Assembly: GCA_018287875.1 (NCBI GenBank)
Contig: JAGVVL010000015.1
Location: forward strand, 3,596,001 to 3,660,000
Length of the DNA stretch: 64,000 nt
From: Nigrospora sphaerica
Taxonomy: Eukaryota > Ascomycota > Sordariomycetes > Amphisphaeriales > Apiosporaceae
Direction of reading: 5' to 3'
The notes under the pieces are model-generated. The model saw nothing but the letters and a program-made list of their open reading frames with translations. It had not been told where the DNA came from and did no database searches. Shown one piece after another: positions 1 to 64,000 of the stretch (its first letter is position 1; every line of letters starts with the position of its first letter). The position numbers and the translations under genes were made by a program.

Positions 1-149
1 AAACGTCCCATCCATAGACACATTTTTGGTATCAGGCTCTCACGCACTCCTCTCCGGATCCCTGCCATCGCCTCCCTCTCGTTTCTCCCAGCCTACACGC
101 TCTTTAAACTAATCGAAATTTCGCCTTAACGAAGCCCCTGAAGGAAAAG

Positions 150-888
150 ATGCAATTCCTCTCGCTCCTCACCCTCGCCTCCGCGGCTGCGGCCTTCACG
201 GTGCCCCAGCGCCGGGACAGCAAGGTCGAGATCTCGCACTTCCTCACGGCGCCCGACGGCTCCAAGTTCCCGCTGAAGGAGAGCGTCATCAACTCGGCCG
301 CCTACAAACCCTTCCAGGAATCGGAAAAGCGCATGTACAACCCCCAGGGCGATATCCAGCGCCGCACCGACCGCCCCGAGAACCCGCCGGCCCACCGCAA
401 CGCCACCTGGCCAGATTACGTCTTCACCCTCATGTGCGACACCAACGGCTTCCGTGGCAACTGCCTGGCGTTTGGCGCCAGGCCCGGCGTCTGTGGTACG
501 TCCCCGAACTACCGCGCCCCCCCCTCTGCACCGTCATCGTCTTCTGATACCAAGAACCTCTCCAGTGTCCTTCCGCGACTTCGACGAAGACAAGTCGACC
601 ACCATCAGCGACATGTACGACAACAAAGTCGTCTCTTTGTCCACTAACACGGGTGGCAATTGCCAATACTACTAGTACGCGGCTCCTGTTCTTCCATCAA
701 CCCCCCGGGGGATCACAAACATGTCTCGTGGGGATTCCGCTAACCGCCGCATCAGTTACCTGCATTGTGACAACAAGGGTGACGATTCCGGCATCACCTT
801 GAACTATGACTACGACTTGTCCATCATTTTGCCGAGTAAGCAGAACACTATTGAGTACTACCGGAACATTTCGTCGTGGCGCTGCTAA
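150..888 (+). CDS. Small secreted six-cysteine protein
   Basis: I model three exons, 150-495, 566-674 and 756-888, giving 195 residues. Intron 1 (496-565) starts GTACGT and ends CAG. Intron 2 (675-755) starts GTACGC, has a clean CTAAC branch site near 741 and ends CAG. Without intron 2 the frame would stop at a TAG at 673-675, just after a GGNCQYY motif. With it the protein continues through LHCDNKGDD to the terminal SSWRC. The N-terminus (MQFLSLLTLASAAAAF) is a typical signal peptide. The mature part has six cysteines (LMC, GNC, GVC, GNC, LHC, WRC), an even number suited to disulfides. The spaced G-x-C and aromatic motifs recall small secreted fungal proteins of a beta/gamma-crystallin-like type, but I cannot name a family with certainty. 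It could be an effector or a cell-wall protein. The gene stands alone. Confidence 0.72.
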
Positions 889-1471
889 GGGGCGACGCTG
901 TCGTCGCCGCCCGCCGTTGACACTCCTGCCCCCTCTACCGCCCGCTAGGCTACGGTGCAGGTAAGATTGGATACGGGACGTTTTTGGCTGTGGCAAACGA
1001 CGGCGCAGGTCCGCCTTCATTATGGGTTCTCCGGGTCAAAGACATCCCGGCTGAGTAGCTAGCTTGCTTAGGTATTTCGATAGTCCGAATGGGTTTGATT
1101 GCGAATAACTATACCGGAACCCAGTAATAGCAACGCGCAGATCATTGAAACGTTACGCTACGTCTATAGAGAGACGATGGATCGGACTTTTTCGTCTGGT
1201 AGGACGATCCTCCCATTAACTGCTTCCTGCACATGAGTACTCATCCCTTCTATTGCAAGGTCTTGCCTGGCCCACAATAGTACCCAATGGCAGTGAAATA
1301 AAGCTGCTTTGAAGTGGGTGGGAGGTGCTATGGCTCTTACGACCCGCTCGAGTCGATATCAGCCTGACGGGTAAATGTGGCGAGGGTGGGAGAAGGGACA
1401 CTCGGGCGCGGTCGGCTGGGACACCTGTTATTATTCACTCGCCAAGCATCACAGTAGGGGCACCCGGCAGC
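889..1471. other. Intergenic, no gene seen
   Basis: No supported coding region, RNA gene or repeat. The sequence shows no sustained codon bias on either strand. Confidence 0.5.
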
Positions 1472-1843
1472 TTACAACGGTTTCAGGCCGAGGATGAGCC
1501 TGTAGGCACCCGTCTCGACCCAGAAGGTGATGATGAGGACGAGCCAGAAGAGGGCCCACAGGGCTGTTTCCCACCACACGCGCTCGGGCGGCGGCGGCAT
1601 CCGTCTTGCGCCGGGTCCGGGGCGGGACCCGACGGGGGGACGTGGCGGCGGTCGGATGGCCTCGATGGCGCTAATGCGCTGGACGAGCGTCATGTTCTCG
1701 TTGGCGAGGGCGGCGGCGATGGCGGCCCTCTCCGGGTCCGCGGCGCCCGAGGCGCTGAGCGCCACGTCGTCATTCCCCTTAGTGACGGGCGGCGGCGCCG
1801 GCTCGCCGCCCGCGGCCAATTGCCCTCCTGCTGGGCGAGACAT
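1472..1843 (-). CDS. Small proline/alanine-rich protein with one C-terminal membrane segment
   Basis: Single-exon frame of 123 residues from ATG at 1843 to TAA at 1472. The first 85 residues are low-complexity and rich in Ala, Pro, Gly and Arg, including a PPPRPP run. Residues about 90-115 form one strongly hydrophobic segment (WWETALWALFWLVLIITFW), followed by only about ten residues. That layout suits a tail-anchored or single-pass membrane protein with its N-terminus in the cytosol. The middle (NENMTLVQRISAIEAI) may form a short helix. Third codon positions are GC-rich like the surrounding real genes, which supports coding. I do not recognise the family and assign no function. The opposite strand also has long open frames here because of the high GC content; the hydrophobic segment favours the minus strand. 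Confidence 0.5.
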   Translation of the reverse strand: MSRPAGGQLAAGGEPAPPPVTKGNDDVALSASGAADPERAAIAAALANENMTLVQRISAIEAIRPPPRPPVGSRPGPGARRMPPPPERVWWETALWALFWLVLIITFWVETGAYRLILGLKPL

Positions 1844-4560
1844 GGGCTATATCACTGATGTGCGTGGGCGTCGGGCCGCCTGAGGGGGAAGTGGGAGGAA
1901 TGGATGGACAAGTTTCAGCGTTTCCACTTCGGTGAGGACGGCATCACTCGTGTCGTTGGTCGACAGCCCCAGTTTTAGACGGGCTGGTCCACATACCTAG
2001 GCCTAGCTGTTTTAGTGTAGGCGCGTGTGCTAGTTCAGGAACATGAATGCATGAAAGCGGCCCCCCCATCTCACGGTTCGCCATTTTTAGCTGGGGCCCG
2101 TAGCTTTCCGTCCTTTTCTCATTCAACCGCTAAAGGAAAGGGAAGACTATACTCAACATGAAATATTAATAATTGCATTACTTTACGGCGCCACCGGATT
2201 CGCACCTTACGAGCTCATAGGATGCTACTAATCGTTAGAAAAGCGCATGGGCATGTAAGCGGCATAGATAGCTTCGTCCGTACCTCCCGAAGTAGCATAT
2301 TAAAACGGCTATGAGAAAAGTACCCGCCTTAGCCCAGCCGGAAAGCAAAGCGGACTAGGCAACCGGGTAGCCTGAAAAATACATACTGGTTGGATCTAGA
2401 CCCAGCCACAATGCCGCCGGAGCCGCGCCGTGATTCTGGCGCGACTGGATCAGGGTGGGATCGACGGGCTGGTTCAACGGCCGGGCTTGGGAGCAGCTAT
2501 ATCGAGGCTTCTCCTGCGTCAGATGGTTTCTAGGGCGGCCTCTCGGGATGCGACTGGTTAGGGACCGAACCGTGCGGATGTGGAAGAAGTAAGGAGCTAG
2601 GGAAAGCCCCGTGTGGAGGCCCTTTTCAGCTACCTTGGCGGCCCTAAGGCGAAGATGCTGTAACCGAGCCGTTAGCGCGGGCTTGACATTAAACAGTGCA
2701 CCTCTCGGTATTGGCAGCTGAAAAGCCCTTAGCGTGTTCATGTAGCGACGTGAAACTAACGGTTAAGTCTTCACACGCCTGTACCTTTTAAAGTCCATAC
2801 TTATGTTACTTAGACGGTGAACCTCGTACCGATTTCTAGCCTGTCACTAAACTCTTATATTAGGAGTTACATTACAATCACACTTTGTGCCTATGGAATA
2901 TCCTACGCTAAGTACTAGAAGCTCTATTCTACTGGCAGGCTCTATCGGTGTTTCCTTCCGCAGTGTTTAAGATGCCGGCGTTTAGGTTTGCTTACTCTCC
3001 AAGGAAGATTGGGCAGAAGGAGGGCCTTTTTACATGTATTCCCGCAGACTGTGATGGTCGATATCGAGCTGCTGTGTGATAGGCCATAGTATATGATGTA
3101 ATTTAGCGAATGTATTAGTTTGTGGCGTTACTTAGCCTCTGGCATCAGGCTTCGCAAGGTGCGAAAAAAGTCTGGCGTGCATTTCGGAAACAATGGTGTA
3201 AAGTAAGAAGGAGTTCGACCCTCAGTGTGCATAGTATACGAGCGACTAGTGGCTGCCACTACCCTAAACAACGCTTGCTAAATCTAGGCATACTTATGCA
3301 TACTTAGTTAAAACCGACAAGACGCCAGTAAGACATTTGATTTCAGCTGGGAAGCAGCTGCCGAGCCGTGCCGCACATCCTTTTTAACGCAGCCTAACCG
3401 ACGATAGGCTCCCGTGTGTTCCTTGTGGCTTTTGTCTCGCTTAAAGAAGCGCCCTTTCTTACTTGCTTATTAGCTGGGGTTACCTCCGATCACTTAGACT
3501 TAACGGGGCGACGCTTTCTAGTCCACTACTCCCCGGCCATTTAACCCTAGCTGCCCTGGAGGAGACTAGCGTGGCCAGTTCAACGCCCATCGGCTTTAAT
3601 GATAAGACATACAGATCTTTACGGGAACGACTCGCACCGGGGGGCGGAGGGGGTTCGCTAACCGCGGAACGCCTCCGAAACCTTAGGTAATACGCCCCTT
3701 AACTAGAAGCCATCTGACATCACAGACCACCTCAATCCCCTCGTAGTTGGGTGCATTTCTGGGCTGTGGCTAAGCCGAGTGATGTGTTGCAGTTCCCAGT
3801 CACTTGTCGCGACCTTATGTTCGACGCTAAGGGGAAGGTCAGGAGGGATAACGTTAGGAAGGGGCAGGATCGTCGCGCTGGGCGCTAAAAGACCGGTATT
3901 CAGGGAAAGACTAGAGAAGTTTAAGCGATGGATATAATAATAATTGTTTTACGTCATAGGTGGCTGCGAAGCAGCCACAACCTCCCGAGGGGTATAGGAC
4001 GTGGCTAGCTAGTTTCCGGTACATGCGCCCTTCTTTCCAAAGGAGCCAAATCATGCCTCTAGGACTCAACATATCGCAGTCGGTGGTCGCTACGGTCCGA
4101 TCCTCCCGACTAAGTGATGGATATAGGATCACAGCCGCAGTCCTAAGTAGTTCCTCAGTGGCGATCCTTTCCCCCTCGTGGTCTCATAGGTTACCTCCTA
4201 TGGCCTGAATGTCTCGGTTGCTTCCGAGAATCGCCGATCGCTTTCCACATTCGATCCTGTTAAGTCAATGCTGGGCCGCGAGGTGCAGCGGGGCGGAGTT
4301 CCTAAAGCTGCATGAAGTTGCTTTTGACTACCCGTCTGATGCGTGCAGAATGTGGCCGGACGGCATAGGAATCTTGGCATGCCACCCATTTCGGCTGGGA
4401 GCTCAGCTGGGAGCTCAGCCGGTAGGAAGAACAAACATCAATACGGCTACCGGATGGCTGGGTAGGCCTTGGGGCTCTGGCATGCTATTGAGAGGTTCAC
4501 GACGAGCGGGAACTCACAGGAGCAGATGCAAGTGAGAGCCCAAATACGGCCTCGAAGATG
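1844..4560. other. Gene-poor, possibly degenerate repeat DNA
   Basis: About 2.7 kb without a convincing gene. TAG, CTA and TTA trinucleotides look common and open frames are short, which would fit old mutated repeat DNA, but I found no internal duplication, terminal repeat or protein similarity to prove it. Confidence 0.35.
3960..3978. repeat. Short perfect hairpin
   Basis: GTGGCTGC (3960-3967), loop GAA, then GCAGCCAC (3971-3978): an 8-bp perfect stem in the gene-poor stretch. No function assigned. A Helitron 3' hairpin was considered but no CTRR end is present. Confidence 0.4.
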
Positions 4561-4720
4561 GGTATAAGAGAGGGCGTTCATCTTCACCATCAACAGCTTT
4601 TCCTTTCATCATCACCATCATCTCACACAACCATCTGAAGTCACCCACCTCATCTTCACTACCTCCATCACCACTTCTTAAACACTCCGTTTCTCAAAAC
4701 AAGCCCAAACCACCTTCAAG
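4561..4720 (+). promoter_or_regulatory. Core promoter and leader of the hydrophobin gene
   Basis: A TATA-like box (TATAAGAG, 4563-4570) lies about 150 nt before the start codon. It is followed by a long CT/CA-rich leader with CATCATCACCATC repeats and then a short CAAG before the ATG. This is the usual look of a strongly expressed fungal gene. Confidence 0.5.
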
Positions 4721-5248
4721 ATGCAGTTTTACACCCTTATCATATCGGCCCTTGCCGCCACCGCTCTGGCCGCTCCCACCGAGCACAAGCCCACCACCAC
4801 CAAGGTGGCTTACCCCCCGGCTCACACCACCACCACTCAGGCGACTCACGCGCCGGCTCCTACCACCACCAAGTCTCCTTACCCTGGCGGTGGCAGTTAC
4901 AACCCGTGCAAGAGTGTGGTCTTTCAGAGCCTCCCCCGCTGCTGTGCCGTCAACGCTGCCGGCGTCGCCAGCCTTGACTGCGACCCTCGTAAGCTCTTCA
5001 ATCCTTGACTCACTAGCAAACGGTGTTAACATTTTCAACTTTAGCCTCCAAGGTTCCCACCAGCCCCGATGACTTCCGGGTCACCTGCAAGGCGACTGGT
5101 GCCAAAGCTCAATGCTGCACTCTTGACCTCGTATGTTTTCCTAATTGAACTAGCTAGCACTGTGAAGTTAGCAATGCGAGGTTCTAAAACTGACCTTTTC
5201 TTCTAGCTCGGCCAGGCTCTCCTCTGCTCGACGCCTGTCGGTCTCTAA
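4721..5248 (+). CDS. Class II hydrophobin with a Thr/Pro-rich N-terminal linker
   Basis: Three exons, 4721-4988, 5045-5130 and 5207-5248, encode 131 residues. Introns are GTAAGC..TTTAG (56 nt) and GTATGT..TCTAG (76 nt). The signal peptide is MQFYTLIISALAATALA. Residues about 20-65 are rich in Thr, Pro, Ala and His (TTTK, HTTTTQ, PTTTKSPYPGGG). The C-terminal 70 residues hold the eight cysteines in the hydrophobin order: NPC, RCC, LDC, VTC, QCC, LLC, ending LGQALLCSTPVGL. The spacing and the short ending fit class II hydrophobins, which are secreted and assemble at air-water and wall surfaces. The Thr/Pro linker is longer than in a minimal class II protein and may be O-glycosylated. The last exon is only 42 nt, so unspliced reading would miss the final cysteine. 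Confidence 0.9.
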
Positions 5249-5999
5249 ACGCCGGGCTCCCTGCAGCACTCTCCCGCACAACACTATTACCACACCGCTC
5301 TGCACCTCACTCCCAACCTCACCACCGACCTGTCTTAACCTCCTTTTGTATCTTCTCGGTTCTAATTCGTGGCCTCTCGCTGGACGCTGGGCTTTAGATT
5401 GGCAACCTGGGAGATATTCGTCAACTTCTCCTCTCCGACTATTCATCACGGGGAGATGTATTCATTTCTTGGGTTTCCCCGACCTTGCCCCTTTTTAAAA
5501 TCATAAAAGGATGGGGCTCTTCTGCTTCGCAAGTAACAATTAGTCGTTCGAGTTAGTACAATTGAATTTTTCTGGCCAGTAAATCACCTGACCGTCACGT
5601 CTCCCGTGAACTCCGCCATGGTTTGACGAATATACACTATGGCGATTGGATAAGACGTGTTCGATGCCTGGAAACTCTGCCATTTCTCGAAGCTTCCTAG
5701 TCATGTTTACCATGCCGACAAGTAGTTAACTGTGCGTGGCTCAAATTGACGCCTGATAGTCTTCTCAGTGTTGTATTACCATCGACACCAAGAGCACTGC
5801 CAGCAGCCGTCATCGACATCGATAACGATTTCAAGCCTCCTCTAGCGCCGATAAATCCCATAGACCTGACAGCGGAGCAGCTTTACAACCGAAAAAGGCC
5901 AACAATACGCCATCTGCATCGCAAGGCGTGCCGACGACGCCAACTTTTGGGTCACTTGGATGAACGCATTCGTCGGCGCGGTGGGCTCTTTTAAAAATA
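5249..5999. other. Intergenic, left flank of the Copia insertion
   Basis: Contains the 3' region of the hydrophobin gene and AT-richer DNA up to the target site. No gene, RNA or repeat supported. Confidence 0.45.
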
Positions 6000-6004
6000 G
6001 ATTC

Positions 6005-6203
6005 TGTCGCACTGAAGGAGGCGTGGGAAGCGAAAGGTTCAAGGTTATCCATTAGAAAGGACAAAAGAAAGTGCCAGAGATGGCAGACTATATACTCGTA
6101 GCTGGGGACCGCTCCCCACATGCTCCATAGGACCTACTGCAGGTACCAGTAGCTCCTCACGTGATCTCAGGGGCGAAACTAGTGATAGCCTCATATTGCC
6201 ACA
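6005..6203 (-). repeat. 3' LTR of the Copia element
   Basis: 199 bp, identical to 13006-13204 except A at 6047. Flanked on the left by GATTC (6000-6004). On the sense (minus) strand it contains a TATATAG box about 100 nt in. Confidence 0.93.
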
Positions 6204-6213
6204 CACCCCCTCA
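6204..6213 (-). promoter_or_regulatory. Polypurine tract of the Copia element
   Basis: On the minus strand the sequence next to the 3' LTR reads TGAGGGGGTG, the expected position and composition for the primer of plus-strand DNA synthesis. Confidence 0.65.
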
Positions 6214-6680
6214 GCGGACGTTCCATCGTTCGCTGACCCTCTGTTGGCCTCCTTTAGCTGCTTGTGCCGGTTCCCATGCGAGGGTTTAATTGTCCCTGCA
6301 GTTTTGGCTCGGTTAGTAGCTTGCCAGTCGTCCTGCAGAGCGTCAGTTGCGGTTCGATTGTCCTTAAGGTGAGGACAATGGCCAGTCCTCCCAGGCGACA
6401 TCATTATTCGAGATGCTATTGTTCGCGCTGGGTATTGAGCCTCAGAGGCTGCAGACAGCATTAATAGCTGGAGTCTGTCGCTGGCTGCGCCCGCGTTCCT
6501 GTTTCTTTTCTTATCCATCCCTAGATCGTCGTGCGTCTCCCCATCTGTTGTCTCGCCAGCTTCGTTGGCGACGGTGATGCTGACTGTCGCTCGTGAAGCC
6601 TTCTCGCGTGCGCGCACACACACACACATCCACCTCGCTGGTCGAGGTCTCTCCCATCCGACGCCATCACCACCACCACC

Positions 6681-7634
6681 ATGTCCGCCGGTCAGTATCT
6701 TCTCAGGACTTCTCCATAGCCGCCACTGACATCGTGTAGCTGTTTTGTCCTCTTCCGGTGGTCTGCCTCCTGGCGACGGCGGTGCAGGTAAGCCCCCTGG
6801 CCGCGGCCATGAGAAGGAGCGCGTGGAGGTCCCCTCTAGCAGCGACGACGAGTCCGACTCGGAGATCGCGCGCGCCAGGGAGCTCCTGCGCCGTCACAAC
6901 AAGAAGAAGCGTGCTGCCAAGGCTGCCGGCAAGCTCGACAAGCTCGCCGAGCGACGTTCCGAGGCCGCCCTGCGGCGCACCAAGGGGGCTGCTCGTTTCA
7001 CTCCGTGCGAGCAGTGCACGCTGTCGCTCCTGCGGGGCCCTCGTGGCCACTGCCATGGCACTGCTCTCGCAGGCAGCTCCCGGTGCTTTGATTGTGTACG
7101 CTATAATCACACGTATGTGGTCTCTCCTCTCAAGCTATAGACTTGGTGTTGACGTCTTCTGTAGCTGCAGAGAGCTCCCGGAGGCTGCGCGAGCTCTGGC
7201 TCGTCACCTCTTTCGGGCCTTTTTGCGCCCTGCAGATCAGTACCGCCAAGTGAGTGCCTTGACTATTGTCGCTCTGGATCCGTGCTGACAAGTTATAGGC
7301 GCTGGTCGATAATCTTCGCGTTACCGTGCGCATGCTTCTGGAGATCGCCAACATGGGCGACCACCATTCGTTGTCCGGTGTCGCTTCTGCCGCCCCCGCT
7401 GACGCTCCTCCCCCTTCCCCGGAGCCGGACACGCCGTCCGAGAGCACCCTTCGGGGCCGAAAGAAGATTAGCAAGAAGGGCAAGAAGGGAAAGGGCGTCG
7501 CTTCTGTCGACGTTGGCGCCGCCTCCATCGCTCACGAGGAGGCACGGGAGGCTAGCGAGTCGCTGGCCGACATCCTAGCCGACCTGTCGGACCTCGTGAG
7601 CGACGAGGTCGAGGGCGGCGAGGAGGAGGAGTAG
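6681..7634 (+). CDS. Intact spliced antisense gene carried inside the Copia element: Cys-rich coiled protein
   Basis: Four exons, 6681-6690, 6740-7112, 7165-7249 and 7299-7634, encode 267 residues with no internal stop. The three introns are 49, 52 and 49 nt and all begin GT and end AG. The leader is typical of a fungal gene, with a CACACACA run and CACCACC before the ATG. Residues about 30-90 are charged and helix-prone, with an acidic SSSDDESDSE patch followed by Arg/Lys repeats. Residues about 95-130 hold a putative zinc-binding cluster: PCEQC, then GHC, then RCFDC and NHTC, completed only by splicing exon 2 to exon 3. The C-terminal third has a Pro/Ala stretch, a basic KKISKKGKKGKG patch and an acidic end. 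A nuclear or nucleic-acid-binding role is possible but unproven. It runs opposite to pol and ends 197 nt from the pol stop. From memory, similar Cys-cluster hypothetical proteins recur in some Sordariomycete genomes; this needs a search. Confidence 0.75.
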
Positions 7635-7650
7635 AGGTGTAAGGCCTGTG

Positions 7651-7685
7651 GGGCGAAAGCCCGGATATCTTTTGTTGTTTCGCCC
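7651..7685. repeat. Inverted repeat behind the antisense gene
   Basis: GGGCGAAA (7651-7658) and TTTCGCCC (7678-7685) form an 8-bp perfect stem with a 19-nt loop just after the stop at 7634. It might help 3' end formation of either converging transcript; that is inference. Confidence 0.35.
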
Positions 7686-7830
7686 GTCAGGGCTGATACC
7701 CAGTGTTGCTTTGCACGTTTTGCCCGCCGCTGGTCGGTTAGGGGGGTGTCCCAGCTGGCTGGGCCCCCGGAATTGAACCGTCTTAACTCCCAACAGCCTT
7801 CTCCTGCTTCTCCGTTACCTATCGTATATC

Positions 7831-10800
7831 TTATAGGTTGAGAAGGGTCCTAAAGTGCTCAAACTTTGCCCTGCTTAGGTTCTTTGTTAATCCGTCGGCT
7901 GGCATGTCCTTTATAGCAAGATACGTCAGTTGGAACGCTCCTCGAGCGTATTCCTGGCGCAGCTATAAGTTATGGATGTCCACATAGCGTAGCTTGGTAG
8001 ATATCCTTTCGCTGCTACCGATCACGAGGCGAATCGTCTGCTGGTTATCGCAGGCTATGCTGAACGGAGTGTCCAAGACTAATTGGATATCTCTGAAAAG
8101 GCGCTTCAGGGCTACCGTTTCCTTTACTGCCTCACTGAGGGCCAGTAACTCGGCTTCAGTGGTAGAGGTGGTCACCGTAGCTTATCGGCTTGCTTTCCAA
8201 ACGACTGGTCCTCCGAATAGCTGGATGAGGTATCCCTAAGACGACTTCCTGGTGTCTGGATCGTCTACGAAGGATGCGTCCGTCGAAATCGCTATGGCTT
8301 AAGGAGCCGTCTGGTGTATCAATGGCTTCCCGTAGCGTATGGACACGAATCTCGTGCTATAGGCGTAGCGAATACACCAATCTGCCGCGTCTAAATGGTC
8401 TTGAGAGGGATTCGTCAGATGTCGAGATAGCTGCGAGGCTGCGTATGCCAAGTCCGGTCTGACCATAATAGCGCTATAGAGGATGCTTCCGACGCGCTCC
8501 TGAAAAGCCTGAATCCTGTGCTTCGGAGCCACCCCCGAGTGCGTCTTAAGTGGCATCTGCGGAAGCGGCGTCGCTGGGGTTCTCCCTTGGTGAAGATTGA
8601 AGTGTTTGGCGACCTTCTCGAGATAGGCGTCGTGGCATAGCCAAAGGAGACCGTCTTGTAGCTCGCGAACGACCCTAACACCAAGGTAGTAGTTGACTTC
8701 GCCTTGGTCCTTCAGCTCATACGCTCTTTTCAGCGCTTCAATGAGTCTTAGGGCTTCGTCTCGCTTATCAGGCCTGTTACAGACGAGAAAGTCATCCACG
8801 TAGAACACTATAAGGATGGTGCGCTCCTTATTGTGGTATAGGCATGGTTCCTCTGGAGAGGACCGAAGCCCGAGCTTCTCGAGGGTGCTTGAGAAGTCCC
8901 TGAACCATAGAAGAGGCGATTCTCGTAGCCCGTAAAGAGCCCTGAGAAGACGTAGGACGTAGCCCTCTCTTTTGTAGCCTGGTGGATACTCCACGTAGAT
9001 AGGCTCCGCGTCCTTGCTAAAAAGTGCGTTAAGAAAGGCGTTAACCACATCGAACTGTCGTACCTCATATCCGAAGCGCGCCACGATAGCCATCATGATC
9101 CTGAACGACCTGGCAGCTAGAGTAGCTGCGTAGGTGCTCTTAAGAGTGTTGACCATCTGCTTGTCGCCTCTAACGACGATCCTTGCCTTACATCGCAGGT
9201 GAACGTTATTCTCGTCATACTTGTCGGTGAAAACCCACTTTAAGGGCAGTGTGAAGAGGCCTGGCGTGCGACGTGCTAGTTTCCAGATCCCCATCTCGTC
9301 TGCCTTCTTGATCTCGAGCTTCGTAGCGTTCCTGAAGTCCTCTCCCCTGGGATGAGTAGCTAATTCACACCAGGAGCGTGGTGGTGAAGATAAAGTTCTC
9401 CCTTCTTCTTTGGAATCGCTCTCTGTTGCTCTTGATGACCGACACGCCGTAAAGATGCGCGCGTGAACAGTCCTGTGGAGAGAGTCCCCGTTCTGGAGGA
9501 CATCTTTCCCTGTGAGGAACGTCCCGAGGAGCGCATTGAGGTGATTAGTCTCCTGCACTTGTATCTCCTCGGGGGTGTATTGGACCGCTAGGAATGAGTT
9601 CTGCGTCCCGTCCCTCCTAATCCTGACTCTCCCGCTCCTCCTCAGTACTGTATCTGCTGAGGGGGTTGGCCGTGCGCGAGGTCTGCGGACTCTCTGAGGC
9701 TGTTCCCTCTGAGGTCCCTCTGACTCTGGTAGAGCCACTGTGATCGAATCGAGGATCCGATCCTGGTCTGGTGTAGCCCTTGAGGGCGCTTCGTCAGCTA
9801 TTCCCTGGCTTACACCTCCACTAGTCGCAGTTGATAGGACTTGTGGATCGCTGGCACCCTCTCCTGTAGTCCCAGGTCCTGGTGTGGACTCAGGTGTGAG
9901 GGGTGCAGCATGCGCATTCAGTCCGCCAGGCTCATGAGCACCTGACGAGCCTTCAGGAGCGACATCCACCCCCGAGTTCTTGTCAACTGGTCCCTCGGGA
10001 GCGTTGCCTTCCCCTAAGTTCCCAAGGTGAGCTTCTTGGGAGCTTTCAGGACGCAATGCTGTACCGACAATGTCATCTAGCTCCTCGAGCCTGTTCCAGA
10101 GCTGCAGTGTTTCATTTGTGAAGCCTGTCTCGCTTAAAGGGATATCTCCTGGCTCAACCTGTAGGTACTCTAGCGCCTCAGGGTCCAGCCGTTCTGACTC
10201 TCCTCCCTTATAGAACTGCGTTTCGTCGAATATGACGTCTCGCGTCTGAATGACCTTGCCGTGCTTTGGCAACCAGATTCTGTAGATATTGCTAGCGGCA
10301 TAGCCTACCAGATATCCTATCTGTGCCCTGTTTTGAACCTTAAACGCTCTACGGTCTGCCCCAACAGCGCGTCTTGGGTGAAAGGCGAAAGCCTTGCACC
10401 CGAAGACGTATATGCCGCTCTAGTCCGGTCGGAGGTCTGCCTGAGCCTCTCGCAGCTCCTGAGGGCTGTAGTGCGTCTAATTAAAAGAGAACCATTCGTT
10501 TAGCACCTCATTAAGGCTTCGGAAGCGCTGCAACTAAGCTGGGCTCATGTTGATGAGCTTCGTCGCAGCGGTGGTTGACTCTGGCCATAGCACCTCAGGG
10601 AGGCTAGCATGCGATAGCATTTTCAGGGATCGAACAATTATCTCCTGACCAGCTCTCTCAGGGCCTCCGTTCGGCTCGTGTATGTATAGGGGTGAGGTCT
10701 GAATCTCTATCCCTTCAGAATCTGCCCAGCGCTCGTATTCGGTCATGCCGTTGATCGCTATCACGCCCTTCTCTCCGTCGTGCTTTAGAACACAGAGGTG

Positions 10801-12846
10801 AAGGTTGTAGCGTCTTAGGACATGTCTCTCGAAGCTTCTGATGATCTTGAATAGCTGGGTATGGCTCTTCGAGGGCGTCGGAAAGGACCAAAGCTTGCCG
10901 CTGTAGTCGTCCTTCAGTACCAGTAGCCACTGGGAACCGTCGTATCCTCTGGGAAAATCGAACAAGTCCCAGAGGACCTTAAAGAACGGTCTTGAGGCTC
11001 TTTCCGTAGGCCGTCGGCTGACAACCTTACTGGCATGCGCCAATCTGCAGACTTCACATGTCCCCATGGGTTCACCCGCGATACCAACGTTCTTGCTTCG
11101 TTCTGGAAGCAACCTCAGAGCCGTCACACCAAGATGTCCAGTCCTGGCGTGCCACATAGCCTCTGAGTCCTTTCTCACTGCCGGTTTCTTAACCTGCACA
11201 TAGCCCGTAGGGGCTCTTCTCACGACTGCAAACGATCGAATCGTTCCTGGCTGTGCTGAGGGTGGTTGTGGAGCGATAGAGTAGGAGGAATAAAGGGGCT
11301 TGTATTCCATGAAGACTAGGTTGCCTATTCTTTGTAACTGCCGCACCACAGCACTGTTCGTGAGCGAACCGACCCTCAGTGTGCAGTCCTTGCCGCAGTA
11401 CCAGACACTTGCGTCGCATAGCAGGGACTCCGAGATGATATTGGTGTGGAAACCCTCGACCAAGTCCACGTTACGTAGCGTGAGGTCCAGCTTGACACCA
11501 CCAACACTAAGGAGTGCCCCCTTAATGACGCGTGTGCCGGTGCCTGTGATGCTAAAGGCCGAAGACCCGGCCTCCACCACCCTCCCAGGAGGTGCCGGAA
11601 CGAAGGATCCCTCCTGAAGCATGGAGATGTCGTTCACAATGTGAGATAACCCGCAACTGTCGACGACCGTGGATTGCGATAGCGTGTGAGGGCCCGTAAG
11701 CGACGCTACTGCCAGGTTGATGTGCGTATCCATCTGGAATAGCCTTGGATTGATGCCAACAGCTGAGACGTGACTCGTGAGTCCAGCCGAGGAGTTGTTG
11801 GTCCATCCTAGCTTGTCGAGCTCATTTCTGAGCGACTTCCACTTGTTGTCCTTTAGGCGCTCGAGGATCTTCCTGACCTCCGACTGTGGAATTGGGTTGA
11901 AGGCCCTACCGTCTTTGAGGGGGCCTGCAGAGCCCCTGACAGCGTATTCCAGTCTTCTGCAATCTGTGGGCCTCCACTTATGAGGCCATCTTAGATTGCA
12001 AGGGCACTTTGACTTTCCGCTAGCTGACGAGGAGTCTTGGTCTGCGATGCCGGTTCCGCCTAGCGTTGCGAACGATCGTTGTTTAACTCCTGGTAGCGTC
12101 CCAGAACTGACTTGCTCCATGAAGATGGCGCTCAGCTCGATTAGCTTCAGGGGCTCCTTGCCAGTGACTTCATCTGCAACGAAGTCGTCTAGTCGGTTCT
12201 GGGCCCACTGGGGAGCGAGTCGCTCCCCGATGGCCTTGAGGAATGTTTTGGCGGCCAGGTTGCCCTCCACCTCTGGTATCTTGTGGTTCTTGGCCAGCGC
12301 ATAGGCGGCTGTGAACTCCTGATGCCATGCTTCTGGAGCGACACCGCCTTTTGAAGCGCTTGCCAAGACCGCTTGGTAGCGTTCGCGAACAGCTGTCTTG
12401 ATAGAGGTGTCCGAGGGCTTGTACTGTTTCTTTAGCTCCTTGAGGACGTTCTGGAGCGACTTCTTCGTGTCTGGGCTTTTATCGATACGGCTGTGAGCAG
12501 CCTAGAGATACTCCTTCCTGACAGTGTTCTTGACCCACTGACTGAGAGCGATGTAGTGCTGTTGGAGAGCGTTCCAGTCGTTGATCATGGCGGAGTACGT
12601 CCTTAGTTCGCGTGCGTACGTGCGATCTGCAGCGTCAAGAGCTTTCGTGTTGTTCGTCTCGCTCTCTGGAGGGGCTCTGTAGATAGGCATCTTAGGGGGG
12701 TTCAGGAGGTATTCAGAGGTTGAGGCTTCAGGATCGATGTATGTCCAGATGCGTCGCTCCTTAGCGGCCATGCGAAGCTCATTGTACTATTCAGGCCAGT
12801 CGTATCTTGTGACAAGAGCGACCCGTTGGATCCTAAAGTCGGCCAT
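7831..12846 (-). pseudogene. Copia Gag-Pol polyprotein interrupted by nine nonsense codons
   Basis: From ATG at 12846 to TAA at 7831 there are exactly 1,672 codons in one frame with no frameshift. Visible parts in order: Gag with a CPC..HK..C cluster (about residue 281), protease-like VVDSCGLSH (about 395), integrase HHCC zinc site (WHARTGHLG and CEVC, about 565-600), integrase core with DLFDF, LKHDGEKG and NGGPE, reverse transcriptase with FYVDDF (about 1349), and RNase H with STDASF, TTEAEL and DNQ. Internal stops lie at 12787, 12502, 10534, 10477, 10420, 8299, 8236, 8182 and 7963 (lowest base of each): seven TAG, two TAA, no TGA. Each can be explained as CAG/CAA to TAG/TAA or TGG to TAG, which are CpA-to-TpA changes on one strand or the other. 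The copy cannot make a full polyprotein. Confidence 0.9.
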
Positions 12847-12987
12847 GGTGGACGTAGCTTGCCAGGCTGGCTGGACTGCTTTAGGGGATTTGAAAAGAGT
12901 TGGACAGTGAGAAAGGGGGTATAAGGTGATTTCCACGCTCTTCAGGCGTCCTGCGCAGCGTCTCTATTGTGAAGTAGAGGTATGCAT

Positions 12988-13005
12988 GCAAGCCGGGCTC
13001 ATAAC
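12988..13005 (-). promoter_or_regulatory. Primer-binding site matching the anticodon arm of initiator tRNA-Met
   Basis: The minus strand directly after the 5' LTR reads GTTATGAGCCCGGC. Its complement, GCCGGGCTCATAAC, matches the anticodon stem-loop of eukaryotic initiator tRNA-Met (CAU anticodon within CTCATAAC). Drosophila copia is known to prime from a half-molecule of that tRNA cut at the anticodon loop. The match to the tRNA is from memory. Confidence 0.7.
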
Positions 13006-13204
13006 TGTCGCACTGAAGGAGGCGTGGGAAGCGAAAGGTTCAAGGTTCTCCATTAGAAAGGACAAAAGAAAGTGCCAGAGATGGCAGACTATATACTCGT
13101 AGCTGGGGACCGCTCCCCACATGCTCCATAGGACCTACTGCAGGTACCAGTAGCTCCTCACGTGATCTCAGGGGCGAAACTAGTGATAGCCTCATATTGC
13201 CACA
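13006..13204 (-). repeat. 5' LTR of the Copia element
   Basis: 199 bp, followed on the right by the target duplication GATTC (13205-13209). It shares the C at offset 43 with the solo LTR at 55495-55693. Confidence 0.93.
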
Positions 13205-13209
13205 GATTC

Positions 13210-14570
13210 ACAATTCAAATCCCCGAAACTCGGATCCTAGTACCGAGAAAGAGTACATGGGTCGGAATGGCCCGTTTAGCTGGCTTTATCGGACGCATTT
13301 ACTGAGTACATCCAGCAGTGAGAACCGTTATGCAAGAAGCACTCGCAGTGTTGAGCAGCCTGCAATTGACCGGCGCTCGTAAACAGCGATATTACCAGAG
13401 ACTGGGAGGGGGTCATGATGACAGTAGTGGGCTGTGGTGTATGCTGGAAGTTATCAGTCCAAGTTTGTGTTGTGGCTATTGTCGCGTTACCAATATGTCT
13501 CTTAGCCAAGCTTGGTCTTATATTTAAGGAGATCCCGCCTTATAAGGGCAATTTCACTTCCTTTAACCGGATATCGCACTACGGCGCCTTGTCAGTGATG
13601 CTAATGATGGACCGGCATGTCGACAGCACGCCTGGGCAGAGCAGAAGCCGAACGGTTCACACAGTTAAGGTGAGGATAATGCGCAACTCTGGGGAGGTGA
13701 GCCTCTCACTGCAACAGGACCCGTGGGATCAGGTCGAATATTGGCCGCGTCCTCGGCATGATGATCGCGGTGCCGCATGCAATGTGGTGGCCCAAACCCT
13801 CCGTCTCGTCTATCCTCGGCGACGTGAAGTGGTGCACTTTGCTGTCCATTATGTGATGGCAAAACATAAAAGCTGAAAGCTGAAATCGTGTTTTGTTGTT
13901 CTATGTAGCAAATGAGGCGGCTACTGTCGTGGCTGCAGAGGCGGAAGGAAAATGAAGCTATCACTGACCGACACCGGCACTATCTTCAACACCACCGTCC
14001 TGAATATGGCTGGTGCCTTGCTAGTCCACCGCTATTGCAGTTTGCAGCCTAGCGTCAAGTGTCTGTTCGCTTCGTCCCGGAATCAATGGTCCTTTACCGG
14101 TCTACAAGATGTTCCCACAGTTGTAGATCTCCGAGGCTCAAGATGATCGGCTGCAGGGCCCACACAATGTTTCCTCTCCCGAACAACGGTGTTGATCAGC
14201 GCTAACGAGGCGGAAATGAGATGGACATGGGCCCAGGGCGGGCGGAAGTCATGAAAGGTACCAGACCTGGCCACCACGACGCCAAAACGAAAATGTATTC
14301 TGCCGTGCGGATGCTAACAAGCAGCCGGCGGAAATAAGAGGATCTATATTGACAGTCTCCCGACCCGCACCCGTGCGAGTCCATCCGCCTTGGCCTCTTT
14401 AGCGGCCCATCATGATGCGACGGCGTCACCCAAGCGTCCACGGCTAGTAAAATCACCCCTGGCTGCTCGGCTGTGGGATTTAAAGACGTTCCGGTCACCC
14501 ATTCCACAGATAGTTGTGATTGACTGTTCTCGTGTGACCTTTTTCTGCATTCCCCCTCGAACTAACGAAC
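13210..14570. other. Intergenic, no gene supported
   Basis: Right flank of the Copia insertion and upstream region of the GMC gene. A 153-codon open frame at 13415-13876 shows no domain or codon bias that would support it. Confidence 0.4.
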
Positions 14571-16572
14571 ATGAGTCGGTCGGGTCTTCGGCAGATCCTG
14601 CTCCTCGTCTGCCGTGCTCTTTTGCTTACCACCGCAACGGCCCAAGGACAAGATGAGAAGCGCGGACTGGGCAAATATTACGACTATGTCATCGTTGGCG
14701 GAGGTACGGCTGGCTTGGTCTTGGCAGAGCGCTTGAGCGAGGACGCCGACGTCCAGGTTGCTGTCATCGAGGCGGGGACTTACTACGAAATCTCGAATCC
14801 GGTCCTGTCCACTGCGCCAGCCGGGGATGCCGTCTTCGTCGGCGCCGACCCTGCCGATACAAACTCGCTGGTGGACTGGGACTTCGTCACGACGCCGCAA
14901 GCCGGCGCTAACGGGCGCCGCATACACTATGTACGCGGCAAATGCTTGGGGGGCAGCTCAGGTAAGCAAACGAGACAGTACGGGGATGAGTATCGGCTCT
15001 GCGGAAGAATAAGAGACCCCGACCATGCGCTGACGGCGTCACGAAGCGAGGAACTTCATGCTCTACCAGCGGGGCACAGCAGAGTCGTACGACAAGTGGG
15101 CGGACGCTGTCGGCGACAGCGCTTACAGCTGGGCCAACTTCGAGCCCTACTTCAAGAAGAGCGTGGCCTTCCGGCCCCCGTCCAACTCCCGAGCGCCGAA
15201 CGCGACGACCCAATACAACGCGGCGGCTTTCGAGGCCGGCGGTGGACCGCTCGAAGTCGGCTACCCGAACTACGCGCAGCCTATTTCGAGCTGGCTCGAG
15301 CCGTCCATGAATGAGATCGGCATTCCAACCGTCCAGGATTTCAACAGCGGCAAGCTGCTGGGCTGTCAGTATCCGGCGGCGACAATCAATAGCAACATGC
15401 AGCGGGAGACATCGAAGTCGTCGTTCCTGGAGAAGGCAACGGGCCGGCGCAACTTGGTAGTCATCCAGAATGCGCTGGCGAAGCGGATCCTGTTGGACGA
15501 TGCACGACGCGCCACCGGCGTGCTTTACGAGGTGGCCGGCATCAGCTACACGGCGCGGGCGGCGCGGGAGGTCATCGTGAGCGCGGGCGCGTTCCAGTCG
15601 CCGCAGCTGCTGATGGTGAGCGGGATCGGGCCGGCGGCCATGCTCGAACGGTTCGGCATACCCGTGGTCGCGGACCGTCGGGGCGTCGGGCAGGGCATGC
15701 AGGACCACGTCTTCTTCGGGCCATCGTACCGGGTGCGGGTGCCGACGCTGACGCGGCTGGCGGACCCCCTCTACCTCACGGCCGAGCTCCTGACGTCCTA
15801 CACACTACAAAGGCAGGGCCCGCTCACGAGCAACGTCGTCGACTACCTGGCGTGGGAGAAGCTGCCGCGCGCGGTGCTCGCCAACGCGACGGCGGCGGCC
15901 GACCTCGCGCGGTTCCCGGCCGACTGGCCCGAGGTTGAGTACCTCTCGGCGCCGGGCCACGTCGGCGACTTCGCCAACCTGCTGCGCGGCCAGCCCCGCG
16001 ACGGCCACCAGTATGCGGCGCTGCTGGCGGCGCTCGTGGCGCCGCTGTCGCGCGGCTCCGTCGCCCTCGCCTCGGCCGACACGGCCGACCTGCCCCTCGT
16101 CGACCCCAACTGGCTCACCCACCCCACCGACGTCGCCGTCGCCGTCGCCGCCTACAAGCGCGCGCGCGCCGTCTTCGCCACCCGCGCCATGCGCGACGTC
16201 CTCGCCGACCCCGTCGAGTACTACCCGGGCCCCGCCGTCGAGACCGACGAGCAAATCCTGGCCACCATCCGCAAGGACGTCATGACCGTCGTGAGTGACC
16301 CCCTCCCACCCGCCCTGTATCATGTCGTAGAGAGACCCCCGACTCACTATGGCCTCCCCCGAATCCAGTGGCACGCCAGCTGTACCTGCCGCATGGGTCG
16401 CGTCGACGATCCCGACGCCGTCGTGGACGCCAACGCCACCGTCATTGGCGTGACGGGTCTTAGGGTCGTTGACGCGAGCTCCTTTGCGCTTCTCCCCCCT
16501 GGTCACCCCCAGAGTACCGTCTACGCGCTGGCCGAGAGAATAGCGGACCTAATCCGGTCTAACCACAGATGA
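14571..16572 (+). CDS. Secreted GMC (glucose-methanol-choline) FAD oxidoreductase
   Basis: Exons 14571-14961, 15047-16290 and 16369-16572 encode 612 residues, the usual GMC length. Intron 1 (GTAAGC..AAG, 85 nt, GCTGAC branch) joins LGGSS to ARNFMLYQRGT. Intron 2 (GTGAGT..CAG, 78 nt) is a multiple of three and open, so it is easily missed; removing it restores MTVWHASCTCRMG. The N-terminus is a hydrophobic signal peptide. The FAD-binding DYVIVGGGTAGLVLAERL motif lies near residue 40, with an acidic residue (VIEAG) at the end of the second strand. The catalytic pair sits in HASC and GHPQST near the C-terminus. GMC enzymes oxidise alcohols, sugars or aryl alcohols using FAD and often make hydrogen peroxide (AA3 class). 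The substrate cannot be told from sequence. It opens a 12-kb stretch with three other oxidative or ring-modifying genes. Confidence 0.93.
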
Positions 16573-18202
16573 ACTTGAACAACGGGGACAAAGCAAAAAA
16601 CATATCCAGTCATGCAGCGCCCGGTACGGATTTAATACAGCTAATTCATTATTCCAACATGATCCCGGGACCGGAAACGGGTGCAGCCTTTGGACATTGT
16701 CCTTAATATTTTCACTTTCCGCTTTAGTTACCCCATACGTCTGGAAACGGGTAGTACTGCTAGACTTAAAGGTAACATTTAGCCAATACAAGTAGGAAAT
16801 AGCTCTGTTGGCCCGGTCCCCCTTTCCACGGCGGGGAGTTGCCTTCGCCTTCATGGGTCTCTAGATGGCTGTTGTAGATAGATGCAGTGCAAAAACAAGT
16901 AAATATCTGTGAACGAACCCACTCTCGGGATCGTGGAAGTAAAATTGTACTAATTGACGCGATAGGGACGGCTCTGTACCCCAGTTTCACTTTTCTAAGC
17001 GGCTCTATCCATTCTACGACGACGGCTTTCCCTGTGACCTTTGGGCAAACTGCGACCGTAAATACCACACTTATCGGGGGGTTCGTTTTCTGGACGCGTG
17101 GCTGTGGGTCAGCATCAATACGACAGTTTCGAACTGTGCGCAGCGTCGCCCCTGTTTTCTCCTTGTGCTTGGCAGGGCCGAGGGGGCCACCCTATGCATG
17201 AGCTTACCTTCCGCTGCAGCCCTTCCGTCTCGGCGCCGGTACCGTGGTACCCGCTCTGTAGGTGCCGACATGGGTCGGGTGAGTACGATCAATGTCTTAC
17301 TCCACTCGTGTCGGTCGCAGTTGGCCGTCACTTGCCAAGGCGGTCGGTTGTTTGCCAGTTGATCGGCGTGGGCCCCGAAAGTACCGGATGCTCGTCGAGC
17401 GGAGCATGGGCAAGAGCCTGAGCTTGGTTTGCGTTTCTTAAATAGTTCATTTCGATATAGAGCGCGAAAACACCTGACATGTTGTCGTAGAAGGCACAAG
17501 TAAGTTGCTCGCCCTAATCTACACTTACCTGATACGACCTTGAGGGGCACAGGTTGGACGAAGAGCGGATGGCCAATTTTACCCTCGGTGGTTTGCAGGA
17601 CCTATAGCGCGACCTAATTGCGTTACCTAATTGCAAACAGCAAATACAAATCGCGGATGACACGGTATTATCAGCGAGGCATAGCGGTTTCGGAGATTCG
17701 TATACTTGGGTCTTTGACAGCTGGGCCGCGCAGGGCTGCGTGCTCGTTCGCTTAAGGTTTGTGCCTCATCAGCTCAGCGGAGCGTCTGCAAACCGCGACG
17801 TTGGTGATGGAGGCTACCCCAGAAAGAACGGCCCTGTATGACGGCCAATGAAGTGATATGTGTGGACCATTCCCAATCTCTGTTTATAAAACTGATGGGC
17901 TATGGCTTTCGTCACCATTCCCACCGCGCCTTGTACAACAGAGACGTGGCGTATTTCCGGTCCCACGCGAGCTGTGAGTTGGAAAGAGAGGCATGCTCCC
18001 GTTACGCATCGCTTGAATATTGTATCATAGACATGGGATGCCTGGGAAGACTACGTGGGAGACGCAGAAACACTAGATGGAGAGCAAATGATCTCACTTC
18101 ATGCAATTTTTGGGAAGGATCGGATGAAGGCGTTCACAGCAAGTGATCGTTATATTTAGCTTCATGTTTACGGCTGGGTCAGCAGATTCCCTGCCACGGT
18201 AT
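16573..18202. other. Intergenic, no gene supported
   Basis: Between the converging GMC and lactonase genes. Only short open frames without recognisable motifs. Confidence 0.4.
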
Positions 18203-19432
18203 CTACTCGTACCAGACGACGGAGCTGAGGCCGTCCTCGCCGCCATAGGTGCCGCGCGGGGGCAGGTTGATGTTGGCGACGAGGGGGCCGAGCTTGCCGG
18301 TGGAGGGGTCGCGGGCGACGACGGCGACGTTGGCCGTGGTCTGGCCGCCGATGGCGACGTAGGTGCCGGCCTTGTTGATCTGGAAGGGGCGGGGGTAGTA
18401 GCCGTGAGCGTCAGTAAGCTCCTCGAAGGTGAGCTCGCCGGCGCAGCCGATCCGGAAGATGGCGAGCGAGTCGCGCTCGGCCCCGAACGTCTGGTCGTTG
18501 CGGTTGGACGCGTACAGGCGGCTGCCGGCGATGCGGATCTCGGCCGCCTTCTCCGTCGTCTTGCCGGCGCGCGACCCGAACGTCGACAGCGTCTGCGTCA
18601 GGTCCAGCGCGAGGCAGCCGTCGGCGTACGTCACGTTGTACACGCCCACCGACGACGCCACCTCGTTGAGGCTGTAGTACTTGAGCCCGCCCTGCGTCTC
18701 GAGGAACTCGCCGTGGCGCGGCCCGTCGCCCGGCAGCGACGACGCCGCCGGGCACGCCGTGAGCTCGCCCGTCTGCTTGTTGATCTTGAAGACGCGCGTC
18801 AGGTCGGCGCCGAGGTCCGGCACTATCATGAAGTCCTTGCTGGGGTCCGTGAAGGCGGCGTGCGGGTGCGGCTTGTCCTGGCGGTCGGGGCGCGGGCCGG
18901 GCTTGCTCATGGTAAACTCGAGCTTCTGGACGGGCTTCGTGTTCTGGCTGAGAGGCAGCTTATAAGTGGTGATGGTGGAAGGCGAGCTAGTATTTCCGTA
19001 AGCACGTGCAACCACGCGGATGAAGAGCCGACCGCCGGCAACTACTCACTATTCGGCCGTGATCACGAAGCTCTTGCCGTCGGCCCCACCATACAGGGAA
19101 CCGTGCACGCTGTTGCCCAGGGTTGGCGCAGAAGCCGACAGGGTCAACTTGGCATCATTGCCGGCCGAGTACTGGGCCAGCACTCCGCTGCCGTACCAGC
19201 TCTCGTCAAAGCAGTAGACGGTCTCGCTGGCCTTGTCGACGTGCAGCCAGGCCGGAATCCGACCGCATCCCGTCACGTTGCCGGTGACGGAGAGCGTCCC
19301 GCTCGTCGCGCTGGCCAACGTCAGGTCAAGCGTGTAGACGGGGCCCGAGAAGTGCGTGGCAATGAGCTTGGCGGCGAGCGACTCGGAGACCAGGGAAAGG
19401 CCCGAGAGCAAGACAGTCTTGGTGGACTTCAT
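18203..19432 (-). CDS. Secreted seven-bladed beta-propeller lactonase / carboxymuconate cyclase-like protein
   Basis: Two exons on the minus strand, 19432-19050 and 18986-18203, give 388 residues. The 63-nt intron runs GTGAGT..CTAG and joins VITAEY to SPSTITTYKLPL. I chose the ATG at 19432 (MKSTKTVLLSG), which leaves a compact signal-like start; an upstream in-frame ATG at 19453 would only add MFRCRFT. Family marks are GCGRIPAWLHVD and VYCFDE near the N-terminus, then HPHAAF, IVPDLGADLTRVF, SNRNDQTFG and QINKAGTYVAIGGQ, the repeated blade motifs of the lactonase family (PF10282, as in fungal 3-carboxy-cis,cis-muconate lactonizing enzyme). Length matches the family. Enzymes of this fold open or form lactones in aromatic catabolism, but a secreted form may have another substrate. 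Confidence 0.9.
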
Positions 19433-20607
19433 GGTGAAGCGGCAACGAAACACTGGACCGGGATGGTGACGGGGAGTGGGACAGGAAGGAAGGCAAGACT
19501 CGGGGAAGGGAACGAGAGGAGAGCCTGTAAATATGCATTCCCGCGATGCCTATACCTGACACGCATCTAATTTACCCAGATGAGATCGGGAACGGAAGCC
19601 CGAAAAAATCAAGAATGGCCCTCCAAGCGAACATGGGCTACGCTCCTACCGACCTTGGCCTCTTGGCGACAAGGGCCGCGATGCAGGGGTTCTCCATAAT
19701 TTCCCCCTCCCCATACTGATATTTAGCCGTCCTCCCCGCATTGGCTCGGCCGCTCGGTCTTTGGCTCCGGAGGATTAGGGGCAAAAGAGGCTGGGACGCC
19801 GGACAGACGGACACATCCTGCACGTACGACGTATGTAGTGGACTCCAAATCGTGAGGTCATGTGCGTTCGGCTACGACCCTGGAGACGGAGATGCATTCT
19901 CCTTCGCCCTATGCCTAATTGACCTTAGCTCTCAATCCCGAACGTTCCAGAACGGCTCGGCCTGGACGAACTCGCGGCATTCACTTGATGTTCGCCTGCG
20001 CTCAACGAGAAGGGTCAACAGAGAGTCCTGATGGGATACATCTAGTTCCTGGTGTAGTGTCCCTTCATCCATGTGGCCTTTCGCTAATTGGCTCGCTAAA
20101 CCCCCAGTCCGAATGGACTCCTACAGACGCCCATGAGCTCCCCCGGTTTTTCCGATCCGCGTGTTTCCCCTCCAGTGCTTTAACCATGCACCTGCGGAGT
20201 CGGCGGTGACAGGCATGTTAGCAACGATGTCCAGCAGTGCCCACAGCGCTGACGATGGCCACATAAAATCATAGGGCCCCCTGAAAGCTCAATTGTCAGC
20301 CACGGCCAGATTTTGCTTACTCTGTCGATGCCTAGAGTGAAACAGATCCAGCAGACAACATTGACGACAGCGACGACACCGTTTACCATGTTCTTGAGGT
20401 CATCCAAGGCCACGTATCACTTGCTTCAGATGCAGCATTGTTCACCAGTCCAGAATTTTCAACGTGTGGCCGACTCATTGGCCTCGCGGCCTTTGTTTTG
20501 AGGAATCTGATCTCCTAGAGCCTTGGGGCTCCAATCTACTTTGCTCAAGCTGGATGCTATGAATCAAGCAGCCCTTAGATTCTCTCCCCCTTTTCCTATC
20601 TCCTCGC
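19433..20607. other. Intergenic, no gene supported
   Basis: Upstream region of the lactonase and downstream of the AA7 oxidase. A hydrophobic stretch on the minus strand near 20300-20413 is not enough to call a gene. Confidence 0.4.
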
Positions 20608-22208
20608 TCAAGGGCGGGGGCGGATGGACTGGGGGTACCAGAACAGCTCGTCGCGGTCGTACTTGGCCTTGATTTGCTGCAGCTTGCGCAGGTTCTCGCC
20701 GTAGTAGAGGCGCTGCGCCGTCTCCTGGTCGAGGTTGGCGTCGGCGTAGTTGATGTACTTGCCCCAGTCCGAGGCCGGCAGCGGCTTGGTGACGGCGTCG
20801 ACCCAGCCGTCGAGGAAGCTGAAGCCGCCGGCCGGGTAGACTACGTCGGTCTCGACGCGGTCGTAGAACTGGATGATGTAGAGCTTGTCGCGGTGCGCGT
20901 ACGCCGTCTCGCTGTTGGCCACGCGCGAGATGGCTGAGTTCTTGCCGCCGTGCATGTCGAGCTGGAACCACCAGTTGCGCGACGTCAGCTTGTTGGCCGT
21001 GTCGAACCAGTAGTCGACAAAGTTGGAGGCCGACGTTCCGTTGAGGCCCTTGAGCGTCACACTCTTGGCGTAGAAGTTTTCGCGCTGTGGGATCTTGTCA
21101 GTGGACCATTCATTCGTCGTGGTGGTGGTGTGGAACAAGGGAATGCATACCGGGCTAGGCCAGGTCCAGTCAATGGTGTTGTTGAAGGCGTAGTAAGTGA
21201 CGGCCTCGATCCAGTTAACAGTCTGCGACCCCGTGAACTTGGCCTGGGGCGCCGCTTTGCTGAGCAGAGGGGCGATGGCGGCGCGCATCTGCTCGTCGGT
21301 TCCGTAGTAGAGACCCTCGATACCGGGGCTTCCACGGTTGTAGTCGGACACGCGGAAGTTGAGCTCGCGGGGCATCTCGTTCTTGGCGTAGCCCTCGAGC
21401 GCGTTCAGGCCCGTCTTGGCCGTGGTCTTGTTCCAGCCGAGGGAAACGCCAAAGTAGGTCAAGGTCTTGGGGGCCTCGATCGTCTTCAGCTTCCAGGAGG
21501 CAATGATGCCATAGTTGGATCCGGCACCCTTGACGGCCCAGAACAGATCCGTGTTCTTCTTGTCGGACGCCTCGACCACCTCACCGCTGGCGAGGACCAC
21601 GGTGACGCCCACGACCGAATCGACGGCCAGACCGTGCATGTGGGAGCTGAAGCCGAAGCCGCCGTGGCCGAAGTGGCCAGAGATGCCAACACTATACCAG
21701 AATCAGTGGACGGTCTCAGCGCCGAGATGCGGCAGACTTACCCCGGGCAAGTGCCGTGGGCGACGGCACGACCGAACTGTTTGTACAAAACGGTGGCCAT
21801 GTGGCCCAGTCGTGCACCAGGCTCCACGGTGGCAACATTGGTGCTCGCGTCGTATGTAACGTTGTACATGCGGCTTAGCTCTATGACGAGGTGGGCATTG
21901 TCACCTCCCAAGCCGAATGAGGCGTAGCTGTGGCCGCCGGAACGGCCGGAAACCTTAGTCTTGAGCTTCTTGCCGCAGAGAACGGCGTTCTTGATGTGCT
22001 CGACCGTCTTGGGTACGGCGATGGCGACGGGCGTGTAGGGGAGACGGACGTTGAAGGCAGCCGAGTCGACGTTCCAGTCGTCGGAGCCCTTCTTATCGTA
22101 GGGCACACCCGATGCTGCGAGACACTGGGTGATGTCGGCCCGGGTGACTAGTGCCGCACCTTGGGCCAAGGCGGCCAGGCCGCTCACGATCAGAGGGATG
22201 GTATGCAT
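20608..22208 (-). CDS. Secreted bicovalent FAD oxidase, glucooligosaccharide-oxidase (AA7) type
   Basis: Exons 22208-21742 and 21691-20608 give 516 residues. The 50-nt intron (GTAAGT..TATAG) splits HGTCPG from VGISGHFG. Signal peptide MHTIPLIVSGLAALAQGAA. The flavin is predicted to be attached twice: His93 in SGRSGGHSY and Cys154 in HGTCPG, with spacing like glucooligosaccharide oxidase. The FAD-binding PCMH domain continues through GGFGFSSHMHGLAVD and FWAVKGAGSNYGI. The C-terminal berberine-bridge part ends WGKYINYADANL, YYGENLRKLQQIKAKYD and FWYPQSI. Such enzymes oxidise the reducing end of oligosaccharides or related sugars outside the cell, releasing hydrogen peroxide. Some relatives act in secondary metabolism, so the substrate remains open. 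All key residues are present. Confidence 0.93.
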
Positions 22209-25200
22209 CTTGGCAGGCAGCGGAAACACAGCACGGGTGAAGCTGGATGAGCCCTAGAGCGTGTAAGAGACTGCCCCGGGACAGAAGCTACTCCTTTATA
22301 TACGGGAGGATGCCCATGAAGCCAGGCATGGGCAACCAGAAGGACAGGAGGCAAGGTCTGGATCGCCGGAGGCCAGGTACGGATGGCCGGAGGACAGGAG
22401 GCCAGGCACCGACGGCATGCTAGTGGCCAGCGGGGTGTCTTGCGTACCCCCGTGGGCCTCGGATCGCTGAAGCGCATAGCCGTGATATCCTGCGCGCCAC
22501 AGTAGCTGCTTACTGTTGTGCTGGCAGCTGAAGACGGGGATATATTCTTGGCGTTGACTCAGGGCGTTATGAATCATCTGATGTCTCCACGCAGGATTCC
22601 GGATAGATCCTTCGGATAAATCGCTCCGCATCGAGTCCCATCTCCGCGGGTCGCAGCGCAGCCAGAGAGGCACTCGCTTCCAGAATGATGGTGCCTCGAT
22701 GCTATCCCCAGCTCCTGCCGGAACAATGCGACTAATGAGCAAGGCTGGTTGAGGGAACTACTAAAGGTTTGCTTGGGGCGTGGGGTGGCATAGAATGGTC
22801 GTATATTTAAATGATCTCGAGGGTATGCCTGATTCGTAGATTTCACGCGTCCCCGCAATAGGATACCGAGAAGTCGAGGGTGGGATGAGTCGATCGCGTC
22901 CCGATAGATGGACACACACACATAACCGCTGTCACACTCTCCCCATGGTTCCCATAAGCGTAGGAGGGGTTACGCTGCAGAGTCCTTTCTCACGCATAAG
23001 CGAGCATATGTCAAAGAGGGAAGGGGCAAAAGTCGAGAACCGTCAGACCGGATAGCCGGGAGACGCAGGCGTCGCCACGGTCAGGGGTATGTGATGCATA
23101 TTACTTTTGTCGGGAGCGTGGGAGCGTGGGGAGTGGGCAAAAAGGACGGTCAGGAATGCCATGCCCTGCTAGACCATTTGCCAAGAGCAAAGAACGGCGT
23201 TCACGTGGTCCGACCTGCGCAGTCGGGTTTAGCGTTGTGGCGGCATGAGCCGTCATCGCTTCTGCAACGGGTTCTGACTTGGGCCCGATTCCCCTGTTGT
23301 AACGGTTTTCTAGGACCGTTCATCCGGTGCCCGTCAGCCCAACATCAGCCACCTAACGAACGACCCACTAGGGGAGGGAAACCTCGGCGGAAAAAGAGTA
23401 AGCGACAACCCAGGCCAGACCCGGCGAAAGGAGTGCAGTCCAGCCGAGGGGCGTGGCCTTTGCGAACAGGGAGGGACAATGCGGGCGACGACGGCGACGA
23501 CGGCGACGCAGGGGGTGGGCAAGCAAGTTGATGTCGTGTAGTTGCACAGTACGGAGTACAAGGAGGGATATGTGTGCAGGCGATGGGGAATGCGGAGCTG
23601 CATTCTTCGGATCGTGTGGGGTCTTCCCTGCTATCGACGCCGCCGAAAACTGACTCGGCATTGTTCCAGGCTTTCTGTTGCATTGCATCCGACCGGCAGC
23701 CCGGACGGGCCGAAACCAAGTCAGCATAACCACTGGCGCGGGACGACTTGCTTCCGGCAGTTGAACTTGTCTCGCAAGAACAATCCAAAGTAGTTGATGA
23801 GGAAAAGGAGGTAGATATCACGAACACTTAAGCATCAAGGTAGGCTCTGGCATGTCGAAGCCTTAAGTAGATGGTATGGGAGGGGACGGGAGCAATTTAG
23901 TGCCCGCTAATCGTCAGAGGGGGGACCAGCGCTACTCCAGGCATGAGAGCCCGGTTGCCCCGTAGACGGGAGTGCTGTGGCAACTAAACCAAAAAAAGGC
24001 ATCTGTACCCTCATTTTCACTGCTTCGTGAGCTTCCAACATTGCCGCCACCATTGCCATTGCCATCGCTAGCCCGTCGTTGAGATGGAGTCGTCGTCGTC
24101 ACGGTAATTACAGGTCGACACCACCGAAACGACAAGCATGCATAGGATGTCGACGCCGTGAGGTGCTTGCCGCCTGTCCTCCCCCACCTCGGCGACCGAC
24201 GCGACCGACGCGGCCGAACGCGACTTTTGCCCTCGCGTGTGCAGCCCGCCTCTACTCTCAACCGGCACCCGGAACGTTACTCCTGCCGTTATTACCCTCA
24301 TCACATTTCCACTGCTCGTCCTCCGCAAGACGGCAAGGTAGCGACTGACGACCACGACCACGACCTTTTGCTGGAGCGCACGCGCGGGGACCGGGACCGC
24401 CGATCCGACGGCGGGAAAACAACACACGACCGAAATCGTTCCGCCCTGCCGCAGACGCCCGTTACCGTTTCCAAAGGAGCATAGACACACTCATGGGTGA
24501 AACCTCGAGATTGAGCTTTTCTAGAGGGTAGCTCGCTTTTTGGGACCTGGGCTCAATCCCGACAACAGCCACACGTCTGCCGGACTCGTCCGTCTTCTGC
24601 CCTCGTTGCAGGGCCTCAATCCTCTCTTCCATCCCAAGATGCGCCCACGACTAGATCTGCAATGCCGAGGAAGCAGGACCGCCCACCAGTGAATGGACTG
24701 TCGACGACATCGTCCAGCAGACGAGCGATTGCAACTCAAACATGCGCAACACGGGGCATGGCCTGCCGCGTCATTTCCATTCTAGCTGATACGGTTGACT
24801 GGTCTGTATCGGCGGACGGCAGGCGCCCTTGGCCTATACGAGTGATTGTTTCCCCCCTAAGCCTTATCAATGTGCCTTTCCTAAAATTGGACTCGGTGGT
24901 GCACGGCGCCTCTTGGCGCCGACACGCTTGTTATCGCAGCGCCCGCTCAGACTTCCTCGGCATACACACTTACATGTTGGCCATTTTCTAGCAGCGCCAC
25001 TCATCAAGGGCTTGCTTGCGAAGTTATTCGAGGCACAGTTCCCACTGTAATGGGATGGCACTCCGAGATCATCCACCTGAGAACACCGAGGAGGTCATAA
25101 TACTCTACATTTAGCCCCTTCAAGAACACGGTCAGAAAAACATTGTCATCATCGATTTCCAACAGTCTCTAGTCGTGCAAGTCGATGGTAACTCATTTGA

Positions 25201-25251
25201 CCCAGGTAACTATTCTGGCTGACCACAAGAAGCACGGCTCGTCCCTGAGCA
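22209..25251. other. Long intergenic region
   Basis: About 3 kb between the AA7 oxidase and the monooxygenase. It holds an imperfect minisatellite (22330-22415), a GACGGCGAC microsatellite near 23480-23515, and no gene I can support. Confidence 0.4.
22330..22415. repeat. Imperfect GGAGG(A/C)CAGG minisatellite upstream of the AA7 gene
   Basis: Variants of CAGGAGGCAAGGTCTGGATC, GGAGGCCAGGTACGGATGGC and GGAGGACAGGAGGCCAGGCA follow one another in the promoter region of the AA7 oxidase. The unit is about 21-28 bp and degenerate. Confidence 0.55.
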
Positions 25252-26707
25252 TCAGAGGGAGCTAAGGGATAGGCCCTGGCCCCCTTCCACCTCGGCCACC
25301 AACTCGTCCCACGCGTCGACGGTATGCCTCATGACGTCCGTACCCCACATGTAGTCCTGCCAGGCGCCGTCGCGCCACTTGTCGGGGGAAGGGGCCTGGC
25401 GGCCGGGGGCGGCGGCTCGGCCGGGGTCGGCGAGGGCGCGGTCGCGGGCGGCCTGGTCGGGGCCGTCGGGGAGGTGGAGGGCACGGGCGGTGGCGGCGGC
25501 GGAAGCGCTGATGCGCTCGGCGCGGGGGTGGCGGACGGCCTGGTAGACGGCGAGGGCGCGCGGCACGTCTGCGGTGCGCGCGAGGGCGGTGGCGAGCACG
25601 CCGGCGTCCTCGAGCCCGTTCGCCGCCCCCTGCGCCACGTACGGCAGCATCGGCCGCGCCGCATCGCCCGCGAGCGCCACACGCCCTCGCACCCGCCGCG
25701 CCAGCGGCGCCGGCGCCCGCAGCGGCCACTCGAGCACCAACGCGTCGGCGTGCGCCAACCATGCCCGGATCGCCGGCGACCACCCCCGGTACAACTCCAG
25801 CATCTCTTGTCGGCTGCCCTGCGACGTCCAGCTGCCGCCGCCCGCGTCCCGCCCCGGCCGCGCCGGGTGGATCAGGACCATGTTGTAGACCGTGTTCCTC
25901 TGGATCGGGTAGGCCATCACGTGGCCGCCGGGTCCCATGTAGCGCAGCGCCACGTCGCTGTCTAGCATGGAAAGAAGCGCTTTGTTGTTCTGGACGCGGT
26001 CCCGGGGGATCAAGAGCCTGTAGGCGGCGTGAGGCGTCTCCATGACGGGTTCCTCGTTGCCGCCGGCAAGGACCATCTGCCTCCGCAGTTGGGACTTGAT
26101 ACCGTCGGCGGCCACTACCACGTCGCCTTGAAACCAGACGTTAGCTCCCGATCCGTCCGTCACCTCGACATGCGCTCCGAAATTTGCGTCGACGGCAACA
26201 ACTTTTCGGGATGTGAGAATGGTGCACCCGCTTTGCACCGCCGCGTCCAGTAGGATGCGCTGCAAGTCTCCCCGATGAATGACACCCATTGGTGATCCAT
26301 ACTTCGGCCCTATGTCGCCTAGGGGCGTCGATTCCATCTCCTCATCGCTGTCGTATCGTCTGTGGCTTCGCGGTCAGCTAGCTGCCCCGTGCTCTTCGTC
26401 GCCGGCCTTTTTTCCTTGCGGGCCAAACTTGCCTGACGCTGATCCTCGAGAGCACCGAGGTTTCCTTCATCACCTCTTCGAGCACGCCGAGGCGGCCGAG
26501 GATGCGGGTGCAATTGGGTGCCAGCTGGAGCCCGGCCCCAATTTCTTCAATCTTGGCCACGCTCTCGAGGACGAGGACGGAATGACCTGTCAGAGAAAGC
26601 GCCAAGGCTGTTGCGAGCCCCGTGATGCCGGCGCCCACGACGATGACGCGCAGCGGCTTGACTGCGCGCCGGTGGAGTAGATGGTAAGGGTCTTGCGGGG
26701 GCTGCAT
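25252..26707 (-). CDS. FAD-dependent monooxygenase, salicylate-hydroxylase type
   Basis: Two exons, 26707-26433 and 26359-25252, give 460 residues. The 73-nt intron appears to be of the rare GC-AG type: donor CAG|GCAAGT, acceptor CACAG, with a GCTGAC branch. This joins RISVR to RYDSDEEMESTPLG, the expected family sequence; no good GT donor fits. The Rossmann motif VIVVGAGITGLATALAL lies near residue 20, with GAGLQLAPN, then the FAD-ribose motif ALAGDAARPMLPYVAQGAANGLEDAGVL near residue 310. Family PF01494 enzymes add one oxygen atom to an aromatic ring using NAD(P)H, with salicylate, hydroxybenzoate or polyketide-type substrates. No signal peptide, so it is probably cytosolic. The C-terminus has an Ala/Pro-rich stretch before DKWRDGAWQDYMWGTD. 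Substrate unknown. Confidence 0.92.
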
Positions 26708-27704
26708 GGCCAAGACAGGTTCAGAGTCAAGTACGAAGAATGTAGATGGCGCTTTCCAAGACCAGTTTCGTACCACACACCAAGGATGTAGATACCGTTT
26801 TCTGAAGAGTGAAGCTGTCTGCACAAAGACTGGGTGATTATCGTCTCTTCAACCGTTATATACAGAAAAGCCAGAGAGGGCGTCACCTGCAACATGGACA
26901 AGGAACCGCGCGAAGGTGGCCATTTTGCTCCGACACCCAACGGGGAAATGTCTACAGGCTTGGCCCAGCCACTAACCGAGATGTTCAAGAGAAGATCATG
27001 CCTCATATCGGTAAAGTAAATATTGAAACATTTGAATATAAAGCGGGCTTTTACCGGTTTTGAATTCATCATTCATGGCTAGGCAATCAAGAAACGGTCA
27101 GTTAGAATTTCACTCTAGGGTTAGCAATTTATCGTTGACATTTTACGTAGCCAGGGCAAACCATCTTACCTCTAAACGACTCCTCATGTGTTTCTTATTT
27201 CTCCTCCGCCAACAGCATTCGTGCAGCTTATTCGAAGGACTTGCGCTGCTGGGCGGAGTGGAGGCAAGCGTAGCAAATACTTCGCCTGAATAGGAAACAA
27301 GGGTACTCCGTGATTACCTAAGGCATGTAGGTAGATTCCGTATGTCCCCACCAACGAGAAGGAACCCCTGGCGCTTGATCTGCGAGCCAAGCACCAAGTT
27401 GGGGGTTCGGGCTCGAGGCATTGTAGCAAACATGTAAGCGCTGCGGGATGTGACGAAGCCGTGGCAAGGGTCCTTTGCCTTTGGGAGTCAAGAATCGACA
27501 TTCGTTTCGACTATGCAGGGCAAATATCAACGTTCCTTTTCGCTATGCAGGTATCCCCGGTCTCGGCGTGGACCGAATCCTCGGAAGTAGCGTCATCCCC
27601 ATCCCACCGGTGGACATCATCCGGTTCAGGGTAGATCAGCGAGACGATCAAAGCCGTAGAAGAAGCCGAGATGCTCGGGTGGGACTTGACAACTTCGGAC
27701 TCGA
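26708..27704. other. Intergenic, no gene supported
   Basis: Upstream of the monooxygenase. Short frames only; no repeat or RNA gene recognised. Confidence 0.4.
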
Positions 27705-28025
27705 TCACCTTCCTCTCCTGAAAAAGTGATGTAGGTCACCCTGCTGGTCTGGTGTGTACGTGGGGATCATGTCCCAGATTTCGGACATGCGCACTGTGGG
27801 GCGGGTCGCGACGGGTCGCGATGGCGTAGTCGGTACCCGTAGCTTTGAGCGACCACTGGCAATGGCCCTGACGGCGTTTCGGTTAGCGAGCACGGCCCCG
27901 GCGGCAAACAGGCTGTCCGCCACGAGTCCCGACTGGTTCGAAGGGTGAAAGTAGCCGCCGCCGCCGACGCCGGGAAAGCGCCCACCAATCACGTTGGCCC
28001 GAACCGCGTCCAGTGCGTAATACAC
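27705..28025 (-). pseudogene. Relic of an FAD-linked (PCMH-type) oxidase
   Basis: A minus-strand open segment reads NVIGGRFPGVGGGGYF, then SNQSGLVADSLFAAGAVLANRN. This resembles the G-G-R-x-PGVG-x-GG...YGL-x-AD-x-x-x-A-x-x-VLANG core of fungal FAD-binding oxidases of the berberine-bridge group. The usual GGG(F/Y) SW segment between the two halves is shortened, and no start, covalent-flavin motif or C-terminal domain could be found nearby. It looks like a decayed fragment. A chance match of a GC-rich frame is possible. Confidence 0.4.
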
Positions 28026-29249
28026 ATCACTTCAGAAAATGCCTGAGCATGCGTGAGGCAGTACGCGGTCCGAAGCCAGATTAAGGGTGTCCAGAGGTTG
28101 CAAGTGAAAAAAGGATCCCGCGACCTCCAATCCCGAAAGCGCCAGGGATCACATCCGGTCATCCTATCGGACGCTACGTATCCCATGCGAGGGCCAAGGT
28201 GCTATGCAGTTGGTCAGGACCCGTCACAAACGAAAAATTTCAGCATTGGCGTGATGCTGGTCAGCATGGCGTCGTGTCGCCTTGGTGGCCCACAGCACGT
28301 GATGTTGCGATATGTCGGCACAGCTGTGATACTAAGCCCTCATTCGACGCCAGCTTTGACGCCTCGCCTCAAGTTAGCCCGGACCGCACGGAAGTCAACA
28401 AAGGCGGACGTGACCACAATGAGCTGCTTCCACTTTGGGTCGGTCGGTCCGCTTGTGAGCCCCTTAGGTTGGTGCTCAGGATGCATGAGCTGAAGATGCT
28501 GCGTCCAGGGTCGGACTCGACGTGCCACTTGGCCAGTGTACCTACCATACGAAACCGCTTCAGGACCCCGAGGAATGTATAGCACTATCTAGATACCAGT
28601 CGTACCCTAGCCGGTCACCAAGTAAAAGCCTGAATTTCCTCTCTGCTGCTTCATAAACACGCATGGCGTTGCCTTCTCACCGATATGTTTTCACGCGCCA
28701 TGCCTTTGCCATAAATTCCGGGGTCCTCGAGTGATTCCACTGGTCCGGGCCACAGTCCTTAGGGACTGACTGAGGGTTGTAACGTGGCCGATGGGTAACC
28801 TGTGGTGCTTGGTGAATCACTGGAGATAGAGATGGGTTCAGCAACCAGTAAAACTCAAGGAGTGTAAATTACATAGCGACCTTGCTCTACTTTCTTCCTC
28901 GGTTAGTTAAATAAGTATCAAAAACGAAGCGAAAGGCTACTGATTTGTCCAGGGCTTGATATATACGCGATGTTCAACACTAGAATTGAAGGTAAAGACT
29001 ACCTATCTCACCGACCTGTGTAGCGACGAAACCACCAGTGTACGAGGATTCCTATCCGCCTTGTACTAGCGTAACCGAATATCTCTGGTCGCTTGGAAAC
29101 CTTCTCGGAAAAGTGATGCAGTCTTGAGCGGGTCGCAGCCCTGTAAGTAGGCCTCACCAATAACTTGGAAAGGCCTGCCTCGTCACTGCCACTATCCTCG
29201 AGCGACGTGGCAGCTTGCCCTTCTTCATATTCGCATGCGGGCGTTTGTT
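28026..29249. other. Intergenic, no gene supported
   Basis: No recognisable gene. Sequence on the minus strand near 29000-29250 may be the tail of the HET-like relic that follows. Confidence 0.35.
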
Positions 29250-30018
29250 TCAGCCTTCGGAGCACCATAGGAATATGACAGCCGACAATGAATGCAATGT
29301 GGTCTCATTGCTCGGCGGCGTGAGGCACGAGGCTGAGGACACCAGTCGAGAAGGCTGCTACACGCCGGCCAGACATTGCATCAGCGGCGACTCTTGCGAA
29401 GCTTATCGGAGATGGTGGTTGCCCTGTCCTCCTCCAAGGTCCGTATTCCTCTTTGGTATATGCGCTGCTCTGGTGCATGGTCCTGTTGCAGGTGAGCAGT
29501 TCCCACTCATCATCAATCTGGTCGTTGCAGGAGACGGATCCGTCAGTCTTCTGGTGCTTCATGATAAATTCCACAAAGGCTCGCATTCAGAAGGCATCGT
29601 AGAAATCATGTACCCGTATCATTATGACGCCGTTGCTGGTGGTGTCATGGATGCAAGCCAGCAGGACACCTTTAACCACCAGGACGTTATCAGGTTCGAG
29701 GCGGAAGTGATCGTTTTGCTGAGATACCGTGCCGCTTTGTTACGGTTGGTTGATTCTCGTGTTAGGGATGCTGCCATTGAAGGCAGGCGGAAATCCCACA
29801 TACGTCGAATTAGGAACCCAGGAAGGAAGGTCGAGAATTGACGCAACTTTCTCATTGCAATACCACCGCCGCGGGGTAAGCTGCACATGTAAGTGACCTA
29901 CGTTGACAGAGACAAATGACCGGTGAAGAGGTAAGCCTGCAGAGCGTGAATACGGGGCCGCAGGCTGCCATATCTCGTAAGGTTGAATGTATGTTCTTAT
30001 ATTCGGCCATAACTTCAC
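29250..30018 (-). pseudogene. Relic resembling the C-terminal half of a HET-domain protein
   Basis: Minus-strand pieces follow one another: KVASILDLPSWVPNSTY near 29860, then NVLVVKGVLLACIHD near 29660, then a charged stretch with EEYGPWRRTGQP and FARVAADAM near 29400. HET-type incompatibility proteins typically have L-PSWVPDW followed by a VKG-x-x-x-D-x-I segment and a later W-R-T-x-x-A-D segment. Stops and frame changes separate the pieces and no HET domain proper is visible, so this would be a pseudogene fragment. Identification rests on short motifs. It is divergent from the DUF4419 gene 116 bp away. Confidence 0.35.
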
Positions 30019-30133
30019 TTCATCTTGTACTCCGACTTCTACTCCTCTTCCTTATACTGACTCGCTTACTCCCCTCTCCACCATCCCTGTGCTCTTACTT
30101 TGATATCTTTCTGTCGGAAACCAGTATCCAAAT

Positions 30134-31105
30134 ATGCCTATCACTGCCAAAGTCACCAGCCATGAAGCAATCTTGGTCGCTGCCACGGTACGCAGAGTCG
30201 AGTATCCATACCAAGTACTGAAAAAATTTGGCAGAAGAGATCAAGGTAAAATACTCCAGTCTTCCTTCGATAAACATTCCATTCCACCGACTCTTCTTGC
30301 TCGCTTGAATGGATTCGTGTATTCGGTCACCAAAGCCTACAGCAAGCATCACCACCTTACTATTCGACCCGAAGACATTTGGCTTTCAATCATTACACAG
30401 TTCAGTCTTTACGTGAATAAGAACTCGGAAGATCTTCGAGGCCGTTTCGTGGTACACACAGGCCAGAAGGACCTCACTATCAAATACGAAATCGTGTCAC
30501 GATACAGGGTCGACTTTGCCGACTTCGCGCTGCGGATCAAGGAATTGATCTCACAGCATGGGGTGGACGAAGCGCTCTGTGCGTGGGTCACACCTTCATT
30601 CAGCACAACGACCCGGGAAGACATCGTCGTTGCCCCAATCACGATGATGGGCACTCTGCAAGTATACTTTGGCGTTACGTGCATAATAGAGTGCGGCATC
30701 CCATCTGTCACATTACTGGGTATCAGGGAAGACTATGAGCAGATCATGGAACGAGTGGAAAAGCTCTTGCTCTACGGCCAGGAACCTGCCAGATTCAGAG
30801 ATCTTCTCAAGCCAATTCTAGGACACTTCATCCGGAGCTTCGACGAACCCCATCACGCCGAAGTTCAAAACTTCTGGGGAACGATTTGCCGCAAAGAACA
30901 CCATGGAAGTAGTCGTCCTGATTAGACAGGTTGGATCACAGCATTCTGTTTCTGGAACAACAAAGGGAGGTGCCGAGTATTTGGTCGAGGTGGATTGAGC
31001 ATGGATGACGTCAACTACGGAGAGATATCAGCGGACAACGTACCGAATGGGTTTACAACAGTTCCGATCCTCATTGTAAATAACGGCGAAGGTGTTGAGG
31101 CCTGA
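30134..31105 (+). pseudogene. DUF4419 protein gene with one in-frame nonsense codon
   Basis: From ATG at 30134 one frame of 324 codons runs to TGA at 31105, interrupted only by TAG at 30923-30925. Upstream of it 263 residues include RPEDIWLSIITQFSLYVN, KDLTIKYEI, TTREDIVVAPITMMGTLQVYF, CGIPSVTLLG and VEKLLLYG, which match the order of motifs in the fungal DUF4419 family. Downstream the frame continues TGWITAFCFWNNKGRC and NVPNGFTTVPILIVNNG, the expected C-terminal end of the same family. No intron can remove the stop (the only GT..AG pair is 17 nt). Function of the family is not known to me. The gene is either recently inactivated or truncated to 263 residues. It needs checking against reads, since one base decides it. 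Confidence 0.7.
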
Positions 31106-31326
31106 GGAAATCCATCGTAGCAGATGTGTTACAGGGAGTTAGAAGGCAATATGACAAGATATTATGGGTTATTGAACTATTTTTTCCTGATCTTGAACTG
31201 ACCTGGATGTGGTTGGTTGGCCGTGTGTTTCTGGCAGGGTTTGGCGGCGTGTGCTTGGTTCTACATAAGTGCGGCAACATACAGGTCATACAAAAGGAGG
31301 TAAAGGGGAAGTTGTTTGGATTTAGG

Positions 31327-31656
31327 TAGGTCGCTCGAGTACAACAGAAATCTGGACCGGTGAGACCAGGAGGTTCCGCCTTTCCGACCGGCCTCACTGC
31401 ACAGCCTAGAGCAGCTCAACTCACAGAAAGGCAATGTTTTGGTCGGCCAGCCACAGCAGAAGTGGGGGCTCTCTGGCCAATTACTCCGGAGTAGGTCGCT
31501 CGCGTACAGGAGAAGTCTGGACCGGCGGAACCAGGAGGTTTCAGCTTCCGAACAGGCCTGACTGCACAGCCTGGAGCCGCCCAGCCTAAAGAAAAGCAAT
31601 GTCTCGCTCAGCTAGGCACAGCAGAAGTGGCGGCTGTCTGGCAAATCACCCCGGAG
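31327..31656. repeat. Two-copy tandem repeat, 165-bp unit
   Basis: Copies at 31327-31491 and 31492-31656, each starting TAGGTCGCTCG and ending near CCGGAG. They share CTGGACCGG, CCAGGAGGTT, CTGCACAGCCT and CACAGCAGAAGTGG, with scattered substitutions. Confidence 0.8.
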
Positions 31657-31791
31657 CGCCGAGTTACGCTTCTGTCACACTCGCTGCCACTGAAGCCATG
31701 GCAGAAAGCGCCAAAATTACCCCGGAGCGCCGAGTTACCCTTCTGTCACACTCGCTGCTACTGAAGCCATGGCAGAAAACGCCAAAAATTA
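31643..31791. repeat. Two-copy tandem repeat, 71-bp unit
   Basis: Copies start at 31643 and 31714 with AAAT(C/T)ACCCCGGAGCGCC and end near GGCAGAAA(G/A)CGCC; the first bases of a third copy follow at 31786. The array overlaps the end of the 165-bp repeat. Confidence 0.8.
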
Positions 31792-31980
31792 CCGCCAATG
31801 AAGTAGAGGAGCATCGCGGCCACACTTGCTGACGGCCTGCGGTTTTACGTAATGTCCGGTCGGGGGAACCCCAACAGCTACTTGGTGCAGGTCAGGGCCG
31901 ACAAGTACAGATCATAGTATTGGCCGAACAAGGCAGACCGGCGGTATCCGCCCAGAGATGCTGCGGGGCCATGCCCATGA

Positions 31981-33102
31981 ATGGGGGCCACGGCGATAGT
32001 GAAACACCCCTGGCAAGTCAGAAACCACTACATATTTAGATGTGGGTACTTGGCCGAGATCGTCGCGATTAGAAAGAAACGTGCAACAACAGTCAAGAGA
32101 ATGAATCAAGTGGCAATCCCGTTTCGAAAAGAGCACCAGATTCTCCCGCCGGGCGAGTGGCCCCAGGCCTGGGTAAGTCTCGAGCGCAACCGTGACAGCC
32201 CCAGGCCCAACGGCAGCTCGCACACCGCCGACCTCGATGTGGCAGCGATCCCTTCTTACGCCGGCAACAGGGATTTCTGGACGTCGGAGCTCTGCCCTCA
32301 CGAACTCGATGCCATCGCGCCTTACCTCTGGTGCCTCGCGACCCAGTCAAGCGCCAGCATCACGCCGCTGCACCACCAGGTCGTTAAGGGCCGCGACGTC
32401 ATCATCACCGAGACCCCACGGCTCCATCTTCTGTGGGCCCATCGGTGCGTTTTCATCAAACCGCTCCCGCCGCCGCTGCTCGCCTACGCGTTCTGGGAAG
32501 AGCTGGCAATGCGGGCCCGCGACGATGCCGGCTACCGGATCATGCAGCGTGGCGCCCTGGGCTACCTGCGGACGTACTGCCACCTGCTGAAGCACGAGTC
32601 CGACTTTCGCATCACGCAGGAGAAGCACCTCCTCCCGGCGTGGGTGTCGTGGCCGGCCCGCGGCAACCTTTTAGCCGGCGTGGACGGGCGTGTGGGCGAC
32701 AGCGATGTGTCGTCGCGGTACGGGGGGTACGGGGAGCTGCGGCTGGGGCGGCTGAACTTGTACGCGCCCCTCCTGTTCGGACGGTGGCACTACGAGGCGC
32801 TGCACTGGGAGTACGGCGACTACTTTGCCAACTTCTATGGGTCGTTCTTGTTCGCCTTCGGCACGCTGTCGACGGCGCTGAGCGCGCTGCAGGTCGGGCT
32901 CGCCATCGACCAGCTGGCGCCCGGCCAGTGGCAATGGGCCTGGGCCTTCAGCCGCGGCGTCCGCGCCGCCGTGTTCGTCCTCGTAGTGCTGGTCCTGGTG
33001 CTCTTCGCCGCCGTCTACACCTGGCTCATCGCCGACGAGTGCGTGTTCGCCCTGCGCGTGCGGTACCGGAAGAGGCGCACCGGAGGGGGGAGTACGCGAT
33101 AA
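31981..33102 (+). CDS. Membrane protein of unknown function (DUF6601-like)
   Basis: Single open frame of 373 residues from ATG at 31981; a start at 32101 (MNQVAIPFRKEH) is also possible and the true N-terminus is uncertain. Conserved-looking features are the central ITPLHHQVVKGRDVIITE, then LHLLWAHRCVFIKPLPPPLLAYAFW, then LRTYCHLLKHESDF and the YGELRLGRLNLY segment. The C-terminal third has two hydrophobic segments, about residues 275-310 (FANFYGSFLFAF..ALSAL) and 320-350 (AAVFVLVVLVLVLFAAVYTW). This order matches what I remember of a fungal family called DUF6601, an uncharacterised membrane protein often found near HET and ankyrin genes. No enzymatic motif is visible. GC-rich codons and the absence of stops support a live gene. 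Confidence 0.65.
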   Translation: MGATAIVKHPWQVRNHYIFRCGYLAEIVAIRKKRATTVKRMNQVAIPFRKEHQILPPGEWPQAWVSLERNRDSPRPNGSSHTADLDVAAIPSYAGNRDFWTSELCPHELDAIAPYLWCLATQSSASITPLHHQVVKGRDVIITETPRLHLLWAHRCVFIKPLPPPLLAYAFWEELAMRARDDAGYRIMQRGALGYLRTYCHLLKHESDFRITQEKHLLPAWVSWPARGNLLAGVDGRVGDSDVSSRYGGYGELRLGRLNLYAPLLFGRWHYEALHWEYGDYFANFYGSFLFAFGTLSTALSALQVGLAIDQLAPGQWQWAWAFSRGVRAAVFVLVVLVLVLFAAVYTWLIADECVFALRVRYRKRRTGGGSTR

Positions 33103-33249
33103 CGAGTAGCCATCTCCTTCGGGAACACTCTAGGCAGTCTGTCGGCGCCGAGCCTCTCCGCAACGGGCGGGGCCAGATAATAATAGAAAGAGTGTGTACT
33201 TCCCTGGGCCCTGATCCCACTTGGCTGCATCTCCTGCGCGCAACAAGAC

Positions 33250-33480
33250 TGAAACCCACCGCGCCAACCTGGTCGTCTGGCTGCAGTGGACGCGCGCGCT
33301 CCGGAACGCCGCCGCCGCTTACCTGCCCGGCCTCCGTACGCCCGACCGCCCCCGCCTCTACGGCAGCGCCATCGCGGCCTAGGTCGCCGCGTACGCCCGC
33401 CGCTACGGCGAGATGGCGCGCGGCTACAAGCTTGGCCGCGGTCTGCCTTCTATGGGTCGGGGTTCCGCCCCCAGATTACT
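33250..33480 (+). pseudogene. Coding relic, unrecognised
   Basis: One frame reads NLVVWLQWTRALRNAAAAYL, then GLRTPDRPRLYGSAIAA, a TAG stop at 33380-33382, then VAAYARRYGEMARGYKLGRG. The codon use is GC-rich on both sides of the stop and the amino-acid pattern (amphipathic Ala/Arg helices) is continuous, so this looks like part of a lost gene. I do not recognise the family. Confidence 0.3.
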
Positions 33481-34056
33481 ATCATGCGGTTGAATCCGAC
33501 ACAAAGCAAGTCTTTTCGCTTCGTTCCAGAGACATCGTCAGACCAGTCTGAGGAAATAAGGCCCATCCTTCTTCATTAAGCATGTGTTGCATATAAGGCA
33601 CAGTTGCTGCAGGGCAATTGCTGATCAGTTTAGGTACCACAGCATGAAAACTATAAAGCGCTTCACATTTCGCCAAGCCTTATTTACCAGAACTACACAT
33701 ACGGTACATCTAATCCACCCACCCCGGATTTTCTATGTCCATGCCTGACGTGGAGGTACGTGGGTCTTAATTAACATCTAATTGAACCCTTCCCTACTGA
33801 TAAGGCCAGGGCTGCGCACGCCGAGCCCGCTAGAACAAATACAAACGACAACCCACCCAGCCGGGACAACTGTCAGCCCGACTGCGTACATTAATGTTGT
33901 TGCCTATCGGATATCTCACCCATTGTCCGACAACTCCAGTTTTATCTCGTAGCTGCGCCATATTCTTGCTTCATCTCCCATCCTCTCCCCCATGCTCTGG
34001 TCACGTAGACAGTACTGACTACTCTCGAGTTGCCTTGCGATAGGCCTTTCCCAATC
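33481..34056. other. Intergenic, upstream region of the SDR gene
   Basis: AT-richer, no gene or repeat supported. Confidence 0.4.
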
Positions 34057-35189
34057 ATGGCCACCTTTGATGCTGCCAGGTTCAACGGTCTCACGCCCGA
34101 GAAAGCAGCAAGCGTGCCGCGCTTCTTCTACCATCAACTAACCTGCAAGCCCGAGGTGGTCAAGCAGCCTCACCTGGACGGAAAGTCAGCCATAGTTACC
34201 GGCTCCAACACGGGCGTCGGCCTGGAGACAGCCCGTCAGCTGCTCGACCTGGGCGTCGCCCAGCTGATCCTGGCCGTGCGCAATGAAAAGAAAGGTGCCG
34301 CCGCGGCGACCAATATTTTGGCTGGCCGCGAGCCGCCTCTAGCCGCGAGTACTGTGCAAGTATGGAAACTCGACCTTAACGACTACGACTCGGTTGTAGC
34401 CTTCGTGGGGCGCTGCGAGAAGGAGCTATCCCGACTCGACGTTGCCGTCTTGAACGCCGGCGTGAGTCCTGCCGCGCTGCGTTTCAATCCCAAGACGGGC
34501 CACGAAGAAACCATCCAGGTCAACTACCTGTCCACCGCACTCCTGGCCCTTCTCCTACTCCCTGTTCTCGAGGCGAAGCGAGTCGAAGGCGTCGCCCCAC
34601 GTATCACCATCGTCAATTCCGAAGTCTCGGCATGGACCAAGTTCAAGGAGCGGAACGAGGTGCCTTTGCTCCCGGCCTTCGACAAGCCGGGCGCTAAGGT
34701 CGACATGCTCGACCGCATGATGGTCTCCAAGTTGCTGGGACAGTTCTTCCTGGCCGAGCTGACCCGCAGGGTACCCTCGTCCGTTGCTGTCATTAATGCC
34801 TGCTCACCGGCGACGGTGCACAACACCGAGTTCATGCGCGAAGTTGACGGTACCGTCTCGGCCACCATAACCAAGTTCGCGCAACGCCGCATCGCAAACG
34901 CCTCCCCCGTCGGCGCCCGCATGATCACGGATGCGGCCGTCCGGCATGGCGACGAGACGCACGGCCAATTTCTCTCGTTCCAGACCATGGTGCCGTATGT
35001 TGATACCTACATCCTTCGGTCTTTGCCCCAAAAGCTTGCAGTGCCGGTAGCTAACCAGCCTCTAGGCTTGCACCTATCGTATACTCACCAGAAGGCGAGG
35101 AGATATCAAAGAGACTCTGGCAAGAGACAATGACAGAGTTTGCCTTTGTAAAGCCAGAGGCAATACTTATGGATTTAACAACTCGGTAA
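34057..35189 (+). CDS. Short-chain dehydrogenase/reductase lacking the catalytic tyrosine
   Basis: Exons 34057-34994 and 35066-35189 give 353 residues. The 71-nt intron (GTATGT..CTAG, CTAAC branch) joins FQTMVP to LAPIVYSPEGEEISKRLWQE, the expected family ending; unspliced reading gives an unrelated tail. ATG at 34057 (MATFDAARF) follows a good context; an in-frame ATG 27 nt earlier is less likely. The cofactor motif is TGSNTGVG at residues 48-55, with LDLND, LNAGVS and the active-site strand ITIVNSEVS. At the catalytic Y-x-x-x-K the sequence is MMVSK: Lys225 is present but residue 221 is Met, not Tyr. Relatives read RYxVSK. The codons are ATG ATG, so more than one base has changed. The protein may still bind NAD(P) but standard SDR chemistry is doubtful. 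Otherwise the frame is intact and GC-rich. Confidence 0.88.
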
Positions 35190-36240
35190 CGTGTCAACAT
35201 CAAGACGGCAAGGCTGTGAATACACTTTCAAAATGTGCTACACAGAAATAGATTATTTCTTACCAAGTGATAGATTGAATAAATCAAGAAAAATTGAAGG
35301 ACTAAAGCCTCGGGGAGATGACTAAGAACAACAGGGTGTCCTGTGCCGGGGATCTCAATTGTACGGAATCAATTTGATGTACACCATTCGTGTTTCGGAT
35401 CTTCCTTCAACACCGGCCGATGCATTTTCGGCCAGCAGCCATACCCACGGGTGCGCCGCTCAAAGATCAGAACGTGTATAATATGTACCGCACCGCAGTT
35501 GTGAGCTTCTGTTGATATCTTCCAAAATTCAGCACGCAGTGTTGAGTTTCATAACATGCCAAGGCTCCACAGCATTGATTTGGACAAGAGTACAATAGAA
35601 CTCTAACTTAATTGCCACAAAGGCAATATTATGGTCGATTACAAAACTTTCACTCAGAAGCCCGGAGATGAAGACAGTCGACAGTGGGTGAGAAGAAAAT
35701 GCCACTCCTAAGCATGACGCAAGCCAGAGAAGAGACGCAGCGCACTGTTCGTGTCGAAGAGGTCAAAATTATCTCCTCGTGAGCATCGAGCAATGTCTTA
35801 GTCTCCCGCTTTCTACAGTGAGTCCCAGAATCAGCTGGAAACCGAAGGGCTCAGCCACGCGTATTCATATAGCCCACAAGACCACAGCAGGCGGGATTAA
35901 CGGTACCTCTCTACCCATCCCGAAAGGCACAAGCCAAAGACGGCTGATGGTTCCTTTTGCACCGTACAAGGTTCAAAGACTGTCGAAGGAAAAGGATATT
36001 CTGCGACAGAGCAGTCCTACTGTGACTGGCATATGCTACCTCGAGCGTTACATGCGTTGAACGAAGTACCGTGCGCCCCACGGGCCGAAAAAGGGACATC
36101 TTCGCACACTCCAGTGGAAGATGGGCGATAGAAAGCCTCCATCGTGCTTGTAGGATAGCCTCAGAGAAGTCGGTTTACTATGGGCGAGAGGGGCACACCG
36201 GATGAGCTGCTGAATCTACTCAAGGAACAGGGGGGGTGAT
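35190..36240. other. Intergenic, no gene supported
   Basis: AT-richer region after the SDR gene. No recognisable feature. Confidence 0.4.
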
Positions 36241-36640
36241 TTGTGCACATCAGCTCAAGCACGCAGAGAGTCAACATCAGAGCAACTTGTTTTTTCCTAC
36301 ACGGGCAACGTGGATAACAACAGGAATGACGATGCCGAGATCTGTGCAGCGCCCATGGGCGCCTCCACGAAGCTCTGGGCCAAGCTTGGCAGCATGGCAT
36401 ACTGGCCCACACCCATAGAGGACGTGGTGATAGACAAAATGAACTCGAAGTCGACGTTCGCGGGCTACTTTCAGGTCCACTCCTGAACCAAACGTCAAAG
36501 AGCTGCGCCAGGCCGTGGGCAACTTTACTCGGTACGGCCAGGAGAAGACCTTCGTCAGCTATGCACACGGTGACGAACAGCTCGAGAAAATCTATGGCCG
36601 GAACAATCTACTACGCCTGGCCAAACTGGAGGAATTGTGA
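36241..36640 (+). pseudogene. Relic of the C-terminal domain of an FAD-linked oxidase
   Basis: The plus strand near 36490-36640 reads NVKELRQAVGNFTRYGQE, FVSYAHGDEQLEKIYGRNN and LLRLAKLEEL before a stop. The Y-x-x-Y-x-HGDE...YG-x-NL-x-RL-x-x-LK pattern is the usual end of berberine-bridge-type oxidases. Upstream frames (from about 36300) contain AEICAAPMGASTKLWAKLG but are broken by stops and frame changes. No FAD-binding domain is left. Together with the fragment at 27705-28025 it suggests that FAD-oxidase genes have been lost here. Confidence 0.45.
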
Positions 36641-36841
36641 GATCCAACAATTATGTTTCATTTAAAAAGTCACTGCCGGCTGAGTATGTTAAATCATGAC
36701 TGGGCCACAAGTACGGGGCTTTCCTACTCGAAACATTGTACTCGTTGGAATAATACGCGCTGGGTAAGTGATTGTGTGTATAAACAGTCTTTCCGATTCT
36801 ACTCTGGTTCTTCCACGCGCCTTCTCTTCATCTTTAATCAG

Positions 36842-38347
36842 TCACTCATCAGTTCCGCCTTCGCCCAAATGTACCAGAGACACACCCTCCCTAGCTCCAC
36901 TTGTGTCTTCATTGAACCAAGAGTCACGCAAGATCTCGGCTGGCGTTGGCCGCTTCGCGGGATCGTACTGCAAGATGCGGCGAACTAGCGCCTTCACCCG
37001 GCCCGCCTCCTCGGCGCTGAGGTCGGGCTTGGCCTCGTCAAACATGTCCTCCATCGAGCTTTGCTCCATCATCAGCGGCTCATCGCCCTCGGGCACCCCG
37101 CCGAGCGCACTATTGAACAGCTGGCCTTCGGGCATGAAGTACTGCGACGCCGTCTTCCAGTGTTCGTACAGATCCCGGGGGAGAGGGCCGAGGCAGGCGG
37201 TGAGGGAGAGCAGGTGGTCGTCGTCCTGGTGCGTTTCGGACGGATACCACAGCACACAGAAGAGCGGCTGTCCGGTGATCAATTCGAAGACGAGGCAGCC
37301 GAAACTCCATACGTCGATGGTTGGGTTCACTTCTCCGGTAAGAACCAACTCGGGCGCTCGGAGGCCAAGTGGAACGATGGGCTTGGCCGGTGGGTCAGTG
37401 AAGAGGAACGCTATGTGAGGAAAGACCCATCGTGTTAGCTATCACTGGACGGTGGAAAGGAAAGCAGCGTACGAATGTATACGAACTACCACCCATGTCA
37501 GACAGTTTAACTTGAGGATCTTCGGTGATGCGGGTAAAAGGTGTCAATGGCTGGGCTATGCAGAGATAGCGTGGGGCCCATTTGTCTGGTTTCCGTCCAG
37601 TCTCTGTACCGGAGGCGAGATGGATTCGGCATCGACATCTTCGAGCTGTCGCAGCTCATCCTCGGGCCGCGTATTGATATTATCTAGGGAGAAGAGCATA
37701 TTACCGGGCTGGAAGTCGCCATGGTCGATTCCGTTGTTGTGGAGAACGGCCAGAGCCTGCAAGGCCTGCTTCAGAATGCTCTTGGCCATCGGGGGAGGGT
37801 AGCGTATTTTCATTCCCCACATCCGCGGTTTGAACTAGGGCAGCTCCTCAACCACAGTGTTGACGCTGGGACCCATGGGCTCGAATACGAGACACTAGTG
37901 AGTGCCATTGGGGCCTACATGGTCGAAGTCATCCAGCAGCTGTGTGATACGCTGCGGTCCTTGTCCCGGCATGATTTCAGCGATGCGGCGCAACATTTGC
38001 AGCCCCTTGGTCGGACCGGCATCCGCGACCAGGACCTTCAGCGCGACGTATCGGCTATTCCTAGAGTGGAATAAGCCAAATTTGTCCAATGTATGGGCGG
38101 AAGCCCCGGGGGGGGGGTCGGATTACCTCAGGTCACGAGCCAGCCAAACGGTCGAGAATGCACCATCGCCCAGTTTCCGGATCACCTTGTACTGTCCATG
38201 ATGGAAAGTATCACCAAGGTGTACGGGATGCAAGCCGCCGGGTCGGTAGTTCTCTACCCATTCGCAAGGCGATGTGATGGTTTGAAACCGCCACTCGTCA
38301 TCGTGGGGAGGCCTCGATGGTGGGGTAGGAGGAGGCGAGGATTCCAT
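36842..38347 (-). pseudogene. SRPK-type protein kinase gene with two nonsense codons and a frameshift
   Basis: Reading begins at ATG 38347 (MESSPPPTPP) with WVENYRPGGLHPVHLGD and the glycine loop KLGDGAFSTVWLARD. A 66-nt intron (38126-38061, GTAATC..CTAG) leads to NSRYVALKVLVADAG, which holds the ATP-binding Lys. The frame then hits TAG at 37895-37897 (before CLVFEPMG) and TAG at 37835-37837 (in ELP-x-FKPRMWG). The catalytic loop HGDFQPGN is intact. A one-base loss near 37590 shifts the frame between QRLDG and KWAPRYLC. After VKLSDMGG an intron (GTAGTT..ATAG) leads to LGLRAPELVL, DVWSFGCLVFELITG and the rest of the C-lobe to TGA at 36842. The layout is that of fungal SRPK-like kinases. Both stops fit CAG to TAG. 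As written no full kinase can be made. Confidence 0.8.
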
Positions 38348-39452
38348 GGTGGCAGCGGCGGCGCGCTGAGCGACAAGCGGCACACGGATAGAATGCTCTG
38401 GCATATACTCCAAACCACAATGGCAGGAGGACGGGGAGGTAGGGACTAAAAGATCTTGACAGGCACTGTACCCAATGCCGCGCGCGCATTTATGGCCTTC
38501 TGTGAGGCCCCACGTTCGCTTTGGAATTCGGAAACGCAGGAAACCGGGGCGTAGCGCCCGGTGGTTTTCTCCCGGCCGCCACGGCGTTCCCCAAGACTGC
38601 GTACCATTGGCTCGGTAATATGCGCGACTTATAACGGCACCAAAGAATTAGTTCCATTTACACTACATCTTTAATGGCGAGAAAGTCACAGAAGGTGACG
38701 GAAACGATTTGGAAGCTTGTCCAGGACACAGCCCACAAGCATTCCGTTGTGGCTGATTGTACTGTCCATCTCTTGGTTGCTAGTGGGGAACCAGGCATGC
38801 AGTTGGCTATTTTTATGCAGGTACTCATTTGCTCAGAGTACAGTTGTGGCTGTTCTCGCCTTCAACAGGCCACAAGCGTGAAATCCACTGTAGCCTAGCA
38901 AGGAATCAGCCCTGTCTTGTGCAACATTCAATTCTCTGCACTGAGGCGGGTGCTGTGCAGTTTCCTTGCCTTTGTCGGCAAGCCACGTCGTAAACATCTC
39001 GTATCCGAGCCTCATTATTGGCTGCTGTCAAGTCCTTCGCTTATCGTTTACTAAGTAGGTTTTGGTAGAAGAATTGTTGGCAAGGACACAAGTAGCCAGG
39101 AGCGCTGCCTCTAGATAGTAGAGTCCTATGCCGTTTCCGTGTCGAGCCCGGAAGGCTGATTCGTGGTAAAGACATCTTTTAGTTGCTCGTTTATGCACCC
39201 ATCATCTGCTTAGCCGATACACGTAAAAGGCATCATACCCTGAGAAGCTAATGGCCTGTCATCTAGAGTGTCGGGCAGGTGATCGCCCTCGAGCTGTAGA
39301 GCGCAATCTTAATTTGCATCATCCTGGAAAGGGCAACGGTGGCCACGACGGCATATTCTTCTCCAGAGACTGAGCGCGGCGGGACAACATCAAATTGGCG
39401 CACACGTAAGCAGCCACCTGTGACTAATATGGGATCGTCTCTACCTTGCTCA
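38348..39452. other. Intergenic, no gene supported
   Basis: Promoter side of the kinase relic and 3' side of the symporter. No recognisable feature. Confidence 0.4.
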
Positions 39453-41632
39453 TCAAGTCGACTTCCTTTCCGTACTTACACCCCTTTCGAGGCCACCCTC
39501 CGCATTGCCGGGAGAGTGGTCCATTGGCGCTACCGCCCCAACAACGATGATAGGGTCCGACGTCACGCCGGGCATGGGGGTCGGACCGTGATCAATCTTG
39601 CGAGCGGGCGGTACGATGATGTTGAACCAGCGGGGGACAACCAAGCCCACAACAACCAAGATCATGGCGATATGGGCGTTGGCGAAGCCAAAGATATGCA
39701 GCGGGTCGTTACGCAGTTCGTGGAATTGCGGGTAGTTGAAGGCACAAATGATGGCCAAGATGGGAGCGCTGATGAAGCGCATAACGGGGGCCCAGTAGAT
39801 GGGGATAGCCCACGCCTTGCCAACAGCAATGACGACGTTGAGATCTCGTGTCAGCTGGTTTCCCTGAACATAGAAAACGCGTTAACACGTTGTTGACCCT
39901 CATTCACGTTGACACTAAGTAGCTGCAGAGTGGACAACTTACAGAATAGAATGCCAACATCCAGAGCTTGGAGAGAGCTGGGCTCCTCCCCCAGAAGCAC
40001 GGTGCCGCAATCGTTGGCGTCTTGGCGAGCACAAGGGCGGCACCCGTACACAGGAAGAAGAGACCAAAGCCAAAACCCGCACCAGCGCCAGCCGTGACAG
40101 TGTGGGCCACCACGAGTCCGAAGATCATGGAGCCCAGGTAACCAAGGTTAAAGATGATCCAGGAAACCAGGCCTACCTGGTCGATGACATCGTTTATGCG
40201 GTAAATCATGGTGGCCGATACCATCTCGCTGAATACGACAAACACTAGGGAGAGGTTATTGATCCACTTATCGATGGCGTCGAGCAGATAGAAGCCGAAC
40301 TGGGTGCAGTACAGGAGGGAAAAGAGGAAAGAGACGACAACGGCGACGGTACAGACGGCCCAGCGCGGGATCTTAGTGCCCCAGCTCGAATCGCAGACCA
40401 TGGTGACGACGGACTCGAGCATGGCGAAGGCCGAGGAGACGCCGAGGAGTACGAGGGTGGAGAAGAAAAGGACGGCCCAGAAGTTGGCGCCGGGCATGGC
40501 GGCGATGGCCTCGGGGTAGGTGACGAAGGCGACTTCGAAGGTGCCCAGCACGACGCCGGCCTCGGGCCGCAGGCCCAGGTAGCCGACGACGCTGAAGACG
40601 GCAAAGGCGGCGCAGACCTCGATGAGGCTGTTGGAGAAGGCGATGATGAGCGTGTCCTGGACCGCGTTGGAGAAGCGTGAGTTGTACGACGCGTATGACG
40701 TGAAGTAGCCCATGCCGATGCCGATGGAGAAGAAGATCTGCCCCACGGCCGAGAGCCAGATGTCGCCCGTCGCCAGTTTTTCAGAGTGCCACTGGCCCAT
40801 GTACATTCGGATTCCTTCAATAGAGTTGGGTAACGTGGCCGAGCCGCCAATGAGGATGACAGTCATAATGATGGGCAGGCTCATGGTGATGTATACAACG
40901 CGGCCGGTGAGACCAACGCCTAATCACGAGGTCAGCGCCTCTCCGTCTCTCATGACTAGTTATGTCTACTGCCAATAAAGGGAAGAATGAGTCTGGGGAG
41001 AAGACGGCGTAGAAGGCAGCGCGTGTACCTTTCCACATGCAGAGCCATACGAGAGCCCAGGTAAAGAGACACCAGCCCACCGTCTCACCAACGATGGCGG
41101 TGCCGGGGTATGTGAGATAGACGCCGCTGCCCGCGACGGGGGCGACGTTGGCGACGACGTCGGCGAGGTAGAAATCGCGGCCGCGGCCGGTCCAGGGCAG
41201 GGGGCTGCGGAAGGAGTGGCGGAAGTAGGTCATGACCCAGGCAAGGATGGGGACATAGTAAGAAACGATGACGTAGCCGGCGAAGATGACAGCGAGGCCG
41301 ACGCCCTTAGTTCGCGGGTCGAGGTGGTGGTAGGCGACGACGCAGCCAGCGCGGTAGGCCTGGCCGAGGCTGATCTCGAGCGCGAGGGCTGGGAGACCCA
41401 GGAGCAGCAAGGCCAGCAAATAGGGGATGAACCACTGCAGCCCGTAGTGCGCAAACGCCTGCGACGGGTACCGCAGCAGGTTTCCCAGTCCCACGGCGCC
41501 GCCCATGGCCGCCAGCACGAACGACGCCCGCGAAGGCCACATGTCGCGCCCGTCCTCTTCCTTTTCCGCCTCGGGAGCGAAGAAGCGGCCCAGCTTCTCG
41601 ACGAGCCCCGTGGCTGATAATATTGACCCCAT
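39453..41632 (-). CDS. Sodium:neurotransmitter symporter family transporter (SLC6-like)
   Basis: Three exons, 41632-41029, 40919-39943 and 39863-39453, encode 663 residues. Introns are 109 nt (GTACAC..TTAG) and 79 nt (GTAAGT..TCAG). The first membrane helix carries the family signature AAMGGAVGLGNLLRYP at about residue 45, where the unwound GLGN and following Arg form part of the ion and substrate site. About twelve hydrophobic segments follow, including GQIFFSIGIGMGYFTSYASY (helix 6 region) and LLGVSSAFAMLESVVT (helix 8 region). The N- and C-termini are hydrophilic and cytosolic. Fungal members are sodium- or proton-coupled carriers at the plasma membrane, probably for amino acids or related amines; the substrate is unknown. 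The frame is intact across both splices. Its neighbours are decayed genes, so it stands out as one of the live genes here. Confidence 0.92.
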
Positions 41633-44113
41633 CGCAGTGACGGCGGCGACTATTGGGAAATGGCCGGGGGTCTGAGAGACCCGAGAGGGTGTGGAGGTGT
41701 TTTCGGGTGTGTCAGATGGACGATGAGGGAAAGCAGAGCGAGGGTCCTATTGCAGCTTCATCTCCCTCTTGCAGATTGCTTGTGACTACCCGGCTCTGTA
41801 TATTTGTGAGCAAATACACTGAATTAGCGAGAAAACGGTCGTTAACCTCGCTTTCCAGAAGAAACTGGTCCATCTCGGCAGCGGGAGGGACGCCCGCCTA
41901 CTTAAGCCTCAGATCATGCCTTACGAACGAGGGTGGGACATGAAAACCACCACTAAAGGTATCGGCTATCGACTTATCAGTGCCAAGGGGAGAAACGGAG
42001 GCTTCACCTTCCCGAACTGTTGATACTACGCTGTAGCTTCTTGGGGCCCAGGGCTTGTGGCCGCGCTGGGAGGGCGTGCCGAGCCTTGCCGAGCCTTGCC
42101 GAGCCTTGCTGAGCGCTGGACGCCGCTATAATTGGCGACGCAAGCCCCACGCTGGCGATCGCGTGCTTCGCGCAACCATACGACAGCCAAGCCTTGGTCC
42201 GGGTGCCGTGAAGCCGGGCTCGCCCTACCGTAGACCCTATCGTATTCTGTCCATTTGCCGGCCGGCTACCCACCAAGATCACTTGGAAAAATTAGCCATT
42301 GGCCCTGCTTATCAGCAGCAACCGGCCCCATGGGGACAGTTATACCGCTGGATTCGGGGGGCTGCCAGCTCGGTCCCCCAAGTGATACCTCAACTAACCC
42401 TCGCTCTGCTCACTTTCGGCTCTCATATCGGCCGCCAGGACGGCTTCCCACAACGTTCAAAGGATCGCATGGGCCGTCACTTCCTCTTCGATGTCATCCA
42501 GGCGGCTCCGTACACGCATATCAGCTTGGTTGGTTTCTATCTGCGACATGCAGTCCTATAGCGGCGAATCTTTCCCCCGGTTTATAAGGAACGGCTCGCG
42601 CTGTTAACGGCGTGAGGTTTTACACAGAACGTCGAGTAATCAAGTCTCTAGGTAATAAATTATGCATTGCCGTTGTTTGGATGTGACTTACGTTAAGATT
42701 CTTCGCATACGCCTTTGATTTGTGCCGTATTCTAGTTTTGATATCGTCTGTAGGTGACGCACCAGCTCGGTGTACTCAATTCAGTCAATCAAAATGCTTC
42801 ATCTGAGAAAAATCTGGTCGAAGCAGCGCTTTTCCAGCCTTGAAAGTCGTCTAGTTGACCGCGGCGCATGATGGGGCACGTAGCCAACAACACCCGGTCC
42901 CGACTGTGCGTCCCATAGTCTTCATATTTCACTCTCGTAATAAGCCTTACTTCCTGCTCGAACATTACTATTTCCACCCCAAATATTCTCAAAGAGTCTC
43001 CAACCGCTTATCTATCGCCTCTGGAATGTCTCTGGCTTGCCTCCACACCTTAATGACAGCTTATTGCTAGCGCAACTAAATCGTTTGGCTGGTTATAGCC
43101 GCGCATTTGGCAAGAATCATGCGGTGAGTAGCGCCGCCGGGTCCAGAGGCGATGTTGAACCGTAGCGTCGTGACCAATCCTTGTTTCATTTCCCTTGTTC
43201 TCTAAGTGGTAGCAAGAGACTTTTTATATACATGTAACTAGTGTCCCTTGGTAGAGATATGAACGTATACACTGGTAGAACTATACACTAGTCGGACTTC
43301 CAACACTCGGAAATTGCATGGTGATGCAACTAGTGGTGTTGAACATTGTGAGGGGGTTGCAAGGAGGCGAGAGGAGCCTACGTTGAATGAGGCAGGGCGA
43401 TGAGACTTCTGTGGATTTGGTTTGCTCATGGTCGGGAATAAAACCAGAACGCACAGTGATATCGGAGCTCGGCATTTTCTCATGGATCCGTTGATAAATA
43501 TCTCGTTGGACACATAGCTGCCCTGGCACACGTTAGCAAACTACCTTGGTCCGGCCTATAATAATGACTAACAGTACTACACAGGGAAGTTTAAATGACA
43601 CGGCATGTTCTTTAAAACAGGCAATCGATTTGTGGATGGGTTGACCCAACTGTGTCCTACCTTTAGAACAAAAGGGCGCATCCGGTTACAGCGGAGAGCC
43701 AAATGATGTAGCCCAGGATGATAACGATGCCGGAGGACAGCATTTCTTCGGGTACCCTAAGACGTTGGGACAACGGCTAGTTTTCATTGGAGACTGAAGG
43801 TAGTGATATAAGTTTGTAATCTGTTGGCGGTTGAGCACGAATGTTAGAGTGGTTGATGAGCTCTCAATGGCGGCAGGTGTTCCATCAGGGGGAATGATCC
43901 GACATAAGAGGATAAACTCGGTTATAAGGAGTACTTGATTAGGTTTTTCTAATCGTTCATAGAAACGTAACCCGCCGTATAACCGTCATTTAGCCCGCAA
44001 TCGTAATAATCCGCATTAACTTTAAATACCAACCGTCGTACAACTGATGTCATTTCGGACGCCCCACAGTGGTAGCTAGTATTGGCCGGTGCTATCTCAT
44101 TATCGAGGGACTA
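41633..44113. other. Long intergenic region
   Basis: No supported gene. Contains a short TGCCGAGCCT tandem array and AT-rich DNA near 43550-44050 before the pogo element. Confidence 0.4.
42077..42114. repeat. 10-bp tandem repeat, almost four copies
   Basis: TGCCGAGCCT three times, then TGCTGAGCGC. Confidence 0.75.
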
Positions 44114-45810
44114 AGCTGGGGCACCCCTCCAAGCGACACCCCCTTCACGCGCCAGCAGTTTTGGGGTCGTCTCACGATGACCCCGTCGGACGAAAAGACG
44201 GATATCTCCATAACCAGATAAGCTAGGAACTATCTAATGTTCTTTAAGAGACGATGATGCACTCCTCTGCCTCACTATTGTTTTTTTCTTCCCCATCTTC
44301 CAGGTCTATCCATCCTTCTCCGTCGGAGTCTAGGTTGGGGCTATCAGGTATGATCCCCATCTCCCTTTTAACTCGTCTGACGTCTCGAATAGCAAAAAAC
44401 TGCTCCTGCGTAGTCGGACGTACTCTGCGACGTTGTTGAGGCTTCTGGCGCTCCAGTGCAGCTGCTAGTTGCTCGTTCCACTACGTGAGACTGGCGATCT
44501 CTATGCAACTATCGTTAAGGGCCTTCCTGACCTTGCGTATGAATAATCGGAAGGTTGGTAGTCCGTACGCTGGCTCCAGTAACTGCAGGTCTCTGACGAT
44601 TTCACTGATCTGACGTGCGTTCCTTAAGGTCTGGGACACTATAGCAGATATCGCAGCTAGTGAGTCCGTCTCTGGAGGCCTTGTTTCTGGTGTTGTAGGC
44701 CGGTCTGGACAGTCCTGGTTACGCTGCCGAGCTAGCCTACTATTGAGAGGCTTAAGACGGTCCTTTGGATAGAATCCAGTTGCTCGCAAGCCTTCAGCAA
44801 TATTAGCTGGAGTGAAGACCTCCTTCCGAGCCTTATTCCAGGCCTCTAGGAACTCCGGTTTCTTCGGCGCCATCGTTAAGCTGGCCGCGCAGATTTCGCG
44901 GAGGTGCTTCCGATAGCTGCGCTTGAGTACTGAAAAGGAGCCCAAGTCCAGGGGCTGGAGGACCTGCGAGGTGTGAGCCGGAAGGAAGTCTAGCCAGACC
45001 TTCGCCTCAAGGCAAGTCAGCATAAACTCCTCCGTGACGTGGCTGCCATGGCCGTCTAGAATCGTCAACCACTCTATATTGCTAGGGTCCATGGTTTATA
45101 TCTTGGTCCTCGAAGCTGGCCCGATGACTAAGGGGTTGTCCCCAAGGCTAAGCATGCTGCCAATCTTGCCGACGTTCCAAGTATCCTCCGGGAGCACCTC
45201 AGCCAGCTTAGGGTCCTCAAGGCGGTCGAAAAACTCCTCAATATTGGCTCGTGAGGCGCCGTTAACGCGAAGGAAATCGATTCCAGTAGACCTGACGGAC
45301 TTGACGAGGGGATTCCTCTTGAAGAAACCAAGGTGCCAGCGTTTTTCAAGGCGCTGGTGGTTCCCAGAGGCCTTTGCCAGCGTCTGGGCGAATAGACGAA
45401 AGCGTGAGTGTGGAGGAGACCAGCTAAGTCTTGCTTGCAGCAACACCCAGTCGGCTAGTTGCTGTTCTAACGCTGGTGAGAGGGTTTGGCGCGAGCTGTT
45501 AGTCGTTTTCCTAGTCGGAATACCCTCAAGGCGGCGCCGTAGATAGTCTTTAGAGACATAGAACTGTCTGGCAGCCTCGCGGATAGGCATGCCGGCTCCG
45601 ATGAGGTCTAGAGCAACGATAAGTTGGTCTGGGTCCATGGCAATAATCTCACTAGAAAGAGCAGAATAAGCCAAATAGATTGAGCTCAATAACAACTGTA
45701 GGCATATTGGTTGACTAAATATCGTCGAGTGACCTCACTTGAAGCATCTTGAGACGACCCTCAAACTGCTGGCGCGTGAAGGGGGTGTCGCTTGGAGGGG
45801 TGCCCCAGCT
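44114..45810 (-). mobile_element. Pogo-family DNA transposon, internally deleted, with long terminal inverted repeats
   Basis: The left end from 44114 (AGCTGGGGCACCCCTCC) and the right end to 45810 are inverted copies of each other, perfect over about 49 bp and recognisable to about 70 bp (to GGTCGTCTCA) with two mismatches. A TA dinucleotide borders each end (44112-44113 and 45811-45812), the usual pogo/Tc1 target duplication. The interior carries one degraded transposase on the minus strand. Its length of 1,697 bp is short for an autonomous fungal pogo element, in agreement with the missing catalytic block. Confidence 0.88.
44481..45638 (-). pseudogene. Pogo transposase, catalytic core deleted and one nonsense codon
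   Basis: Starts at ATG 45638 (MDPDQLIVALDLI). The N-terminus is a helix-turn-helix (GMPIREAARQFYVSKDYLRRRLEG), then a CENP-B-like DNA-binding part (QQLADWVLLQA...LGFFKRNP). Where relatives have the first catalytic Asp (N-x-DE-x-G) this copy reads WNVGKIG. About 80-90 residues usual between that site and the second Asp are missing. TAA at 45096-45098 then interrupts the frame before IEWLTILDGHGSHVTEEF (second Asp) and HTSQVLQPLDLGSFS (third Asp). The C-terminus (ANIAEGLRATGFYP) is normal. The stop fits CAA to TAA. It cannot encode an active enzyme, though the long terminal repeats could still be recognised by one supplied in trans. Confidence 0.85.
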
Positions 45811-46169
45811 TAGTGGTACCCGGTTTGGGGGGCTATTGCCATTCATTGACAGCAGCTGGACTGCAATTCCGTTCACGCACCTTCATATATTCGCCGCCGA
45901 CCTCTCAAACTTACTCCCCGGGCGCATGTGAATTAGCCGACATCCGTGAGAGCATAAATAGCCTTCAATTCAAAGATCAGAGTCGTTGTCGTGATATGGG
46001 TCTTAGCACACAAGGGATTTATGACATTCCGGAGGTTAAACTCGACGGAGAAACCGTTGTTGTCTTTTTAGTCCGCTGGTGAATTAACATAGGAAACTCT
46101 TGCGCAACTTGGGTTGAGGGAAGGAGTAGTCTTCTTCGCGGAATTCCTCACGAACGTAGTGTTCGTGGG

Positions 46170-46460
46170 CTGAAATTCTCTGATGTTCTGCAGGGCAGCA
46201 AACCGCCAGCACCAGGTAGTTTCCTTTAGTGCCTCGCCCTGCTCGTCCTCCTCGCCATCGCCGCCCTCGAGACGGCCGACTCCCACGCTCGCCTCCCCCG
46301 ATGGGACGTCATCAAGGTTCTCGACCCCGAGGACACCGACGGGCGCTGAATCGTCGAGAAGGGCTTCCGCTGCGAGGACTACCGGGGCCAGGACCTATGG
46401 AAGGACATGGTGGCAGCTGAGGAACGACAGCATGCCCCGCATGAAGCTCTTGCTGTATGA
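46170..46460 (+). pseudogene. Coding relic, unrecognised
   Basis: The frame reads ALLVLLAIAALETADSHARL, PRWDVIKVLDPEDTDGR, a TGA stop at about 46347, then IVEKGFRCEDYRGQDLWKDM and VAAEERQH before another stop. The pattern on both sides of the stop is protein-like with a GC-rich codon bias. I cannot name the family. Confidence 0.3.
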
Positions 46461-46672
46461 AGTAGGGCCGTAACCTGTGGCTTTCCCTTTGTTTCTTGGG
46501 TTTTGTAGCATGTTGGATTTGACTCAAGAGTAATGGGATTGAACATGCGTCACAAACTTTCCCCAAAATGAGCAGTGAGAGGGCATTTGGAGAGACCTAT
46601 GCGGCCACCAGACCCGGCCAGCTGTTTAGACTTGTGCACCCAATAATTGCCGACAACGTCCCTAGAGTTCTG

Positions 46673-47341
46673 CTAGCTCCATGCCACAGGTTGAAGGTGT
46701 AGACCAGTCTCAAGATAGTTGGTTGTTGACCAACACGCCCGAGCTGATTGCTCATAACTGTCCCAGAAGGTTGTAGGCCGCCGAGCCCCTAGCCCCGCGT
46801 CAAACTCAGCAAATAGCTTGAGCCTATACGGAGAGTGAGTAACCACATGCCCGACGTTCCTCCAGACGATGTCATAGTTTGTCTTCTCCATTCAGAATGA
46901 GCAGCGGGCGAAGGCGTCAACTTCAACCACCTGGCACCCACCAATACACGGAATAAAGGCCCGCGGTAGGTGTGACGAGGTTGTTCAGGAGCACCCGCTG
47001 TCCTCGTCCGGCGGTATCACGCCTCAAAACAGCCCCTGCTTGAGTCTCATTGTGCCGGGTTACGGGCCTAGCAGTGATAATAGCCGTCAGACAAATGGAT
47101 CACGCTTCTAGAAGACCCACCTTCCACTTTAGGCAGCCAGCCCGAGGCGCCAATACAGAAGGGAAATAGAAAACACCAGCGATGAGCCCAGCTCCAGGTC
47201 CCGTGACCTCTCATTGTCCCTATAATAGGCATCAAGAAAGAATCGAGGCCCATGCGGAACACACCTGGTACTCTCCTTGTGGAAACCTGGGCTGTTCTTG
47301 AGAGCCCGTCCTCCTGCATCCAGGCGAGCCCCCTGTTTCAT
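46673..47341 (-). pseudogene. Coding relic, unrecognised, broken by stops
   Basis: Minus-strand segments in order: GPRFFLDAYYRDNERSRD and LELGSSLVFSISLLYWRLG near 47150-47260, KQGLF and GVIPPDED near 47000, then HSPYRLKLFAEFDAGLG and TTFWDSYEQSARACW near 46750-46850. They read like consecutive parts of one protein, separated by stops and frame changes. The family is not recognised; similarity to known motifs is too weak for a call. Confidence 0.25.
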
Positions 47342-49252
47342 CTTTGCCCCGCCTGTGTTTTCCGCACCGGATCCGCGCTATGAATCCCCGGCCCTCTGAT
47401 CTCGGCCGCTCGAGCCCAGTCGTCTTGGTGTCGTGATAGGATGTGTTTTGAGCGTCCAGTGTGTACGGGCGGGCTATCGAGACGACTTTAGGCGGGCAAC
47501 GACCCCAGGATGCAAGGAACTTCGTGATTCGGGGATACGATCTCTACGATGAGTCTTCTAGAGCGGAGAAGATTCCAGAAAAAGAAACGGCCACCATGTG
47601 CGAAGGGCCGGAACGAGAAATAATACTGGGGACAAAAGGGAGCGTGGTGTTCTGCTACTAGTACCACTGCTTTGGTTGAACGTCGCGAGAGCGCGTTCTG
47701 CGTCAGGTAGGCCGCTTTGGAACAACGACTACGAAGGGCCAGATGGCCGACAAAAGAGTAGTAAGAGACGATAGATGCATAGCATATAACAGCAAGGGCG
47801 TGAGAGCATACAGGAAGCATGGAACACGTAAACGTGTCAATATAGAGGCCTCAACGAGGTTTGCGCGGCTGGCGTCACAGCCGAGGAGCGTTTTGGGGCG
47901 GGATTCTCGCAGATCGAGGGTCCTGTAGCGGAAGAGGACAAAGCCAACTGACTGAAGGCCTGTTACCATTACTGGGAGTAGATCACAGGTCCATATGAAC
48001 TGCCATCGGATCCAACGAACGAGTAAAGCGCGGCCTATGTCCCTTCACTCCATATACTAAGCTGCACTATCGTCTTATACAAAGCTTCAGTAGCGCTGCC
48101 AGTGAATTTCCGATTACGGGCAGTTTAGTTTCACCGTATCCAGGACACCAGCTGTCATTTTACACATCAACACACAAACGCACGCAAATTCGTCCACAGA
48201 GACTGACAAAGAGGACGACAAAAAGAGAGGGCATGAACACCACCTTATTCGATACGCCAGGGAGACAGCAACTGGACCTGGGCAATATGGCCTCGTCCTG
48301 GCCAAAGGCGATGGCGACTCATTGGGCAAGAAATCTGTTGCCGAACTCCCCATTTGACGGAGGGCACGGGACGCCACGCGAGGTATACTAATAGAGAGGA
48401 TGGACATGGTTAGAAGCCGGGCGTATCGTAGTTACGCGTATGATGCCGCATTACGGCTGCACCCAAGTGGGTATTAAATAAGGACCCAAGCACAAACAGA
48501 AACCCCAACTTTCAACTCGATATTTGCAAGCGCACCTCGTCGGGAGAGTGGCTCGGTGGGTATTACTTAATTGCGTTTTCCCAGCTCAGCCCAGCCCAGC
48601 GCCTGACCCTGCCGGCTAGGCGCCCAGGTATGAAAAGTTGTGCATTCACAAGCGGCAGGTTCCCGGCACCGCCTGCCGCCAGGTATATGTTGGACCGTTC
48701 GGACCTCGCGTGATGTCTGTCCCCAGTCTTCCTACATATAGCGGCATCGCCAGTGCCAGACGCGATGCCCCAACCGGCCACGTGGTCCATCGTGAGAAGC
48801 GCCGGCCCGTCAAGTTTGCCTGTAGCCCTCGCGAACACCCCTATCAACTGGGCAGGCGGGTTGTCCGCGCTATTCCGGCGTCGCCAGGCCCACGGAACCG
48901 TCCAAGTACCTCCTTGTAAAGGGGCCCTCGACCGCAGGACAAAAGACCAGCCAGGCTGCCGCACCGCCGCTCCAAGCCCTTCCATCTCGCCCCACATCTT
49001 CTCGCCGATACGTGCCATCATCGCCTCCTGACATGGCTCAGCGTCGGGAGAAACTACAAGCCCTGGCCGACGCTAAGCAGTGCCGGCCGACGTGCAACAG
49101 CCAAATCCAGTCCTTGTCGTGCCCTTGTCGGCCCAGCAGCACCGAAACCCCCTTGGGCGCTCAGCATACTGCGGAATGCAGGCAACTTCCCACGTAGCCT
49201 TCTGTCCCGTGCTATCTACCGCCACGGCGGCCCGCATCCCCTCCCGTCTCTG

Positions 49253-49846
49253 CTACTTGAGCAGCATGTCGGCAACGCGGATCCTCTTTGTGTTTTCCTT
49301 GTCCGGGGTCGGTGACGTGCCACGCTTCCGGGGGGGCGGGGCTGAGGCGAGGGTGCCGTCAGCGCCCTGTGTTTCTTTTCCTGTCTCTTTGGTGCCCGGG
49401 GTGGCGGTGCGGGTGTTTCTCTGCCGCTTGGGGGTGGTATCTTCAGCGCGCGGGTTCTTCGGTCTTTTGGCGGCGGCTTCATTGTCGGCTTTGGCGGGCG
49501 GCGCGGCTGCGGTCTTGACAACTTTCTCCTTTGGAGCTGGGTTGGGGGCGGGCGCCGGAGAGGCAGCGTCGGCGGCGTTCTGGTCCGGTTGCTGCGTACC
49601 AGCCGCCTCGTATTTGTCTATGTAGTAGGACTCGATGGCGGCGGGGGTGATGTAGGTCGTCGGTTCCCAGGTGGGCTCGTACGGCTCGCCCGTCGTCGGG
49701 TCGTGGTCCTCCCACTGCACGAGGTACTCGAATCGGGACGCGAAGCGCGAGTCGCGGGCGCGCTTGTTCTTAGGCGGAGCGGCCGGGCGGCGCGCGAGCA
49801 GCGCCGCGACGTTCCATTGCCCGCCTGGGCCGCCGGAGGATCGCAT
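49253..49846 (-). CDS. Chromodomain-like protein
   Basis: I take ATG at 49846 (MRSSGGPGGQWN), giving 197 residues; an in-frame ATG at 49996 would add 50 residues of unconvincing sequence. Residues about 35-75 hold RFEYLVQWEDHDPTTGEPYE, PTWEP and AAIESYYIDKY: the Y-L-V-x-W, TWEP and I-x-x-Y anchor points of a chromodomain, with an insert between the second strand and TWEP. The first chromodomain strand is not clear. The rest is low complexity: Ala/Pro-rich, then Lys/Arg-rich with KRPKN, PKRQRNTR and TKRIRV, likely nuclear signals. Chromodomains bind methylated histone tails or RNA, so a chromatin role is likely but not proven. It lies between two pogo elements. Part of a longer gene cannot be excluded. 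Confidence 0.65.
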   Translation of the reverse strand: MRSSGGPGGQWNVAALLARRPAAPPKNKRARDSRFASRFEYLVQWEDHDPTTGEPYEPTWEPTTYITPAAIESYYIDKYEAAGTQQPDQNAADAASPAPAPNPAPKEKVVKTAAAPPAKADNEAAAKRPKNPRAEDTTPKRQRNTRTATPGTKETGKETQGADGTLASAPPPRKRGTSPTPDKENTKRIRVADMLLK

Positions 49847-50335
49847 GAAGGCGTCGGGTGGGCGAGGCCAAGAGGAAAGATGCCGGGGCGGACGACGAAG
49901 CTGCAAATACGAGATGCGATGGGAGAAAGCAATGAACAATGGAGAGGAAAGGTTTGCTGCCAGAAAGATAGGGAGAAAACGGCGTGCGGCGCGCAAAAGA
50001 AGGCGACGGATGTTGGCTTGCGATGGATGGGTGCACGCGATGTGGAGAGGGGAAGGGAATGATGAGCGAAATGGATCCAGGACCAGGACCTCGCAGAAGG
50101 GTCGAAACGAAAGTACATGGCTAACCAGCCACGGAAATCAGGATCCCTGAAATGCTGCGTGTGCGTGGGTGCACCTGGTTTCTCAGAGACACTGTGAGCC
50201 CCCTTGGCAGCGGGTGGACTAAACCTAGAGTAGGTGGCGGGAAATCCACCCAGTGCCTTCCTTCTCTTACCGAATCCCTGAGTCCGGAGCTACCTGGCTC
50301 CTTCAAGGAAAGGTAAAAGTAAACGTAATGAATTA
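49847..50335. other. Upstream region of the chromodomain gene
   Basis: No feature beyond a likely promoter and leader; the pogo element begins at 50336. Confidence 0.4.
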
Positions 50336-52195
50336 ACGTACATGTCAGGTCAGCGGAACATGTGGGTCAACGGAACACTTCCTGCAAATTCCCACCTCCC
50401 CAACTTTAACCGCGCTTTACTTTATAACAAATCATGAGAAACACTTCGAGCGAGTCGCAGATTATTCTAGCGGTTCAAGCGATTCAGAAGACTCCTAGTT
50501 TAAGTCTTCGCAAAGCCGCTAAGATCTTCCAGGTTTCTCTAACCACTCTCCATAGCCGGATGAACGGCAGACGCGCCCGACAAGATACCCGCCCAGGCAG
50601 TTATCGACTGTCCGAACTAGAAGAGAAAGCTATTGTTCAATACATTCTCGACCTAGATGCGCGAGGGTTTTCCCCCCGAATCTCTGACGTGGAAGATATG
50701 GCGAATGTTATCGCCGAGGCGCGTGACGCGTCACGCGTCGGGACGCGTTGGGCCTCGACCTTCGTGAAGCGCCAACCAGACCTTCGGACGCGTCTTTCGC
50801 GTGTATACGACTACCAGAGGGCCCTTTGCGAAGACCCTAAGAAGATCGCCGGCTGGTTCGGTCTTTTGCAGAATATTAAGGCCAAGTACGGCATCCAGGA
50901 CGAGGATATCTACAACTTCGACGAGACCGGCTTTATGATGGGCCAGATCGCGTCCACTATAGTCGTCACGGGCGCCGACCGTAACGGCAAACGAAAGAAG
51001 GTCCAGCCTGGCAATCGCGAATGGGTTACCGTAATCCAAGGCGTCTGTTCCGACGGCTGGTGTGTCCCGCCGTTCATCGTCGTGAAGGGTGCTTACCACC
51101 TCGCCAATTGGTACTCCGATAGCACCCTCCCACGCGATTGGGTAATTAAACCAACCGAGAATGGATGGACCGATAATAAGACAGGCCTGGACTGGATTCG
51201 GCATTTCGATAAACATACCTCGTCGCGCGCGAAAGGCCGATATCGTCTATTAGTGATCGACGGGCACGAGAGCCACGTTTCGGCCGAATTCCAGGCTTTC
51301 TGTAAAGAGAAGAACATCATCACGGTCTCTATACCTCCGCACTCGTCGCATCTACTCCAGCCACTTGACGTGGGGTGTTTTGGGCCACTGAAGCGGGCGT
51401 ACAGTCGCGAAATCGAAACCTTTATGAAGTCACTCGTTAACCATATCACTAAGGCCGAGTTCCTTATTGCTTTCCAGGCCGCGTTTTTGAAGGTTTTTAT
51501 ACCCGAAAACGTCAAGGCTGGGTTCCGCGGAGCTGGTTTAGTCCCTCATAACCCGGAAAAGGTTATCTCGAAGCTCGACGTGAAGTTATCGACGCCTTCG
51601 CCGTCTAGCAGCCTCCCAACAGCAAGCATCCCATGGGCCTCTCAAACGCCGCACAACCCAACCGAGGCGACTTCGCAAACAGATTATATTACGAATCGAG
51701 TCCGCCGTCACTAAGGGAGCTCCCCGACACCAATTTTACTAGCAATTGACCAGCTTTCGAAGGGTGCGGTAGCAACAATGCATCGTGTTACCCTTTTAGA
51801 GGCTGAGGTCCGCAGCCTCCGAGAGGCGAATAGCAGCCTCGCAAAACGTCGCAAAATAAAGAAAAAGCGTATACGAAATGGAGGAGCACTAGCTATTGGA
51901 GAGGCACAAGATATTTTAGATCAAAAGGACGCCGATACGCAGTTGAAGGAGGAAACACGTGCAAGTAGCAGTCGCGTAAGGAGGACTCAACCTCGCGGAC
52001 AACGCTGCGGCACCTGCGGAGAGACCGGTCATAATGCTCGCACTTGTCAAATGGAAAAAGGTGTCTTTAAAGAGTCGGAAACGATTAGTTTGAATTGATT
52101 TAAGGTGTTATGGCGATATAATTGTCTGATTCTAATGGGATTGTGCTAGAAAGTGTTCCGTTGACCCACATGTTCCGCTGACCTGACATGTACGT
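50336..52195 (+). mobile_element. Nearly intact pogo-family DNA transposon
   Basis: The first 45 bp (50336-50380, beginning ACGTACATGTCAGGTC) and the last 45 bp (52151-52195) are perfect inverted repeats. Each end is bordered by TA (50334-50335 and 52196-52197). The 1,860-bp element contains one plus-strand transposase frame of 555 codons with a single nonsense codon. Perfect ends and an intact catalytic region point to a recent insertion. Confidence 0.93.
50434..52098 (+). pseudogene. Pogo transposase with intact DDD core; one in-frame TAA before the zinc-knuckle tail
   Basis: From ATG at 50434 to TGA at 52098 there are 555 codons in one frame. The first 426 residues (to TAA at 51712-51714) contain a psq-type helix-turn-helix (SLSLRKAAKIFQVSLTTLHS), a CENP-B/Tc5-like DNA-binding part (LSELEEKAIVQYILDLD), and the catalytic residues Asp in YNFDETGF (about 171), Asp in LVIDGHESHVS (about 278) and Asp in LQPLDVGCFGPLKR. 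After the stop the frame continues GSSPTPILLAIDQLSKGA, a coiled-coil stretch with KRRKIKKKR, and a CCHC knuckle CGTCGETGHNARTC. Relatives read RHQGSSP across this point, so CAA became TAA. The truncated 426-residue protein keeps all three catalytic residues and could still be active, so calling it dead would be premature. Confidence 0.88.
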
Positions 52196-54304
52196 TACCC
52201 AAGTAAGAAAGTACCCATCTCAGTTTTTTTGGGGGGGGAGGGCTCCTCCTGCTGGACGGGAGTGACGGGGGTCGGTGATGAGATGGTTTTCCGCTAGCCT
52301 GGAAACCCCCCCGCAATTGCGCTGTGGCTGTTTTTAGCGGGACGCTTAAACGGTTGCGCTTCCGTCTCATCCAGTCCTTGAATACAACGTACCTCTTCGC
52401 CTTGGCTACATCTCCATCGTCGTCGCATAACCCCGGCTATGAATGTCATCTCAACCCGTTCCTTTGGGCTCTTGCTCAAGGCTAGGTTGTCTCTACGTGA
52501 AAGCCCTCGCGTTACCTCTGCACAACTTATATTGAAGAAGAAAGGACTTTTAGTCGGTAGCTTGCAATTGCCCCTTGGCCATCGTTGTTCGCATCCGCCC
52601 AGTTCAGTGGGACTCGAAGTGACAAGTCAACCTTTGGGAATAACGATACCAGCAGCACTCCTTTCCCGTGGCACCATATGCCTTTCGTTGGCCACAAGTT
52701 GCCATACTTTGGAAGAACGGTGAACGCGAAAACAACATTTGCCCGCTTAGTGCCTCCTTCCGTGTATCTTGACAGATATGAAGGCACGGGAGTATCGCAG
52801 CCATAGAAATGTGCAAACACATGACGAGCGCGCAATGGAAAGGTCCGAAACAACACCGGGGTTCATTCCATGGCCGGAGAAACGCAGGAACTCCAGACAG
52901 TCCCCGACGTTCATATGCAGGTACAACCTGAACGGACCTTCCACGACTGGCCCCTCCCACGACCGAGCCTTTCTCCCCTCACTACCAACCCACAAAGGGC
53001 GCGTTCGGTAACGGTATGTAATAGGTTACAGTTTCGCGTGTCCTGAACACGCGCTTGTCCGCAGCCCAAGTGGCACTGGTGTCGCTCCCGAAAGCCGGAT
53101 GGTGAAGCCCGTCCGACCAGCGATCGTCGGCGCTGGCTTTGAGCCCGACTGGGAACCACTCGGGAATGTGCCTGTCGTTAGTCGTCGTCACGGACGATCT
53201 GCCGGGTTGCGGCAACGCATGGCGATCGGGAGACGGAGCGCTGGTTGGAGAGCACCGGCGAGAACGATGAGAGCTTGCACCCAGGAGAACCAATTCTGTG
53301 AATAGGTGGGTAGTGCAAGATAGCAGAGTAGCGAGGCTACATTTGGCATCCCCAAGGTCTCACCCGAAAGACACTTCAATTGCCATGTACACCAACAACT
53401 TCGAAACTCTTCGGGTTACCTGAGTTCCGTCGGTGAAGTACCCAAGGTTTACGCGCCTGCCCCTTCCTCGGCCCCACACGAGTAAACGCGACAATGACAA
53501 CAACAGAAACATTGAACAACAAGAACAGTAGCAGCAGCAGCGGCAGCAGCGGCAGCTGGAATAATGATCAACACCCCGCGTATCCCCATGGCCCATCACG
53601 GGACCCAGCGAGAGTTCGCTTGTATTCGAGATGGCAAATCATCGCCATGTCCCGGCCTCGGCAAGTTTATCCAGAGTCGTGCAGAGCCATCGCGGCCCCA
53701 CCGGCCCTTGTACCCGGTCATCCATACGTTGCCTACTGGGCTATTGATGACGCCGACCACCTACTCGTACGTAGCCAGCTCCCACAATCACCTCGGCAAC
53801 CTGATGCGTAGAGCGATGGCCTCACTCACTTACTGGGTGCCCATCGGTTTGTGACCTTTCTACACTGCCGTCGCTTCACCCTCAAGCAGACCCAAAACCA
53901 TCCGTATAGCGAATCCCATTGCCGGCTTCGGCTGCGAAAGGACCACCCAAGAGCCGCTGGACTCGCCTTTCGGGACCAGCATCCCACGAATGGGAAGCTC
54001 CGTGCGATTCAGTTTACCCCCCTTTGGCAGCCGACGTCCCGTGAGCAGCACGATGCGGCAATGCATTGTCGGCCTTGCATGCAGATCAAAAACACTGCTT
54101 GATGCATTAGTCCCCTTGGGGGCCCCCTGGGCCTCCAGAATTTCCTCGTTGATCCCGGTCCGCCGGGTAAATATCGCGAGGCGGCGTCGATGGTCTCCAC
54201 GGGTCGTCGCCGCCCTTTTCCCATGATAAAGGCCGACCACTTCTACGCGAGCTTTCACGATATTGATAGTGAGCCGAAATAGTATCGCCAACTGATATCT
54301 CTCT
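52196..54304. other. Intergenic, no gene supported
   Basis: Between the pogo element and the LINE fragment. Contains a CAGCAG/CGGCAGCAG microsatellite at about 53528-53562. No coding region supported. Confidence 0.4.
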
Positions 54305-54317
54305 AATATCGTCGCCA

Positions 54318-54648
54318 AGACGAGAGCATCTCGTCCAAGCTCTAGGAGAGCCGATCGACACAGACAGGATGCTAGACACGCCAGGAAAAGCTGGGATTAT
54401 CGCAAGATGGCTACTCCGCTCGGGAAGGCTAGGCATGTTCCAGCTTGCGAATCAGCTTATCAGCTAGGAAGCGGGCACGCTGAGCCCGATCTCGGTATGG
54501 CAGGCTAGAGAGTAGACAAGTGCGGTGCGACGCAGCGGAACCTAGGTTTTTCACCCGGCCGGACGTTAGCCCGGAACGGTTTTCCTAGGCTAAGATGCGT
54601 AGGGGGTCCTCATGGCCTTGATAGGTCGCTAGGTGTAAGAATAATAAT
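54318..54648 (+). mobile_element. 5'-truncated LINE fragment with target duplication
   Basis: 331 bp matching the 3' ends of the two larger LINE copies (reverse complement of about 60090-60415), ending GTAAGAATAATAATAAT. The 13-bp sequence AATATCGTCGCCA occurs at 54305-54317 and again at 54649-54661, a target duplication. It keeps only the last codons of the RT frame. At the place where the copy ending at 60078 has TAG this fragment has TGG. The insertion lies 37 bp before the ATG of the GH131 gene. Confidence 0.9.
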
Positions 54649-54698
54649 AATATCGTCGCCATTAGGTCACCCTGAAGCTTTGCGAGACTCTTGCCGCC

Positions 54699-56001
54699 AT
54701 GGCGCTGCCTAGCATCCTTTCGCTCTTCCTCTTCGGAAGCCTCGCCCTTTCAGCGGCCGCGACGACACGACAGCCCTGCGTGCTGAGTTTCGACGGCCGC
54801 GTACCCCTCAATGCTGCAGCCGAGCAGTTCTCGACGGAACAGAGCTTTTTCAACCCACTCATGTGCTCGGCCCTAACGTCACCTGGGCCGAAATCATCGA
54901 GTTTCCCGATTTACCGCCATCGCGGGTATGATACCACCCAAAGTCGCACGCCAATCTCTGCCGTGTATCTAGCATGCGCGCTGCAGTTCGATGCCCAAGC
55001 CAGGACGAAGCCCATAGGCCTCAGTCTATCGTGAGCGCCCATACTTATCTTCGTCCGCTACCCCGCTCACGCAGAAAACAGCGATCGGTCCGTCTTCCTC
55101 TCAGGGACTGAGGGGCTTGAGACGGCCCTGCGCCGGACGGAGCTCCTGGTGAACAACAAGAAGGAGACGGTGCCGGGCCACAAGATGTGGCACCTCTCGT
55201 TCCGCACCGATCCGGCGCGCCCGCTCAACTATTCACACGAGTATCTGCTCGCCTTTCACGAGGCCACCGACTTCCAGGCTGACTTCTGGTCCGTCAAGGC
55301 TGGCGCCACCATGGAGGGCCCCGCTGTAGCCGCTCAGGTCCTCCGTGTCGAGGGCTATAAGTGGGACGTGCCGGTCAAGCAGTTCTTCCAAACTCCACTG
55401 ACCGACGGCGTGTGGCATAATATAGGCATCAACCTGGACTTTAATACCAAGTATGTGTGCACCTCTGGACTTAGTCCTAGACCTGCTTGTTATCTGTGGC
55501 AATATGAGGCTATCACTAGTTTCGCCCCTGAGATCACGTGAGGAGCTACTGGTACCTGCAGTAGGTCCTATGGAGCATGTGGGGAGCGGTCCCCAGCTAC
55601 GAGTATATAGTCTGCCATCTCTGGCACTTTCTTTTGTCCTTTCTAATGGAGAACCTTGAACCTTTCGCTTCCCACGCCTCCTTCAGTGCGACATTATCCT
55701 TCACGGAGGGTTCGGTAGGTGACAAGCGATTTCTGACCTAATGACATCCAGCATGATTTCTGTACTGTACTGCACGGAGGATGAGCCCCTCGAGGTCAAG
55801 GTGCCTCCGACATTAAATAATATCTCGGGCAAAGCCCCCACGACGCTGGGTGAGACTCACTTTGGCCTCCAAAAGCGACCGACGGGCGCCAACCTCACCA
55901 ACTTTCTCTTTGAAGGCTTCCAAGAAGAAGGTATCAATGAAGCCTTCTTTTTCGGTGGCATCTTCCAGGATGATTTTTCCACTGGCTGCATTACTCTGTG
56001 A
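54699..56001 (+). pseudogene. GH131 glycoside hydrolase gene with a frameshift in exon 1 and a solo LTR in its last intron
   Basis: Exons 54699-54925, 54987-55030, 55082-55450 and 55752-56001. Introns are 61, 51 and 301 nt. Signal peptide MALPSILSLFLFGSLALSAA. Family marks: CVLSFDGRVPLNA, then after splicing SRFDAQARTKPIGLSLSDRS, ALRRTELLVNN, WHLSFRTDPARPLNYSHEY, TDGVWHNIGINLDFNTN, LYCTEDEPLEV, GETHFGLQKRP and FFFGGIFQDD, which follow the GH131 order. GH131 enzymes cut beta-1,3/1,6/1,4-glucans outside the cell. In exon 1 the frame after SFFNPL should read HVLGPNVTWAEIIEFPDLPP, which is present in another frame: one base is missing near 54862. Intron 3 grew from 97 to 301 nt by the LTR and its TSD, but its CTGAC/CTAAT branch region and acceptor remain. 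So the frameshift, not the LTR, is the lesion. A sequencing error is the main alternative. Confidence 0.82.
55495..55693 (+). mobile_element. Solo LTR of the Copia family
   Basis: 199 bp, the reverse complement of the LTR at 13006-13204 with no difference seen. TTATC precedes (55490-55494) and follows (55694-55698) it, a 5-bp target duplication. It lies inside intron 3 of the GH131 gene. Recombination between the two LTRs of a full element most likely left it. Confidence 0.95.
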
Positions 56002-56374
56002 TTAGTGGGCATCGCAGTGTCCAATCTCATGATGGGCAACAAGCCTGGACGCTGCTGAACCCACAAAACAAAATCAGCATAGAAGTGAACCGAGAGTGTG
56101 CAAGTGGCAGTAGCAGGAAGGATTTCAAGTTCAATTCACTTATTTACCCTGCTCTTTGAAACTTGAAAGTAACCTCAACATCGGCACCAGCTTCGTGTCC
56201 AAATTATGGCTCTCTATATAGTGTGCAGTATATCACTGAACTGTCACATACGACCATAGCTTCCAAAAAACTCGGGATCCCGTCCGCTCTCCCATAGATA
56301 AGTTGGAAAGCGCCGAATTAGTACTAGGGTCGGTGACGACCTGGGAATCCTCGGTGTTGTATGTTTTTGCCCTG
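56002..56374. other. Intergenic, 3' of the GH131 gene
   Basis: No feature seen before the LINE tail at 56375. Confidence 0.45.
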
Positions 56375-58737
56375 TTATTATTATTGTTCTTACACCTAGC
56401 GACCTATCTAGGCCATGAGGACCCCCTGCGCATCTTGGCCTAGGAAAACCGTTCCGGGCTGACGTCCGGCCGGGTGAAAAACCTAGGTTCCGCTGCGTCG
56501 CACCGCTTCTATCTGCACTTTGACCTGCCATACCGAGATCGGGCTCAGCGCGCCCGCTTCCTAGCTGATGAGTTGATTCGCCAGCTGGAACATGTCCAGC
56601 CTTCCGGAGCGGAGTAGCCATCTCGCGATAATTCCTGCTTTTCCTGGGGTGTCGAGCATCCTGTCCGTGTCTATCGGTCCTCCTAAAGCTTGGACGAGAT
56701 GCTCTCGTCTTTCTCTTTCCCGTGGGCAGAAAACGAGGATATGCCGGACGGTCTCCCTGCCCTGACCGCAGACGCACCAGGGGCTGTCGACGCCCGGGAC
56801 CCTACGCTTAAAAGGAAGTCTCGCAGCCCAATCTTGCCAGTCCTCGCTTGGACGAGGATGGAGCTCTCGGCCTTATGGAGTCCCTTATGGAGCTTGAGGA
56901 CGTGCTTGCCTGGCGGCATCTTAGTTGCTGCCGGGGTCCGTGCTGTTCGATTTTGCTGCGCTTGTTGCCATCTTTGAAGCCAGTCTCTCTCCTCAGCCTT
57001 ATGTGTTGAGTCTCCAGCTAGCCATTCGTCTAGCCACCTCTTACGATCGGGAGCGTCGGGGCCTTTCGGTCTGCGCCGGCGAGTCGGTCTTGTTAGGATC
57101 CATTTAGCTGCGCTATCGCACCTTGCTTGGATAAGTGATGCGATACGCGGCTGTTGGAGCCTCTCTTCCGATGCCGCCACCCTTCTGTTGAGCCACGTGT
57201 CTAAGGGGGATACGTAAGCTTCCGTTTCTAGTACTGCAGTGGCCGTGGCTTTGAAAGCTCCTGTGACCTTTCGGAGGCACTCTGTCTAGACATCGTTAAG
57301 TGCCTTGGCTCTATTTTTCGAGATCTGGCGGTGCCACTCTGGAGCTCCATAGCCTATCGCAGACCGTACGACGGCTGTATAGACTTGGCGGGCTCGCTGG
57401 AGAGACGCGCCCCATGTCGAGCCGGCTATCCGGTCTAGAGCATAGACCTGCGTTGTCATCTTCTTCGATATCGACTGGATGTGGACGTCCCAGCGGAAAC
57501 GTCTATCCACCTGGATGCCAAGGACGCGGCAGGAGTCTTCTAGTTCGATTTCGTGGCCTTCTAAGGCTATCTTTGTGTCCGGACCTTTCCGTCTTCGAGA
57601 GAAGTGGACTAGGTGATATTTCTGGACTGCGAAGGTTATACCGTGGCTGACTGCCCATTCTTTACAGATCCTGTGAGCGGCTTCCAGCCGCTCGCAGGTC
57701 TGCTCGGGGTTTAAACCGAAGCCCACGAGGTTCGTGTCGTCTGCGAAGGCTATAGTAGCTATCCCTGGTACAGCGCGGAGAGCCTTATAAAGACCGGCTG
57801 TATAGAGGCAGAAGAGGATAGGCGATAAGGGTGAGCCCTGCGGGACGCCTGCCGGGACTGGGATCTCGTCCGATTCCTGGCTGTCGAAGAATAGCGTAGT
57901 GGACCGGTTGGATAAGAAGCTTCGGATCCAGTTAATAGTCCATATAGGGACCCTTAGCGCTCGCAGGTTAGCGAGGAGCCTTCCATGGTCGACCGAGTCG
58001 AAAGCGCCCGAAATATCTAGCGATAGAAGGGTTGCTGCGCCTCCATGTTTCCAGGCTGTGCGGACTAGGTCCGTTAGCAACCGTAAGGCTGTTTCCGTGG
58101 AGCGGCCTTTCTGGTTGCCTATCTGTTCGTCCGGGAGCAGTCCATTCTCTTCGGCAAAGCTAGCTAGCCGTTACGCTAGTAGGCTCTCGATCGCTTTCCC
58201 TATAGTGTTGAGCAGCGCGATAGGTCTCCATCCGCCGGCTTGGTGATACTCGTTTGGCTGCTTTCCTGGCTTCCGGAGGATGACGGTGACTGCTTTCCGG
58301 AACGCTCTTAGATAGTATCCTATATGCCAGCACGCTTCCGCTAGGGAGGCTAAGGCCTAGAAGAGGGGCTTTCCTAGGCGTTTAAGGAATCCGTTCGGAA
58401 GCTGGTCTGGTCTAGGTGCCTTCCACTGGCCTGCCTTAGTAAGGACGTCTTGGACTTGTTCTGTTGTCACCTTGCTGTCCATATCGAGAGGCGCTGCGAG
58501 CCGGTTCGTTGTTCGGAAGCCGGTGTACGTAGCCTTAGGGAGGGGATAGAACCTCTCTCGGAAGGCCTCTGTTTTCTCCTTATGGGTCGTTGCTTCGCCA
58601 CGCGGTGTGTAGAGTGTAGGGACTGCCGGGGGTAACGGCGGTGCTGCTCCTTCCGTTCTTGCCCATCTCGCGATATTCCAGACGCCAGCTGGCTGGCTAG
58701 AGGCCTCGTGGAGCATATGTCTCCAGGACGCCGTCTT
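56375..58737 (-). mobile_element. Degenerate Tad1-like LINE, copy 1
   Basis: Aligns by eye with 60078-62440. The 3' end carries an (AAT)n tail, read as TTATTATTATT on the plus strand at 56375. Reverse-transcriptase pieces include SLDISGAFDSVDH, PAGVPQGSPLSPILF and IAFADDTN (57286-58080), and the C-terminal region follows to about 56680. Stops lie at LF-x-ALASL and SLLA-x-RLASF; at the second, copy 2 has CAA where this copy has TAA. Similarity to copy 2 ends near 58737, so the copy is truncated at its 5' end. No clear target duplication was found. Confidence 0.85.
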
Positions 58738-60077
58738 AGCTTCTCGGCCCCCTATCCCCCGGGTCTAGTTCTCTGCGCTTTCCATAGAAAGAGGTGGGGA
58801 ATAGAAGGTTTGCACCTTAAGCAGCCCGCAAGGGCATATCCCTCTCTAGGACCACCGACATGCGCATCCGTCCTCTCGAGCCATAGCACGACCTCCTCGA
58901 CCTGCAGCCTCCCAGGATAGCACTTACGCCAGCGACACTCCGACAGAGAAGATGCCCTTTGGCACAATCGAAGGCAGTCCGTCTCATCCTTGTCTCCAGG
59001 TCCCTAGGCTGGCCCCATCCAGCTGTTCATCCCCTTCCACGGCAAGTCCTCGAACCGGTTCCATCTTTAGTCGACCCTAGTGCGAGTAGGGGACGTAGGG
59101 GCTACCCTGTTCTTCTGCCGGTCCCGCGGTCGTCGTGCTATGCTACGGCCCACCGGTGTCCTAAGGTGGCGAGCCCTAGACCGGCTTCCCGTTGCTCGCC
59201 GCTATCTCTGCCGGCGAGCCGACTATATCTTACCGTAGGCCTTCGGTAAGGGGTACCACCACGCCGGCATAGTACCCCGTAAGGCCTCGACTAACCTGCC
59301 CTGATCCACTATATGTTCGTCTCCGGAGCGGTGCGCTGTCACCCCAAAGGGCGATACAGGCAGCCAGCCGTAGCCACTATTGCCTTAACGACTCCGTTCC
59401 CGTGCTCTTAACAACTTCCATTACTCCGTACGCACGCCCACTTAGGTATTCGTTCGATGCCCTCGCGGCTGTTCACTGCAAGCCGTCTCAGAGCTCGGCA
59501 GGGCCGAGGGTGTCCTGTCGTCGCCTCGAGAACCGAGTCGACGTCGGATGGTTTTTTTACCCAAATCCCTCTATAAAGACGAGGGCCTTCGCTGCGCGCC
59601 TATTTTGTCGTCGATCCGGCGTCGCGCGGTGTCGATTTTCGAGGCTGCTTGCTGCGTTTGGCGGGGGCGAAAAATTTTTGGTCGTGCGACGCCCGAAAAT
59701 CCCGCATCACAGACCGTCTCAGCACAACTCCGGTGCAGCGACATAGCGACGCAGCAATGGCGCCTCGCTACACTTTCGTGCAGAATGCGTCTCTACATCG
59801 GCTCTCCCTCAGTCAATTGACCTAGGAAGATTTCCAGCCGGCGCCGCGGGGAGGCTGTAGAGTCCGACTTCGCCAGCCTTTCTTCGTATGTTGGCCTCGC
59901 GCCATTGTGGCGTCTTGTGCGTGGCGCGCGAGTTTCGCTGCGACTCCGTTACGCTGCCGCGAAATACGTGAGTGGGAGCCTCGCGATGGCCTCGTTTCTT
60001 ATCCTGGAGCGCTTTAAGCACGCAATTGAATTGCGCGGTTGCCTAGCCCTTTCCTAATTGGGAAGCCCTCTTACCAG
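58738..60077. other. Unidentified GC-rich sequence between the two LINE copies
   Basis: 1.3 kb with no convincing coding frame. Its compact, CpG-rich character around 59500-59800 could be the 5' untranslated part of another element, but I saw no second copy in the window. Confidence 0.3.
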
Positions 60078-60322
60078 TATTATTATTATTATTCTTACAC
60101 CTAGCGACCTATTTAGGCCATGAGGACCCCCTGCGCATCTTAGCCTAGGAAAACCGTTCCGGGCTAACGTCCGGCCGGGTGAAAAACCTAGGTTCCGCTG
60201 CGTCGTACCGCTTCTATCTACTCTTTGGCCTGCCATACCGAGATCGGGCTCAGCGCGCCCGCTTCCTAGCTGATAAGTTGATTCGCTAGCTGGAACATGT
60301 CCAGCCTTCCGGAGCGGAGTAG

Positions 60323-61996
60323 CTATCTTGCGATAATTCCTGCTTTTCCTGGGGTGTCGAGCATCCTGTCCGTGTCTATCGGTCCTCCTAGAGCTTGGAC
60401 GAGATGCTCTCGTCTTTCTCTTTCGCGTGGGCAGAAAACGAGGATATGCTGGACGGTCTCCCTGCCCTGACCGCAGACGCACCAGGGGCTGTCGAAGCCT
60501 GGGACCCTACGCTTAAAAAGGAAGTCTCGCAGCCCAATCTTGCCAGTCCTCGCTTGGACGAGGATGGAGCTCTCGGCCTTATGGAGTCCCTTATGGAGCT
60601 TGAGGACGTGCTTGTCTGGCGGCATCTTAGTTGCTGCCGGGGTTCGTGCTGTTCGATTTTGCTGCGCTTGTTGCCATCTTTGAAGCCAGTCTCTCTCCTC
60701 AGCTTTATGTGCTGAGTCTCCAGCTAGCCATTCGTTTAGCCACCTCTTACGATCGGGAGCGTCGGGGCCTTTCGGTCTGCGCCGGCGAGTCGGTCTTGTT
60801 AGGATCCATCTAGCTGCGCTATCGCATCTCGCTTGGATGAGTGATGCGATACGCGGCTGTTGGAGCCTCTCTTCCGATGCCGCCACCCTTCTGTTGAGCC
60901 ACGTGTCTAAGGGGGACACGTAAGCTTCCGTTTCTAGTACTGCGGTGGCCGTGGCTTTGAAAGCTCCTGTGACCTTTCGGAGGCACTCTGTCTGGACGTC
61001 GTTGAGTGCCTTGGCTCGATTTTTCGAGATCTGGCGGTGCCACTCTGAAGCTCCATAGCCTATCGCAGACCGTACGACAGCTATATAGACTTGGCGGGCT
61101 CGTTGGAGAGATGCGCCCCACGTCGAGCCGGCTATCCGGTTTAGAGCGTAGACCTGCGTCGCCATCTTCTTCGATATCGACTGGATATGGACGTCCCAGC
61201 GGAGACGTCTATCCACCTGGATGCCAAGGACGCGGCAGGAGTCTTCTGGTTCGATTTCGTGACCTTCTAAGGCTATCTTTGTATCCGGACCTTTCCGTCT
61301 TCGAGAGAAGTGGACTAAGTGATATTTCTGGACTGCAAAGGTCATGCCGTGGCTGACTGCCCATTCTTTGCAGACCCTATGAGCAGCTTCTAGCCGCTCG
61401 CAGGTCTGCTCTGGGTTTAAGCCGAAGCCCACGAGGTTTGTGTCGTCTGCGAAGGCTATAGTAGCTATCCCTGGTACAGCGCGGAGGGCCTTGTAGAGAC
61501 CGGCTGTATACAGGCAGAAGAGGATAGGCGATAGGGGTGAGCCCTGCGGGACGCCTGCTGGGACTGGGATCTCGTCCGATTCCTGGCCATCGAAGAACAG
61601 CGTAGTGGACCGGTTAGATAAGAAGCTTCGGATCCAGCTAATAGTCCATATAGGGACCCTCAGCGCTCGCAGGTTAGCGAGGAGCCTTCCATGGTCGACG
61701 GAGTCGAAAGCGCCTGAGATATCCAGCGATAGAAGGGTTGCTGCACCTCCATGTTTCCAGGCTGTGCAGACTAGGTCCGTTAGCAACCGTAAGGCTGTTT
61801 CCGTGGAGCGGCCTTTCCGGTTGCCCATCTGTTCGTCCGGGAGCAGCCCGTTTTCTTCCGCAAAGCTGGCTAGCCGTTGCGCCAGCAGGCTCTCGATCAC
61901 CTTCCCCATGGTGTTAAGTAGCGCGATAGGTCTCCATCCGCCGGCTTGGTGGTACTCGTTTGGCTGCTTTCCTGGTTTCCGGAGGATAACGGTCAC
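60323..61996 (-). pseudogene. Reverse-transcriptase part of LINE copy 2
   Basis: 557 codons without a stop, cut from its upstream part by a frameshift at about 62078 and further stops. Visible motifs: KQPNEYHQAGGWRPIALL, DEQMGNRKGRSTETAL, SLDISGAFDSVDHGRL, GVPQGSPLSPILF, TIAFADDTNLVGFG (catalytic Asp pair), FAVQKYHLVHFSRR and LGIQVDRRLRWDVHI. After the thumb come QTECLRKVTGAFKAT and the zinc-like CVCGQGRETVQHILVFC near the end. The frame stops at TAG 60323 where copy 1 and the 331-bp fragment have TGG, so about 17 C-terminal residues are lost. It acts, when intact, by target-primed reverse transcription. Confidence 0.88.
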
Positions 61997-63467
61997 TGCT
62001 TTGCGGAACGCTGTTGGATAGTATCCTATACGCCAGCATGCTTCCGCTAAGGAGGCTAAGGCCTGGAAGAGGGCTTTCCTAAGCGCTTAAGGAATCCGTT
62101 CGGAAGCTGGTCTGGTCCGGGTGCTTTCCACTGGCCTGCCTTGCTTAAGACGTCTTGGACCTGCTCCGCTGTCACCTCGCCGTCGATGTCGAGAGGCGCT
62201 GCGAGCCGGTTTGTTATACGGAAGCCGGTATGCATGGCCTTAGGGAGAGGGTAAAACCTCTCCCGGAAGGCCTCCGTTTTCTCCTTATGGGTCGTTGCTT
62301 CGCCTCGCGGTGTATGAAGCGTGGGGACGGCTGGAGGTAGCGGCGGTGCGGCTCCTTCGGTTCTGGCCCATCTCGCGATGTTCCAGACACCAGCTGGCTG
62401 GCTAGAGGCCTCGTGAAGCATGTTTCTCCAGGTCGCTGTCTTTGCAGTGCGGATCGTTTTCTTTTTCGTAAGGGATGCTTGCCGAAGAGCTCGCCAGGCT
62501 GCGTCTGTCCTGTCGGATAGCCATGTTCGCTGGGCTCGTCTCTCCTCCTCTATAGCTTCTTTTATTTCGTGGTTCCACCATGCCTTGCCTCTCCTCTTAG
62601 AGTGGCGGAGGGGGCAACTAGGTCGGCTATCCGAGTTAGCTCCTTAGTTAACGTTTCGGTGTATCTATCGATTTCCCCGGTGTCTCGAGTAGCCCTGGCT
62701 GCGGAAGGTGTGTCGCCTCGGCCTTCGCTTGGTTATAGTCAGCTGTTTTCCAGCTGCGCCGTGGCTTATTCTGGGGGTCGTTTTGAGGTCCAGCCACGCG
62801 TATCACCTGGGGAGGTGATCGGATCCAGCATATGGGGCGTACCCGTCGTAGGCAGCTCGGAGATCGTCCGTGGCCCACGCCAGGTCGATCGTGGAGTCCA
62901 TGCACCCTCTTCGAGTCCATGTCGGTGTTCCAGGGGAGTGATAAGCTGGAGTCTCCAGGATTCTGCTAGCTGGAGTAGCTTATCGGCTGCCTTATGAGGT
63001 CGGACGTTGTGTCCTCCCCAGACAGGGTGGTGAACGTTAAAGTCTCCTACGAGGACTGTTCGTCTTAGCTGGGGACCGGTAAGGAGGGCTTCGATAGCTG
63101 GCAGGTCTGATCTGCTAATCGATCCAAGAGGAGGCGAGTATACGCAGATAACTGTTATAGGACCATCTGGTAGCTGGATCGTGATGTTGCACCTATCTGA
63201 TTGCGCCTTATAAGTCCACTGCGCTGGGGGTGCTTCTTATTAATGTAGATGCAAGCTCTGCCTCCCTCGGCGGCATAGAGAAGGTAGTACGGAGAGGATC
63301 TCGGGCAGTAGGTGGTCGGCATGTGTGGGTTTCGCCAGGGCTCTTGGATAGCCAGGATGTCGTACTCTTCGGAGATGGCATCGACTGCCGGGATCTATGC
63401 TTTCTTACTTTTCTGCGTGTTCCAGTGTAGGATCCTTAGCGCTGTCATGGTCGAGCGTGGATGCTGT

Positions 63468-64000
63468 TCAGTGTTGACTCCGGTGTTTCGACGTCCATGT
63501 TGTCTGTCTCTTCGTGGGTTCTGCTGCGGGCTCTGCCAGTGCTTCTAGTACGGCAGCTGGTTGCTCGACGCTTCCGCGGCTGTACTGTCTGCCAGTCCTC
63601 GGCTGTTGGCTTAGGGGTTCTTGCGAGGGCAGTGCGAATCCTTTCGGTCTCGTGATATAAGTAGCCTTGGCGATCTGGACCTGCTCCTGGCGGACTGGAC
63701 ACTCCTTGGACCACGCAGTGTGTGGTCCTCGGCATGCTGGACAGCAGTACCGACTCTTATCCTCGGCTTCTGGGCATTCTTTGTCGTCATGCTTTGTTGA
63801 AGAGCAGAGCCCGCACCTACGTGCGTGGCGGCAGACACGGGCGATATGTCCATAGCGGTAGCAGTGGTAGCACTGCTTAAGCTGGGCTCCTTCGGCGAAG
63901 GGCTCGCATGGATAGTAGCTATACTGCCAAATAAGGCCGTCTCGGCATAGCTGTTCCGCTTGTTGAACCGTGGGTACTGCAATATATAGGGCCGTGACCT
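63468..64000 (-). CDS. LINE ORF1 (Gag-like) C-terminal part, three CCHC knuckles
   Basis: Open from the window edge to TGA at 63468 with no internal stop, at least 177 codons; the start lies outside. It contains CYHCYRYGHIARVC, CGLCSSTKHDDKEC and CCPACRGPHTAWSKEC, three zinc knuckles in a row, followed by a hydrophilic Gln/Arg-rich tail. ORF1 proteins bind element RNA and form the particle used for integration. The ORF2 start codon at 63448 lies 17 nt past the ORF1 stop, so reinitiation is a plausible way to translate ORF2. Because the frame has no damage while ORF2 does, the copy may be fairly young. Confidence 0.8.
   Translation of the reverse strand, partial: VTALYIAVPTVQQAEQLCRDGLIWQYSYYPCEPFAEGAQLKQCYHCYRYGHIARVCRHARRCGLCSSTKHDDKECPEAEDKSRYCCPACRGPHTAWSKECPVRQEQVQIAKATYITRPKGFALPSQEPLSQQPRTGRQYSRGSVEQPAAVLEALAEPAAEPTKRQTTWTSKHRSQH

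Follow-up and report, generated by a model that had tools for sequence, protein, structure and literature searches.

The window, by which we mean the whole 64,000-nucleotide stretch of Nigrospora sphaerica DNA analysed here, contains a complete Copia element at 6005-13204, and inside it lies a predicted spliced gene oriented opposite to gag-pol. This arrangement raises the question of where such a gene came from and whether it is maintained. A preliminary description proposed either capture of a host gene or a long-standing antisense accessory gene, and took the contrast between an intact gene and a decayed pol as a sign of selection or of recent acquisition.

Organization of the element and its antisense gene

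The features of the element are collected in Table 1. It belongs with the Ty1/Copia elements by its reverse transcriptase (RT), Pfam PF07727 matching pol with an E-value of 5e-37, by its 199-bp TG..CA LTRs, and by 5-bp target-site duplications, which were found in the window and in 10/10 family-A copies examined (family A being that of the window element). Upstream of the RT, Pfam gave GAG-pre-integrase and integrase-like matches with scores below their cut-offs. The purine-rich motif beside the 3' LTR we take to be the polypurine tract from what is generally known of LTR elements, and the candidate primer-binding site resembles the anticodon arm of initiator tRNA-Met, presumably as in half-tRNA priming; no tRNA genes were found in the window and three loci.

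Table 1. Coordinates of the Copia element and its antisense gene in the window.
Feature	Position	Strand	Remarks
Target-site duplication GATTC, left	6000..6004	.	
3' LTR	6005..6203	-	199 bp, TG..CA; element sense is the minus strand
Putative polypurine tract adjoining 3' LTR	6204..6215	-	motif common to families A, B, C and E
Upstream region of antisense gene	6216..6680	+	candidate promoter and 5' leader, by position
Exon 1	6681..6690	+	ATGTCCGCCG; end phase the same in families B and C
Intron 1	6691..6739	+	49 nt, phase 1, branch-like CTGAC
Exon 2	6740..7112	+	basic helix and five of the six cluster cysteines
Six-cysteine cluster	7006..7168	+	C-x2-C-x11-C-x10-C-x2-C-x6-C, interrupted by intron 2
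Intron 2	7113..7164	+	52 nt, phase 2; families A and B, not C
Exon 3	7165..7249	+	
Intron 3	7250..7298	+	49 nt, phase 0; families A, B and C
Exon 4	7299..7634	+	lysine-rich patch and acidic tail, stop TAG
Spacer	7635..7782	.	separates convergent ends of antisense gene and pol
gag-pol frame	7783..12846	-	INT before RT; eleven premature stops
Candidate primer-binding site	12985..13005	-	adjoins 5' LTR
5' LTR	13006..13204	-	199 bp; one difference from 3' LTR
Target-site duplication GATTC, right	13205..13209	.	

The gene model put forward earlier was confirmed in its coordinates (6681-7634), its strand (+), its three GT..AG introns (49, 52 and 49 nt) and its 267-codon frame, as was the CEQC / GHC / CFDC / HTC cluster, the HTC of which straddles intron 2. 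Its account of pol needs correction in two respects. The frame had been said to end at 7831, but the 11 copies compared all have CAA at codon 7833 and CAG at codon 7821, and in each of them the natural stop lies at 7783-7785. Instead of the nine Gag-Pol stops counted before, eleven premature stops interrupt pol in the window copy (12789, 12504, 10536, 10479, 10422, 8301, 8238, 8184, 7965, 7833 and 7821), four of them shared with one other copy (L019) and absent from the remaining copies where covered.

The six cysteines (spacing 2-11-10-2-6) and three histidines are invariant across the proteins of the three families that carry the gene (see below). In Pfam no family fits the antisense protein, and among solved structures nothing convincing was found. 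A single-sequence fold of exon 2, extended into intron 2, gave a mean pLDDT of 58, with a helix at 38-81 and little else. By its composition the protein would comprise a basic helical part and the cysteine cluster, with an acidic tail in families A and B. The cluster pattern suggests metal binding, and composition and cysteine pattern together point to a probably nuclear, nucleic-acid-binding protein.

Near the element, at 4721-5008 (+), we observed an ORF beginning MQFYTLIISALAATALAAP and containing a QSLPRCCAVNAAGVASLDC stretch, a pattern which we take to be like that of class II hydrophobins.

Copies of the element and transposition with introns

DNA searches of the 51.6 Mb genome revealed 16 near-full-length copies of the gene, the window included, at 88-100% identity. 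Each of the 15 non-window copies has element LTR and pol next to it, truncated or interrupted in some cases, and all 16 hold intron intervals of 49, 52 and 49 nt. Among them, 47/48 donors are GT and 46/48 acceptors AG; the three exceptions, all G>A, belong to L019 and L023, both with a stop-rich pol. Two further family-A loci (L046 and L047) are truncated inside pol and lack the gene.

Target-site duplications match in 11/11 full-length copies (the window and ten others) and comprise nine different sequences. Nine of the ten non-window full-length copies have two identical LTRs, the tenth showing a one-base length difference. Since the three introns are present in every one of these copies, across nine different duplications, the earlier proposal that antisense introns can survive transposition is supported. 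Such repeated transposition with introns is as expected if only RNA of the opposite polarity is copied.

CGAAA flanks each of L014, L015 and L017, which are all nested in another LTR of this family; the pattern looks like a single nested insertion copied along with the surrounding sequence. In L016, about 210 bp (7617-7829) of extra sequence lie between the 3' LTR and the gene, and the target-site duplication matches.

Homologs in other element families

A protein search of the genome gave 105 matches, which were grouped into 43 clusters. With Copia RT lists that make the pairing counts lower bounds, an RT match was found within 9 kb of 33/43 clusters and within 4 kb of 32; in 33/33 of the paired clusters the antisense match lies 3' of the RT and runs opposite to it. 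Of the ten clusters with no RT within 9 kb, nine were read (C33:2472573, E 0.08, being set aside), and eight of these hold LTR, pol or neighbouring element sequence and are copies or relics. The ninth, L041, shows no visible pol or LTR in 3.4 kb. It carries at about 1310-1700, on the reverse strand, a short diverged relic of the gene in which intron 2 is not recognisable.

Homologs antisense between RNase H and an LTR, which the preliminary description had proposed to look for, thus recur in divergent Copia families. The three families carrying the gene (A, B and C) are 74-81% identical in pol, and in each the gene adjoins the LTR end and the polypurine motif. The family B protein (L026) is 282 residues long, and its gene has three introns (51, 52 and 53 nt); that of family C (L029, L030 and L037) is 221 residues long, and its gene has two introns (58 and 54 nt), with a clean junction at the site of intron 2 and intron 3 retained. 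Intact models were obtained at 1/6 B loci and 3/10 C loci, the remaining loci having frameshifts or stops or standing without a model. Intron 1 (phase 1) and intron 3 (phase 0) occupy the same positions in A, B and C, and intron 2 does so in A and B; the intron sequences of A and B are only 40-63% alike. A short stretch beside the ATG, within the upstream region, resembles family B, and the antisense protein of A is 47% identical to that of B and 43% identical to that of C. In family C, the L029 frame continues for about 50 codons beyond its TAG stop (about 1966-2118), and L031 has the same TAG.

Thirty-five RT places have no antisense partner, although one (C9:3547521) belongs to the paired element L013; from the other 34, nine were examined (L043-L051). 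Apart from L046 and L047, the gene-less loci are the three of family E and two old loci, L050 (near B) and L049 (near C). In family E, the gene is missing from three of three loci (L043, L048 and L051), where the polypurine tract and the LTR follow pol within about 100 bp. At L049, which is nearest C at 95%, the match ends just after pol.

History of the gene

Identities in pol (INT, RT and RNase H pieces) are 80.5% for A-B, 73.7% for A-C and 84.8% for C-E. The pol tree has the form ((A1,A2),B),(C,E), where A1 and A2 are divisions of family A, with support of 97/97 for A+B and of 93/95 for C+E, the latter just under the 95 mark in a tree with a long-branched outgroup; an earlier tree from less sequence left the families unresolved. 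Family E is probably the sister of C. Because E groups with C and lacks the gene, either loss or transfer is needed, and the simplest account, an old gain and a later loss, suggests that the gene was present in the common ancestor and lost in E. Diverged homologs occupying the same position in distinct Copia families favour the long-standing accessory gene over the recent acquisition that had been considered alongside it.

Alternatively, the gene may have moved between families by recombination of elements, E never having had it, which we regard as the less likely account but as a serious one. Such transfer would account for a gene-less E beside C, and the shared polypurine and LTR ends would aid template switching. 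However, divergence of the gene is ordered like that of pol, A-B being closer than A-C (47% vs 43%, a small step), and losses do occur: in L050 (1191-1219), an old locus with pol nearest B, the end of pol is followed almost directly by a remnant of the leader close to the LTR. Since L050 keeps that partial leader and lacks the gene stretch, loss of the gene is possible in principle.

The absence of intron 2 from family C can be read in two ways. One, which we think unlikely, is that a spliced antisense message was reverse-transcribed by the element machinery and recombined back; the other is a gain of the intron in the A/B stem. On the first reading, the introns would act as a natural marker of polarity for the element. 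Survival of introns in A and B indicates that sense RNA was the template there, and, if reverse transcription is the right reading, the clean absence of intron 2 in C would make the antisense mRNA a real substrate.

Frame integrity of the assembled copies

By projection, the frame is open throughout in 2/16 copies, the window and L019, and L019 has lost one donor. In 14/16 copies it is broken as assembled, 13 times by indels and in L023 by stops. The non-window copies contain 43 indels, all of them deletions, 33 of which fall in runs of at least four equal bases. Ten copies were compared with the window run by run, L018 being left out as truncated. The share of runs missing a base was 0.04% for length 1, 0% for 2, 0.7% for 3, 2.9% for 4, 27% for 5 and 75% for 6, in counts where deletions may be shared by descent and a surplus base in the window would register in the same way. 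The run-length effect is present alike in the gene, in pol and in non-coding sequence, and such homopolymer deletions are what long-read sequencing error would give, although the argument for error is indirect.

It is also conceivable, but rather improbable in our judgement, that the deletions are true ones and that a real gene is decaying in an active family, its young copies spreading without it. A deletion at 6984 in nine of the ten copies scored would fit this, as would the existence of a gene-less related family. Yet the missing-base share climbs with run length to its maximum in pol and non-coding sequence as well, and positions 6793 and 6984 are hit in both A1 and A2, each of which has deletion-free copies too.

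Selection and probable repeat-induced point mutation

The comparison of dN/dS among copies that had been suggested was carried out between L010 (A1) and L020 (A2) and gave 0.18 for the gene (dS 0.162, dN 0.030). Changes at the three codon positions number 9, 9 and 30, and 18 amino-acid changes were seen vs 31-33 expected, none of 5000 simulations that preserve the kinds of change being that low. Differing sites amount to 11/123 in the introns and 48/799 in the exons. The same simulation test applied to L010 with L023, L019 or the window showed no departure from expectation. Between families, dN/dS is 0.40-0.57 at a dS of 1.0-1.8. A value of 0.145 for pol was not used as evidence, the start of its ORF being apparently in another frame.

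Selection on the gene is therefore upheld by the comparison of L010 with L020, but not by the contrast in decay from which it was originally argued, because the pol stops look like the result of repeat-induced point mutation (RIP) and the gene is poor in codons that RIP turns into stops. Against 11 copies, the window copy has 88 private differences, of which 46 are C>T and 35 G>A (81/88), 53 of these 81 in CpA/TpG context; 10/88 fall in the gene and 74/88 in two pol segments. At each of the eleven premature pol stops, most other copies read CAG, CAA or TGG. The RIP signature, like the short introns, suggests a filamentous fungus. In the L010 gene, 6/534 C>T/G>A sites would make a stop (3/90 at CpA/TpG), as would 47/1088 (34/241 at CpA/TpG) in the RT frame of L015. 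The nine coding changes of the window copy leave no stop in 65-86% of simulation runs. An intact cargo beside a ruined pol can thus arise from RIP and codon content alone, a caution for reading such contrasts. Window positions 6005-6680 (3' LTR and leader) hold zero private differences vs 84/88 in the gene and pol.

That there is no gene at all, the splicing being a chance construction over a GC-rich spacer and the antisense RNA or the DNA being what matters, we hold to be quite improbable. A loose search of the window did find 87 three-intron solutions that leave a frame open, and most other copies are frameshifted as assembled. Chance would, however, hardly yield the excess of third-position changes and the low dN/dS between L010 and L020, nor the phase-true introns in other families and the invariant cysteines.

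Search for a host donor

Genome searches with two proteins gave no clear homolog outside elements, the weak matches C1:3958808 and C9:2911513 being left unread, so the suggested capture is not borne out for a host gene still present in this genome and the gene has no clear donor copy of the kind expected of a transduced host gene. A one-off capture was rejected given that the antisense arrangement is repeated across the genome and the families. That a single element recently captured a host gene, which was then amplified along with it, is very improbable: the introns are typical of host genes and the family-A copies are young, but two more families (74-81% pol identity) hold diverged homologs at the same place, eight of the nine RT-less clusters read are element copies or relics, and the two-protein searches returned no convincing host gene.

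Comparison with known systems

Antisense passenger genes are already known from other LTR elements, and the present gene looks like an unusually clear example. For the plant element Grande, an antisense transcript from its own promoter has been shown. The plant antisense genes termed aORF-3R, namely Grande gene23, RIRE2, Retand ORF4 and PvRetro13, are described in PMC7264820 and PMC11963269 as antisense, placed after pol and before the 3' LTR, and present in most copies of a family, with no known host donor and with nuclear or DNA-binding roles suggested. The likeness in layout to these genes, which had been pointed out before, holds for the position between pol and the 3' LTR (PMC7264820), and here too the gene lies there in most copies of A, B and C. 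The plant genes differ in being carried by plant elements, Retand being Gypsy, whereas the present one belongs to a Copia element of a fungus, is interrupted by as many as three conserved introns, and encodes a cysteine cluster matching no Pfam family; the word intron is absent from the main text of PMC11963269.

Among fungal LTR elements, an additional antisense gene, brtn, is reported for Boty / BcGypsy1 of Botrytis (by the title of Zhao et al. 2011, as cited in PMC8365987), and Boty is also named in PMC7264820. By its description brtn is likewise antisense in a fungal element, but BcGypsy1 is Gypsy by name and the present one is Copia. A parallel in layout only is HBZ of HTLV-1, which is a bZIP protein; no Pfam bZIP match is listed for the antisense protein here. 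HBZ is treated in PMC11963269 as an antisense-encoded nuclear regulator of an LTR element.

With the fungal Zn2Cys6 proteins our protein shares the six-cysteine order C-x2-C ... C ... C-x2-C-x6-C. The spacing in Zn2Cys6 (PF00172) is 2-6-(5 to 12)-2-(6 to 8), with a usual second gap of 6; the gap here is 11 (2-11-10-2-6), which places the protein outside this family. PF00172 is not listed for it at E-values up to 10, in a search whose filters drop most weak matches.

In the literature searched, antisense genes with introns were not found for any fungal Copia element, and the main text of a survey of ascomycete Copia elements never uses the word 'antisense' (PMC5445492). What looks new is the combination of a fungal Copia lineage, an antisense gene with introns whose positions agree between families, and a relative that lacks the gene.

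Proposed role and significance

We consider it probable that the gene is an old accessory gene with its own antisense transcript, spliced by the host and likely encoding a nuclear nucleic-acid binder which tunes its Copia family and is dispensable. Transcription would be by host RNA polymerase II, starting at a promoter of the gene itself within the element, and the introns would be removed by the host spliceosome. Since the genomic RNA of the element is, by its anatomy, of opposite polarity, the introns stay unspliced there, and they have passed through many rounds of transposition. The basic helical, six-cysteine product may enter the nucleus, bind nucleic acid, and tune expression or integration of its own element family, which would agree with the roles suggested for the plant antisense ORFs (PMC7264820, PMC11963269). 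It probably helps the lineage but is not indispensable to it, because the related family E lacks the gene.

Although LTR elements are known to carry antisense genes, these are poorly understood. A single genome here holds pol-related families with three introns, with two introns and with no gene. The introns make an antisense transcript recognisable by its splices, so that expression would be directly testable in stranded RNA data, and the gene-less family provides a natural comparison for the role of the gene.
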